From Rhizobium sp. Q54 (lineage in GTDB: Bacteria; Pseudomonadota; Alphaproteobacteria; UBA2966; CAIVPW01): DNA of 64,000 nucleotides. The DNA is taken from positions 31,674 to 95,673 of the forward strand of contig CAMDCA010000002.1 in the NCBI GenBank assembly GCA_945889645.1, in the 5' to 3' direction. Both the position numbers and the translations under genes were made by a program. Position 1 is the stretch's first letter, and every line of letters starts with the position of its first letter. Below the pieces are notes generated by a model. It ran no database searches, was not told where the DNA came from, and worked only from the letters and a program-made list of their open reading frames with translations. Below are positions 1 to 64,000 of this stretch, piece after piece.

Positions 1-1
1 C

Positions 2-118
2 GGCTACGCCTATCCGGTCACCATCGAGCGCGTCGCGGCCTGGATTCGCACCCTGCGCGACAAGAACGTTGCCCTGGCGCCGCTCTCGGCGCTGGCACGT
101 ACGACCCCGACCAACTGA
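2..118 (+). CDS. C-terminal fragment, divergent polysaccharide deacetylase family (5' truncated by window)
   Basis: In-frame GYAYPVTIERVAAWIRTLRDKNVALAPLSALARTTPTN* directly upstream of rppH; the tail resembles divergent polysaccharide deacetylases. Confidence 0.6.
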   Translation, partial: GYAYPVTIERVAAWIRTLRDKNVALAPLSALARTTPTN

Positions 119-119
119 C

Positions 120-626
120 GTGAGCCGGCCGCCGGCGTCCGAGCGGGACCTGCTGCACGTGCGCGCCCTGCCCTACCGCATGGGCGTCGGCATCATGCTG
201 CTGAACGCGGACGGTGCCGTCCTGATCGGCCACCGCGTCGACATGAAAAGCGAGGCCTGGCAGATGCCGCAGGGCGGCATCGACGCCGGCGAGACCCCCG
301 AACAGGCACTGTGGCGCGAGCTGCAGGAAGAGGTCGGCACGGCGAAGGCCACCATCCTAGCCCGCGCCCGCGACTGGATTTCCTACGACTTCCCGGCCGA
401 GCTGCAGGCCCGCGTGTGGGACGGCCGCTTCCGCGGCCAGAGCCAGATGTGGTTCCTGCTACGCTTCACCGGCGTCGATGCAGACCTTGCCCTCGATACC
501 CACGAGCGCGAGTTCAGTGAGACCCGCTGGGTGGCGACCGCGGAATTGCCCGACATGGTGGTCGGCTTCAAGCGCGATACTTACCGCAGCGTCCTGACCG
601 AATTCGCGGCGCATTTGCGTAGCTGA
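120..626 (+). CDS. rppH: RNA pyrophosphohydrolase (Nudix hydrolase)
   Basis: YRMGVGIMLLNADG and Nudix box GGIDAGETPEQALWRELQEEVG; GTG start at 120 preferred over the longer ORF. Confidence 0.92.
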   Translation: MSRPPASERDLLHVRALPYRMGVGIMLLNADGAVLIGHRVDMKSEAWQMPQGGIDAGETPEQALWRELQEEVGTAKATILARARDWISYDFPAELQARVWDGRFRGQSQMWFLLRFTGVDADLALDTHEREFSETRWVATAELPDMVVGFKRDTYRSVLTEFAAHLRS

Positions 627-684
627 TCTACGCAGTTCCCACGATGGTCCGGACGAGCGCTACGCGCCACAGTGGCAAGGTCGA

Positions 685-1926
685 ATGACCGCCGCCCCTC
701 GCCCCGGCCGCCAACACGAACCGCTTGCCCGCACCCTCGGAATCGCCTCGCTGGTTCTGTACGGGCTCGGAACCATCATCGGCGCCGGCATCTATGTGCT
801 GGTCGGCGAGGTCGCCAGTGAAGCGGGAGCGGCGACGCCGTTGGCCTTTGTTCTGGCCGGCGTGCTTGCCAGCCTGACCGGCCTTTCCTACGCGGAGTTG
901 GTCGGCCGGCACCCTGCAGCCGAAGGATCCGTGGCCTTCGTCCATCATGCTTTCGGCTCGCGGCTCCTCTCGCTGGTGACGGGCATCGCCTTTGCCGCTG
1001 TCACCATCGTCGCCTCCGCCTCCATCACCCTGGGCGGAGCGGCCTATGTCACGCGCTGGATCGACCTGCCGCAGCCGGTTATCGGCGGCGCGGTCGTCGT
1101 CGTGTTCACGGCCATCGCCTGCCTGCGCGTCACGGAAAGCGTGCGGGTAGCGGCGCTGTTCAGCGCTGTCGAGGTCGTCGGCCTGCTAGTGGTGATCGCG
1201 GTGGGATCGCCTTCGCTATCCGACATCGGCCCTGAGCTGGCTGCGATGATTCCAGGATCAACGGACGGCTGGCTTGGTCTCGGCGCCGGCACCTTCATCG
1301 CCTTCTTCGCGTACATCGGTTTCGAAGGCATGGCCAACATGGCCGAGGAAACCGCCGACGTCGGACGCACGCTGCCGCGCGCAATCCTCGTCGCCATCGC
1401 CATCGCCGGCATCCTGTATGGCGTCGTCTCGCTCATTGCCGTCCTGGCCGTGGAGCCCGAGGAACTGGCAGGAAATCCGGCACCCTTGATCCCAGTGCTG
1501 GAGCGCTACGCGCCGCAGATGATCGGCACCTTCGTCGCCGTCGCAGTGGTTGCCACCCTCAACGGCGTCCTGATCGGCATCGTCGTGGCGTCGCGCCTGG
1601 CATACGGGATGGCCCGCCGTGGCCATTGGTGGGCCTGGTTCGGCCAGGTGAATGCAACGACGCGGACGCCCATCCACGCGACCGCCGTGGTGGGCGCGAT
1701 CGTCTTCGCCTTGGTGGTTCTTGTGCCGTTTCAAGCGCTTGTCAGCATCACGAGCGCCCTGACGCTGGGGGTATTCGCGGCGGTCAATGCGTCGCTGTGG
1801 CAGTTGAAGCGGCGCGATCCGCGCCCCGCCGGAGTCACGACAATCGTGCCGCCGTGGGTACCGGTCGCCGGTGGCGCCGCCTGTGTGGCGCTGATGGCTG
1901 CGAGCGCGCTGCACTGGCTCTACTAG
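685..1926 (+). CDS. APC-family amino acid permease
   Basis: Multi-TM protein with N-terminal GLGTIIGAGIYVLVGEVA motif. Confidence 0.88.
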   Translation: MTAAPRPGRQHEPLARTLGIASLVLYGLGTIIGAGIYVLVGEVASEAGAATPLAFVLAGVLASLTGLSYAELVGRHPAAEGSVAFVHHAFGSRLLSLVTGIAFAAVTIVASASITLGGAAYVTRWIDLPQPVIGGAVVVVFTAIACLRVTESVRVAALFSAVEVVGLLVVIAVGSPSLSDIGPELAAMIPGSTDGWLGLGAGTFIAFFAYIGFEGMANMAEETADVGRTLPRAILVAIAIAGILYGVVSLIAVLAVEPEELAGNPAPLIPVLERYAPQMIGTFVAVAVVATLNGVLIGIVVASRLAYGMARRGHWWAWFGQVNATTRTPIHATAVVGAIVFALVVLVPFQALVSITSALTLGVFAAVNASLWQLKRRDPRPAGVTTIVPPWVPVAGGAACVALMAASALHWLY

Positions 1927-1982
1927 GGGCGCGGCTGCATACTCCGGCGGTTCACCATCCGCACAACTGCATCGGAGTGTTC

Positions 1983-2615
1983 ATGGCCAAAGCAACCCGT
2001 CGCTCTCCCAAGCGCGCTGCAAAGAAGGCTCCCGCACGCAAGGCCGCTGCCAAGTCGGTACGCAAGACCGTCGCCAAAACCGTCCGCAAGGTCGCCGCGA
2101 AGGCAAAGCGCACGGTAGCCTCGGCAAAGCGGAAGGTAGCCGCGATGGCGAAGCGCAAACCCGCCGCCAAGGCCGCCCGCGCCCCGGCCCGCAAGGCGAT
2201 GCGTCCTGGAGCGCGCAAGACCAAGCGCGCCGCCCCCGGCCGTCACGTGCCGACCCCCAACCTGCACGGTTGGATCACCCACACCGACATCACCAGCGCC
2301 GATCCGGCGGCGACCAAGGCCTGGTGCCAGAGCGTGCTGGGCTGGAAGTTCATGGGCAGCATGCCAACGCCCGGTGGCGAGTATCATTTGTTCGCCTACT
2401 CGGACAAAGGCGGCGGCGGCCTCCAGCAAACCAGCGGAGGGCAGCCCCCGGCGTCCACGCCGTTCGTCCACGTCGACAACGCCCAGGCGGCATTCGACAA
2501 GGCGGTCGCCGCCGGCGCCGAGATCATCGAATCTCCCCGCAAGGTGATGGAGGGCGTCACCACCGCCGTGGTCCGCGCCCCCGGCGGCGTGGTGATCGGC
2601 TTCGCCGGCCCGTAG
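1983..2615 (+). CDS. VOC/glyoxalase-like protein with N-terminal histone-H1-like Lys/Ala/Arg-rich tail
   Basis: RBS-like GGAG before ATG 1983; tail MAKATRRSPKRAAKKAPARKAAAKSVRKTVAKTVRK..., then WITHTDITSADPAATKAWCQSVLGWKF...GGVVIGFAGP. Confidence 0.85.
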   Translation: MAKATRRSPKRAAKKAPARKAAAKSVRKTVAKTVRKVAAKAKRTVASAKRKVAAMAKRKPAAKAARAPARKAMRPGARKTKRAAPGRHVPTPNLHGWITHTDITSADPAATKAWCQSVLGWKFMGSMPTPGGEYHLFAYSDKGGGGLQQTSGGQPPASTPFVHVDNAQAAFDKAVAAGAEIIESPRKVMEGVTTAVVRAPGGVVIGFAGP

Positions 2616-2753
2616 CTACAGGTCCACACGGCCGTCGCGCCATGGCGGCGGCCGTTGTCCGGGGCAATGCTGCGGATAGATTTCGCGGCATGGGCCGCCG
2701 TCCCAAGGTGGCCGCGCGATCCGTCTGGGATCGCCTCACCTTTGGGAGGGCAA

Positions 2754-3245
2754 ATGAGAAACCTAATCGCCGCCGCTGCGGCCGCTATCGCGCTGGCCGG
2801 CCTGTCGATGTCGTCGCACGCCGAGGGCAACCTTGCCGCCGGACCACCGACCGACCTCAGCGTGACTATCACCACGACGCCGAATGGCCCGGTCGTGACA
2901 CCGGCCGCGTTCGACATGGTGACGGGCAAGTATTACCGGCTCAACGTCACCTTCGACGGCCCGGACACCGATCCGGATTGGCGCTTGGAGGTCAACGAGC
3001 TCCTAGCCAACTCGCACGTGCGGGTGATGACCATCGCGGGCATCGAGATCCACCTCCAGGGCATGCCGTTCCGCGCCGTCGAGTTCGACGGCCACGGCAC
3101 CATGCAGGTCAGCTTTGTGGTGATCCGGCCGGGCAACTATCCGTACATCGTCGGCGACAATCCCGGCGCGATGGGCTTGCCGGTCGGCACCCCCGGACAG
3201 GCCGACCCGAGCCGCCGCGCCATCGGCATGTTCAACGTGAAGTGA
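2754..3245 (+). CDS. Secreted hypothetical protein, possibly cupredoxin-like
   Basis: RBS GGGAGG before ATG 2754; signal peptide MRNLIAAAAAAIALAGLSMSSHA; beta-rich remainder. Confidence 0.65.
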   Translation: MRNLIAAAAAAIALAGLSMSSHAEGNLAAGPPTDLSVTITTTPNGPVVTPAAFDMVTGKYYRLNVTFDGPDTDPDWRLEVNELLANSHVRVMTIAGIEIHLQGMPFRAVEFDGHGTMQVSFVVIRPGNYPYIVGDNPGAMGLPVGTPGQADPSRRAIGMFNVK

Positions 3246-3250
3246 CGCTG

Positions 3251-3300
3251 CGCCGCAGCGTCATCGCGAGGCGCGCAGCGCCGCGGCGATCCAGAGGCAG
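3251..3300. repeat. Dispersed intergenic repeat of the 'CGTCATcGCGAGGcGCGcAGCGccG..GATCCAG' type
   Basis: gcgtcatcgcgaggcgcgcagcgccgcggcgatccag resembles a repeat common in proteobacterial genomes. Confidence 0.5.
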
Positions 3301-3319
3301 CGCGCGACTGCGGCGCGAA

Positions 3320-3343
3320 ATGGCCGGGCGCGAGCCCGGCCAT
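3320..3343 (-). terminator. Hairpin downstream of atpC
   Basis: ATGGCCGGGC-gcga-GCCCGGCCAT, perfect 10-bp stem just past the atpC stop. Confidence 0.6.
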
Positions 3344-3363
3344 GCTACTCCGCGCGCTAGGAA

Positions 3364-3768
3364 CTAGCGGGCGGCGGCCGTCAGCATCTCGCGCAGCACG
3401 GCGACGGCCGTCGAGGCCTTGTGCTGGTCGAGGTCGGTCTTGGCGTCAGCCAAGTCCTCTTCGGCGTCCTTGATGCGCTTCTCGATGGCGGCACGGTCGA
3501 GGGACGCCACTTCGACGGCGTCGTCGGCCAGCACGGTGCAGCGGTCGGCCGACACTTCGCAGATGCCGCCCGAAATGAAGATGCGCTCCGGTGCGCCGGT
3601 GCCCTTGTAGACCTCGATCACGCCCGGCCGGATGGTCGAGATGATCGGGGCGTGGCCGGGCAGGACGCCGAAGTCGCCTTCGGAACCCGGCACGACGACC
3701 ATATCGGCGTCCTCGGAGCGCAGCTGGCGCTCCGGGCTGACGAGGTCGAACTTGACGCGGTCGGCCAC
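3364..3768 (-). CDS. atpC: F0F1 ATP synthase subunit epsilon
   Basis: FDLVSPERQL...VVPGSEGDFGVLPGHAPIISTIRPGVI; operon context. Confidence 0.97.
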   Translation of the reverse strand: MADRVKFDLVSPERQLRSEDADMVVVPGSEGDFGVLPGHAPIISTIRPGVIEVYKGTGAPERIFISGGICEVSADRCTVLADDAVEVASLDRAAIEKRIKDAEEDLADAKTDLDQHKASTAVAVLREMLTAAAR

Positions 3769-3777
3769 GGACGAGCC

Positions 3778-5262
<1,485 letters not shown>

Positions 5263-6144
5263 TCAGATCGCCTCGGCGCCCGAGATGATTTCGATCAGTT
5301 CCTTGGTGATGTTCGCCTGGCGCGCGCGGTTGTAGACCAGCGTCAGCCTGGCGATCATGTCGCCGGCGTTGCGCGTCGCCGAGTCCATGGCGTTCATCTG
5401 CGCACCCTGGAAGCTGGCGTTGTTCTCCAGCATCGCATTGAGCACTTGCACCGCTAGGTTGCGCGGCAGCAGTTCCGCCAGAATCTCGCCCTCGTCCGGC
5501 TCGGCCTCGTACGACGCGTCGCCCTCAAGCTTGGTGCCGCCACCCTCCGGGATCGCGACCGGAATGAGCTGCTTCTCGGTTGGCACCTGCGAGATGACCG
5601 ACTTGAACGTGTTGTAGAAGATCACGCAGCGATCGAACTCGCCGCCGTCGAGCATCGTCGTGATCTGTTCGGCGATCCCCTGCGCGTCGGCGTAGGTGAT
5701 CTTGCGCATCTTCGAGGTGTCGACCTGGCCGACGAAGCGCGCGCCGTGGTCACGGCGCAGCGCATCGCGGCCCTTGCGGCCGACCGGCATGATCTTGACC
5801 GTCTTGCCGTCGGCCAGGAGCGCGTTGATGCGCCGGCGCGCCGTGCGCACCAGACTCGAATTCAACGCGCCGCACAAACCGCGGTCCGACGTCACGATGA
5901 CCACCAGGACCGTCTGATCCTTGCCGGTCCCGATGAGCAGCTTCGGCATGTCGTCCGAGCGCGGCACGCCGGCCGCGACCGATGCCATCACGCGCGACAT
6001 GTGCTGGGCGAATGGCCGCGCCGCCTCAGCCCATTCCTGGGCGCGGCGCAGCTTTGACGCCGCCACCATCTTGGTGGCCGAGGTGATCTTGCGCGTCGAC
6101 TTCACGCTGTCGATGCGCTTGCGTAGGTCCTTAAGGCTCGGCAT
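5263..6144 (-). CDS. atpG: F0F1 ATP synthase subunit gamma
   Basis: MPSLKDLRKRIDSVKSTRKITSATKMVAASKLRRAQ. Confidence 0.98.
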   Translation of the reverse strand: MPSLKDLRKRIDSVKSTRKITSATKMVAASKLRRAQEWAEAARPFAQHMSRVMASVAAGVPRSDDMPKLLIGTGKDQTVLVVIVTSDRGLCGALNSSLVRTARRRINALLADGKTVKIMPVGRKGRDALRRDHGARFVGQVDTSKMRKITYADAQGIAEQITTMLDGGEFDRCVIFYNTFKSVISQVPTEKQLIPVAIPEGGGTKLEGDASYEAEPDEGEILAELLPRNLAVQVLNAMLENNASFQGAQMNAMDSATRNAGDMIARLTLVYNRARQANITKELIEIISGAEAI

Positions 6145-6176
6145 CCCCGCCCGCCGTTCTCTCTACCGGTCCGCGC

Positions 6177-7708
<1,532 letters not shown>

Positions 7709-7709
<1 letters not shown>

Positions 7710-8269
7710 CACGCGACCTCTTTCATGGCGTTTTGCAGATTGAACAGTTTCGTACGCAGCGACGAATCGACCATCGTGGAGCCGAGCCGCACGATGAGAC
7801 CGCCGAGAATTGCCGGATCGACCTTGGTCGACAGGCGCACTTCGCGCCCGGCGACCTTGGCCAGGCTGCTGCGCACCGCGTCGACCTGAGCGGCCGCCAG
7901 CGGCTTGGCCGATGTAACCTCGGCCGCGACCTCGCCCTTGTGGTGCGACACTAGGACGCGGAAGCCGCGGATAATTTCAGGCAGTTGGAACAGACGCCGG
8001 TTGCGCGCCGTCAAACCGACCAGCTTGGCCGCTAGGCCACCGATCTGGGCGCGTGCCAGCACCGCGGCGAGGGCCTTGGCCTGCTCGTCGCGGGCGACCA
8101 CCGGGCTCTTGATGAGCCGCGCCAGATCGGGGCTGCTGTCAATCATCGCGGCGACCTGATCCAAGGCCGCCATGGTCTGATCGATTTGCTTCTCGCCCGC
8201 GGCGAGATCGAACAGCGCGGTCGCGTACCGACCGGCGAGTCCGGAGACGAGGCTCGATACTGCGGTCAA
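7709..8269 (-). CDS. atpH: F0F1 ATP synthase subunit delta
   Basis: [15 protein letters not shown]... delta family; TTG start at 8269 inferred. Confidence 0.93.
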
Positions 8270-8497
8270 CGGATGCGCCCTGGGCTCTCTGGTGCGTGGG
8301 GAAGCAGCGTCGCAGCGACGCCCATAACCCACTGAAAACAATAGAAAATTTGTCGGCCCCGACCCCTGCCGACCAGGCAGCGGATACCTAACACAGTCCT
8401 ACGGGGCGGCGCAACCCGAGGGACTGTCGCAGGTACAGCGGTCTAAGCCCATCGTTGGGAGGGAAGGACATCTCCCTCACGTGGCGAGCGGAGTCCG

Positions 8498-8525
8498 GCA
8501 TACCCACCACGCAGCGTGGGTATGC
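8498..8525 (-). terminator. Hairpin downstream of the FMN reductase gene
   Basis: GCATACCCAC-cacgcagc-GTGGGTATGC, perfect 10-bp stem. Confidence 0.5.
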
Positions 8526-8546
8526 ACGAATGGTCGCAGGCGCGAG

Positions 8547-9170
8547 CTACGCAGCCTTCCCCAGCGCGACCTGATTCCGCGCCGTGCGCAGCGCGTTCGC
8601 CCACCACAGCAACTCGGTGATTGCAGCGTCGGCTTGGCCCTTGAGACGCTGGTTATCGTTGTAGAGCGCCGGATCGACCGGCGCCGTCAGCTTCATCGTC
8701 GCGAGGTAGGATTCAAGTGGAAGGTGAATGCCGGTGCGAATCGGCGCCATCTTCAACTCGTTGGCGACCTGCCGCAGCTGCTCGACGGCGCGCGCACCAC
8801 CGGCACCGCCGTAGGACAGGAACGTCACCGGCTTCTGGTTGACCTCGGTGTAGACCCAATCGAGCGCATTCTTGAGCACGGCCGGGTAGCCGCGGTTGTA
8901 CTCGGGCGTGACGATGACGTAGGCGTCGGCCTCGGCGAGCTTTGCGCCCCATGCGTTGGCAGCAACGTTGGCGCGCTTGCCGGCGGCCGGCGGGATCGCC
9001 TCGTTGAAGAACGGCAGCGGCCAGTCGCGCAGGTCGAGCAGCTCGACCGCCACGCCGGGCTGCTTGGCGAACTCATCGGCGATCCAGCGCGCGGGCTTGT
9101 CGCCATAGCGTCCGTCGCGGGTCGAACCAAGAATGACTTGGATCTTCAAAGGCTTGCTGGCGCTGGTCAT
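8547..9170 (-). CDS. NADPH-dependent FMN reductase family protein
   Basis: KIQVILGSTRDGRYGDKPARW and TPEYNRGYPAVLKNALDWVY flavodoxin-like motifs. Confidence 0.9.
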   Translation of the reverse strand: MTSASKPLKIQVILGSTRDGRYGDKPARWIADEFAKQPGVAVELLDLRDWPLPFFNEAIPPAAGKRANVAANAWGAKLAEADAYVIVTPEYNRGYPAVLKNALDWVYTEVNQKPVTFLSYGGAGGARAVEQLRQVANELKMAPIRTGIHLPLESYLATMKLTAPVDPALYNDNQRLKGQADAAITELLWWANALRTARNQVALGKAA

Positions 9171-9248
9171 GGTTCTTGTCCGTCCTCTGGTATACACTGG
9201 TAACCTTCACTATCTATGGAACCACATAGGCACGTGCAAGGAGGCACC

Positions 9249-9677
9249 TTGATTTCACCTAGGCACATGGACGCCGGGAATTGCCCGGCGGTCCGCGAAG
9301 TTCTCAGCCGCGTCGGCGACAAATGGAGCGTGCTGGTGATCGCGCGGCTCGGCGACGAGCCGAAGCGCTTCAGCGAGCTCAAGCGCAAGGTGGAGGGCAT
9401 CTCCCAGCGCATGCTGACGCTCACGCTGCGCGGGCTGGAGCGCGACGGCATGCTGACGCGCACGGTGCATCCGACTCTGCCGCCCAGCGTCGAGTACGCA
9501 CTCACGCCGCTGGGCCGCACCCTGCTGGAGCCGATCCAGGGCCTCGCCAAATGGGCCGAGACCAATCGCCTCGCCATCCAAGAGGCGCGGGCGCGATTCG
9601 ATGCGACACAGGAGCCGGCCGCGGCCGGGGCCGCGCCGAATCGTACGGACGCGACGCGCGAGCGTCCGCGACCCTAG
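9249..9677 (+). CDS. HxlR-family winged-helix transcriptional regulator
   Basis: [45 protein letters not shown] before TTG 9249; divergent from the FMN reductase. Confidence 0.9.
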
Positions 9678-11881
9678 AGGAACGAATACGGGTCGATGTC
9701 GACCTGCAGGCGAACACCGGACGGCGCCGTGACGCGGCGAATCCAGTCGCGCACCACCGCCTGCACATTCGCGCTTCGCTGCGCGCGCAACAGCAGCCGG
9801 AAGCGATGGCGGCCGCGGAGTAGTGCCAGCGGCGCCGGCGCCGGGCCGAGCACCGACACATCCGTCAGGCGCGGTGCCGCGCGCGCCAGATCGCGTGCGT
9901 AGCTCTCGACGCGGCTGGGATTGGTGCCGGAAACGATCAGCGCGACCAAGCGGCCGAATGGCGGCCAGCCGCCGCGGCGGCGGTCCTCGGCTTCGCGCGC
10001 AAGGAACCCCGCGCGATCGCCTTGGATCAGCGCCCGCATAACCGGATGCTTAGGTGCGTAAGTCTGCAGGTAGACCGTGCCGGGACGCTCGGCGCGGCCG
10101 GCACGCCCCGCTACCTGACTGAGGAGCTGGAAGGTGCGCTCGGCGGCGCGCAGGTCACCGCCATCCAAACCGAGATCGGCATCCACCACGGCGACCACGG
10201 TCAGCAACGGGAAGTGGTGCCCTTTGGCGACGATCTGCGTGCCGATGAGGATGTCGACCTTCCGCTCGGCCATCGCGCGCACCAGCGTTGCGGCCGCCGC
10301 CGGTCCGGTCATCGTATCGCTCGCCATCACCGCCGCGCGCGCTTCGGGGAACAGGCGCGTCACTTCTTCGGCCACGCGCTCGACGCCGGGGCCGCAGGCG
10401 GCGAGTGAGTCCAGCGTGCCGCATTCCGGACAGGCCTTTGGCATCTCGACCCGGTGTCCGCAGTGATGACACTCCAGCCGCCCGGCATAGCGATGCTCGA
10501 CCAGCCACGCCTTGCAGTTCGGACATTCCATGCGGTGCCCACACGTGCGGCACAGGGTGAGCGGTGCATAGCCTCGGCGGTTGAGGAACAGCATCGCCTG
10601 GCTGCCCTCGGCCAACGCCGCCGTCACCGCATCGACGACCATCGGCGATAGCCACGCACCGCGCGGCGGCGGCGCGGCCACCATGTCCACCGCGACGATC
10701 TTCGGCATCTGCGCCGCCGCATGGCGTTCGGGCAGATGCAGCACTGTGTAGCGGCCGGACTCGACGTTGGTCATCGTCTCCAGCGACGGCGTCGCCGACA
10801 CCAGCACCACCGGCAGCGCGGCCAGGTGGCCGAGCGCCACCGCCATGTCGCGCGCGTTGTAGATGACGCCTTCCTCTTGCTTGTAAGAACCGTCGTGCTC
10901 CTCATCGACGACGACGAGGCCCAGGTCGCGGTAGGGGAGGAACAGCGACGACCGCGCACCGACGACAACGCGCGCGCGTCCCTCCGCTACCGCGCGCCAC
11001 GTACTGCGCCGGCGACCCTGCGATAGTTCGGAGTGCCATTCAGCCGGCGCGCCGCCGAAGCGCGTACGAAAGCGATCGAGCCATTGTCCAGTCAGCGCGA
11101 TCTCCGGCACCAGCACCAACGCCTGCCTGCCCTGCGCGAGCGTCTCGGCAACCGCGTCGAGATAGACCTCGGTCTTACCCGATCCGGTGACGCCGTCGAG
11201 CACCGTGACCGAGAAGGAACGATCGCGCACCCGCGCGCGAAGTTGCGCCGCGGCGGCGGCCTGGTCGGGCGACAGCGACACGTCACCGGTGGGATGAAGA
11301 TCCGCCGGACCGGACTCGACGGCGAGCGGTACGGATCGTAACAAGCCATCGTCGGCCATCTTGCGCACGACGCCGCTGCTGACGCGGGCGCCGCGCGCGA
11401 TATCGGCCTGGCTGCGCGCCACGCCGTCCACCAACAGATCGGCGATGCGCTTGCGCGCATCAGTGCGCATCGCGTCGGAATTTGCGAGCACGTAGCCGGG
11501 GCGCGCGTCCGGCGCCTGCAGCGCGGCCGGGGCGCTCATCAGCAGGCGCAGCACCGCCCCCGGCGGCGAGACCGTGTAGTTGGCGACCCACGACAAGAAC
11601 GCGCGCGTCGCTTCGGGGACCTGCGGCAGATCGATGCGTGCGGCAACGGCGCGCACCTTTTCGGCAGCGATGTCGCTGCTGCCTGCGCCCCACACCACTC
11701 CGGCGACGCGTCGCGGTCCGAGCGGTACGTGCACATAGTCACCGGCGGCAAGCGTGAGCCCGTCCGGGACGACGTAATCGTACACACTGCCGAGCGGCAG
11801 CGGCAACAACACTCCGACACGCGTGCCCGACACAAAAATATTATCGAGGCGCGCTGGCGCGCTGGCAGGGGCCGGGGGCAT
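9674..11881 (-). CDS. priA: Primosomal protein N' (replication restart helicase)
   Basis: [12 protein letters not shown] Walker [13 protein letters not shown], zinc-binding [17 protein letters not shown]...CHHCGH. Confidence 0.97.
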
Positions 11882-11952
11882 CGCCTACACTCTGCCGGTA
11901 CGCGCGACGTGTCACAAGTTGCGCTGAGGATTGCGCGGAAATCGAACGCAGG

Positions 11953-12735
11953 ATGCACAGCGGCAAGCCTATCGGCCAGGAAGACACCGGAGCGACCCCG
12001 GCCGATCCTGCGCGTGACGGCGGCCCGGCCCCTGCCCCGGCGCCGTCGGACAAGATTTCCGCCACCGACGTCACGGCTTTCCTGCGCCGCAACCCGAACT
12101 TCCTGAACGACCAGCCGCAGCTGCTGGAGACCCTGACGCCGCCGGCCGAGCGCAATGGCCGGCGCGTGCTCGACATGCAGCGCTTCGTCATCGACCGCCT
12201 GCAGCGCACCATCGCGACGGTGCGGGCGCGCGAGACCGAGCTGGTCTCCTCCATGCGCTCCAGCCGGTCGAGCACGGCGCGCGTCCATGCCGCGGTGCTG
12301 ACACTGTGCGAAACCGGCGCGCTGGAAAACCTCACCGAGATCATCAGCAACGACCTGCCGACCGTCCTGGAGATCGACGTTGTCATGCTCGCCGTCGAGG
12401 CGGAGCAGGACCAGCTCGGCTCCCTGCGTTCGACGCCCGGCGTGGTGCTGATCCCGCGCGGCACGGTGGACAGGCTGGTCGGCGTGGGCCGCGACGTTCT
12501 ACTCACGTGCGCGCCGACCGCAGCCGAGACCGAGTTGTTCGGCGGCGCCGCTACGCTGGTGAAGTCTGCGGCACTGCTGCGCCTGCGCTTGGGACGGCCG
12601 GGCCGCCCGGCGCTCCTGGCGCTCGGCAGCCGCGATCCCGCGCGCTTGGCGCCCGGGCAAGGCACCGACATGCTGACCTTCCTCGCCGAGGCTCTGGGCC
12701 GCCGCCTGCGCGAATGGCTGGACTACGCCCTGTAG
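11953..12735 (+). CDS. DUF484 family protein
   Basis: VTAFLRRNPNFLNDQPQLLETLTPP...; located directly upstream of xerC. Confidence 0.9.
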   Translation: MHSGKPIGQEDTGATPADPARDGGPAPAPAPSDKISATDVTAFLRRNPNFLNDQPQLLETLTPPAERNGRRVLDMQRFVIDRLQRTIATVRARETELVSSMRSSRSSTARVHAAVLTLCETGALENLTEIISNDLPTVLEIDVVMLAVEAEQDQLGSLRSTPGVVLIPRGTVDRLVGVGRDVLLTCAPTAAETELFGGAATLVKSAALLRLRLGRPGRPALLALGSRDPARLAPGQGTDMLTFLAEALGRRLREWLDYAL

Positions 12736-13670
12736 AGCCCCTGCTCGCCGGCGCCGACGTGCGCGCGGCCGTCACCGAATGGTCGATCTGGCTCGCGTCT
12801 GAGCGCCGCGCGTCGGCCAATACGCTCGCGGCGTACCAACGCGACTTGGCCGCGTTCTTCACGTTCCTGTCCGGTCACCTGGGCAGCCCCGCGACGCTCG
12901 CCAACCTCGGCCAACTGCGCACTGCCGACATCCGCGCCTACCTCGCGCACCGCCGCAGCGAGGGATTGCAGAGCGCGTCCTTGGCGCGCGCATTGTCCGC
13001 CGTGCGCGGGTTCTTCCGCTTCCTGGGCCGCCGCGATCTGGTGCACAACCCGGCGGTCACCAGCGTGCAGTCGCCCAAACTGCCGCGCGCCGTCCCCAAG
13101 CCGCTGACGGTGGAGGCAGCCCGGGCCGCCCTCGGCGAGGTCGCGACGGCGCCGAGTGGCGAGGAGTGGGTCGGCCTGCGCGACGTGGCGCTGCTCACCT
13201 TGCTGTACGGCTGCGGCCTGCGTATCGCCGAGGGCCTGAGCCTACGCCGCGCGCACGCGCCGCTCGGCACCAGCCTGGTCATCACCGGCAAGGGCAACAA
13301 GCAGCGCCTGGTGCCCGTGCTGCCGGTGGTGCGCGCCGCGGTCGATCAGTACGTTGCCGCCTGCCCACACGATCTTCCCGCCGACGGGCCACTGTTTGTC
13401 GGCGCGCGCGGCAAGCAACTGCAGCCGGCCATCGTGCAGAAGCGCATGCGCCAGATGCGCGCGGCACTCGACTTGCCGGACACCGCAACGCCGCACGCCC
13501 TGCGCCACAGCTTTGCGACCCATCTGCTCTCGGCCGGCGGCGACCTGCGCACGATCCAGGAGCTGCTGGGGCACGCGTCCCTATCGACGACCCAGCGCTA
13601 CACCGACGTCGATGCCGAACGCCTGCGCGAGGTCTACGACAAAGCGCATCCGCGCGCCCGCGCGCGCTAG
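12714..13670 (+). CDS. xerC: Tyrosine recombinase XerC
   Basis: LLYGCGLRIAEGLSL and HALRHSFATHLLSAGGDLRTIQELLGHASLSTTQRYTDV catalytic motifs; ATG 12714 overlaps the DUF484 end. Confidence 0.95.
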   Translation: MAGLRPVEPLLAGADVRAAVTEWSIWLASERRASANTLAAYQRDLAAFFTFLSGHLGSPATLANLGQLRTADIRAYLAHRRSEGLQSASLARALSAVRGFFRFLGRRDLVHNPAVTSVQSPKLPRAVPKPLTVEAARAALGEVATAPSGEEWVGLRDVALLTLLYGCGLRIAEGLSLRRAHAPLGTSLVITGKGNKQRLVPVLPVVRAAVDQYVAACPHDLPADGPLFVGARGKQLQPAIVQKRMRQMRAALDLPDTATPHALRHSFATHLLSAGGDLRTIQELLGHASLSTTQRYTDVDAERLREVYDKAHPRARAR

Positions 13671-14458
13671 CGCGTCAGCAGCGCCACGAGCGCGTCGCGC
13701 GACCGTGCCACGCACGCGCGGCCCTCGCCGATGCTGTCGTATGCACGGTCGAACTGGAACGGGCCGACGTCGCCGAGTTCCGGCACCAGCAGGACGTCAG
13801 CGGGTTCGGACGCCAACCGCGCGCGGGTGATCTGCACCTGCATGATCGTCACGGATCGCGCCAAAGCGTCGAAGTACGACGGCATCCCCGCCTTGGCCGG
13901 AACCATGCGCGAGCTGTTGACGTCCACGGCGATGACGACGTCGGCACCGAGTGCGCGGCACAGGGACACCGGCACCGGATTGACCAGGCCGCCGTCCAGC
14001 AGCCAGCGGCCTTCGCGCGCGCACGGCAGGAAGAGTCCCGGCAAGCCGATCGAGGCGCGCACCGCGTCGCCAATCGGGCCGGACCGCAGCCACACCTCTT
14101 CGCCGTTCTCGACGTCGGTGGCGACGGCGGCGAACGGCGTGGCAAGCGTCTCAATGTCTCCGGTGCAGCGGAGCTGGTCGAGGAAGGCGCGGATCTTGGC
14201 GCCGTCGATGAGGCCGCCGCGGGCGATGCGCAGGTCGAGCATCTTCACGCCATCGCGCCACGTCATCTTCTCGGCGCGGGCGCGCAGCGCATCCAGCCGG
14301 CCGGTGACGTAGACCGCGCCCACCAGCGCGCCGATCGACGTGCCACAGACGATGTCGGGCCGGATGCCGAGTTCGGTCAGCGCGTCGATGGTGCCGAGGT
14401 GCGCCCAGCCGCGCGCCGACCCGCCGCCGAGCGCCAACCCGAGGCGGAGACGGGCCAT
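13667..14458 (-). CDS. Patatin-like phospholipase family protein
   Basis: LGLALGGGSARGWAHLG, GTSIGALVG, DGGLVNPVP. Confidence 0.93.
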   Translation of the reverse strand: MARLRLGLALGGGSARGWAHLGTIDALTELGIRPDIVCGTSIGALVGAVYVTGRLDALRARAEKMTWRDGVKMLDLRIARGGLIDGAKIRAFLDQLRCTGDIETLATPFAAVATDVENGEEVWLRSGPIGDAVRASIGLPGLFLPCAREGRWLLDGGLVNPVPVSLCRALGADVVIAVDVNSSRMVPAKAGMPSYFDALARSVTIMQVQITRARLASEPADVLLVPELGDVGPFQFDRAYDSIGEGRACVARSRDALVALLTR

Positions 14459-14465
14459 CGTTCGA

Positions 14466-15872
14466 TCAGAGGTGGAGGACGCGGCCGGCAACGTCGAGAG
14501 CGGCTTCCTTCATTGCCTCGGACAACGTCGGGTGAGCGTGACAGGTGCGCGCGATGTCCGCGGCCGTGCCGCCCAATTCCATCGCCAGCACCGCCTCGTG
14601 GATCAGCGTGCCGGCCTCGGCGCCGATGATATGCACGCCAAGCACGCGGTCGGTGGCCTTGTCGGCCAGTATCTTGATGAAGCCGTCGGTATACCCGTTG
14701 GCGCGCGCCCGCGGCGTGGCTGTGAACGGAAACCTGCCGGCCGCGTAGGCGACGCCGTCCTGCTTCAGCGTTTCTTCGCTGCGGCCGACCGAAGCGATCT
14801 CGGGCCACGTGTACACAACGCCCGGCACCTTGTCGTAGTCGATGTGGGTGTCATGGCCGGCGATGGTCTCGACGCATACGACGCCGTCTTCGGATGCCTT
14901 GTGCGCCAGCATCGGGCCGGCGATGCAGTCACCGATGGCAAAGATGCCCGGCACGGTGGTGGCGAACGTCTTGTCCACCGTGATGAAGCCGCGGTCGAGT
15001 TTGACGCCGAGGGCTTCGAGGCCGAGGGCGGCGGTGTTCGGTCGCCGTCCCACCGCAACCAGAACGACGTCAGTCTCCAGTTCCTCTGCGTCGCCTCCGG
15101 CCGCCGGTGCAAGCGACACCGACACGCCGGACGCGCCAGCCTGGGCACCGGTGATCTTGGTTGAAAGGCGGAACGTCAGGCCCTGGCGGCCGAGCAGGCG
15201 CTGCGCCAGCGTCGCAACCTCCTGGTCCATGCCGGGCAGTATGCGGTCGAGGTACTCGACCACCGTCACCTCGGTGCCCAACCGCGCCCACACTGAGCCG
15301 AGCTCGAGGCCGATGTAGCCGGCGCCGACCACGACCATGCGCTCCGGCACGGCGGACAACGTCAGCGCACCGGTCGAGGACACGATGCGTTGCTCGTCGA
15401 TGATGACTCCCGGCACCGTGGCCGGGTTCGATCCGGTGGCGATGATGATGCGCTTGGCCTGCACGCTCTGCGTGGCGCTCGCCGCGTCGGTCACTTCGAC
15501 GGCGCCTGGGGCGGCGATGCGGCCGGTGCCGCGCACGTGGGCGATCTTGTGCTTCTTGAACAGGAAGGCGATGCCCTTGGTGTTCTGGTCCACCACCTTG
15601 TCCTTGCGCGCCATCATCGTGGCGAGGTCGAACGACACGTTCGGCGCGACGATGCCATGCGCGGCGAGTCCGTGCCCGGCTTCGGCGTACAGGTGCGACG
15701 ACTGCAGCAGCGCCTTGGACGGAATACAGCCGACGTTGAGGCAGGTGCCGCCGAGGCGCTCGCGCGATTCGACCACCGCCACCGACATGCCCAACTGCGC
15801 GGCGCGAATCGCCGCGACGTAGCCGCCCGGTCCTGCACCGATCACCGCCAGGTCGTACCAACCGTCCGCCAT
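14466..15872 (-). CDS. lpd: Dihydrolipoyl dehydrogenase
   Basis: VIGAGPGGYVAAIRAAQLG and GGTCLNVGCIPSKALL redox motif. Confidence 0.97.
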   Translation of the reverse strand: MADGWYDLAVIGAGPGGYVAAIRAAQLGMSVAVVESRERLGGTCLNVGCIPSKALLQSSHLYAEAGHGLAAHGIVAPNVSFDLATMMARKDKVVDQNTKGIAFLFKKHKIAHVRGTGRIAAPGAVEVTDAASATQSVQAKRIIIATGSNPATVPGVIIDEQRIVSSTGALTLSAVPERMVVVGAGYIGLELGSVWARLGTEVTVVEYLDRILPGMDQEVATLAQRLLGRQGLTFRLSTKITGAQAGASGVSVSLAPAAGGDAEELETDVVLVAVGRRPNTAALGLEALGVKLDRGFITVDKTFATTVPGIFAIGDCIAGPMLAHKASEDGVVCVETIAGHDTHIDYDKVPGVVYTWPEIASVGRSEETLKQDGVAYAAGRFPFTATPRARANGYTDGFIKILADKATDRVLGVHIIGAEAGTLIHEAVLAMELGGTAADIARTCHAHPTLSEAMKEAALDVAGRVLHL

Positions 15873-15893
15873 CCAATCCTCCCGCCACGCGTT

Positions 15894-15919
15894 CCAAATC
15901 CGCGCGCCAAATCCGCGCG
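15894..15919. repeat. Perfect tandem 13-bp duplication (ccaaatccgcgcg x2)
   Basis: Read directly from sequence. Confidence 0.85.
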
Positions 15920-16022
15920 GAGTTATACGGCCCTATGCGCTCCTGCGCGCGGCGCCTTGGCGCTTGCCTCGGGCCCGCGGCGGTCGCGGATTTACGCGAA
16001 CTGCGCGCCGCGCATTTACGCG

Positions 16023-16044
16023 GCAGTTACGCAGCAGTTACGCA
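16023..16044. repeat. Perfect tandem 11-bp duplication (gcagttacgca x2)
   Basis: Read directly from sequence. Confidence 0.85.
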
Positions 16045-16262
16045 GATCACGGTTCCGTGAATGGGTCCTCAGGTACGCTTCGTATTGATCGAGCACGCGG
16101 GTATCCTTTGTCCAGGCCGCTTTCTGCTACCAGCCATGGGGCTGCCGGGCCGAAGTCAACACGAATTGTATGAAACGTCAGGTTGGCGGGCCGGCATCGC
16201 AGCGCGCTGATGGCGCCATGAATCCTTGGTGGCGCGGCGCCCTGATGCGGCGCTCGAAAACC

Positions 16263-16290
16263 AATAGGCGCGCCCGAGGGCGCGCCTATT
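16263..16290 (-). terminator. Perfect 12-bp-stem hairpin downstream of small secreted-protein gene
   Basis: AATAGGCGCGCC-cgag-GGCGCGCCTATT. Confidence 0.7.
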
Positions 16291-16321
16291 GCCGTTCGAT
16301 GTCGCCGGTCGCGGTGGGCGA

Positions 16322-16633
16322 TTAGCGGACGAGCTTCGAGACCGTGTTGACCGCGGTCGCGCCGGTGCCCGTCGTCTCGTAGGTGACGGTGACGGTCATG
16401 CCCGGCGAGACGCCGACCAGCATATCGGTCGCGCCCGTTCCCGGACCCGGAACCGTCAGCGTGATGGTTTGCGCGTCGATGCCGGCCGGAGCATTGACCT
16501 GACCGGCGGCATTGGTCTGCACGACGATGACGCGGTTGTTGATCGACTTGATGAAACCCTTGACCTCGGCCGCACCGGCAGTGCCGGCAAACGCAATCAA
16601 CGCAACCGCGGTAGCAGCAAACAACTTCTTCAT
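16322..16633 (-). CDS. Small secreted hypothetical protein
   Basis: Signal peptide MKKLFAATAVALIAFAGTAGA; RBS-like GGGAGG upstream; terminator downstream. Confidence 0.75.
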   Translation of the reverse strand: MKKLFAATAVALIAFAGTAGAAEVKGFIKSINNRVIVVQTNAAGQVNAPAGIDAQTITLTVPGPGTGATDMLVGVSPGMTVTVTYETTGTGATAVNTVSKLVR

Positions 16634-16763
16634 TGGCGTCCTCCCAGGAGAATTGGACGCCAAAGCATGACGTGCCTGCGGCTTCCGGGCAACAGGCGCC
16701 CGGAAAGCCGCATCAAAGGCCGAGAAGAACGCCTCTGAGGCCGGACTGAGGTCCGCCGTGTGG

Positions 16764-17684
16764 CTAGTTCGCGCGGCGGCGCGGCCGGGCGCTGCGGGTC
16801 GGCGGCAGGCGCCCCAACAGCAGATTGACCAGCGTCGCACCGATATTGGTCAAGGAGTCCGCGACGGCGATCCCGGCCGAGCGCATGGCTTCCTTCTTGC
16901 CCTCGGCCGTACCCGCACCACCGGAAATGATGGCGCCGGCGTGGCCCATCCGTTTGCCCGGAGGGGCCGTGGCGCCAGCGATGAAGCCGGCCATCGGCTT
17001 CTTGATGCGGCTGCGGCGAATGAAGGCCGCTGCCTCTTCTTCGAACGAGCCGCCGATCTCGCCGATCATAATGATGGCTTCGGTGCCCGGGTCGGCGAGG
17101 AACAGCTCGAGGATGTCGACGAACGGGCTGCCGTTGACCGGGTCTCCGCCGATGCCAACGCAGGTTGACTGGCCAAAACCGGCCTTCGTCGTCTGCTCGA
17201 CCGCCTCGTAGGTCAGCGTGCCGGACTTGGACACGATGCCGACCTTGCCCGGCATGTGGATGTGGCCCGGCATGATGCCGATCTTGCACGCGCCCGGCGT
17301 GATCAGGCCGGCGGTATTGGGTCCGATGAGGCGAGTCTTGGAGCCCGTCAGCGCGCGCTTCACGCGCACCATGTCGAGCACCGGAATGCCTTCGGTGATG
17401 CACACCGCGAGTTCGAGGCCCGCGTCGGCCGCTTCGAGCACCGCGTCGGCAGCGAACGGCGGCGGTACGAAAATTCCGGTGGCGGTTGCGCCGGTGGCCT
17501 CCACTGCTTCGGCGACGGTGTCGAACACCGGCAGGCCGAGATGCTTGGTGCCGCCCTTGCCCGGCGTGACACCGCCGACGACCTTGGTGCCGTAGGCCAG
17601 CGCCTGCTCGGTATGGAACGTGCCCTGGGCGCCGGTGATGCCCTGGACAATGACGCGCGTATCGGAGTCGATGAGGATCGACAT
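16764..17684 (-). CDS. sucD: Succinate-CoA ligase subunit alpha
   Basis: [38 protein letters not shown]... Confidence 0.98.
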
Positions 17685-18853
17685 CAGGCAACTCCCCGCG
17701 TCGCGGAGACGATTTTCTCGGCGGCGTCGGCGAGGCCGTCGGCCGCAATGATCGACAGTTTCGAGTCGGCCAGGATGCGGCGGCCTTCCTCGACGTTGGT
17801 GCCTTCGAGCCGCACGACCAGCGGCACCTTCATCTGCACTTCCTTGGTCGCGGCGACGACGCCTTCGGCGATGATGTCGCAGCGATTGATGCCGGCGAAG
17901 ATGTTGACGAGGATGCCCTTCACGTTGGGGTCCGCGAGGATGATGTTGAACGCCTCGACCACGCGCTCCTTGGGCGCCCCGCCGCCGATGTCCAGGAAGT
18001 TGGCAGGCTCACCGCCGTGGTGCTTGATCAGGTCCATGGTCGCCATGGCGAGGCCGGCGCCGTTGACCAGGCAGCCGATGTCGCCGTCGAGCTTCACGTA
18101 GTTGATCGAGGCGCGCTGGGCGCGCAACTCCGCCGCGTTCTCTTCCGTCTCATCGCGCATCGCGTTGATGGCCGATTGGCGGTAGAGCGCGCTGTCGTCG
18201 ATGGTGATCTTGGCATCGAGGGCAATGACGTTGCCGTCCTTGGTGACGGCGAGCGGATTGATCTCGATGAGGCTCGCGTCGCACTCCATGTAGGCCTTGT
18301 AGGCGGCCATCATCAGCGGCACGCCGGTCTTCAGCTCACTGCCCTTGAGGCCGAGCGCGAAGGCAAGCTTGCGGGCGTGGAACGGCTGCATGCCGGTGAT
18401 CGGATCGATCGACACGCGCACCAATTTTTCGGGTGAATGCGCGGCGACTTCCTCGATGTCCATGCCGCCTTCGGTCGAGCCCATCAGCGTGACGCGGCTG
18501 GTGGCGCGGTCGAGCAGCACCGAGAAGTACAGCTCGCGGGCGATGTCGGCGCCCTGTTCGATGTAGACCCGGTGCACGTCCTTGCCCTTCGGGCCGGTCT
18601 GGCGCGTCACCAGGTTCATGCCGAGGATCTGGTGCGCCGCCTTGGCTGCGTCCTGGGGGCTGCGCGTGACCTTCACGCCACCACCCTTGCCGCGGCCGCC
18701 GGCGTGGATCTGCGCCTTGACCACCCAGACGGGTCCGCCGACTTCGCTGACGGCGCGTTCGATATCGCCCGCAGCCAGCACGACGCTGCCTCTTGGCACC
18801 GGCACGCCCGCGCGGGCGAGCAGCGCCTTAGCCTGATATTCGTGGAGATTCAT
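17684..18853 (-). CDS. sucC: Succinate-CoA ligase subunit beta
   Basis: [22 protein letters not shown]... Confidence 0.99.
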
Positions 18854-18909
18854 CGGTTCCCCAAACTGTGAGGGCGCCCGTTATAGGGCAGGCTTCGACG
18901 CCCTGGCAA

Positions 18910-20163
<1,254 letters not shown>

Positions 20164-20196
20164 TCACCACCCATCGGGCCAAACGGACATTTTTCC

Positions 20197-22116
20197 ATGG
20201 CGGAACAAACACTCGCCTTCCAAGCGGAAGTCACCAAGCTCCTGCACATCGTCGCCAACTCGCTGTACAGCCGGAAGGAAGTCTTCCTGCGCGAGTTGAT
20301 TTCGAATGCATCGGACGCCTGCGACCGGCTGCGCTATGAGGCCATCACGAGTCCCGCCCTGGCGGCGGGCGATTCCGAGTTCCGCGTCGTACTGCGGCCT
20401 GACGAGAAGGCGCGCACCCTGACGATCTGGGACAACGGTATCGGCATGACGCGCCAGGACCTGATCGACAACCTCGGCACCATTGCGCGCTCCGGCTCGG
20501 CTGCATTCGCCGAACAGCTGGCGGCGCGGAAAAGCGACGGCGCGGAAAAAACGGATGACGTGTCGCTGATCGGCCAGTTCGGCGTCGGCTTCTATTCGGC
20601 GTTCATCGTCTCCGACAAGGTCGAGGTCATCAGCCGCCGCGCCGGACAAGCGGACGCGTGGCGCTGGACGTCGGACGGCCAGGGCACTTTCACGATCGTC
20701 GAGGCGGAGCGCAACGGCCGCGGCACGACCATCGTGCTGCATGTGCGCAAGGACCAAGAGGAGTTCCTGCAGCCGGGCACGCTGCGCCGCGTGGTCAAGG
20801 CCCACTCGGACCACATTGGCTTGCCGGTGACGCTCGCGGCCAAGGACGGCGAGGCCAAGGACGAGGAGGTCCTGAATGCTGCCTCCGCCTTGTGGACGCG
20901 GCCGCGCAAGGAAGTCACCGAGGAGCAGTACCGCGAGTTCTACCAGCACGTCGCGCACGCGTTCGACGACCCGTGGATGACCATTCACGCCAAGGCCGAA
21001 GGGCGCCTCGAATACACGACCCTGCTGTTCGTGCCGACCATGCGGCCGGCCGACCTGTTCCACTCCGAGCGCAAGGCGCCGGTGCGCCTCTACGTGCGCC
21101 GCGTGTTCGTCACGGACGACGCCAAGGCGCTGCTGCCGTCGTACCTGCGCTTCCTGCGCGGCGTGGTGGATACCGAAGACATCGCCCTCAACGTCAGCCG
21201 CGAGATGCTGCAGCACGATCCGGTGCTGGCGCGCATCGGCTCGGCGCTGGTGACGCGCGTGCTGTCCGAGCTGGAGAAGAAGGCCGAGAAGGAGCCGGAG
21301 GAGTACGCCAAGTTCTGGGCGACATTCGGGCCGGTCGTGAAGGAAGGCCTGTACGAGGATTCGACCAAGCGCGACCAACTCCTGAAGCTCGCCCGATTCC
21401 ACTCCGTCGCGCCGGAGGCGCGCAAGGGAGAGGGCGCGGGCGACAAGCTGGTGTCGCTGGCAGAGTACGTCGGCCGTCTGAAGGACAAGCAGGACTCGAT
21501 CTACTTCATCACCGGCGACGACGCCGCGGCCCTGAAGTCGAGCCCGCAAATCGAAGGGTTCCTCGCGCGCGGCTACGAGGTGCTGCTGCTGTCCGATCCG
21601 GTCGATGAGTTCTGGGTGACGGCCGTCGGCCCCTATGAAGGCAAAAAATTCGTTTCAGCGTCTCAAGGCGCCGCCGACCTCGGTGCCGCGCCGCCGAGTG
21701 CCGAAAAGAAGGAAGCCGCCGACTCCGGCGAACTGGCAGTGCTGATCGCCCTGTTGAAGCAGAACCTTGGCGAGGCAGTGCAGGACGTGCGCGCCAGCGA
21801 GCGCCTGACCGACAGCGCGGTGTGCTTGGTTGCCGGCGCCAACGATTTGCCGCGCCACCTCGCCCGCATGCTGCGCGCCCAGGGGCAGATTCAGGCGACC
21901 CCGGCCGGAGTCTTGGAGATCAACCCAAGCCACGCGCTGATCCGCGGTCTTGCCAAGCTGTCGATGAACGCGGGCGCGCGCGGCCGCTTGGACGACCTCG
22001 GCCGTTTGCTGCTGGACCAGGCGCGCATCCGCGAAGGCGAGTTGCCCAACGACATCGCGGCGTTTGCGCGCCGTATGGCGGAAGTCATGACTGAAGCCGT
22101 CAGCGCCAAGGCATAA
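20197..22116 (+). CDS. htpG: Molecular chaperone HtpG (Hsp90)
   Basis: LAFQAEVTKLLHIVANSLYSRKEVFLRELISNASDACDRLR. Confidence 0.98.
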   Translation: MAEQTLAFQAEVTKLLHIVANSLYSRKEVFLRELISNASDACDRLRYEAITSPALAAGDSEFRVVLRPDEKARTLTIWDNGIGMTRQDLIDNLGTIARSGSAAFAEQLAARKSDGAEKTDDVSLIGQFGVGFYSAFIVSDKVEVISRRAGQADAWRWTSDGQGTFTIVEAERNGRGTTIVLHVRKDQEEFLQPGTLRRVVKAHSDHIGLPVTLAAKDGEAKDEEVLNAASALWTRPRKEVTEEQYREFYQHVAHAFDDPWMTIHAKAEGRLEYTTLLFVPTMRPADLFHSERKAPVRLYVRRVFVTDDAKALLPSYLRFLRGVVDTEDIALNVSREMLQHDPVLARIGSALVTRVLSELEKKAEKEPEEYAKFWATFGPVVKEGLYEDSTKRDQLLKLARFHSVAPEARKGEGAGDKLVSLAEYVGRLKDKQDSIYFITGDDAAALKSSPQIEGFLARGYEVLLLSDPVDEFWVTAVGPYEGKKFVSASQGAADLGAAPPSAEKKEAADSGELAVLIALLKQNLGEAVQDVRASERLTDSAVCLVAGANDLPRHLARMLRAQGQIQATPAGVLEINPSHALIRGLAKLSMNAGARGRLDDLGRLLLDQARIREGELPNDIAAFARRMAEVMTEAVSAKA

Positions 22117-22126
22117 GCGAGGCCCC

Positions 22127-22597
22127 GTGGAAAAGCGCACCGCCGGCATCCTGCTCTACCGCCGCAAGGCGAAGGTGATCGAGGTTCTGCTGGTGCACCC
22201 CGGCGGGCCGTTCTGGGCGCACAAGGACGACGGCGCGTGGTCAATCCCGAAGGGCCTCTACGGTCCCGAGGAAGAACCGCTGGCAGCCGCCAAGCGCGAG
22301 TTCGCCGAAGAGACCGGCGGCACGTTCACCGGCACGCCGCACCCGCTCGGCACGTTCCGCCAGCCGAGCGGCAAGGCGCTGTCGGCATGGTGCGTCGAAG
22401 GCGACTTCGACCCGCGGAAGCTCGTCAGCAACACCTGCATGGTCGAATGGCCGCCGCACTCCGGCAAACAAATCGAGATACCCGAGGTCGATCGCGGCGC
22501 GTGGTTCACGACGGACAAGGCAACCGTGAAGATTCACCTCGGACAGAAGCCAGTGCTGCGGGCACTGCTCGCACACCTCGGCGAAAGCGGGTCGTGA
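22127..22597 (+). CDS. NUDIX domain-containing protein
   Basis: GLYGPEEEPLAAAKREFAEETGG Nudix box; GTG start. Confidence 0.88.
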   Translation: MEKRTAGILLYRRKAKVIEVLLVHPGGPFWAHKDDGAWSIPKGLYGPEEEPLAAAKREFAEETGGTFTGTPHPLGTFRQPSGKALSAWCVEGDFDPRKLVSNTCMVEWPPHSGKQIEIPEVDRGAWFTTDKATVKIHLGQKPVLRALLAHLGESGS

Positions 22598-23133
22598 CGG
22601 CGTACGTCGCGCTGCTGCGCGCCGTCAACGTCGGCGGGCGCGGCAAGGTGGCGATGGCCGACTTGCGCGCGCTGGCGACCGACCTTGGCCTCACCAACGC
22701 CCGCACGTTGCTGAACAGCGGCAACCTGGTGTTCGAGGCCGACGGTACCGCCGACAAGATCGCAGCGCGGCTGGAAGCGGAGACCACCGAGCGCCTGGGC
22801 GTGACCACCGACTTCCTGGTGCGCAGCGGCCAGGAGTGGCGCGCGGCGATCGCCGCCAATCCGTTCGCCACCGCCGCGACGGACGATCCGGGTCACCTGC
22901 TGCTGATGCCACTGAAGGACGCGCCCACCGCCGCTGCCGTGAAAGCGCTGCAGGCCGCGATCAAGGGGCGCGAGGTCGTCCACGCCAAGGGCAAGAACCT
23001 GTTTGCCGTGTACCCCGACGGCGTCGGCCGCTCGAAGCTCACGACGGCGCTGATCGAAGGCACGCTCGGCACCCGCGGCACGGCGCGCAACTGGAACACG
23101 GTGTTGAAGCTGGCGGCGCTGCTCGGCGCCTAG
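22594..23133 (+). CDS. DUF1697 domain-containing protein
   Basis: YVALLRAVNVGGRGKVAMADLRALATDLGLTNARTLLNSGNLVF; GTG start overlaps the NUDIX stop. Confidence 0.88.
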   Translation: MTAYVALLRAVNVGGRGKVAMADLRALATDLGLTNARTLLNSGNLVFEADGTADKIAARLEAETTERLGVTTDFLVRSGQEWRAAIAANPFATAATDDPGHLLLMPLKDAPTAAAVKALQAAIKGREVVHAKGKNLFAVYPDGVGRSKLTTALIEGTLGTRGTARNWNTVLKLAALLGA

Positions 23134-23139
23134 GCGCTA

Positions 23140-23907
23140 CTAGGTGCCGTCGTGCACCTTGGCCTTCACGGCGCCGAGGATCGGGCCCTGGTTGGGCATC
23201 TGGACGATGGCGGCGCAGTACGAGGCGCCGGGCGACAGCTGGCCCGCGGGCAGCGGGAAGGTCGCGGGCTTTCCGTCCCACTTGGTCAGGTGCAGCATGG
23301 TTTGCACCACGTTGCCGTAGCTGATGGTCTTGCCGGCGTTCTCGCCGCGCGCGATCGGCACGACCTTGGCATCGGCGAACAACACCAGCCAGATGTCAGC
23401 CTCGACGCGGAAGTCGCCGGGCTTGGTGGCCTCGACGCGCAGGATCGGCTCACCGTTCTCGGCGTAGTCGAAGCGCACGTCGGCGCCGCCGGCCATGGCC
23501 GGAGCGCGCGCCTGTTCGATTGCCGCCTCGACCGCCATGCGATCCGATGCGACCGCTTCGAAACGTCCGTTGACGACGATCTGCGGCGTGTAGACCGATT
23601 GCATGCGCAGCGGGCGCATGTAGTTGCGCTGGCGCGCGGTGGTCGCGGGCGTGGCAAAGGTGTCGGCCCAGCCCAGGTAGTCCCAGTAATCGACGTGGAA
23701 GCCGAGGACGATGAAGTTCTCGCGCTCCTGGCGCGCGACCAGCTCGAGCAGGAACGCGTCGGCCGGCGGGCACTGGCTGCAGCCCTGCGAGGTGAACAAC
23801 TCCACCACCGTCACCGGCATGTTGGCACGCTGCGCCAGCGCGGGCGCCGCCGCGAACAAGGCGAGCGCGCCCGCCAGGACCGGCACAAGAAAGAACCAAC
23901 GTGACAT
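23140..23907 (-). CDS. DUF1223 thioredoxin-like secreted protein
   Basis: VVELFTSQGCSQCPPADAFLLEL; signal peptide. Confidence 0.88.
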   Translation of the reverse strand: MSRWFFLVPVLAGALALFAAAPALAQRANMPVTVVELFTSQGCSQCPPADAFLLELVARQERENFIVLGFHVDYWDYLGWADTFATPATTARQRNYMRPLRMQSVYTPQIVVNGRFEAVASDRMAVEAAIEQARAPAMAGGADVRFDYAENGEPILRVEATKPGDFRVEADIWLVLFADAKVVPIARGENAGKTISYGNVVQTMLHLTKWDGKPATFPLPAGQLSPGASYCAAIVQMPNQGPILGAVKAKVHDGT

Positions 23908-23986
23908 GAGTTTCAATCGTGCCGCCGTGAACACTGCCCGGGCCAATCACTTGTGGGTGACGCGGCAAAGGGCCGCGCACGCCATT

Positions 23987-26695
<2,709 letters not shown>

Positions 26696-26810
26696 TTCCG
26701 CACCCCCGTGCGGGTGGAAGCGGCTGCGCCCGAAGGCGGCCGCGGTTCGAAGTGCGGCGATACTACAAGAATTGGTGCGGCGCGGGCTTTCGGCTAGGGT
26801 CGCGCCACCG

Positions 26811-27440
26811 ATGACCGCTGCCACGTTCGCCGCAACCTTTGAGGCCCGGGGTCTCACCTGCATTCGCGGCGAGCGCGTCGTTTTCGAGAACCTGGCGTTC
26901 TCGGTGGCGCCGGGCGGCGCGCTGCTGTTGCGCGGCGCGAACGGAACCGGCAAGTCGAGCCTGCTGCGCATCTGCGCCGGGTTCCTGCAGCCGGCCGGCG
27001 GCGAGCTGCGGTGGAATGCCGCCCCCGTCGCCGGCGACCTCGACGCCCACCGCGCCCGCCTCGCCTATGTCGGGCATCTCGATGCCGTGAAGCCGGCCTT
27101 CACCGTCGCCGAGAACGTCGCCTTCTGGCTGAAGCTCAGTGGCGCTGGCACCCGCGCCGAGACCGCGCTGTCCGCCCTCGGCCTCGGACACCTCGCCTCC
27201 CTACCGGCCGCCTACCTGTCGGCCGGTCAGCGGCGGCGGCTCAACCTCGCGCGCCTGGCCGGCAGCGCTGCGCCGCTGTGGCTGCTCGACGAGCCCACGT
27301 CTTCGCTGGACGACGCGTCCTCGCACGCGTTGCTGACGCTAATCGAGGCGCATCGCGCCGGCGGCGGCATGGCGGTGATCGCGACGCACCAGGATCTGGC
27401 GCTGACCAAGGCCGAGACGCTGCGGATCGGCGCGCAATGA
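26811..27440 (+). CDS. ccmA: Heme exporter ATP-binding protein CcmA
   Basis: ABC Walker [17 protein letters not shown], signature [14 protein letters not shown]; first gene of the ccm operon. Confidence 0.95.
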
Positions 27441-27447
27441 GCACGGC

Positions 27448-28113
27448 ATGAACGTCTTTGGCGCCATCGTCGCGCGCGACACCCGCCTGGCCCTGCGCCA
27501 AGGCGGCGGCAGCTACTGGACGCTGCTGTTCTTCGTCCTGACCGTGACGATGTTCCCGCTCGGCGTCGGCCCCGACCTCGCGCTGCTGTCGCGCATCGGC
27601 GCCGGCGTGCTGTGGGTCACCGCCCTGCTCGCGGCGATGCTGTCGCTGGACCGCATGTTCCAGGCCGACTTCGAGGACGGCAGCTTAGAGCTGCTGTCGC
27701 TCGCGCCCCTGCCGCTCGAACTCACGGTCTTGGCCAAGGCCGCGGCGCATTGGCTGACCACCGGACTTCCGGTCACCGTTCTTGCGCCGTTGCTGGCGCT
27801 GATGCTGGCCGTCGATCCGGCTGCTTTCCCGGTCCTGATGCTCGCCATGCTGATCGGTACCCCGATCCTCAGCCTGATCGGCAGCATTGGCGCAGCACTT
27901 ACGGTGGGAATTCGCCGAGGCGGCGTTCTGCTGTCCCTGCTGGTGATGCCGTTGTACGTGCCGGCTCTGATTTTCGGTGTACTTGCCGTCCAGGCAGCGC
28001 TGGACGGCCTGACTCCCCGGCCGCACCTGTTGCTGCTCGGGGCCGACTTCTTGGTCGCACTGGCCATCACCCCCTGGCTCGCCGCCGCGGCACTTCGCCT
28101 CAATCTGGAGTAA
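27448..28113 (+). CDS. ccmB: Heme exporter protein CcmB
   Basis: IVARDTRLALRQGGG... multi-TM; operon position. Confidence 0.95.
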   Translation: MNVFGAIVARDTRLALRQGGGSYWTLLFFVLTVTMFPLGVGPDLALLSRIGAGVLWVTALLAAMLSLDRMFQADFEDGSLELLSLAPLPLELTVLAKAAAHWLTTGLPVTVLAPLLALMLAVDPAAFPVLMLAMLIGTPILSLIGSIGAALTVGIRRGGVLLSLLVMPLYVPALIFGVLAVQAALDGLTPRPHLLLLGADFLVALAITPWLAAAALRLNLE

Positions 28114-28243
28114 CTGCGCCGAGATTGGCGCGGCTGGCGCGTTCGGTGCTAAATCCCTGGGCCTTGGCCCTGGTCCTTGGGGGTCCGGGCTTGGCGGCTC
28201 ATGGCCCTGAGAACCACCCTGATCGGCTTGAAGGTCAACCGGC

Positions 28244-28960
28244 ATGGCTAATCTGCATTGGCTGGCGAACCCTGGACGTTTCCTCCGCATTGCGGCGGTC
28301 GTCCTGCCGTGGCTAGCGGCGGCCACCGCCGTCCTGCTGGCCGTTGGCCTGTGGCTGGCGTTGCGCGCCCCCCAGGATGCGACCCAGGGCGCCCCGGCCA
28401 AGATCATGTACATGCACGTGCCGAGCGCGATCCTGAGCATGACGATCTTCGGCGCCATGGCCTTCGCCAGCGCCATCGCCTTGATCTGGCGTCATCCGCT
28501 CGCCGACATCGCCGCCAAGGCGTCGGCGGCGATCGGCGCCGGCTTCACCGCCTCCTGCCTGATCACCGGCTCGCTGTGGGGCCGCCCGAGCTGGGGTACG
28601 TTCTGGGTGTGGGACGCGCGCCTGACGTCCGAGCTGATCCTGTTCTTCATCTACCTCGGCTACATCGCCATCTGGCAGGCAATCGAGGATCCGCAGCGCG
28701 CCAGCCGCGCCGCCGCGATCGTCGCGCTCGCCGGCTCCGTCAACCTGCCGATCATTCATTACTCTGTGGTGTGGTGGAACACGCTGCACCAGCCGCCAGG
28801 CCTGATGCAGGGCCGCACCGATCCATCGATGGCGGTGCCGCTGCTGACGCTGATGGGCGCCTTCTTCTTGTTCTACGTCACGCTGCTGCTGTGGCGCATG
28901 GAGCGCGAGATCGTCGGCCGCAAGATTCGCCAGTTCCGCCTCCTGCGGGCACAGGCCTAG
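28244..28960 (+). CDS. ccmC: Heme exporter permease CcmC
   Basis: WGRPSWGTFWVWDARLTSELILFFIYLGY tryptophan-rich heme-binding motif. Confidence 0.97.
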   Translation: MANLHWLANPGRFLRIAAVVLPWLAAATAVLLAVGLWLALRAPQDATQGAPAKIMYMHVPSAILSMTIFGAMAFASAIALIWRHPLADIAAKASAAIGAGFTASCLITGSLWGRPSWGTFWVWDARLTSELILFFIYLGYIAIWQAIEDPQRASRAAAIVALAGSVNLPIIHYSVVWWNTLHQPPGLMQGRTDPSMAVPLLTLMGAFFLFYVTLLLWRMEREIVGRKIRQFRLLRAQA

Positions 28961-28965
28961 CGCCG

Positions 28966-29199
28966 ATGGCCGAGTATTTCGCCATGGGCGGGTTTGCCTG
29001 GTTCATCTGGCCGGCCTATGTCGTGACGCTGGGATTCATGCTCGGCATCACCGTCTCCACATTGCGCGGGCTCAAGGCCGATCGCCGCACGCTCGCCGAG
29101 CTGGAGAAAGGCGCGCCGCATCGGCAGCGCCGGCAGGCCGCCGCCGGCATGACCGCCGCACAGGCCGATGCACCCCAAGGAGTTGCCCGTGACGCGTAA
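28966..29199 (+). CDS. ccmD: Heme exporter protein CcmD
   Basis: MAEYFAMGGFAWFIWPAYVVTLGFMLGITVSTLRGL; between ccmC and ccmE. Confidence 0.9.
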   Translation: MAEYFAMGGFAWFIWPAYVVTLGFMLGITVSTLRGLKADRRTLAELEKGAPHRQRRQAAAGMTAAQADAPQGVARDA

Positions 29200-29626
29200 G
29201 CGCCAACGCCTGATTCTGGTACTGAGCGGGCTCGCCGCGCTCGGTCTCGCCACCGGATTGACGCTGTACGCCCTACGCGACAACTTGGTGTTTTTCTACA
29301 GTCCGACCCAGGTCGTGCAGCACGAAGTGCCGGTCGAGAATCGCAACATCCGCATCGGTGGCCTGGTCGCCGATGGATCGGTGCAGCGCCCGGCCGCCAA
29401 CACCATCCACTTCGCCATCACTGACATGGTGAACACGGTGAACGTCACCTACACCGGCCTGGTGCCCAATCTGTTCAAGGAAGGCCAAGGCGTCGTCGCC
29501 GAAGGCCGCCTCGGTCCCGACGGCACCTTCCTCGCCAGCCAGGTGCTGGCCAAGCACGACGAGACCTACATGCCTAAGGAAGTGATCGACGCCCTCAAGG
29601 CGTCCGGGCAGTGGAAGGGTAACTGA
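29168..29626 (+). CDS. ccmE: Cytochrome c maturation heme chaperone CcmE
   Basis: TRKRQRLILVLSGLAALGLATGLTLYALRDNLVFFYSPTQV; heme-ligating region AKHDETYMP. Confidence 0.97.
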   Translation: MHPKELPVTRKRQRLILVLSGLAALGLATGLTLYALRDNLVFFYSPTQVVQHEVPVENRNIRIGGLVADGSVQRPAANTIHFAITDMVNTVNVTYTGLVPNLFKEGQGVVAEGRLGPDGTFLASQVLAKHDETYMPKEVIDALKASGQWKGN

Positions 29627-29730
29627 TGTCTGTCCGGAGGTTCGGAGCGCGGCCGCCCTTCGACTGCTGTGATGCGACCGCTCGCTGCGCTCGCGGGCGC
29701 GCGTCCCGCGCGACGGAAGGGAACTCTTAG

Positions 29731-31722
29731 GTGGTCGCTGAGCTCGGACATTTCGCGCTGATCGTCGCGTTCGTCATCGCCGCCGTGCAGGCGACCGTGC
29801 CGCTGGTCGGCGCCCATCGCGGCGACGACAACTGGATCGCCGTCGCGCGCCCGGCGGCGCTGACGCAGTTCTTGATGGCGGCGGTGGCGTTCTTCGCGCT
29901 GATGTGGTGCTTTGTACACTCCGACTTCTCGGTGTACGCGGTCTACAACAGCTCGCACTCGCTGAAGCCACTGGTCTACAAAATCGCCGGCGTGTGGGGA
30001 AACCACGAGGGCTCGCTGCTCTTGTGGATTCTGATCCTGTCCGGCTTCGGCGCCGCGGTGGCGGCCTTCGGCAACAACCTGCCGCCCGCGCTCAAGGCGC
30101 GCGTCCTGTCCGTCCAGGGCATGATCGGCGTCGGCTTCCTCGCCTTCATCCTATTCACCTCGAACCCGTTCGCGCGTGTGTTCCCGGCGCCGGAAGAAGG
30201 CATGGGACTGAACCCGCTGCTGCAGGACTTCGGCCTCGCCATCCATCCGCCGTTCCTCTACCTCGGCTACGTCGGCTTCTCGATGGCGTTTTCCTTCGCC
30301 GTCGCGGCGTTGATCGAGGGCCGCGTCGATCCGGCCTGGGCGCGCTGGGTGCGGCCGTGGACCCTGGCGGCGTGGTGTTTCCTGACGGTCGGCATCACGC
30401 TCGGCTCGTGGTGGGCGTACTACGAGCTTGGCTGGGGCGGCTTCTGGTTCTGGGATCCGGTCGAGAACGCGTCGTTCATGCCGTGGCTTGCCGGCACCGC
30501 GCTGCTGCACTCGGCCATCGTCGTCGAGCGGCGTGACACACTGAAGGCGTGGACCATCCTGCTCGCCATCCTGACGTTCTCGCTCAGCCTGCTCGGCACG
30601 TTCATCGTGCGCTCCGGCGTGCTGACCAGCGTGCACGCGTTCGCCACCGATCCAGCGCGCGGCCTGTTCATCCTGGCGTTCCTGGTCGCCGTCATCGGCG
30701 GCTCGCTGGCGCTGTTCGCCGTACGCGCACCGGCGCTAAAGCCGGGCGGCTTGTTCGCTCCGGTCAGCCGCGAAGGCGCGCTGGTGCTGAACAACCTGCT
30801 GCTCGCTACGGCGTGCGCCACCGTGCTGCTCGGCACGCTGTATCCGCTGTTCCTCGACGCCCTGACCGGCGACAAGGTTTCGGTCGGCCCGCCGTTCTTC
30901 CAGGCGACCTTCGTGCCGATCATGCTGCCGCTGCTCGGCGCCATGGTGGTTGGTCCCATGCTGCCGTGGAAGCGCGCTGACCTGGGCCCGGCCCTGGAGC
31001 GCCTGCGCTTCACCTTCATTGCCGCTGGCTTTGCGGGACTCGTCGTCTACGCCCTGGTCAGCGGCACGTCGTTGACCGCGGCGGGCGGGATCGCGCTCGC
31101 CACGTGGATCATACTGGGCGGCATGACGCCGCTGGCGCAGCGCGTGTTCCGCCGCGGCGCCGGTGGCGCCGACCGCCTGCGCGCCTTGCCGCGCTCGGCC
31201 GTCGGCATGTCGCTGGCGCATGCAGGAATCGGCGTCGTCGTGCTTGGCCTGACCGCGCTGCTGACGTGGCAGACCGAGAAGGACCAGGTCCTGCGCGTCG
31301 GCCAGTCGATGGACGTCGCCGGGTACACGCTGACGCTGCGCAGCGTCGGCCCGCACCCGGGCGCCAACTACATCGCGTCGCGCGCAGTGTTCGACGTCGC
31401 CAAGGGCGGTGCCGTCATAAAGACAGCGCTGCCCGAGAAGCGCGCGTACGTGGACTCGACCCAGGTGACGACCGAAGCGGCCATCGAGCCGACCCTGTTC
31501 GGTGACCTCTACGTTGTACTGGGCGACGCGGACGGAACCGGCGGTTACGCCATCCGCGCCTACTTCAAGCCGTTCGTCCACCTGCTGTGGCTGGGCGCCG
31601 CGCTGATGGTGCTGGGCGGCGTGGTGTCGCTGTCGGATCGCCGCCACCGCGTCGGCGCACCAGCGAAGAGCCGCACGCCGGGCGCCGCCGTTGCCGCTCC
31701 GCCGGCGCGCGCCGCGACCTGA
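29731..31722 (+). CDS. ccmF: Heme lyase CcmF/NrfE family
   Basis: WGNHEGSLLLWILILS and WGGFWFWDPVENASFMPWL. Confidence 0.97.
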   Translation: MVAELGHFALIVAFVIAAVQATVPLVGAHRGDDNWIAVARPAALTQFLMAAVAFFALMWCFVHSDFSVYAVYNSSHSLKPLVYKIAGVWGNHEGSLLLWILILSGFGAAVAAFGNNLPPALKARVLSVQGMIGVGFLAFILFTSNPFARVFPAPEEGMGLNPLLQDFGLAIHPPFLYLGYVGFSMAFSFAVAALIEGRVDPAWARWVRPWTLAAWCFLTVGITLGSWWAYYELGWGGFWFWDPVENASFMPWLAGTALLHSAIVVERRDTLKAWTILLAILTFSLSLLGTFIVRSGVLTSVHAFATDPARGLFILAFLVAVIGGSLALFAVRAPALKPGGLFAPVSREGALVLNNLLLATACATVLLGTLYPLFLDALTGDKVSVGPPFFQATFVPIMLPLLGAMVVGPMLPWKRADLGPALERLRFTFIAAGFAGLVVYALVSGTSLTAAGGIALATWIILGGMTPLAQRVFRRGAGGADRLRALPRSAVGMSLAHAGIGVVVLGLTALLTWQTEKDQVLRVGQSMDVAGYTLTLRSVGPHPGANYIASRAVFDVAKGGAVIKTALPEKRAYVDSTQVTTEAAIEPTLFGDLYVVLGDADGTGGYAIRAYFKPFVHLLWLGAALMVLGGVVSLSDRRHRVGAPAKSRTPGAAVAAPPARAAT

Positions 31723-31725
31723 TCG

Positions 31726-32274
31726 ATGCGTCCCGCGCTGGTCGTTCCGGTCGCTCTGTTCGCCGTCGTCGCGGTGGCGTTGGCCGTTGGCCTTGGCCTT
31801 AAGCCGCGCGAAATTCCCTCCGCGCTGATCGGCCAGCCGGTGCCCGCCTTTGCGCTCGACCCGGTCGAGAACTTCGGCCCTGGCCTGTCGAATGAAGACC
31901 TGCGCGGCCAGGTCACCATCGTCAACGTGTTCGCCTCGTGGTGCGTGCCGTGCCGCGCCGAGCACCAGCTGTGGGTCGATGTCGCCAAGACCGGCCTGCC
32001 GATCTTCGGCCTCAACTACAAGGACACGCCCGCCAACGCCTCGGCGTGGCTGGCGCAGCTCGGCAATCCGTACCAGCGCACCGGCGCCGATCGGCAAGGC
32101 CGCGTCGGCATCGACTTCGGCGTCTACGGCGTGCCGGAGACGTTCGTCATCGACCACAACGGCATCATCCAGCTCAAGTTCATCGGACCGGTCGACCGCG
32201 TGGCGCTGGAAACGCAGATCCTGCCCAAGGTGCGCGCGCTGCAGGCGCTGGTCCAGCCGGCGCCGGCACGATGA
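31726..32274 (+). CDS. ccmG: DsbE/CcmG family thiol:disulfide interchange protein
   Basis: VNVFASWCVPCRAEHQLW thioredoxin-like CxxC. Confidence 0.95.
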   Translation: MRPALVVPVALFAVVAVALAVGLGLKPREIPSALIGQPVPAFALDPVENFGPGLSNEDLRGQVTIVNVFASWCVPCRAEHQLWVDVAKTGLPIFGLNYKDTPANASAWLAQLGNPYQRTGADRQGRVGIDFGVYGVPETFVIDHNGIIQLKFIGPVDRVALETQILPKVRALQALVQPAPAR

Positions 32275-32750
32275 TCGGATTGCGGCGCGCGGCGCTGGCC
32301 GCACTGTTCGTTGCCGGCTGCGCCGTGCTCGCCAGTGCGCAGGGGCTGGAGCCGGTCCTGCCCGACCCGGCGCAGGAAGCGCGCGCGCAAGAGCTGCACA
32401 AGCGCATCCGCTGCCTGGTGTGCCAGAACCAGTCGATCCACGAATCGAATGCCGAATTGGCGCGCGACTTGCGCGCCGTCGTGCGCGAGCGCGTCGCGGC
32501 GGGCGACACCGACGACCAGGCGGTCGCCTATCTGGTGGCGCGCTATGGTGATTGGGTGCTGCTGCGCCCGCCGTTGAATGGACGCACGCTGCTGCTATGG
32601 CTGGGGCCACCCTTCATCTTGGGCGCGGCCCTGATCAGGACCGGGGTCTATTTCGTGCGCTCGCGCCGCACCATCCCCGAGTTCAAGCCGCTGTCGTCGG
32701 AAGAGAAAGCGCGCGTTGCCGAGTTGCTCGGCGAGGAAAGGCAAGGCTGA
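32271..32750 (+). CDS. ccmH: Cytochrome c-type biogenesis protein CcmH
   Basis: RIRCLVCQNQSIHESNAELARDLR LRCLVCQN motif. Confidence 0.95.
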   Translation: MIGLRRAALAALFVAGCAVLASAQGLEPVLPDPAQEARAQELHKRIRCLVCQNQSIHESNAELARDLRAVVRERVAAGDTDDQAVAYLVARYGDWVLLRPPLNGRTLLLWLGPPFILGAALIRTGVYFVRSRRTIPEFKPLSSEEKARVAELLGEERQG

Positions 32751-34147
32751 TGGCTTGGGTTCCGCTGATCATTTTGGCGCTGCTGGCGGCAGCGATGGTG
32801 GTGCTGCCGCTGGTGGCGAAGCGCAACGCGCCGAAGTCGCGCGAGGAATACGACCTGCAGGTCTACCGCGACCAGCTGCGCGAGTTGGAAGACGACGTGG
32901 TGCGCGGCCTGGTGACTCCCACGCAAGAAGCGGCCGCGCGGGCCGAGATCGACCGCCGCGTACTGGGCCTGAGCAAGACCGGCTACACCAGCAAGACCAA
33001 GCTGCCGCGCTGGCAGATCGGGTTGGCGCTGGGCATCGCGGTGCCGCTGGTGTCGCTGTCGCTGTATTTGTGGCGCGGTGACCCCGGCGCCACCGATCAG
33101 CCCTTCTCCGCCCGCCCCGACCTGGTGCGCGCCGACGTCAACGACCGCGAGTTGCTGGCGTTTATCGCCGAGCGCGAGGCCGCACTCGCCGCCAATCCGA
33201 TCGACGTCAACGGTTGGATCATCCTGGGCCGCGCCTACATCGCCACCGGACGGTTCGAAGAATCGGCCAGCGCCATGCGCCGTGCCATCAGCCTCGGCAG
33301 CACCAACGCCGGCACCTACATGGAGTTGGTCGAGGCGATCATCAACGGCACCGGCGGCATCATCTCGCCGCCCGCCCTGGAGGCGATCAACCAGGCGCTG
33401 GCCGCCGATCCGGCACACCCGGCAGCGCGGTTCTATGACGGCATCGCCAGGGCTCAGGGTGGCAAGACGCGCGAGGCGTTCGACGTGTGGCTCAAGCTCG
33501 CCGCCGACACGCCGGCCGACGCGCCGTACCTCGGACTCATTCGCCGCCAGCTGGAAGACGCGGCGCGTTCGCTGAACATCGATCTCGCCACCGTCATGCC
33601 GCCGCCGGCGCCGCCGACCTCGCCGCTGCCGTTCGGCACCATGACCCAGGAAGAGCAGACGGCGATGATCGGCCAGATGGTCGATCGCCTGGCCGCCCAG
33701 CTGGAGCAGAACCCCAACGACGTGCAGGGCTGGATGCGGCTGGCGAACTCGTACCGCGTGCTGGAGCGCTGGGACGACGCCAAGGCGGCCATCACCAAAG
33801 CAGCGGTGCTCGAGCCCGACAACGTCGAGATCCTGGCCGAGCAGGCCGGCATCTTCCTGACGGCGACCGACCCTGCCCTGCCGTTCCCAGTCGAGGTGCG
33901 TCAGATCCTGGAGCGCGTCCTGACCATCGACCCGGAGAACCTGGAGGCGCTGTACTTCGTCGGCGTCGCCGCCGCCGAGGCGGGCGAGAAAGAGATCGCC
34001 GCCGAGAACTGGGTGAGGCTGCTCAACAAGCTCGAACCGGGCACGCAGGCACATACCGAGGTGCGCGCGCGCCTCGACGGTCTTACGCGCCAGCCCGCGC
34101 CGACGCCCGCGGCGACGCCCGCTCCGGCGCCCGCCCCGCGCCCCTAG
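32750..34147 (+). CDS. ccmI: Cytochrome c biogenesis TPR protein CcmI
   Basis: EEYDLQVYRDQLRELEDDVVRGLVTPTQEAAARAEIDRRVL; TPR repeats. Confidence 0.95.
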   Translation: MAWVPLIILALLAAAMVVLPLVAKRNAPKSREEYDLQVYRDQLRELEDDVVRGLVTPTQEAAARAEIDRRVLGLSKTGYTSKTKLPRWQIGLALGIAVPLVSLSLYLWRGDPGATDQPFSARPDLVRADVNDRELLAFIAEREAALAANPIDVNGWIILGRAYIATGRFEESASAMRRAISLGSTNAGTYMELVEAIINGTGGIISPPALEAINQALAADPAHPAARFYDGIARAQGGKTREAFDVWLKLAADTPADAPYLGLIRRQLEDAARSLNIDLATVMPPPAPPTSPLPFGTMTQEEQTAMIGQMVDRLAAQLEQNPNDVQGWMRLANSYRVLERWDDAKAAITKAAVLEPDNVEILAEQAGIFLTATDPALPFPVEVRQILERVLTIDPENLEALYFVGVAAAEAGEKEIAAENWVRLLNKLEPGTQAHTEVRARLDGLTRQPAPTPAATPAPAPAPRP

Positions 34148-34158
34148 ACCGCGCGCAC

Positions 34159-35163
34159 ATGCGGGTTCTGCGCGGCATCGCCATCGGCGCAGGAGCCGCG
34201 CTGGCCGCGGTCGCGGTCGTGGTTGCGATGGTCGAGGTTGCTGGCCGGAGCAGCTACGCCGACGTGGCGCTGCCCGACATTGCCGCCGCCACCACGCCGG
34301 CGGCGGTGGAGCGCGGCGCCTACCTGGTCAACGCGGTGGCGCACTGCCCGGCGCGCCATCTGCCGCAGCCAGGCGCCACGCAGTTCGATCCGCAGCGGCG
34401 GCCCAACCTGGTCGGCGGACACCGCTGGGAGCTGGCGTTCGGCACGGTTTATTCGCCCAACATCACATCGAGCGTCACCGCCGGAATCGGAGCATGGAGC
34501 GACGGCGAGATCGCGCGCGTGCTGCGCACCGGCGTGCGGCGCGACGGCAGCTTGTCGGCGTTCATGGTGGCCGGCGTCGGCCACCTGGCCGACAACGACA
34601 TCGCCGCCATCATCGCCTACCTGCGCTCCCAGCCCGCGGTGAACGTGGCGGTGCCGGCGAGCCGGAGCAACTTCCTGGGCCGCGTCGTCGCCGCGTTCTT
34701 TGCGCGCCCGCGCCTTGACGAGAGCGAACTGGCGACCGCGCCACCGACCGCCGCCACGCCGGAACGCGGCGGCTACCTGGCCCACGGCCCGGCCAACTGC
34801 GTCGGTTGCCATTCGCCGAGCGGCCTGCGATCGGCCTTCCGTCCGGCGGCGCCCGAACTGGCCGGCGGCGTACCGGTGCCGGACGTGACCGACCCGGCGA
34901 TGGAGATCGTGGCGCCCAACCTGACCCCCGACCCGACCACAGGGGTCATCTATTCCTGGCCCGAGGACGTCTTCGTGCAGCGCTTCCGCGGCGGCCGGGT
35001 GGTGGCAGGCTCGCCCATGCCGTAGGAGGCCTTTGCCGGCATGTCGGACACCGACCTCGCCGCCATCTGGCGCTACCTGCGCACCATCGACCCGATCCGC
35101 AACGAAGTGGGGCCGACACACCGGCCCGTTGGCCGGACAGTTGGCTCGTTTCCGGCGCCTTGA
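34159..35163 (+). pseudogene. Degraded diheme cytochrome c family protein (in-frame TAG at 35023-35025)
   Basis: N-terminal TM anchor; first heme site CPARH (34345-34359), second intact CVGCH; reading continues past TAG as EAFAGMSDTDLAAIWRYLRTIDPIRNEVGPTHRP to TGA 35163, the typical family C-terminus. Confidence 0.8.
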
Positions 35164-35225
35164 CTTGTCCACACCCCAGGCCGATGCTGAAGCATAGGCG
35201 TTAACCAAAGGTCGTCGCGCACTCC

Positions 35226-35558
35226 ATGGTCGAGGTCACTCCAGGTTCGGCTGCACTGTCGCCGACGTCACTGAACCCAGTGGCGGCGCCGCTTGTTGCG
35301 TTCGGCGCCGACCCGACCGCCCGCACCGAGCGGGCGACGCGGGCGTCCCAGGAATCCAACCGCAACAACGACCGCCAGCAGCGCGTCGTCGAGGACCGCG
35401 TCGATGTGCGTCGGCAAGAGGCTGACGACGAGCGCCGCGCCCGCGACCGCGGCGACGAGGACCGCGTTGCCATGCGCACCCTGGAAGCGGCCGAGTCGGA
35501 GCACGCGGCCGAGGAGTCAGCCGCCCGCGACCATCACAGCGTGGACTTCCGCGCCTAG
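35226..35558 (+). CDS. Small highly charged hypothetical protein
   Basis: 110-aa ORF with Asp/Arg/Glu-rich helical C-terminal half; followed by an intrinsic terminator on the same strand. Confidence 0.5.
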   Translation: MVEVTPGSAALSPTSLNPVAAPLVAFGADPTARTERATRASQESNRNNDRQQRVVEDRVDVRRQEADDERRARDRGDEDRVAMRTLEAAESEHAAEESAARDHHSVDFRA

Positions 35559-35583
35559 CGCAACGGCTCTTCGTCCGGCCCGG

Positions 35584-35616
35584 AAGCCCGCCTACTCGGC
35601 GGGCTTTTGCTTTTCG
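35584..35616 (+). terminator. Intrinsic terminator overlapping the yciB 3' end
   Basis: AAGCCCGCC-tactc-GGCGGGCTT followed by ttgctttt. Confidence 0.75.
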
Positions 35617-36197
35617 GGGTCGGGAAGCTGGTGGCGGTTCATCAGCGGCATCTGGGCCAGGCTGAACGCCAGCACCATCGGCAGGAAGCCGAACAGCTTG
35701 AAGCTGACCCAGGTGTCGGTCGAGAAGCTGCGCCACACGACCTCGTTCACCACCGCCATGACGACGAAGAACGCCGCCCAGCGGATGGTGAGCTTGCGCC
35801 AGCCCTCCTCGTCCACCTGCAGCACGGTGCCCAGGACGATCTGCAGGAAGTTGCGCCGGGTCACCAATCCGAACGCCAGGATGGCGGCAAACAGCGAATA
35901 GATGATGGTCGGCTTGAGCTTGATAAACAGCTCGTCGTGCAGGAACAGGGTCAGGCCGCCGAACACCAGCACAACCACGGCGGTCACCAGGGGCATGGCC
36001 GGTACCCGGCGCTCCATCCACAGCGACGCGACGAACGAGACGACGATCGCCACCATGAAGGCGGCGGTGCCGGCGAAAATCCCCCAGCGGCCGTTCGAGA
36101 CGAAGAACACGACCAGCGGGCCGAGCTCGACGAACAGGCGGACGAACGGATTGACGGGCGAACGGGCGGCCGCGGGGGAGGAAGGAGCGTTGCTCAT
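35592..36197 (-). CDS. yciB: Inner membrane-spanning protein YciB (septation protein A family)
   Basis: LGPLVVFFVSNGRWGIFAGTAAFM...WMERRVPAMPLVT. Confidence 0.93.
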   Translation of the reverse strand: MSNAPSSPAAARSPVNPFVRLFVELGPLVVFFVSNGRWGIFAGTAAFMVAIVVSFVASLWMERRVPAMPLVTAVVVLVFGGLTLFLHDELFIKLKPTIIYSLFAAILAFGLVTRRNFLQIVLGTVLQVDEEGWRKLTIRWAAFFVVMAVVNEVVWRSFSTDTWVSFKLFGFLPMVLAFSLAQMPLMNRHQLPDPEKQKPAE

Positions 36198-36283
36198 GGT
36201 GGGGCGACTTTAGCCCATCGTCCCGGAGGCAGCCGGCCGTTTTACTTGGGGCGCGAAGTATAGATTTGGGTGCCAGAAATGAA

Positions 36284-36314
36284 GCGGGCGCCGGCCTTTC
36301 GGCGCGGCGCCCGC
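36284..36314 (-). terminator. Hairpin downstream of the 27-aa KPA peptide ORF
   Basis: GCGGGCGCCG-11 nt-CGGCGCCCGC perfect 10-bp stem; minus-strand tail TTCATTTCT. Confidence 0.6.
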
Positions 36315-36335
36315 GTTCAACTCGCTAGCGCGAGA

Positions 36336-36419
36336 CTACTTCTTGGTCGGCTTTCCGGCCGGCTTCGCGGCAGGCTTCGGCGCGGGCTTACCCGCGCTAC
36401 GGTTGGGCATATTGGCCAT
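36336..36419 (-). CDS. Putative 27-aa Lys/Pro/Ala-rich peptide
   Basis: MANMPNRSAGKPAPKPAAKPAGKPTKK; RBS-like AGGGAG upstream on the minus strand. Confidence 0.5.
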   Translation of the reverse strand: MANMPNRSAGKPAPKPAAKPAGKPTKK

Positions 36420-36451
36420 CGAGTGGCTCCCTACAAGGCTTGATTGCGGAC

Positions 36452-36543
36452 GAGCCGGCAGCGCAGAAACGTGGGGTGACCCAAGACCCCGGCTTTTCCG
36501 GCTCGACCCCAGGGGTGGTAGGCACCACCCTTGGGACGGGGTC
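36452..36543 (-). promoter_or_regulatory. Structured 5' leader candidate upstream of the KPA peptide
   Basis: Nested complementary arms: 36505-36510/36538-36543 enclosing 36513-36519/36524-36530, and 36452-36458/36498-36504 enclosing 36473-36477/36486-36490. Confidence 0.45.
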
Positions 36544-36590
36544 CATTTTGTACTTCCACTAGCTGATTGCAATAGGAAAGTCGGCGCGCC

Positions 36591-36622
36591 AAGAAAAAAC
36601 TGCGCGCCGACTCATCGGCGCG
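36591..36622 (-). terminator. Intrinsic terminator downstream of ftsY
   Basis: Minus strand CGCGCCGA-tgag-TCGGCGCG-CAGTTTTTTCTT. Confidence 0.75.
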
Positions 36623-36711
36623 GCCGCAACAGGCGATGCGGATTCTTGGGCCGCTCTTCGGAGCGGCCGGCGGCGCCAAAGGCAAAGTATTCGCTTCTGC
36701 CGGAAGGCAGA

Positions 36712-37641
36712 CTAGGCGTCGAGACCGACCAAGGCGCGGGCGAAGGCCTGGGCATTGAAGGGCTGGAGATCCTCGGCCTTCTCGCCGACGCCGATGAAGT
36801 GGATCGGCAGGCCGAATTCTTCGGCCAGCGCGATCAGCATGCCGCCGCGCGCGGTGCCGTCGAGCTTGGCCATGATGAGGCCGGTGACCTGCACCAGGTC
36901 GCGGAAGGCCGCGACCTGCGAGCGCGCGTTCTGCCCCGTGGTGGCGTCGAGCACCAGCAGCACTGCGTGCGGCGCGCCGGCATCGACCTTCTTCAGCACG
37001 CGGACGATCTTGGCGAGTTCGGCCATCAGGTCGGCCTTGTTCTGCAGGCGGCCCGCGGTGTCGACCAGCAGCACCTCGGTGCCGGCAGCCTTGGCCTGGG
37101 TCAGCGCATCGAACACCAGGCCGGACGCATCCGAACCCGCTTCGCGCGCGATGACCGGCACACCGGCGCGCGTGCCCCAGGCCTTGAGCTGCTCGATGGC
37201 GGCGGCGCGGAAGGTGTCGCCGGCAACCAGCGACACCGAGCGGCCTTCGGCGCGATAGCGCGTCGCCAGCTTGCCGATGGTGGTGGTCTTGCCGGTGCCG
37301 TTGACCCCGACGACCAGCACGACGAACGGCTGGTGGGTGGTGATGTCGAGCGGCAATTCCACCGGCTGCAGGACGGCGGCGATGGCATCGGCCAGGGCGG
37401 TGCGGGCCTCGCCGGCAGGGACGTGCGCACCCCAGCGCTTTTCGGCGAGCTTGGCGGCGATGCGGGCCGAGGCCTGCACGCCGAGGTCGGAGGCGATCAA
37501 CAACTCTTCGAGATCGTGCAGCGTCGCGGCATCGACCTGCGCCTTGCCGAACACGCCGGCGAGGCCCTGGGACAGGGCGCCGGCGGAGCGGCTGAGGCCC
37601 GCCTTGAGGCGGCCGAACCAGGAGGCGGGAGCGTCGGTCAT
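36712..37641 (-). CDS. ftsY: Signal recognition particle-docking protein FtsY
   Basis: VVGVNGTGKTTTIGKLATRYR; DTAGRLQNKADLMAEL. Confidence 0.97.
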   Translation of the reverse strand: MTDAPASWFGRLKAGLSRSAGALSQGLAGVFGKAQVDAATLHDLEELLIASDLGVQASARIAAKLAEKRWGAHVPAGEARTALADAIAAVLQPVELPLDITTHQPFVVLVVGVNGTGKTTTIGKLATRYRAEGRSVSLVAGDTFRAAAIEQLKAWGTRAGVPVIAREAGSDASGLVFDALTQAKAAGTEVLLVDTAGRLQNKADLMAELAKIVRVLKKVDAGAPHAVLLVLDATTGQNARSQVAAFRDLVQVTGLIMAKLDGTARGGMLIALAEEFGLPIHFIGVGEKAEDLQPFNAQAFARALVGLDA

Positions 37642-37662
37642 GCGACGGGAGTCGCGTCGCGC

Positions 37663-38979
37663 CTAGGCGCGCGCCAATTCAGCCAGCAGTCTCCCCGCTT
37701 GCGCCGACACCACGCGCGCCGCGACCACATCGCCGGCCGTCGCGACGCCCTCGATTTCGACCCGCGCGTAATCCTCGGCGTGGCCGAGCGAGCGGCCGTC
37801 GGCATTGGTCTCGACCAGCACGCGGACGGTGCGACCGACCTGAGCGACAAGATGCGCGGCGAGCGCAGCGGCACCCTTGGCGCGCAGACGTTCGGCGCGC
37901 GCCTTGCGCACCGCCGCCGGGACCTGGGGCATGCGCGCGGCGGGCGTGCCGTCGCGGCCGGAATACGGGAAGACGTGCAGGAAGCTGAGGCCGCAGTCGT
38001 CCACCAAGGCCAGGGTGTTCTCGAACGCGGCATCGTCTTCGGTCGGGAAGCCGGCAATGAGGTCGGCGCCGATGGCGAGATCGGGGCGCAGGGCGCGGGC
38101 GCGTTGCGCGACAGCGACCGACTCGGCGCGGCTGTGGCGGCGCTTCATGCGCTTCAAGATCATGTCGTCGCCGGCCTGCAGGCTGAGGTGCAGGTGCGGC
38201 ATCAGGCGCGGCTCGTCGGCGAGCAGGGCCCACACGTCGTCGTCCATCTCGGCCGGATCGAGGGAGGTGAGACGCAGGCGCTCCAACTCAGGCACGGCGG
38301 CGAGCAGGCGGCGCGAGAGTTGGCCGAGAGTCGGGCGGCCCGGCAGGTCGGGGCCGTACGAGGTGACGTCCACGCCGGTCAGCACGACTTCGCGGTAACC
38401 GCTTTCGACCAGCATGCGCACCTGATCGACGACGGCGCCCATGGGCACGCTGCGGCTGGGGCCGCGGCCGTAGGGGATGATGCAGAAGGTGCAGCGATGG
38501 TCGCAGCCGTTCTGCACCTGCACGAACGCGCGGGCGCGGCCTTCGAAGCTGTCGAGAAGATGCTCGGCGGTTTCGGTCACCGACATGATGTCGGCGACCC
38601 GGACGCGTTCGCCGTCGGGGCTAAGTCCCGCCGGAGTCATCTTCTCGGTGTTGCCGAGGACGAGGTCCACTTCGGGCATGGCCGAGAAGGTGTCGGGATG
38701 AATTTGTGCGGCGCAGCCGGTGACGATGATCTTGGTCGATGGGCGTTCGCGGCGCAGGCGGCGGATTGACTGGCGGGCCTGGCGTTCGGCCTCGGCGGTG
38801 ACCGCGCAGGTGTTGACGATGACGGCGTCGGTCAGGCCGGCGGCGGTGGCGTTGCGGCGCAACACCTCCGACTCGAGCGCGTTGAGGCGGCAGCCGAAGG
38901 TGACGACTTCCGTGCCCGTGGTGGGCACCCCCTCCCTACCCTCCCCCACAAGCGGGAGAGGAGAAGATGAAGGCGTCAA
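37663..38979 (-). CDS. mtaB: tRNA t6A37 methylthiotransferase MtaB
   Basis: FGCRLNALESE, radical SAM CDHRCTFCIIPYGRGPSRS; exact start uncertain because the N-terminus overlaps a dispersed repeat. Confidence 0.93.
   Translation of the reverse strand: MTPSSSPLPLVGEGREGVPTTGTEVVTFGCRLNALESEVLRRNATAAGLTDAVIVNTCAVTAEAERQARQSIRRLRRERPSTKIIVTGCAAQIHPDTFSAMPEVDLVLGNTEKMTPAGLSPDGERVRVADIMSVTETAEHLLDSFEGRARAFVQVQNGCDHRCTFCIIPYGRGPSRSVPMGAVVDQVRMLVESGYREVVLTGVDVTSYGPDLPGRPTLGQLSRRLLAAVPELERLRLTSLDPAEMDDDVWALLADEPRLMPHLHLSLQAGDDMILKRMKRRHSRAESVAVAQRARALRPDLAIGADLIAGFPTEDDAAFENTLALVDDCGLSFLHVFPYSGRDGTPAARMPQVPAAVRKARAERLRAKGAAALAAHLVAQVGRTVRVLVETNADGRSLGHAEDYARVEIEGVATAGDVVAARVVSAQAGRLLAELARA
38929..38968. 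repeat. Dispersed palindromic repeat, copy 1 (dapF/mtaB junction)
   Basis: ccctccctaccctcccccacaagcgggagaggagaag. Confidence 0.7.
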
Positions 38980-39869
38980 GCGCCCTCGCCGACGGAGCGC
39001 ATGCGCTCGAGCTGGCCCATCAGCAAAGCGCGGATGTCGAAGCTGCCTTCATAGGCGGTCGAGGCCGGGCCGGTGAGGAGGATGTGGTTGTCCTCGCGCC
39101 ACAGCACGCCGAGCGGACCGCCGGGCAGGATGACGACGCCGGAGCGGCCCATCATGCCGCGGCGATGGGCGGCGACCAGAGCGGCGCACGCGGCCGTGCC
39201 GCACGCGTCGGTCAGGCCGGCGCCGCGCTCCCACACCTTGGCCTTGATGAGGTCGTCGCCGACGATCTGGATGACCGAGACATTGACGCGCTCGGGGAAC
39301 AGCGGCGCGGTTTCGATGAGCGGGCCGACCTTGGCGAGATCGACGACCTCGGGCATGCCGACGATGAAGACGACGTGCGGGTTGCCGACATTGACGGCGA
39401 CCGGATCGCCCATCAGCACCTTGCCGGCGTCGCCGGGCTGCGCGACCTGGAAGCCGAGGTGCAGCGTGTCGCGCTCTTCCGACAGCGGAATGTCCTGCCA
39501 GTCGGTCTTCACCGGACCCATGTCCACGGTGATGAGCCCCTCGCCGCCGTCGTAGGCGTCGAGCACGCCGGCCTTGGTCTCCAGCGTGATGTGGTCGCGC
39601 TTCTTTTCCTTCATCACGCGCGCCGCGATGCAGCGCGAGGCGTTGCCGCAGGCGGACACTTCGCTGCCGTCGGCGTTGAAGATCTGCATGAACACGTCGG
39701 CCTTGGGCGTGTTCTTCAGCACAATGACCTGATCACAGCCGATGCCCAGGTGGCGGTCGGCAATCGACTTCACCTCCAGGGGCTCGAGGTCGATGGCGTC
39801 CTTGCGGGCGTCGAGCACGACGAAGTCGTTGCCGAGGCCGTGCATCTTGATGAAGGGCTGCTTGCTCAT
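38976..39869 (-). CDS. dapF: Diaminopimelate epimerase
   Basis: FIKMHGLGNDFVVLDAR; SACGNASRC; DACGTAACAA. Confidence 0.97.
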   Translation of the reverse strand: MSKQPFIKMHGLGNDFVVLDARKDAIDLEPLEVKSIADRHLGIGCDQVIVLKNTPKADVFMQIFNADGSEVSACGNASRCIAARVMKEKKRDHITLETKAGVLDAYDGGEGLITVDMGPVKTDWQDIPLSEERDTLHLGFQVAQPGDAGKVLMGDPVAVNVGNPHVVFIVGMPEVVDLAKVGPLIETAPLFPERVNVSVIQIVGDDLIKAKVWERGAGLTDACGTAACAALVAAHRRGMMGRSGVVILPGGPLGVLWREDNHILLTGPASTAYEGSFDIRALLMGQLERMRSVGEGA

Positions 39870-40624
39870 GGGTGCGGGTTATATGGGCGCGGGGGGTTCG
39901 GGGTCAAAGACGCCGCAGCCGTAGTCACCGTATCTACGGGCGTTTCGCGGGCGAACCACACCGCCGAGGCGGCGGGACCTCCGTAAACCACCGATGATAC
40001 CGGCGATTCGCGCCGGGTCGCCGTGGAGCGAGGCCGCTGCGCTGGGCCGTATCCACGGTTGGTCACGCCGTAGTCGTACGGGGCCGTCCGGCGGGCAGAG
40101 GTGCGCGGCGACCGATCGTGCGCCGGAGAAACGGGAAAACCCGAGAATACGGTCATTTGCGGGTCGCTTTCGATTCGGCTTCGATTCCCCTGAATATATA
40201 CGAATAGTGTCGTATTGCAAATACAATATGTGTTTATGGCTAGAAGGCGCATCAGGGTCCGCGGTGCGCGCCGCCATGCGCGGCGTGGGGGCGCTGTTGA
40301 CTGAAGAACGTCATCCGGTCGCCGATGCCCTGACGGGCCTCGGGGCCGCCCGAGATCGTCGCCAAAGGGCAAGGGCGGCGCCCCGAAATTGGCGGACTCC
40401 CTGGCAAGGACGCGGGCTGCGGGCACCCGGTGCTGTCCTCCAGTCAGTGCCGCGGGGCGCCCGGAGGATGGACAGGCACACCAAGGCGGCCTATGTTTCG
40501 GCCGCTCCGTTGAGGCACGCCCTTACGAAGCGCTCGGGAATCCCTGAGCGTCCGCCGGTTCGCGAGGTTTCGCGCACCGGCGCTACTGTCGTTTGTCGCG
40601 TGCCGAAATCGTTTGGAAGAACGC

Positions 40625-42022
40625 ATGTTTGAGAACCTCACCACACGGCTAGGCCTGGTCTTCGACAAGCTGCGCGGGCGCGGTGCGTTGAGCGAGGCAG
40701 ATGTCGATGCGGCGCTGGGCGAGGTGCGCATCGCGCTGCTGGAAGCGGACGTTGCCCTGCCGGTCGTCAAGGACTTCGTCGCGCAGGTGCGCGCCAAGGC
40801 CGTCGGCCAGGACGTCATCCGTTCGGTGACCCCCGGACAGCTGGTGGTGAAGATCGTCCACGACGAGCTTGTGGCGATGCTGGGCTCCGACACCGCCGAG
40901 CTGAATCTCATCGCCCAGCCGCCGGTGCCTATCTTGATGGTCGGCCTGCAGGGTTCGGGCAAGACGACGACCACCGCCAAGATCGCCGTGCGGCTGGAGA
41001 AGCAGAACGGCAAGAAAGTGCTGATGGCGTCGCTCGACGTCTATCGCCCCGCCGCCCAGGAACAGCTCAAGGTGCTGGGCGAACAGACCGGCATCGCCAC
41101 CCTGCCGATCGTCGCCGGCCAGCAGCCGGTGGACATCGCGCTGCGCGCGATGAACGCGGCCAAGCTGCGCGGCTTCGACGTGGTGCTGCTGGATACCGCC
41201 GGCCGCCTGAGCATCGACGAGATGATGATGCGCGAGGCGGCCGCGGTGCGCGACGCCGTGCGTCCGCCGGAAGTTCTGCTGGTGGTGGACGCGCTGACCG
41301 GTCAGGACGCGGTCAACACCGCCAAGACATTCAAGGAGCGCTTAGGGATCACCGGCATCGTGCTGACGCGCCTGGACGGCGACGCGCGCGGCGGTGCGGC
41401 GCTGTCGATGCGCGCGACGTCGGGCGCGCCGATCAAGCTGATGGGCACCGGCGAAAAGGTCGATGCCCTGGAGCCGTTCCATCCGGCGCGCATCGCCGGC
41501 CGCATCCTCGGCATGGGCGATGTCGTCAGCCTGGTCGAGAAGGCCAGGGACGTCATCGACCAGGAAGAGGCCGCGAAGCTCGAAGAGCGGGTGCTGGCGG
41601 GGTCGTTCGACATGAACGACCTGCTGAGCCAACTGCGCCAGATGCGCAAGATGGGCGGCCTGGAAGGCATGATGGCGATGCTGCCGGGCGTCGGAAAGAT
41701 CAAGCAGGCGATGGCCAACAACCGCCTCGACGACAAGGTGGTGGCGCGCCAAGAGGCGATCATCCTGGCCATGACCAAGGAAGAGCGCCGCAAGGTGGCG
41801 GTTCTGAATGCCAGCCGCCGGCGCCGCATCGCCGAAGGCTCGGGCACCACGGTGGCCGACGTGAACAAGCTGCTGAAGCAGCACCGCACGATGTCCGACA
41901 TGTTCAAGAAGTTCGGCAAGCTGGGGAAAAAGGGCATGGTCCGCGCCCTCGCAGGCATGGGCGGCCCGGGCGGATTTGGCGGAATGGGTGGCGGCGGTTT
42001 GCCACCGGGATTTGGACGGTAA
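40625..42022 (+). CDS. ffh: Signal recognition particle protein
   Basis: MFENLTTRLGLVFDKLRGRGALSEADVDAAL; GLQGSGKTTTTAKIA. Confidence 0.98.
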   Translation: MFENLTTRLGLVFDKLRGRGALSEADVDAALGEVRIALLEADVALPVVKDFVAQVRAKAVGQDVIRSVTPGQLVVKIVHDELVAMLGSDTAELNLIAQPPVPILMVGLQGSGKTTTTAKIAVRLEKQNGKKVLMASLDVYRPAAQEQLKVLGEQTGIATLPIVAGQQPVDIALRAMNAAKLRGFDVVLLDTAGRLSIDEMMMREAAAVRDAVRPPEVLLVVDALTGQDAVNTAKTFKERLGITGIVLTRLDGDARGGAALSMRATSGAPIKLMGTGEKVDALEPFHPARIAGRILGMGDVVSLVEKARDVIDQEEAAKLEERVLAGSFDMNDLLSQLRQMRKMGGLEGMMAMLPGVGKIKQAMANNRLDDKVVARQEAIILAMTKEERRKVAVLNASRRRRIAEGSGTTVADVNKLLKQHRTMSDMFKKFGKLGKKGMVRALAGMGGPGGFGGMGGGGLPPGFGR

Positions 42023-42056
42023 GAGTTTTCACTTCAACGAGGAGATCCGAACACCA

Positions 42057-42443
42057 ATGGCAGTAATGATCCGCATGTCGCGCGCAGGCGCGAAGAAGCA
42101 GCCGCACTACCGCATCGTCGTGGCCGACAAGCGCAGCCCGCGCGACGGCAAGTTCATCGAGAAGCTCGGCACGTACGATCCGCGCCTGAAGTCGGATGAT
42201 CCGAAGCGCGTGAACCTGAACCTGGAGCGCATCAAGCATTGGATGAGCCTGGGCGCCGTGCCGTCGGATCGCGTCGCGCGCTTCCTTGGCGCCGCCGGTG
42301 CGGCTCCGATGCCGAAGCAGCGCGTGCGTCCGCAGAAGTCGCTGCCCAAGACCAAGGCACAAGAGCGCATCAAGACCAACGAAGCCAAGGCGAAGGCCGC
42401 GGCCGATGCCAAGGCGAAGGCTGCCGAGGCACCGGCGAGCTAA
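42057..42443 (+). CDS. rpsP: 30S ribosomal protein bS16
   Basis: MAVMIRMSRAGAKKQPHYRIVVADKRSPRDGKFIEKLGTYDP. Confidence 0.97.
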   Translation: MAVMIRMSRAGAKKQPHYRIVVADKRSPRDGKFIEKLGTYDPRLKSDDPKRVNLNLERIKHWMSLGAVPSDRVARFLGAAGAAPMPKQRVRPQKSLPKTKAQERIKTNEAKAKAAADAKAKAAEAPAS

Positions 42444-42475
42444 TTGGCGAAGCGCAGGCTTGAGACTGGGGCAAC

Positions 42476-42560
42476 ACCCCCTCCCCTCCCTCCGTCACGC
42501 GAGGAGCGTGCTGACCCGCGCTCGCGCGCGTCCCGCACGACGAAGACGGGGGAGGGGAAG
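42476..42560. repeat. Dispersed palindromic repeat, extended copy 2 (rpsP/rimM)
   Basis: ccccctcccctccctccgtc ... gacgaagacgggggaggggaag. Confidence 0.55.
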
Positions 42561-42575
42561 AAAAAGGACGCCGAC

Positions 42576-43118
42576 ATGGTGTGCTTGGGGCGCGTTGTCG
42601 TGGCGCACGGGGTGCAGGGGTGGGTCGGGATTGAGACCTATACCGAGCGCGCCGAGGAGATCGCGGCGTACGGCGATCTGACGGACGAAGCGGGCGAGAC
42701 GACCTACACCCTGGCAGCGATGCGCATGGGGCCGAAGGGGTTGCTGGCGCTGTTCGAAGGCGTCGACGACCGCGACGCGGCCGAGGACCTGAAAGGGACT
42801 CGGTTGTACGTGCCGCGGTCCGCCCTGCCGCGCATCCGCGACAAGGACGCCTACTACCACGCCGACCTGATCGGCGTGGCGGCGGTCCTGATCGACGGGA
42901 CCGCGCTGGGCACGGTGACGGCGGTGCAGAATTTCGGCGCCGGGGACCTGTTGGAGATCGTGGTGCCGGGCAAGCGAGATACCGTCCTGGTGCCCTTCAC
43001 CAAGGCCATCGTGCCCGAGGTGGATATGAAGGCGCGGCGCCTGGTAGTGGATCCGCCGCCTGGGCTGCTGGACGACAGCAAGCCCGAGGAACCCCCAGAG
43101 GAAGGCGACGATGCCTGA
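42576..43118 (+). CDS. rimM: Ribosome maturation factor RimM
   Basis: [27 protein letters not shown] 42576 preferred over the longer ORF from 42444, whose N-terminus is repeat-derived. Confidence 0.93.
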
Positions 43119-43860
43119 GGCGCCGTGGACCGCCCGGGTCCTGACCCTGTTCCCGGCGATGTTCCCCGGACCGTTGGGGCTTTCGCTGGCGGGATCGGCC
43201 CTGAAACAGGGCATTTGGGCCCTGGAAACGGTAGACATTCGCAGTTTCGCGAGCGATAAACACGCCACTGTTGACGACGCCCCCTATGGCGGCGGCCCCG
43301 GCATGGTCATGCGTGCGGACGTGCTGGCGGCGGCAATTGATTCGGCGGGCGATGCGGTTGGCACTGGAGTGGTCGATGGCGCGCCCTCGGCGCGACAGGA
43401 ATCGCCAACGATCTATCTCTCACCGCGGGGCAAGCGGCTCGATCAGGCCCTGGTGCGGGATTTGGCGAAGGGGCCGGGCGTCACCCTGGTGTGCGGCAGG
43501 TTCGAGGGCGTCGACGAACGCGTCCTTGAGGCCCGCGGCCTCCAGGAGGTAAGCCTCGGCGACTTCGTGTTGTCGGGCGGCGAGCCGGCGGCACTGGCGC
43601 TGTTGGATGCGACGGTGCGGCTGCTGCCGGGCGTGATGGGCAAGGCGGAGTCGCCCATCGAAGAGAGTTTCGAGGCCGGACTGCTGGAATATCCCCAGTA
43701 CACCCGGCCGCAAGTTTGGGAAGGCCGCGCCGTCCCGGACGTGCTGACCTCGGGCAACCATGCCGAGGTCGCCAAGTGGCGGCGGCGGCAGGCGGAAACG
43801 GTTACGGCGCAGCGGCGTCCCGATCTGTGGGCGGCCTACGCTGGCGAAAACAAGAAGTAG
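43111..43860 (+). CDS. trmD: tRNA (guanosine(37)-N1)-methyltransferase
   Basis: [29 protein letters not shown]. Confidence 0.97.
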
Positions 43861-43874
43861 AGGGAACGAGCGTC

Positions 43875-44276
43875 ATGAACCTGCTGGAAGAATTCGACCG
43901 CAATCAGACCGCGAAGCTGGTCGCCGCACGTCCGGTGCCCCACTTCAACCCGGGCGACACGCTGCGCATCAACGTGCGCGTGGTCGAAGGCGAGCGCACA
44001 CGCGTCCAGGCATTCGAAGGCGTGTGCATCGCCAAGAAGAACCGCGGCCTGCATTCGTCGTTCACCGTGCGCAAGATTTCGTACGGCGAGGGAGTCGAGC
44101 GCATCTTCCCGCTGTACTCGCCGAACGTCGCCGGCATCGAAGTGGTGCGCCAGGGCGATGTGCGCCGCGCCAAGCTTTATTACCTTCGTGGCCTTTCGGG
44201 AAAGCGTGCCCGAATTAAGGAAAAGACCACCGATATTCGCCAGGACGGCGATAGCGGCGCGACCACCGAGGCGTAG
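43875..44276 (+). CDS. rplS: 50S ribosomal protein bL19
   Basis: [35 protein letters not shown]. Confidence 0.97.
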
Positions 44277-44303
44277 ACAACACAGCCACGTCAGACAGCC
44301 AGA

Positions 44304-44343
44304 CCCGGCACGGGTGGCCCTGACGGGGCCAACCTGATCCGGG
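44304..44343 (+). terminator. GC-rich hairpin between rplS and leuC (terminator or attenuator-like)
   Basis: Outer CCCGG/CCGGG with inner GGTGGCCC-tgac-GGGGCCAACC. Confidence 0.4.
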
Positions 44344-44349
44344 ACTGTC

Positions 44350-45768
44350 ATGTCAGAACCACGCACGCTGTTCGAGAAGATTTGGGATAGCCACGTCGTC
44401 GCGGCGACGCCCGACGGAACATCCACCCTGTATGTCGATCGTCACCTCGTCCACGAGGTGACCAGCCCGCAGGCCTTCGAAAGCCTGCGCCTGGCCGGGC
44501 GCAAAGTGCGCCGGCCTGACGCGACGCTGGCCGTCGCCGACCACAACGTGCCGACCACCAACCGCGCCGCCGGCATCGCCGACCCTGAGTCGCGCATCCA
44601 GGTGGAGACGCTCGCCACCAACACGCGCGAGTTCGGCATCACGTACTTCTCCATGGACGACGTGCGCCAAGGGATCGTGCACATCGTCGGACCCGAGCAG
44701 GGCATGACCCAGCCGGGCATGACGATCGTGTGCGGCGACTCGCACACCTCGACCCACGGCGCGTTCGGTGCGCTGGCGTTCGGCATCGGCACGTCCGAGG
44801 TCGAGCACGTGCTAGCGACCCAGACGCTGGTGCAGCGCCGGCCCAAGACCATGCGCGTGTCGGTCGAGGGCAAGGTGCCCGACGGCGTGACGGCCAAGGA
44901 CATCGTGCTCGCCATCATCGGCAAGATCGGCACCGCGGGCGGCACCGGCTACGTCATCGAGTATGCCGGCCGCGCCATCCGCGAGCAGTCGATGGAAGGG
45001 CGCATGACGATCTGCAACATGTCGATCGAGGCGGGCGCCCGCGCCGGCGTGATCGCGCCCGACGAGAAGACCATCGCGTATCTGCGCGGCCGCCCGATGG
45101 CGCCGCAGGCCAAGGACTTCGACGCGGCCGCCGCGTTCTGGCGCACGCTTCCCAGCGACACCGACGCGGTGTTCGACCGCGAGGTGACGATCAACGCCGG
45201 CGAAATAGCGCCGCAAGTGACGTGGGGCACCAGCCCCGACGAGGTCGTGGCGATCACAGGCAAAGTGCCCGACCCGGCCAAGGAGAACGACCCGCAGCGC
45301 CGCGCCAAGATGCAGCGCGCGCTCAAGTACATGGGCCTCACGGCCGGCACGGCGATGACCGACATCGCGATCAGCCGCGTGTTCATCGGCAGTTGCACCA
45401 ACGCGCGCATCGAAGACCTGCGCGCCGCCGCCGGCGTGGTGAAGGGCCGCAAGGTCGCCGCCTCAGTACAGGCGATGGTGGTGCCGGGCTCCGGCCTGGT
45501 GAAGCTGCAGGCCGAGAAAGAAGGCTTGGCCGACGTGTTCCGGGCGGCGGGATTTGAGTGGCGCGAGCCGGGCTGTTCCATGTGCCTGGCGATGAACGCC
45601 GACCGGCTGGAGCCGGGCGAGCGCTGCGCCTCCACGTCCAACCGTAACTTCGAGGGCCGCCAGGGCCGCGGCGGACGCACGCACCTGGTGTCGCCGGAGA
45701 TGGCGGCGGCCGCCGCGGTCACCGGCAAGCTCGCCGACGTGCGCGCGCTGGCACCCGTGGGTCGATAG
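44350..45768 (+). CDS. leuC: 3-isopropylmalate dehydratase large subunit
   Basis: [45 protein letters not shown]. Confidence 0.98.
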
Positions 45769-45779
45769 GAGACACGCCG

Positions 45780-46400
45780 ATGGACAAGTTCAACAAGCTG
45801 ACCAGCATCGCGGCGCCGCTGGAGATGATCAACGTGGATACCGACATGATCATCCCCAAGCAGTTCCTGAAGACCATCAAGCGCACCGGCCTCGGCAAGC
45901 ATCTGTTCCACGAGATGCGCTACAAGGCCGACGGCAAGGACAACTTCGACTTCGTCCTCAACCGCATGCCGTACCGCAACGCCAAGATCCTTCTGGCGGG
46001 CGCCAACTTCGGCTGCGGCTCGTCGCGCGAACACGCGGCATGGGCGCTGCACGACTTCGGCATCCGTTGCATCATCGCGCCGTCGTTCGGCGACATCTTT
46101 TTCAGCAACTGCCAGAAGAACGGCATGTTGCCGATCAAGATGGGCGAGCTCGACGTCCAGTTCTTCATGCAGACCGCCACGAAGGGCGGAGAGTTCACGA
46201 TCGATCTGGAGAAGCAGCGCGTCAATCTGCCGAACGGCGCGCCGATTCCGTTCCAGTACGACGAGTTCGCCAAGCATTGCCTGCTCAACGGCCTGGACGA
46301 CATCGGCCTGACGCTGGAAAAGGCCGCCGACATCGACACGTTCGAGGCGGCGCAGAAGAAGACCCAGCCGTGGCTCTATTCGGCCAAGGGAGCGGCGTGA
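45780..46400 (+). CDS. leuD: 3-isopropylmalate dehydratase small subunit
   Basis: [33 protein letters not shown]. Confidence 0.98.
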
Positions 46401-47554
46401 GCGCAACGGCCAAATCCCTCGGCACGGTTCTGTGCCTGCCGGGCGACGGCATCGGCCCCGAGGTGATGGCCGAGGCGCGACGCGTGGCAGAATGGTTCGC
46501 GGCGACGCGCGGCGTGCGCTTCACGTTCACCGACGGCCTAGTTGGCGGCGCGGCGTACGACGCGTCCGGCGCGCCGCTGACCGACGCCACCATGGCGCAG
46601 GCGATGGCGGCGGACGCTGTGCTGCTCGGCGCCGTCGGCGGTCCGAAGTGGGACAACCTCGAGTTCAAGGTGAAGCCGGAGCGCGGTCTGCTGCGCCTGC
46701 GCAAGGACATGGAGCTGTTCGCCAACCTGCGCCCGGCCCTGGTCTATCCGGCCCTGGCCGAGGCCTCGACGCTGAAGCACGAGGTGGTCGCCGGCCTCGA
46801 CATCATGATCGTGCGCGAGCTGACGGGCGGCGTGTACTTCGGCGAGCCGCGCGGCATCACCGACCTCGGCAACGGCCAGCGCCGCGGCGTCAACACCCAG
46901 GTCTACACGACCGCCGAGATCCACCGCGTCGCCCGCGTCGCGTTTGACATCGCCCGCGCCCGCGGCAAGCGCGTGTGCTCGATGGAGAAGGCCAACGTCA
47001 TGGAGTCGGGACTCCTGTGGCGCGAAGAGGTCACCAAGCTGCATGCGGCCGAGTACACCGACGTGCAACTCAGCCACATGTACGCCGACAACGGCGCCAT
47101 GCAGCTGGTGCGCAACCCCAAGCAGTTCGACGTCATCGTCACCGACAACCTGTTCGGCGACATCCTGTCGGACGAAGCGTCGATGCTGACCGGCTCGCTC
47201 GGCATGCTGCCGTCGGCCTCGCTCGGCGCAACGGACGCGAAGGGCAAGCGGCGCGCGCTGTACGAGCCGATCCACGGCTCGGCGCCGGACATAGCCGGCA
47301 AGGGCGTCGCCAATCCGCTCGCCACCATCCTCAGCTTCGCCATGATGCTGCGCTATTCGTTCGGGCTGGGGGCCGAAGCCGACCTGCTCGACCGCGCCGT
47401 CGGCGCCGTGCTGGATACGGGCGTCCGAACTAGTGACATCCAACAAGCCGGCAAGAAGTTGGTCTCGACCCGCGAGATGGGCGAGGCCGTGGTGGATACG
47501 CTAGGGCAGCTGGCCAAGGCCGGCGGCTCCAAGCAGATGGCAGGAGCACACTGA
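46397..47554 (+). CDS. leuB: 3-isopropylmalate dehydrogenase
   Basis: [21 protein letters not shown] start 46397. Confidence 0.97.
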
Positions 47555-48579
47555 TGGGCTATCGGGTCGTAGTCGTGGGCGCCACGGGCAACGTGGGCCG
47601 CGAGATTCTGAACGTGCTGGATGAGCGCAAGTTCGACGTGAGCGACATCGCGGCGCTCGCCTCGACCCGCTCGGTCGGCAAAGAGGTTTCGTTCGGCGAC
47701 CGGGTGCTCAAGGTTCGGGCGCTCGATACGTTCGACTTCAAGGGCTGGGACATCGCCCTGTTCTCGCCCGGCGCCGCCGTGTCGGCGATCCACGCGCCGC
47801 GCGCCGCTGCCGCCGGCTGCGTGGTGATCGACAACACCTCGCACTTCCGCATGGACCCGGACATTCCGCTGATCGTGCCGGAAGTGAACCCGGACGCGGT
47901 CAAGGGCTGGTCCAAGAAGGGCATCATTGCCAACCCGAACTGCTCGACCATCCAGATGGTCGTGGCGCTCAAGCCGCTGCACGACAAGGCGACGATCAAG
48001 CGCATCGTGGTGGCGACCTATCAATCCACCTCGGGCGCCGGAAACGACGCCATGGAGGAGTTGTTCCAGCAGACCAAGGGCGTGTTCGTGAACGACGGCG
48101 TCGAGCCGAAACTGTTCCCCAAGCAGATCGCGTTCAACGTCATCCCGCAGATCGACAAGTTCCTCGACGACGGCTCCACCAAGGAAGAGTGGAAGATGGA
48201 GGTCGAGACCAAGAAGATCCTCGACCCGCGCATCAAGGTGACGGCGACGTGCGTGCGCGTGCCGACCTTCATCAGCCACGCCGAAGCCGTGAACGTCGAG
48301 TTCGAGCACCCGATCTCGGCCGCCGAAGCGCGCGCCATCCTGCGCGAGGCGCCGGGCGTGCTGGTGCACGACGTGCGCGAACCGGGCGGCTACACCACCC
48401 CGGTCGAGGCGGCCGGCGAATCCGCCACATTCGTGTCCCGCATCCGCGAGGACCATACGGTGGAGAACGGCCTGAACCTGTGGGTCGTCGCCGACAACCT
48501 GCGCAAGGGCGCGGCCCTCAACGCGGTGCAGATCGCGGAGTTGATGGTCAACCGCAAGCTGTTGAAGCGGGCGGCGTAG
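47554..48579 (+). CDS. asd: Aspartate-semialdehyde dehydrogenase
   Basis: VVVVGATGNVGREILNVLDER; NPNCSTIQMVVALKPLHD. Confidence 0.97.
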   Translation: MGYRVVVVGATGNVGREILNVLDERKFDVSDIAALASTRSVGKEVSFGDRVLKVRALDTFDFKGWDIALFSPGAAVSAIHAPRAAAAGCVVIDNTSHFRMDPDIPLIVPEVNPDAVKGWSKKGIIANPNCSTIQMVVALKPLHDKATIKRIVVATYQSTSGAGNDAMEELFQQTKGVFVNDGVEPKLFPKQIAFNVIPQIDKFLDDGSTKEEWKMEVETKKILDPRIKVTATCVRVPTFISHAEAVNVEFEHPISAAEARAILREAPGVLVHDVREPGGYTTPVEAAGESATFVSRIREDHTVENGLNLWVVADNLRKGAALNAVQIAELMVNRKLLKRAA

Positions 48580-48586
48580 GACGCTT

Positions 48587-48630
48587 ACCCACCCCTTGCC
48601 CTGCCCTCTCCCGCCCATAGCGGGAGAGGG
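48587..48630. repeat. Dispersed palindromic repeat, copy 3 (asd/sdhC)
   Basis: ccaccccttgccctgccctctcccgcccatagcgggagaggg. Confidence 0.7.
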
Positions 48631-48654
48631 TTGCTGCCGCTAGACTCCCTCCCA

Positions 48655-49047
48655 ATGCCTCCCGATCCGCGGCCCTTGTCGCCGCATCTTTCCGTCTATC
48701 GATTTCAGTGGACGATGGCGTTGTCCATCTTGCACCGGGTCACCGGCGTGGGGTTGGGGCTGGGCCTTGTCCTGTTGGCGTGGTGGCTGGCGGCGGCGGC
48801 CTATGGGCCGGAGGCGTACGACCTGGTGCGGGGGTTCACGGGGTCGATTCCGGGGCGGTTCGTGCTGCTCGGGTTCACGTTCGCGATGCTCTATCACCTG
48901 TGCAACGGGCTGCGGCATCTGGCGTGGGACCTGGGCCTCGGCTTCGGGCTGCGCACGGCGCACGCGAGTGGCTGGCTGGCGCTGATGGCGGCGATTGCGC
49001 TGACCATCGTGGCGTGGCTGGCCGGATACTGGGCGCGGGGGCTGTAG
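48655..49047 (+). CDS. sdhC: Succinate dehydrogenase cytochrome b556 subunit
   Basis: RPLSPHLSVYRFQWTMALSILHRVTGVGLGLG. Confidence 0.96.
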   Translation: MPPDPRPLSPHLSVYRFQWTMALSILHRVTGVGLGLGLVLLAWWLAAAAYGPEAYDLVRGFTGSIPGRFVLLGFTFAMLYHLCNGLRHLAWDLGLGFGLRTAHASGWLALMAAIALTIVAWLAGYWARGL

Positions 49048-49424
49048 TGGCACACCTTCGATCGCCGGTGGCGCGGGCACGCGGATTGGGTTCCGCCCAT
49101 ACCGGCGTGTCCGAGTGGTGGCGGCAGCGGCTCACGGCGGTGGCGCTGGTGCCGCTGTGCCTGTGGTTCGGGGCGTCGCTGATTTCGCTGACCGGCGCGG
49201 ACCATGCGCACTTTGCGGCGTGGATGGCGGAGCCGCTGCATGCGGTGGGGCTGCTGCTGGTGATCGGCGCGGCGTCGTACCACCTCAAGGTCGGGCTCGA
49301 CGTGGTGATCGAGGACTACGTGCACACCGAGTGGGCCAAGGTGACGCTGCTGGTGGTCAACGGCTTCGGCGCGGTGACGATGGCGGCGGTGTCGGCGTTT
49401 GCGGTGTTGAAGTTGGCGTTGTAG
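49047..49424 (+). CDS. sdhD: Succinate dehydrogenase membrane anchor subunit
   Basis: [25 protein letters not shown] start overlaps sdhC. Confidence 0.95.
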
Positions 49425-49428
49425 CACC

Positions 49429-51222
49429 GTGACGGTCGCGTATCCGATTCAGGAGCATGTGTACGACGCCGTTGTTGTTGGCGCCGGCGGTGCCGGGCTG
49501 CGCGCGACCATGGGGCTGGCGGAGGCCGGGTTGCGGACGGCCAACATCACCAAGGTGTTTCCGACGCGTAGCCATACGGTGGCGGCGCAGGGGGGGATTT
49601 CGGCGGCGTTGGGCAACATGGCGCCGGATGATTGGCGTTGGCACATGTACGACACGGTCAAAGGGTCGGACTGGCTCGGCGACCAGGATGCCATCGAGTA
49701 CATGTGCCGCGAGGGGCCGAGCGCGGTCATTGAGCTTGAGCACTATGGCGTGCCGTTTTCGCGCACGGCCGAGGGCAAGATCTACCAGCGTGCGTTCGGC
49801 GGTATGACCACCGAGTTCGGTCTGGGACAGGCCCAGCGCACGTGCGCCGCTGCCGACCGCACCGGCCACGCCATCCTGCACGCGCTGTACCAGCAGTCGC
49901 TGAAGAACGACGCCAAGTTCTTCATCGAGCATTTCGCCATCGATCTGATCATGGACGAGGACGACGGCGCCTGCCGCGGTGTCATGGCGTGGAGCCTGGA
50001 GGATGGCAGCATCCACCGTTTCCGCGCCCACGTGGTGGTACTGGCGACCGGCGGCTATGGCCGCGTGTACCAGTCCACCACCGGCGCCCACACCTGCACC
50101 GGCGACGGCGGCGGCATGGCCTTGCGCGCAGGACTGCCCCTGCAGGACGCCGAGTTCGTGCAGTTCCATCCGACCGGAGTCTACGGCTCCGGCGTGCTGA
50201 TCTCGGAGGCGGCGCGCGGCGAGGGCGGCGTGCTGGTGAATTCCAAGGGCGAGCGCTTCATGGAGCGCTACGCGCCCAACGCCAAGGAGCTGGCTTCGCG
50301 CGACGTGGTGAGCCGCGCCATCACCACGGAGATCCGCGAGGGGCGCGGCTGCGGGCCGGCCAAGGACTACATCCACCTCGACGTCAGTCATTTGGGCGAA
50401 CAGGTCTTGCGCGAGCGGCTGCCGGGCGTGGTCGAGAATGGCCGCGTGTTCGCCGGCGTCAACGCGCTGCAGGAGCCGCTGCCGGTGGTGCCGACGTGCC
50501 ATTACAACATGGGCGGCATCCCGGCCAACATCGGTGGCGAGGTCGTGGTCCCGCGCGGGACCAATCTGGAATCGCCGGTGCCTGGACTGATGGCGATCGG
50601 CGAAGGCGCCTGCGTTTCGGTACACGGCGCCAACCGGCTGGGGTCCAATTCGCTGCTCGACCTGGTGGTGTTCGGGCGCGCGGCGGCCAAGCGCGCGGAG
50701 GCCATCGTGACGGCGGGGGCGCCGCACAAGGAGCTGCCCAAGGCGGCCGGCGAACCGGCGCTGGCGCGTTTCGACCGGCTGCGCCATGCGCGCGGCGGCA
50801 TCCCGACGGCGGCTCTGCGCCAGCGCATGCAGAAGGTGATGCAGACGTACTGCGCCGTATTCCGCGAGACGGCGCACCTCGACACCGGCATCGCCGAATT
50901 GCAGGCCGTGTGGCACGACATGGCCGATATTTGCGTGTCGGACCATTCGCTGATCTGGAACTCGGACCTGGTCGAGACGCTGGAGCTCGACAACCTGCTG
51001 CGTCTGGCGGTCGCCACTATCCATTCGGCGCGCAACCGCGAGGAAAGCCGTGGCGCCCACGCGCGCGAGGATTTCCCCAAGCGCGACGACGAGCGCTGGC
51101 TCAAGCACACGCTGGCCTGGGTGAACGCGGACGGCGCGGTGACGATCGGCTACCGGCCGGTGCACCTGAAGGCGCTGAGCGACGACGTGCGCGCGTTCCC
51201 GCCCAAGGCGCGAGTATATTGA
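49429..51222 (+). CDS. sdhA: Succinate dehydrogenase flavoprotein subunit
   Basis: [31 protein letters not shown]. Confidence 0.98.
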
Positions 51223-51226
51223 CGCG

Positions 51227-52009
51227 ATGGTTGCGTTCACCCTTCCGAAGAATTCGCGCGTCGGCACCGGCAAGACGTATCGGGCGCCGGCCGGCGCGAA
51301 GCGCGTGCGGCGGTTCCGCGTCTACCGCTGGAACCCAGACGATGGCGCCAACCCGGTGATGGACACGTTCGAGCTGGACCTCGACCAGTGCGGGCCGATG
51401 GTCCTGGACGCGCTGATCAAGATCAAGGACGAGGTTGACGCGTCGCTGACCTTCCGGCGCTCGTGCCGTGAGGGCGTGTGCGGCAGCTGCGCCATGAACG
51501 TGGACGGCACCAACACGCTGGCGTGCGTGAAGCACATCGACGAGATCCAGGGCGACGTCATGGTCTACCCGCTGCCGCACCTGAAGGTCGTCAAGGACCT
51601 GGTCGGCGACATGACGGCGTTCTTCGCCCAGTACGCGTCGGTGCAGCCGTGGCTGCAGGCGGAAAGCGCCGCGCCACAAGCACGCGAGCGGCTGCAAAGC
51701 CCCGAGGACCGCGCCAAGCTGGACGGGCTGTGGGAGTGCATCCTGTGCGCGTGCTGCTCGACCAGCTGCCCGAGCTATTGGTGGAACGGCGAGAAGTTCC
51801 TGGGGCCGGCGACGCTGCTGCAGTCTTACCGGTGGATCGTCGATTCGCGCGACGAAAACACCGGCGAGCGCCTCGACTACCTCGAGGACCCGCACCGGCT
51901 GTACCGCTGCCACACCATCATGAACTGCACGGCGACGTGCCCGAAGGGGCTGAACCCGGCCAAGGCGATTTCCGAGATCAAGAAGCTGATCGTGGAGCGG
52001 CGGAGTTAG
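51227..52009 (+). CDS. sdhB: Succinate dehydrogenase iron-sulfur subunit
   Basis: [31 protein letters not shown]. Confidence 0.98.
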
Positions 52010-52014
52010 CCCCC

Positions 52015-52037
52015 CTTGATACGTACCACGTATCAAG
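52015..52037. promoter_or_regulatory. Palindromic operator candidate upstream of higBA
   Basis: CTTGATACGT-acc-ACGTATCAAG, perfect 10-bp arms, 16 bp before the toxin ATG. Confidence 0.75.
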
Positions 52038-52053
52038 CGTAGTCTGCGGGCCG

Positions 52054-52335
52054 ATGATCCGGTCTTTCGGCTCCAAGGAGACGGAGCGCATCTGGCAGGG
52101 CAGATCGAGTCGCGCATTACCGGCGAACATCCAGGAACGGGCGCTGCGAAAGCTGCGTCAGTTGGATGCAGCGGCGACTCTGGACGACCTGCGCAATCCG
52201 CCCGGGAACCGGCTGGAGGCGCTGCACGGCGATCGGGCGGGCGACTTCAGTATTCGGATCAGTGAGCAATGGCGCATTTGTTTCGGCTGGGCGGCCGGCG
52301 ACGCCGTTGACGTAGAAATTGTCGACTATCACTGA
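52054..52335 (+). CDS. higB: HigB/RelE-superfamily toxin
   Basis: MIRSFGSKETERIWQGRSSRALPANIQERALRKLRQLDAA...GDFSIRISEQWRICF. Confidence 0.9.
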   Translation: MIRSFGSKETERIWQGRSSRALPANIQERALRKLRQLDAAATLDDLRNPPGNRLEALHGDRAGDFSIRISEQWRICFGWAAGDAVDVEIVDYH

Positions 52336-52351
52336 GACAGGATCTTGAGCC

Positions 52352-52654
52352 ATGGCACTGCTTCGCAATCCGCACCCCGGCGAAATTCTGCGTCACGAGT
52401 TTCTCGACGAGATCGGCATGAGTCAGAATCAACTGGCGCAGGCGCTCGCCGTGCCCGCGAACCGTATTCACGCGATCGCCAAGGGTACGCGGGACATCAG
52501 CGCCGATACGGACCTGCGCCTTTGCAGGTTCTTCGGACTGTCGGATGGGTACTTCCTGCGCCTGCAGAATGCCTACGACACGATGGAGGCCAAGCGGGCC
52601 ACGGGCGCCGAAGTAGCACGGATCAAACCGTACAAAGCGCAGCGCGCGGCGTGA
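52352..52654 (+). CDS. higA: HigA-family addiction module antitoxin (HTH)
   Basis: HPGEILRHEFLDEIGMSQNQLAQALAVPANRIHAIAKGTRDISADTDLRLCRFFG. Confidence 0.92.
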   Translation: MALLRNPHPGEILRHEFLDEIGMSQNQLAQALAVPANRIHAIAKGTRDISADTDLRLCRFFGLSDGYFLRLQNAYDTMEAKRATGAEVARIKPYKAQRAA

Positions 52655-52655
52655 G

Positions 52656-52694
52656 CGTGGATGTCCGGGTCAGGCCCGGCCACGACGATCGTGA
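52656..52694. repeat. Dispersed repeat of the 'GTGGATGnnCGGGTCArGCCCG' type
   Basis: gtggatgtccgggtcaggcccggccacgacg; related copy at 61119-61189. Confidence 0.5.
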
Positions 52695-52718
52695 GACAGT
52701 CTGGATTGCGGCGCGCGC

Positions 52719-53120
52719 TCAGAACGACTCGGAGCGGCAGCCCATTGCTTCGTGCAGGGCGTCGGGGAGGATGACGGCGCCTTTGAGCTTGGCGCCGGCG
52801 AGGTCGGCGCCGGCGAGGTCGGCGAAGCGCAGGTCGGCGAAGCGCAGGTCGGCGCCGGCGAGGTCGGTGTCGCGTAGGCGGGCGCCCTTCAGGTTAGCGT
52901 TCTTGAGGTTCGCCTCGTCCAGCTTGGCGTCGGACAGGTCGGCCTCGCGCAGATCAGCGTTCTCAAAGTTGACCTTGGACAGGACGGCGCGCTTCAGCAC
53001 CGCGCCCTGCAGCTTGGCGCCGGAGAGGTCGCGGCCGGTCAGGCGGGCTTGTTCGCCGCCGTCATCGGCGAGCCAGCGCTTGTGATCCCGGACGATGCGG
53101 TCGATGTCACTCTGATCCAT
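52719..53120 (-). CDS. Pentapeptide repeat-containing protein
   Basis: Tandem A(D/N)Lxx units: ADLREADLSDAKLDEANLKNANLKGARLRDTDLAGADLRFADLRFADLAGADLAGAKL. Confidence 0.9.
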   Translation of the reverse strand: MDQSDIDRIVRDHKRWLADDGGEQARLTGRDLSGAKLQGAVLKRAVLSKVNFENADLREADLSDAKLDEANLKNANLKGARLRDTDLAGADLRFADLRFADLAGADLAGAKLKGAVILPDALHEAMGCRSESF

Positions 53121-53141
53121 GGCACTCGCGCTTGGAGAGAC

Positions 53142-53185
53142 GCCCCCACCCTACCCTCCTCCGCTGAAGCGGGAGAGGGGAAAAA
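53142..53185. repeat. Dispersed palindromic repeat, copy 4
   Basis: ccccaccctaccctcctccgctgaagcgggagagggg. Confidence 0.7.
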
Positions 53186-53189
53186 CTAG

Positions 53190-54065
53190 TTACCACGTGA
53201 AGCTGCGCAGGATTGCGGTGGGGCGCGCGTTGAGGCGGGTGGCGGCGGAGTCCACAGCATTGAGGTCGGCGTCGCGGCCGGGGAGCGCGCCGAATTCGGC
53301 GGCGTGCAGGCCTTCGAGGACCAAGACCGAATCGATGCCGGCGATGTTGGCGCCCTTGATGTCGGTGGCCAGGCTGTCGCCGACGGCGATGACGCGGGCC
53401 GGCGGCACGCCGTTCAAGCGGGCGAAGCAGGCGGCATACGCGGCGGCGAATGGCTTTCCATGATAGTGGCAGTCGCCGCCGATCGCCTCGTAGGCCTCGC
53501 CGATGGCCCCGGCGCACGGCACCAGCTTGGCACCGCGATGCACGAAGCGGTCGGGGTTGGCGCACAGCATCGGCATGTTCTTGTGCTTGGCGAGCGCGAG
53601 CAGGCCGCCGTAGTCGGCGGCGGTTTCGGTCTCGTCGTCGAACAAGCCGGTGTTGAGGATGAAATGCGCGCGCTCGGGCGTCTGCACCTGCTCGTAGTCG
53701 AGGCCGTTGAGCAGGCCGTGATCGCGCTCGGGGCCTAGGTGGTAGAAGCGCCTGCCGAGCTTGGCGTGCCAGGGATCGGCGCGCGCCTCCAAGGCGGTGC
53801 GCGACAGGCCGCCGGAGGTAACGATAGCGTCGTAGCTGCCCGGCTGGATGCCGAAGGTGGCGATCTGGTCGCGGGTTGCTTCCAGGCTGCGCGGCGCGTT
53901 GGACAGCAGCACCAGGCGCCAGCCAGCGGCGCGCATCTCGGCGAGGCAGCGCAGTGCGCCGGGAGTCGGCTTCTGGCCGTCGTGCAGCACGCCCCACAGG
54001 TCGAGGATGGCGGCGTCGTAGCGGCCGGCGAGCGGTGCCATGCCGGACAGGACGGGGAAGGTCAT
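53190..54065 (-). CDS. TIGR01459 family HAD-type hydrolase
   Basis: DAAILDLWGVLHDGQKPTPGALRCLAEM...VIAVGDSLATDIKGANIAGIDSVLV. Confidence 0.92.
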   Translation of the reverse strand: MTFPVLSGMAPLAGRYDAAILDLWGVLHDGQKPTPGALRCLAEMRAAGWRLVLLSNAPRSLEATRDQIATFGIQPGSYDAIVTSGGLSRTALEARADPWHAKLGRRFYHLGPERDHGLLNGLDYEQVQTPERAHFILNTGLFDDETETAADYGGLLALAKHKNMPMLCANPDRFVHRGAKLVPCAGAIGEAYEAIGGDCHYHGKPFAAAYAACFARLNGVPPARVIAVGDSLATDIKGANIAGIDSVLVLEGLHAAEFGALPGRDADLNAVDSAATRLNARPTAILRSFTW

Positions 54066-54102
54066 CAGGCTTTTTCCCGCGTCATGATCTTTGCTCGCTC
54101 GC

Positions 54103-54288
54103 TCATGCTCGCCCGCGGAGGGGCCGTGGCTCGCCGGCACGGCGCAACAGCACGAGGTGCGCCAACGCGGCGGCGAGGAACAGCACGGCGCCGGTGGGGC
54201 TGCGTCGCAAGGGATCGCTCGGCATCGACCATGCGGCCAGCACGGCAACGGCCGCGTAGGCAGCAACGATTGCGATGTGCAGCGCCAT
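54103..54288 (-). CDS. Small hypothetical membrane protein
   Basis: 61 aa MALHIAIVAAYAAVAVLAAW...AVLFLAAALAHLVLL, immediately downstream of pyrD. Confidence 0.5.
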   Translation of the reverse strand: MALHIAIVAAYAAVAVLAAWSMPSDPLRRSPTGAVLFLAAALAHLVLLRRAGEPRPLRGRA

Positions 54289-54289
54289 G

Positions 54290-55375
54290 TCAGCGCTGGT
54301 GGTCGGCGCCGATGGCGGCGGCGATAGACGAGAAGCCATCGCGCGCCAGCAGCTCGGCGAGTTCGGCATGGATGCGGGCGAGCAGCGCGGTGCCTTCGTA
54401 GACGAGGGCGGTGTAGAGCTCGACCAGCGTCGCGCCGGCGCGAATCTTGGCGTACGCGTCGGCGCCGGAACTGACGCCGCCGGTGCCGACCAAGGTGAGG
54501 CGGCCACCTGCGGCCCGGTAGACCTGGGCCAACACCTCGGTCGAGCGCGCCATCAGCGGGCGGCCCGAGAGTCCGCCCTTCTCATTGCGATGCGGGCCGC
54601 GCAGGGCGTCGCGCAGGCCGACGGTGGTGTTGCCGACGATCAGGCCGGCAGCACCGCCGCTGATGGCAGCATCGACGATGGTACCGACTTCGTCCTCGGT
54701 GAGATCGGGGGCGATCTTCACCAGGACCGGCGGTGTGGCGCCGCTTTGGGTGCGGGCAGCCATCGTAGCGGCGAGCAGCGCATCGAGGCGCGCACCAACC
54801 TGCAGGTCGCGCAGGCCCGGCGTGTTGGGCGATGAGATGTTCAGCACCAGCAAGTCGGCGAGCGGCGCCAAAGCGCGGATGCAGGTGGCGTAGTCCTGCA
54901 CCGGATCGGCGGCGTCGCGATTGGCGCCGATGTTGACGGCGACGATGCCGCCGGGCGCGCGCGCGCCGTCGTTGCGCAACGCGGTGAGGCGCGCGCGCGC
55001 AGCTTCGAGACCCTTGTTGTTGAAGCCGAGGCGGTTGATGACGGCGCGGTCTTGCGTCAGGCGGAAGATACGCGGGCGCGGATTGCCGGCCTGCGGCTTC
55101 GGCGTAATGGTGCCGACTTCGACAAAGCCGAAGCCGACGCGCAGCATGGCGCGCGGCACCTCGGCGTCCTTGTCGAACCCGGCGGCAAGACCTACCGGCG
55201 ACGGGAAGCGCAGGCCGAAGGCGCGCACGGCCAAGCGCTCGAGCGGCGCCGGCGCCGGCGGCGGCACGATGCCTGCGCGCAACGCCTGGATGGTCAGGCG
55301 GTGCGCCGTCTCGGCGTCGAGGAGCCGCAGCAGCGGCAGGCCCATCGACTCCAGGGGGCTATAAAAGTCGACCAC
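54290..55375 (-). CDS. pyrD: Dihydroorotate dehydrogenase (quinone)
   Basis: SPVGLAAGFDKDAEVPRAMLRVGFGFVEVGTITPKPQAGNPRPRIFRL; GTG start inferred. Confidence 0.96.
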   Translation of the reverse strand: MVDFYSPLESMGLPLLRLLDAETAHRLTIQALRAGIVPPPAPAPLERLAVRAFGLRFPSPVGLAAGFDKDAEVPRAMLRVGFGFVEVGTITPKPQAGNPRPRIFRLTQDRAVINRLGFNNKGLEAARARLTALRNDGARAPGGIVAVNIGANRDAADPVQDYATCIRALAPLADLLVLNISSPNTPGLRDLQVGARLDALLAATMAARTQSGATPPVLVKIAPDLTEDEVGTIVDAAISGGAAGLIVGNTTVGLRDALRGPHRNEKGGLSGRPLMARSTEVLAQVYRAAGGRLTLVGTGGVSSGADAYAKIRAGATLVELYTALVYEGTALLARIHAELAELLARDGFSSIAAAIGADHQR

Positions 55376-56132
55376 TGTCGCGCGGCGATGGAGGGATGGG
55401 AGCAAGGTCGGACGCTGGCTCGATGCAGGCCGGATCGTCGTTACCGTGCGCGTTCACATGCTTGGAGACGGTGGTGTCGGTGAAGCCGGTGTCGCCGGCG
55501 CTGGCCAGCACCGCCTGCAGCTCGGTGTGGTCCGCCTTGGCCTCGCCCAGCCACACGGCCCAAGACTCGGGCGGCAGGATGACCGGCATGCGGTCATGCA
55601 GCGGCGCGACCAATTCACTGGGGCGCGTGGTGAGGACGGTGCACGAGCGCAGCGGTGCTATGTCCGGTCGCTTCAGATCCTGCCATTCCTCCCACAGGCC
55701 CGCGAAGGCGAACAGCGCCCCCTCCCCACCGTCCCCCGCAGGCGCAGGAGGGAAACCAGAGCGGCGGCGGAACAGGTGCGGCGTCGTGGTGGTCTTGTCC
55801 CACTCGTAGTAGCCGTCGGCAGGAACCAGGCAGCGGCGCGCACGGTAGGCGTTGCGGAACGGACCGGCACTGCTGACCGTTTCGCTGCGCGCGTTGATGA
55901 GCGGCGGGCGGCCGGGACGCGGCTTGCCCTGGGCATCGGACTCGGAGCCGGCGGGCACCAAGCCCCAGCGCATCAGGCCGAGGACGCGCTGTTCGTGTTC
56001 AACGAAGACGACGGGAACGTCCTGGGTCGGCGCCACGTTGTAGCGCGGGGGGAAGTTGGGCGGCACGCCGTGCGTGCCGAACAGCTGCCGCATCGCCTCC
56101 GGCGGAGTCGTCACTTTGTAGCGGCCGCACAC
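55359..56132 (-). CDS. SRAP (SOS response-associated peptidase, YedK/HMCES-like) protein
   Basis: MCGRYKVT catalytic Cys2; NARSETV; CLVPADGYYEW; FAFAGLWEEW. Confidence 0.95.
   Translation of the reverse strand: MCGRYKVTTPPEAMRQLFGTHGVPPNFPPRYNVAPTQDVPVVFVEHEQRVLGLMRWGLVPAGSESDAQGKPRPGRPPLINARSETVSSAGPFRNAYRARRCLVPADGYYEWDKTTTTPHLFRRRSGFPPAPAGDGGEGALFAFAGLWEEWQDLKRPDIAPLRSCTVLTTRPSELVAPLHDRMPVILPPESWAVWLGEAKADHTELQAVLASAGDTGFTDTTVSKHVNAHGNDDPACIEPASDLAPIPPSPRDSGRLL
55716..55753. repeat. Dispersed palindromic repeat-like copy 5 inside the SRAP coding sequence
   Basis: gccccctccccaccgtcccccgcaggcgcaggaggg, translated in frame as PPAPAGDGGEGA. Confidence 0.5.
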
Positions 56133-57734
56133 CTATGCAGTCTCGGGTGCCGCGGCCGTTCCTGCAAGCTCACCGGCAAGGGCGCGCTGAATGAGGGCGA
56201 TGGATTCCGGTACGCCATAGAGGGCGATGAACGAGCCCATGCGCGGGCCTTGGGCCTGGCCGAACAGGACCTCGTACATCGCCTTGAACCAGTCGCGCAG
56301 GTTGGTGAAGCCGCTGCGCTTGCCGACCTCGTAGACCTCGTTCTGGATCGCTTCCGGCGTGGCCGGGGGCACGAGCTTGGTCAGCGCCAACGCCAGGTCT
56401 TCCAGCGCTGCGCGTTCCTGGTCGGTCGGCGGGCGGTGCTTCTTTTCCGGCAGCACGAAGTCGCGGTAGTAGGCGACGGCGTAGTCCACCATGCGGGCGA
56501 GGATCGGGTTCGCGGCCGGGTTGGCGCCCGGTGCGTAGCGCGACAGGAAGCCCCACAGCACCTTGGGGTCGCCGGTGTTGGCGGCGCTGACCAGGTTCAG
56601 CAGCATGGCGAAGGTGACCGGCACGTCCTCGGACGGCGGCTTGCCGTGGTGGATGAACCACGCAGGGTTCTGCTTGCGCGTCTCGGCGGTGCCATGCGCG
56701 CGGTACTGCGCGAGGAAGCTGAGATAGTCGTCCACCGTCTTGGGAATGACGTCGAAGTACAAGCGCTTGGCGCGCTGCGGCGCGTGGAACATGAAGGTCG
56801 AGAGAGACTCGGGCGACGCGTAGGTCAACCACTGCTCGATCGTCATGCCGTTGCCGCGCGACTTGGAAATCTTCTCGCCGTTCTCGTCGAGGAACAACTC
56901 GACGATGGGCGTGACCGGCGGCGTGCCGCCCAGCACCTTGACGATGCGGCTGGCGAGCTTGACCGATTCGATCAGGTCCTTGCCCGACATCTCGAAGTCG
57001 ACGTCGAACGCGGCCCAGCGCATCGCCCAGTCGGCCTTCCACTGCATCTTGACGTGGCCGCCGGTGACCGGGACTTCGGTGAGGGTGCCGTCTTCGTCGC
57101 GGAACACAACCGTGCCGGAGTCGAGCTTGCGCTCGACCAGCGGCACCTGCAGCACGCGGCCGGACTTGGGCGAGATCGGCAGGATCGGCGAATAGGTGGC
57201 GCGGCGTTCCTCGCCCAACGTCGGAAGAACGACCGCGGCAACCTCGTCGTGGTGCTCCAGCATGCGCAGCAGCGTCGCGTCGAACACGCCGCGCTTGTAC
57301 TGTTCGGTGGACGAGCGGAACTCGTACTGGATGCCGAAGCGATCCAGGAAGTCGCGCAGCATCGCGTTGTTGTGGTGGCCGAAGCTTTCGAACTTGCCGA
57401 ACGGATCGGGGATCGAGGTCAGCGGCTTGCCGAGGTGCCCGGCCACCATCTCCTTGTTGGGGATGTTGTCCGGCACCTTGCGCAGGCCGTCCATGTCGTC
57501 CGAGAAGGCGACGAGGCGCACTGGAACGTCCGAGAGTTCGCGGAACGCCTGGCGCACCATCGAGGTGCGCTGCACCTCGCCGAAGGTGCCGATGTGGGGC
57601 AGGCCCGAGGGGCCATAGCCGGTCTCGAAGAACACGTGGTCCTTCGGGCGCGTAGCGAGGCGCGCGAGGACCTTGCGGGCCTCCTGAAACGGCCAAGCTT
57701 CGCCGCCTTGTCCGCGGTCGCTGTCGTCGCCCAT
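56133..57734 (-). CDS. lysK: Lysine--tRNA ligase, class I
   Basis: FETGYGPSGLPHIGTFGEV (HIGH) and KISKSRGNGMTIEQW (KMSKS); no class II motifs. Confidence 0.95.
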   Translation of the reverse strand: MGDDSDRGQGGEAWPFQEARKVLARLATRPKDHVFFETGYGPSGLPHIGTFGEVQRTSMVRQAFRELSDVPVRLVAFSDDMDGLRKVPDNIPNKEMVAGHLGKPLTSIPDPFGKFESFGHHNNAMLRDFLDRFGIQYEFRSSTEQYKRGVFDATLLRMLEHHDEVAAVVLPTLGEERRATYSPILPISPKSGRVLQVPLVERKLDSGTVVFRDEDGTLTEVPVTGGHVKMQWKADWAMRWAAFDVDFEMSGKDLIESVKLASRIVKVLGGTPPVTPIVELFLDENGEKISKSRGNGMTIEQWLTYASPESLSTFMFHAPQRAKRLYFDVIPKTVDDYLSFLAQYRAHGTAETRKQNPAWFIHHGKPPSEDVPVTFAMLLNLVSAANTGDPKVLWGFLSRYAPGANPAANPILARMVDYAVAYYRDFVLPEKKHRPPTDQERAALEDLALALTKLVPPATPEAIQNEVYEVGKRSGFTNLRDWFKAMYEVLFGQAQGPRMGSFIALYGVPESIALIQRALAGELAGTAAAPETA

Positions 57735-57840
57735 CGGCCGTGCCTGTGATCCCAGCAATTGGGAGGGGGAACCTAGGCGTTGGGCATGCAAGCGTCAACG
57801 CGAGGCACGCCCTTCGGATGCGACTCTATATTCTGGCCCC

Positions 57841-60618
57841 ATGAGCCTGCGCGCGCCCGCCGCCGCCATCGCTGTGCCGACCGCTCCGTCCCTGGTGGTG
57901 CGGGGCCGCAAGGCCGTGTGGATCTCGGCCGACGGCGAGATCGAGGAGCTGGGGCCGGCCCAGGCTGCGGGGCGGGCCGAGAACGGCATGCCGTTCGTGG
58001 TCCATGCGCCGGCGGCGGCTGCCCGTCTGGGGCTGAAGCGGCTGCAAGCGTACGATCTGCTGGAGCTGTTCGCGTTCGTGCGGCCGGCCAAGTTCTGCCT
58101 GCCCACCCCACGCGGCGTGGCCGACGCGGTGGGACTGCCGGCGGCGCCCGACCTGATCGGCGAGGCCTTGGCGCTGCGCGACGCGGCGACACTTCTGTTG
58201 AGCGAGATTCGCGGCGAGTCGGGCAACGAAACCACCGTCGCGCTTGCCCAATTCCTGCAGGCGTCCGGATGGGTCTGGGCCCCGGCGGTCCTGGGTGCGT
58301 TGGGCGCGAGCCCGGCGGTGGGTGCGTTCCCGCGCTTGAACATTTGGCACAAGCTGGCGGAGTGGATCGAGTTGGCGCCGCCACCGCCGGCCGGAGCCGA
58401 GCCCGTATCGCCTGAGGAGACGCTGCTGCGCCTGAGCCAGTTGCTGTCGGTGCGCTCGGCCGAAGAGCGCGAGGCGCAACGCATGTACGCGATGGAGGCG
58501 GCGCGCGCATTCGCGCCGCGCAATGCGGCGGAGGAACCGGAGATCGTGCTGGCCGAGGCCGGCACCGGGGTTGGTAAGACGCTTGGCTACATCGCACCGG
58601 CCAGCGTGTGGGCGGAAAAGAACGCGGCCACCGTGTGGCTTTCGACGTACACGCGCAACCTGCAGCGCCAGATCGATACCGAACTCGATCGCCTGTACCC
58701 GAACGCGGCCATGAAGAACGCCAAGGTCGTGGTGCGCAAAGGGCGCGAGAACTACCTGTGCATCCTGAATCTGGAAGAAGAATCGTCGCGTGCGTTCGGC
58801 GGTGGCGGCGCGGCGATCGGATTGGTTGCGCGCTGGGCGCTGGCGACGCGCGATGGCGACCTGGGCGGCGACTTCCCCGCCTGGCTGGTCGGCGTGTTGG
58901 GAAACGAGAACACCTGGGGCCTGACCGACCGGCGCGGCGAGTGCATCTATTCGGCCTGCAAGCACTACCGGCGCTGCTTCATCGAGCGCAGCCAGCGGCG
59001 GGCGCGGCGCGCCGACCTGGTCATCGCCAACCACGCGCTGGTCCTGGCCAACGCGGCGCGAGGCGTCACGCCGGGAGGTGTGCATCCGCACGACGATGGG
59101 CGCGAGATGCCGACGCGCCTGGTGTTCGATGAGGGACACCATGTGTTCGACGCCGCCGATGCAGCGTTCTCGGCCCACCTGACCGGACAAGAGGCGTCTG
59201 AGTTGCGGCGCTGGGTGCGCGGACCCGAAGGAGGACGGCAGCGGCGCGCGCGCGGACTGGAATCGCGCGCCGGCGATCTGGCGTCGGAGCATCCGGAGGC
59301 GCAGACGGCGTTGGCCAGCGCGCTGCGCGCGGCAGCAGCGTTGCCGGCGCCGGGCTGGCTCGGGCGTTTGCGCGACGCCGGCGACACGTTTGGCAGTAGC
59401 GCGGCGGAGGCGTTCCTGGCGCATCTACGCGGACAGGTGCTGGCGCGCCAGGCGACGCCCGATCCGGGATACGGCCTGGAGGCGGATGCATTCCCGGCGA
59501 CGCCGGCGCTGTTGCGCGCGGCGGACGAGTTGGAGCACGCGTTGCTCGACCTCGCGCGTCCGCTGACGCAACTCGCCAAGCTGCTGACGAAACGCTTGGA
59601 CGACGAGGCCGACACGCTGGAGCCGGAGACTCGCGGCCGCATTGAAGCGGTGTGCCGCGGCCTGGTGCGCCGCGCCACCATGGTCGAGTCGTGGGCCGAC
59701 ATGTTGCGCGGATTGGAGGACGGCGCGCCGAAGCAGTACGTCGACTGGCTGACCCTGGACCGCATCGACGGGCGCGAGATCGACCTTGGCCTACACCGCC
59801 ACTGGATCGATCCGACGGCGCCGTTTGCCGAGATCGTTCTGTCGCGCGCGCACGGAGCACTCATCACGTCGGCCAGCCTGCGCGATCGCAGCACCGCCGA
59901 CCTGACCGGCAACGACGATGCCGATTGGTCGTCGGCCGAAGTGCGCACCGGTGCCCATCACCTCGCGGTGCCGCCGCGGCGGGTCAGCCTGGCCTCGCCG
60001 TTCGACTATGCCAATCGCACACGCATCGTTCTGGTGAGTGACGTCGAGCGCACCGAGCCCGACCTAGTCGCGGCGGCGTATCGCGAACTGTTCCTGGCGG
60101 CGGGCGGCGGCGGGCTTGGCCTGTTCACCGCCATCACGCGATTGCGCGCGGTCTACAAGCGCATCCTCGATCCGCTGGAATTGGCCGGCATCCCGTTGCT
60201 GGCGCAGCACGTCGACAACATGGACACCGCGACCCTAGTCGACATCTTCCGCGCCGAGATCGACACGTGCCTGTTGGGCACCGACGCGGTGCGCGACGGC
60301 GTAGACGTGCCGGGCGATTCGCTGCGCTTGATCGTGTTCGACCGGGTGCCATGGCCGCGGCCGGACATCTTGCATCGGGCACGCAAGGCGGCCTTTGGCG
60401 GCGCCCGCTACGACGACATGATCGCGCGCCTGCGCCTGCGCCAGGCCTATGGACGTCTGGTGCGCAAAGCGACCGACCGGGGCGTGTTCGTCCTGTTGGA
60501 CCCGCGTACGCCGTCGCGGCTGATGGGGGCGTTCCCGCCCGGCGTGCCGCTGCTGCGCCTTGGACTGGCCGAAGCGGTCAAGGCGACCCGGGCGTTCCTG
60601 CGGGAGCAGCCGGCGTAG
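57841..60618 (+). CDS. DinG/Rad3-like ATP-dependent DNA helicase
   Basis: EAGTGVGKTLGYIAPASVWAEKN; CIYSACKHYRRCF Fe-S-type cysteines; DEGHH box. Confidence 0.92.
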   Translation: MSLRAPAAAIAVPTAPSLVVRGRKAVWISADGEIEELGPAQAAGRAENGMPFVVHAPAAAARLGLKRLQAYDLLELFAFVRPAKFCLPTPRGVADAVGLPAAPDLIGEALALRDAATLLLSEIRGESGNETTVALAQFLQASGWVWAPAVLGALGASPAVGAFPRLNIWHKLAEWIELAPPPPAGAEPVSPEETLLRLSQLLSVRSAEEREAQRMYAMEAARAFAPRNAAEEPEIVLAEAGTGVGKTLGYIAPASVWAEKNAATVWLSTYTRNLQRQIDTELDRLYPNAAMKNAKVVVRKGRENYLCILNLEEESSRAFGGGGAAIGLVARWALATRDGDLGGDFPAWLVGVLGNENTWGLTDRRGECIYSACKHYRRCFIERSQRRARRADLVIANHALVLANAARGVTPGGVHPHDDGREMPTRLVFDEGHHVFDAADAAFSAHLTGQEASELRRWVRGPEGGRQRRARGLESRAGDLASEHPEAQTALASALRAAAALPAPGWLGRLRDAGDTFGSSAAEAFLAHLRGQVLARQATPDPGYGLEADAFPATPALLRAADELEHALLDLARPLTQLAKLLTKRLDDEADTLEPETRGRIEAVCRGLVRRATMVESWADMLRGLEDGAPKQYVDWLTLDRIDGREIDLGLHRHWIDPTAPFAEIVLSRAHGALITSASLRDRSTADLTGNDDADWSSAEVRTGAHHLAVPPRRVSLASPFDYANRTRIVLVSDVERTEPDLVAAAYRELFLAAGGGGLGLFTAITRLRAVYKRILDPLELAGIPLLAQHVDNMDTATLVDIFRAEIDTCLLGTDAVRDGVDVPGDSLRLIVFDRVPWPRPDILHRARKAAFGGARYDDMIARLRLRQAYGRLVRKATDRGVFVLLDPRTPSRLMGAFPPGVPLLRLGLAEAVKATRAFLREQPA

Positions 60619-60709
60619 GCCGAGCGGAGGCCTTGCCGGGACCGGGCGGCTTGCCTAAGGTCCGGCGCGCTCGATCTCGCCCCACTCCTTTTGCCCTGGC
60701 GGACATCCG

Positions 60710-61108
60710 ATGGAACACACCGCGCTGATCTACACGATGGTGATCATGTCGGCCGCCGACAGCGAAATGGACGACGCCGAGCTTGGCGTCATCGGTCAGG
60801 TCGTGCAGACGCTGCCGGCCTTCAAAGGCTTCGACCCCGACCTGCTGCCGCGCATCGCCGAGGATTGCGCCGACCTGATCGGTACCGACGGCGGGCTGGA
60901 GACCATCATCAAACTGGTGAAGCAGTCGCTGCCGGCGCGGCTGCGTGAGACGGCGTACGCGCTGGCGTGCGACGTCGCCGCCGCCGACGGCAAGGTCAGC
61001 GAAGAAGAGATCCGGCTGCTCGAACTGATCCGCGACGGGCTCGATATCGATCGCCTGGTCGCCGCCGCCATCGAGCGCGGGGCGCGCGCGCATTTTCAGG
61101 ACGTCTGA
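60710..61108 (+). CDS. TerB-family protein
   Basis: LIYTMVIMSAADSEMDDAELGVIGQVVQTLPAF...ACDVAAADGKVSEEEIRLLE. Confidence 0.88.
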   Translation: MEHTALIYTMVIMSAADSEMDDAELGVIGQVVQTLPAFKGFDPDLLPRIAEDCADLIGTDGGLETIIKLVKQSLPARLRETAYALACDVAAADGKVSEEEIRLLELIRDGLDIDRLVAAAIERGARAHFQDV

Positions 61109-61118
61109 GCGCGGTCAC

Positions 61119-61189
61119 CCGGCCATCCCCGCGGAGGGAGCGCAGGCGTACCCGTGGATGCGCGGGTCAAGCCCGCGCATGAACAGGGA
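61119..61189. repeat. Dispersed repeat of the 'GTGGATGnnCGGGTCArGCCCG' type
   Basis: ccggccatccccgcggaggg...gtggatgcgcgggtcaagcccgcgcatgaac. Confidence 0.55.
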
Positions 61190-61879
61190 CTAAAGGCCGC
61201 GCTGAGTCTCCGCCACGTCGCGTACGAAGGCGGCGACGGTGGCGATTGCTTCGGCGACGTTCTGCGGTTCGGTGCGGCCGGACGACTTGCGCGGCTTGAA
61301 GGAGTGGTCGCCGTCGGCCATCCAGTGCACGCGAATTGCCGGCGACAGCGTGTAGCCGACGACTTCTTCTTGTGAACCGAACGTGTCGCGCGTGCCCTGC
61401 ACGATCAGCGCCGGCGTGGTGAGCGTCGCGAGGTGGACGATGCGCTTCGTTGTCACGTCGGCCTTGGGCGGGTGGAACGGATAGCCGAGGCAAACCAGGC
61501 CCAGCACGCCTTCGTCGTCGGCCACCATGCTAGCCATGCGGCCGCCCATGGACTTGCCGCCGATCACCAGGGCGCGGCGCGAGACTCCGGCCATATCGAT
61601 CGCGGCGATGACGCGGCGCCAAGTCTCCAGCAACACCGGGGTCGGATCGGGGCCGCCGCGGCTTCGGCCGTCCTCTTGATTGGGCGCGCTCCGCGCGGCG
61701 CGACGCTTGGCCATGTAGGGAAACTCGAACCGCGCCACCGGGATCCCCGCCACAGCGAGGCCGGCGGCGAAGTCGTCCATGAAGGCCGAGTCCATCGGCG
61801 CCCCGGCGCCGTGCGCAAACGCAAACGCCGGGCGATTGCCCGGCGTTCCATTCCACAGCAGCGGTGGATTCGTCGACAA
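61190..61879 (-). CDS. Alpha/beta hydrolase (KANL3/Tex30-like)
   Basis: FAFAHGAGAPMDSAFMDDFA; VIGGKSMGGRMASM. Confidence 0.92.
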   Translation of the reverse strand: MSTNPPLLWNGTPGNRPAFAFAHGAGAPMDSAFMDDFAAGLAVAGIPVARFEFPYMAKRRAARSAPNQEDGRSRGGPDPTPVLLETWRRVIAAIDMAGVSRRALVIGGKSMGGRMASMVADDEGVLGLVCLGYPFHPPKADVTTKRIVHLATLTTPALIVQGTRDTFGSQEEVVGYTLSPAIRVHWMADGDHSFKPRKSSGRTEPQNVAEAIATVAAFVRDVAETQRGL

Positions 61880-61894
61880 CGCCGAGGCCGGCGT

Positions 61895-62773
61895 TCAGTT
61901 CATCGGGGTGCCGTCGAAGTTGAACTTCTGCACCTGGGCGCCAGCCACGAGCTTTGCATAGAACTCCTCGACCAACCTGCCGCCAAGGTCGTTGCGCAGG
62001 TCTCCCTCGACGTCTGCGAACGGCGGCGGCGGCGACACGCGGCGGTCAACCACCATGATGATGTGGAAGCCGAACTCGCTCTGCACCGGGTTGGTGGTGT
62101 ACTCGCCCGGACGCATCTTGAACGCTGCGTCGGAGAACGCCTGGATGACGCCGTCGCGGCGGAAGTAGTCGATCGGGCCACCGCGGCCGATGCCCTGCTG
62201 GGTGACGCGATCGAGAATCTGATCGAAATTGCCGCCAGCGTCGAGTTCCTTGACGACGGCGATCGCCGCTTCGGGATTGGCGAACAGAATATGCTTGGCG
62301 CGGATCTCTTCCTGACCGGCGTCGTTGGCGATCAGGGCCTTATAGGCATCCTGCAGAGCCGCCGGCGTCATCTGCGCCTCGACCGTCTCGTTGAGTAGAG
62401 TCTCCTCCAACACGCGGTCGTGCCAGAAATCGAACTTCTGCTTCACGTCGGCACGGTCGTCGACTTTTGCCTCGCGCGCCTTCTGGGCCGCGACCTTGCG
62501 CTCGATGCTGCCGGCCAGAAGCTGCGGGTAGAGCATCTCGAACGCCATCTGGCGCACGCCCTCGCCGAGCGTCTGGTAGAGGTACACGAGTTCGGACGCG
62601 CGAATGGTCTCGCCGTTGACGATCGCGACCACCGGGTCCGCCTCGCGCGGCGTTTCTACCGCCGGGCCGGCCGGAGCCGCCGCCGGAGCCGCGGGTGCCG
62701 GCGGGGTCTGCGCGGACGCGCTGCCGATCACTGCCGCTGTCGCCAAAGCGGCAAGAATGCCTGCGCGATACAT
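61895..62773 (-). CDS. Parvulin-type peptidylprolyl isomerase (periplasmic)
   Basis: Signal peptide MYRAGILAALATAAVIGSASA; EEIRAKHILFANPEAAIAVVKELDAGGNFDQI; PVQSEFGFHIIMV. Confidence 0.92.
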   Translation of the reverse strand: MYRAGILAALATAAVIGSASAQTPPAPAAPAAAPAGPAVETPREADPVVAIVNGETIRASELVYLYQTLGEGVRQMAFEMLYPQLLAGSIERKVAAQKAREAKVDDRADVKQKFDFWHDRVLEETLLNETVEAQMTPAALQDAYKALIANDAGQEEIRAKHILFANPEAAIAVVKELDAGGNFDQILDRVTQQGIGRGGPIDYFRRDGVIQAFSDAAFKMRPGEYTTNPVQSEFGFHIIMVVDRRVSPPPPFADVEGDLRNDLGGRLVEEFYAKLVAGAQVQKFNFDGTPMN

Positions 62774-62952
62774 GACGGTATCCTTTCCGAGAAGCCTGAA
62801 TTCGTCCGAGGGCGCCTCTGGGCGCGCGCTGCGCTGCCCATAGCCCCGCGCGGCCCACACCCATGGGTTCCGTGCGGCGGGCACCCTACCCTCGCGGCCC
62901 GGCGGGGGCAAGAACGGGCCGGTAACGAGTTATTGCCTGCGGAAGGCGCCCG

Positions 62953-63345
62953 TTAGGCCTTGCGCTGGACGGCCGTGGTGCCGCCGGGAGCAAGCTCCTG
63001 CAGTTGCTCAACGACGGCATCGGAGACGAACGGCTTGATGATGTAGTCGGCCGCGCCCAGGGCCTTGGCCTTGGCAATGTCGGCGACGTTGTGCCGCGCG
63101 CTCAGCAGCACCACCGGCACCCCCTGGGTTGCCGGGTTGGCCTTGAGTTGGCGCAAAACCTCGAACCCGTCGAGGCCCGGCATCATGACGTCCAGAATCA
63201 CCATATCCGGCTTGATGGAGGCCACGGCCAGCAGCGCGGCCGCGCCGTCCTTGACGGCCGTCACGACAAATCCGCGCTGGCCCATCTTGGCCTTGAGAAA
63301 GGCCAGGGCGACATCGTCATCGTCGGCGATGACCAGCCGTTTCAT
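62953..63345 (-). CDS. Response regulator receiver-domain protein
   Basis: RLVIADDDDVALAFLKAKM...VILDVMMPGLDGFEVLRQL. Confidence 0.93.
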   Translation of the reverse strand: MKRLVIADDDDVALAFLKAKMGQRGFVVTAVKDGAAALLAVASIKPDMVILDVMMPGLDGFEVLRQLKANPATQGVPVVLLSARHNVADIAKAKALGAADYIIKPFVSDAVVEQLQELAPGGTTAVQRKA

Positions 63346-63387
63346 GTCCCGCCCCCTGTAGGCGTCGTTGAGCGCTGAGGCCCTGGA

Positions 63388-63457
63388 GCGGGTGAAGGGA
63401 ATCGAACCCTCGTCGTAAGCTTGGGAAGCTTCTGCTCTGCCATTGAGCTACACCCGC
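63388..63457 (-). tRNA. tRNA-Gly (anticodon CCC)
   Basis: Minus strand GCGGGTG...GCTC AATGGCA GAGC...GAAGC TTCCCAA GCTTA...GAGGG TTCGATT CCCTT CACCCGC cloverleaf. Confidence 0.9.
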
Positions 63458-63568
63458 GCAGCAAAGCCATAATGGGCGGAGGGCCCAGCCGCGTCAAAGG
63501 CAGTAGCAGCAACGGAAGGGCGCGAATCCAAGGCGTTTGCCACACCTGTGCCACACACAGGCAGAGAA

Positions 63569-63931
63569 ATGGCGAATGTTCGTAGGCACGGCAACAAGTG
63601 GCAGGTTCAGGTTCGGCGGCAAGGCCGACAGCTCACGAGGTCGTTCGCGTCCAGGGGGGACGCGGATACCTGGGCAAGAATGCAGGAATCGCGGTTTGAC
63701 CGCGCCGACCTACCACCCGACCAAAAAACCCTCCGCAGCGTCACGCTAGGGGACCTGCTGCACCGATATCGGGAAGAGGTGACCCCGCGAAAGCGGAGCG
63801 CCGCACACGAACAGAACCGCATCAGCCGACTGCTTCGCCATGACCTCTCCGCAGGTGGCGTCGCGAAGTTGGTTGGAATTGGTGGTGGCGTAGTCTCCGG
63901 GTGCTTCAACCCCAGCAAGTGCGGCGTTTGA
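63569..63931 (+). pseudogene. Truncated tyrosine recombinase/phage integrase (N-terminal part only)
   Basis: MANVRRHGNKWQVQVRRQGRQLTRSFASRGDADTWARMQESRFDRADLPP...LLHRYREEVTPRKRSAAHEQNRISRLLRHDLSA, then unrelated GGVAKLVGIGGGVVSGCFNPSKCGV*; no catalytic domain. Confidence 0.75.
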
Positions 63932-63954
63932 CGCGCCGGACAGGAGACCACGCC

Positions 63955-64000
63955 ATGACAAGCACTATCACGAAGCCGAATGCCGTTCAGCCTGACGCGG
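63955..64000 (+). CDS. Start of an unidentified ORF, cut by the window end
   Basis: GGAG-acca-cgcc-ATG; MTSTITKPNAVQPDA; follows the integrase breakpoint. Confidence 0.35.
   Translation, partial: MTSTITKPNAVQPDA

Follow-up and report, generated by a model that had tools for sequence, protein, structure and literature searches.

The spacer between ftsY and ispZ/yciB seems empty of genes, and the question is whether it holds decayed sequence or a unit of its own, for a small protein or a regulatory RNA, as was proposed in a preliminary description. The locus was followed up in a window of 64,000 nucleotides, by which we mean the whole stretch of DNA analysed, from a genome of 2.33 Mb (101 contigs, 95% complete) belonging to a freshwater alphaproteobacterial MAG lineage, for which the isolate names point to a lake origin. 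Among the exact-pattern matches, the named records are MAGs, entered under the names Alphaproteobacteria bacterium K_Offshore_80m and 'Rhizobium sp. Q54'. The latter label, carried by two contigs of MAGs in which the leader motif occurs (L055 and L057), is probably wrong there; the matching genomes group with the small-genome family of the source genome.

The spacer between ftsY and ispZ/yciB

Both flanking genes lie on the minus strand, ftsY at 36712-37641 with an SRP54 GTPase domain and ispZ/yciB at 35592-36197 with a match to Pfam IspA (intracellular septation protein A). Between them the same strand carries, in this order, the ftsY hairpin, a promoter-like block, a folded leader, the motif AGGGAG, an open reading frame of 27 codons and a GC-rich hairpin of 10 bp. 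The terminator-like hairpin of ftsY with its T-run (minus strand, 36593-36622) is outside the unit and marks its upstream border, as had been proposed; the hairpin proper spans 36603-36622, with a stem of 8 pairs and the tail CAGTTTTTTC, including TTTTTT. What follows is a compact, self-contained unit of less than 300 bases (minus strand, 36284-36582). Judged from its sequence, it is probably an autonomous, monocistronic and lineage-specific microprotein gene, in which a structured leader at the 5′ end would control or stabilise the mRNA.

The upstream end of the unit is formed by a block at 36545-36582 on the minus strand, GACTTTCCTATTGCAATC...GTACAAAAT, with the core TTGCAnT-N12-GTACAAAAT. 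This core is exact in all five genomes of the genus, with one exact copy in each, and the surrounding stretch 36547-36599 is 87-89% identical to G001 and G004. A search of the block for a standard or consensus sigma-70 match gave none, and its role as a putative promoter is deduced from position and conservation.

At the other end, the hairpin GCGGGCGCCG...CGGCGCCCGC (minus strand, 36284-36314), present with its 10-bp stem as first described, is kept in five of five relatives (G001-G004 and G007). In G003 it reads GCGGGCGCUGG...CCAGCGCCCGC, with a C-G pair changed to U-A by compensation. It resembles a terminator, with a weak tail: the following UUCAUUU is not a good U-run. Further downstream, at 36229-36265, an inverted repeat TACTTGAG-nn-CTCAAGTA is found in G001, G002 and G004. 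In G002 it extends over the stop codon of a convergent gene of the SAM-hydrolase type. In the source genome, where no such gene stands between the unit and ispZ, the repeat is shrunk to TACTT...AAGTA.

Besides the source genome, a DNA search of 30 relatives detected the unit in each of the four further members of the genus, at 72-78% identity. When it was compared piece by piece, promoter block, leader, open reading frame and terminator clearly outscored shuffles in G001 and G004; the scores over shuffles were weaker in G002 and G003, most of all for the promoter block. In relatives, the spacers flanking the unit on the ftsY side (36600-36711) and on the ispZ side (36198-36269) score no better than shuffles or only slightly better, and the stretch between leader and start codon, which is short at 28 nt, has no conservation score that stands out. 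The surroundings differ between genomes. Small genes, one of them in G001 resembling a 17-kDa surface antigen, separate ftsY from the unit in G001, G002 and G004, and a gene for a SAM hydroxide adenosyltransferase converges on it from downstream in G002. Since the make-up of the unit stays constant while its neighbours change, its independence is supported. Both parts of the initial alternative, small protein and regulatory RNA, find support in the sequence: the peptide shows constraint on coding and the leader constraint on structure, both considered below. The initial view of the locus as an independent unit is supported. Stems and peptide are both conserved in close relatives, and the refutation that had been set in advance for this point therefore failed. 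As for a minus-strand transcript start expected between 36540 and 36600, it is in this interval that the conserved promoter-like block is placed.

Outside the genus, the search of the 30 relatives found only the open reading frame and the terminator portion, in one genome of another genus of the same family (G007), where they sit beside ftsY and are followed by a GYD-domain gene. The sequence in front of them (L006, 1501-1720) forms another leader, whose two hairpins are GUGAACC...GGUUCAC and CGGGU...ACCCG; this suggests that the leader was replaced at a retained microprotein gene. Viral contigs gave no match, and literature searches, with most subscription papers outside their coverage, found no description of the unit. 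Other occurrences of the sequence GGTGGTGCCTACCA were set aside: those in the genus genomes have one mismatch, and an exact copy in G005 lies within coding-like sequence.

The structured leader

The leader comprises roughly 100 nt (minus strand, 36448-36546) and is predicted to fold into a three-way junction, which is closed by P1, a short helix GGA/UCC joining 36542-36544 with 36448-36450. The hairpin P2 occupies 36506-36537, and P3, a longer and interrupted hairpin CGAGCCGG...CCGGCUCG with the apex GGGU(C/A)ACC, extends over 36451-36505. Two hairpins had been described here, at 36452-36504 and 36505-36543. Both are real, with their registers shifted to 36451-36505 and 36506-36537. The outer arm GACCCC/GGGGUC (36538-36543 with 36505-36510) can form in the source genome and is not the register conserved in relatives.

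Several analyses argue for this fold. The region 36284-36548 folds better than all of 200 dinucleotide shuffles (z of -2.85). For a plain MAFFT alignment of the five leaders, RNAalifold gave -40.7 kcal/mol versus -21.8 +/- 3.1 for column shuffles, a z of -6.0 which weakens to -2.9 for the reverse complement, and the minus strand is therefore favoured. In a model-fitted alignment, which is biased towards structure (the plain alignment gives largely the same pairs), 93.7% of cells are paired and both sides have changed at six pairs, distributed across P1, P2 and P3. Sliding the partners by 1-3 columns reduces pairing to 27-56%. In this five-genome alignment, covariation is stronger than in any of 500 shuffles and in every control with slid partners, at a depth limited to five leaders of which two are near identical. 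A conserved and covarying fold in the 5′-UTR, as is expected of a cis-regulatory leader, is thus present.

A covariance model built from the leader (R1) detects one copy per genome in all five genomes of the genus, with 74-115 bits. In the rest of the order none of its matches was convincing, and under stricter filters no leader was detected in 288 other genomes across the class. The next-best match, in G007 (L053, 28.5 bits, E 0.04), lies inside a coding sequence and was taken as chance, as was one in G010 (L054, E 0.68). Searched against the window, Rfam matched only a tRNA elsewhere in it; on the region of the unit, the best values (E 1-2.7) belong to unrelated families, far under their gathering scores.

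Position and conservation would be compatible with a riboswitch-like or protein-binding attenuator, in which a metabolite or protein bound at the junction would switch translation of the peptide. A three-way junction in a 5′-UTR, together with an invariant tip in P2 and the conserved apical GGGU(C/A)ACC of P3, is what such an element might look like. However, no alternative fold or expression platform shared by the genomes was seen, the leader stands at one gene in one genus only, and Rfam offers no match beyond chance; we regard this possibility as rather improbable. In numbers, the predicted unpaired probability across genomes is 0.35-0.84 for the Shine-Dalgarno sequence and 0.24-0.77 for the start codon, neither consistently low nor high. 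Because pairing of the Shine-Dalgarno sequence varies from genome to genome, the predictions give no support to a simple switch by sequestration; a leader that stabilises the mRNA, or that is bound by a partner at the tip of P2, would fit better.

The tip of P2, GGUGCCUACCA, is invariant over a lower stem that covaries. This is a pattern expected of a recognition site, and it leads to the main rival of an autonomous microprotein gene with cis-acting leader, namely a dual-function RNA, whose folded 5′ half would act in trans by base-pairing or protein titration while the small open reading frame supplies a second, independent product. The leader (~125 nt up to the start codon) is longer than the peptide-coding part, as noted earlier, a putative promoter and terminator of its own are typical of sRNA genes, and VcdRP with its protein of 29 aa provides a precedent (PMC8672173). 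Constraint on the coding part, as deduced from sequence comparison in the next section, would support translation, which is likewise expected of a dual-function RNA. Yet most of the most invariant letters are located in a stem and not in a single-stranded seed, and G007 keeps the peptide with a different leader, so that what stays constant is not the RNA part. We consider a dual-function RNA unlikely, if clearly worth keeping in mind.

The open reading frame and its peptide

On the minus strand, AGGGAG (36427-36432) is placed 7 nt before an ATG at 36419, which opens a frame of 27 aa, MANMPNRSAGKPAPKPAAKPAGKPTKK, ending with its stop codon at 36336 (36336-36419); sequence and positions confirm what was first reported. 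Each of the six homologues, including that of the second genus, has AGGAG or GGGAG with similar spacing. These homologues (n = 6, among them G001-G004 and G007) have 20-28 aa and the common ending KPA(G/A)KPTKK. Over alignable codons dN/dS is 0.02-0.45, the substitutions fall mainly on third positions in most comparisons, and all insertions and deletions are multiples of three. The pattern of changes between the aligned sequences indicates that the open reading frame is under purifying selection.

A further feature within the frame is a short hairpin (GCGGGnAAGCCCGC; GCGGG-nAA-GCCCGC) at 36336-36400, which is retained at the nucleotide level in four of six homologues. The last stretch of the frame, AAGCCGACCAAGAAGTA, is nucleotide-identical in all six. 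Together they hint that a constraint at the RNA level may be added to the coding one. Should the unit be a non-coding structured RNA only, with the open reading frame a by-product of GC-rich sequence, this hairpin and the identical last codons would find an easy explanation, and the leader fold is indeed the best-supported structural element of the locus. Against this stand the coding features: length changes keep to multiples of three in the frame and not in the leader, dN/dS is low with substitutions concentrated at third positions in most comparisons, Shine-Dalgarno sequence and spacing are conserved, and the frame is kept where the leader is not. A purely non-coding RNA is therefore very improbable in our judgement.

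Longer frames were rejected. A frame of 78 aa, in phase with the small one and starting from TTG at 36572, is closed in the extension of G002, where 31 aa remain open; moreover, leader lengths among the relatives do not differ by multiples of three and the additional residues are not conserved. For a leader-spanning frame from 36546 (MDPVPRVVPTT...), G002 lacks the ATG.

The peptide is strongly basic, rich in lysine, proline and alanine, and without a hydrophobic segment; its KPA and KPT repeats are regularly spaced. Peptides rich in KPA match easily by composition alone, and apart from the five members of the genus and G007, the matches of the peptide profile are compositional or weak. A match in G377 (L078) is a KPA stretch within a longer protein, and a DNA match in G005 (L007) falls in the lysine-rich end of a longer gene, with a clpP-like gene behind it; both reflect composition only. 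Pfam and NCBIfam profiles compared with three homologues (maximal E of 10) gave no match, a search with low power at 20-28 aa, and solved structures in the PDB yielded no relative, a comparison which likewise has little power at such length.

Proposed working and known systems

For the autonomous microprotein gene we envisage the following course. The block at 36545-36582 would drive a single transcript of ~260 nt starting near 36542-36546, and the leader would fold at its 5′ end and act in cis on the mRNA of the peptide. There it may shield the 5′ end from RNases, offer the P2 tip to a partner, or both; such a partner could tune translation, which would start from the ribosome-binding site lying ~16 nt beyond the junction. 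Action in cis is assumed because of the position of the leader and because the second genus has the open reading frame with another leader. Since open reading frame and terminator persist beside ftsY in G007, the peptide appears as the more widely shared component. The leader, which differs there, appears as a lineage-specific 5′ addition, as expected if it serves the peptide. From its charge and its want of hydrophobic residues, we would guess that the product is most likely a disordered microprotein binding nucleic acids or ribosomes. A more speculative variant, to which we give little credence, is an autoregulatory pair in which the invariant P2 tip of the leader would be bound by the very peptide encoded behind it, the basic KPA peptide, making the unit a minimal RNA-binding feedback gene of ~260 nt.

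Known structured 5′ leaders of bacteria, such as riboswitches, ribosomal-protein leaders and others in Rfam, share with the unit a covarying fold directly upstream of the ribosome-binding site and a conserved tip. In contrast to them, its leader has no family match and no visible expression platform and is confined to a single gene in a single genus. On the protein side, bTHX is a very small basic ribosome-associated protein, strongly basic and extended at 20-30 residues. The peptide of the unit seems to share these general traits; it differs by its regular KPA/KPT repeats and matched nothing in Pfam, NCBIfam or the solved structures. A parallel in architecture is VcdRP of Vibrio cholerae, a dual-function RNA encoding a 29-aa protein; pairing by VcdR relies on a run of cytosines, and citrate synthase is the binding partner of VcdP (PMC8672173). 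Like VcdRP, the unit would be a free-standing short transcript that combines an RNA segment of regulatory character with a tiny protein (29 aa in VcdRP, 27 aa here); no sequence relation is claimed, and cytosine pairing and citrate synthase binding are features of VcdRP. Compared with these systems, the unit is a lineage-specific case of a microprotein gene with structured leader and is assigned to no named family. It illustrates that a selected gene of RNA leader plus protein, with less than 300 bases, can occupy a seemingly empty housekeeping spacer while matching no searched library. The covariance model and the peptide family now available for freshwater Alphaproteobacteria can be searched directly in metatranscriptomes, and, because a second genus has the same open reading frame behind a different leader, the unit offers a compact case in which to study how microprotein genes acquire structured leaders.
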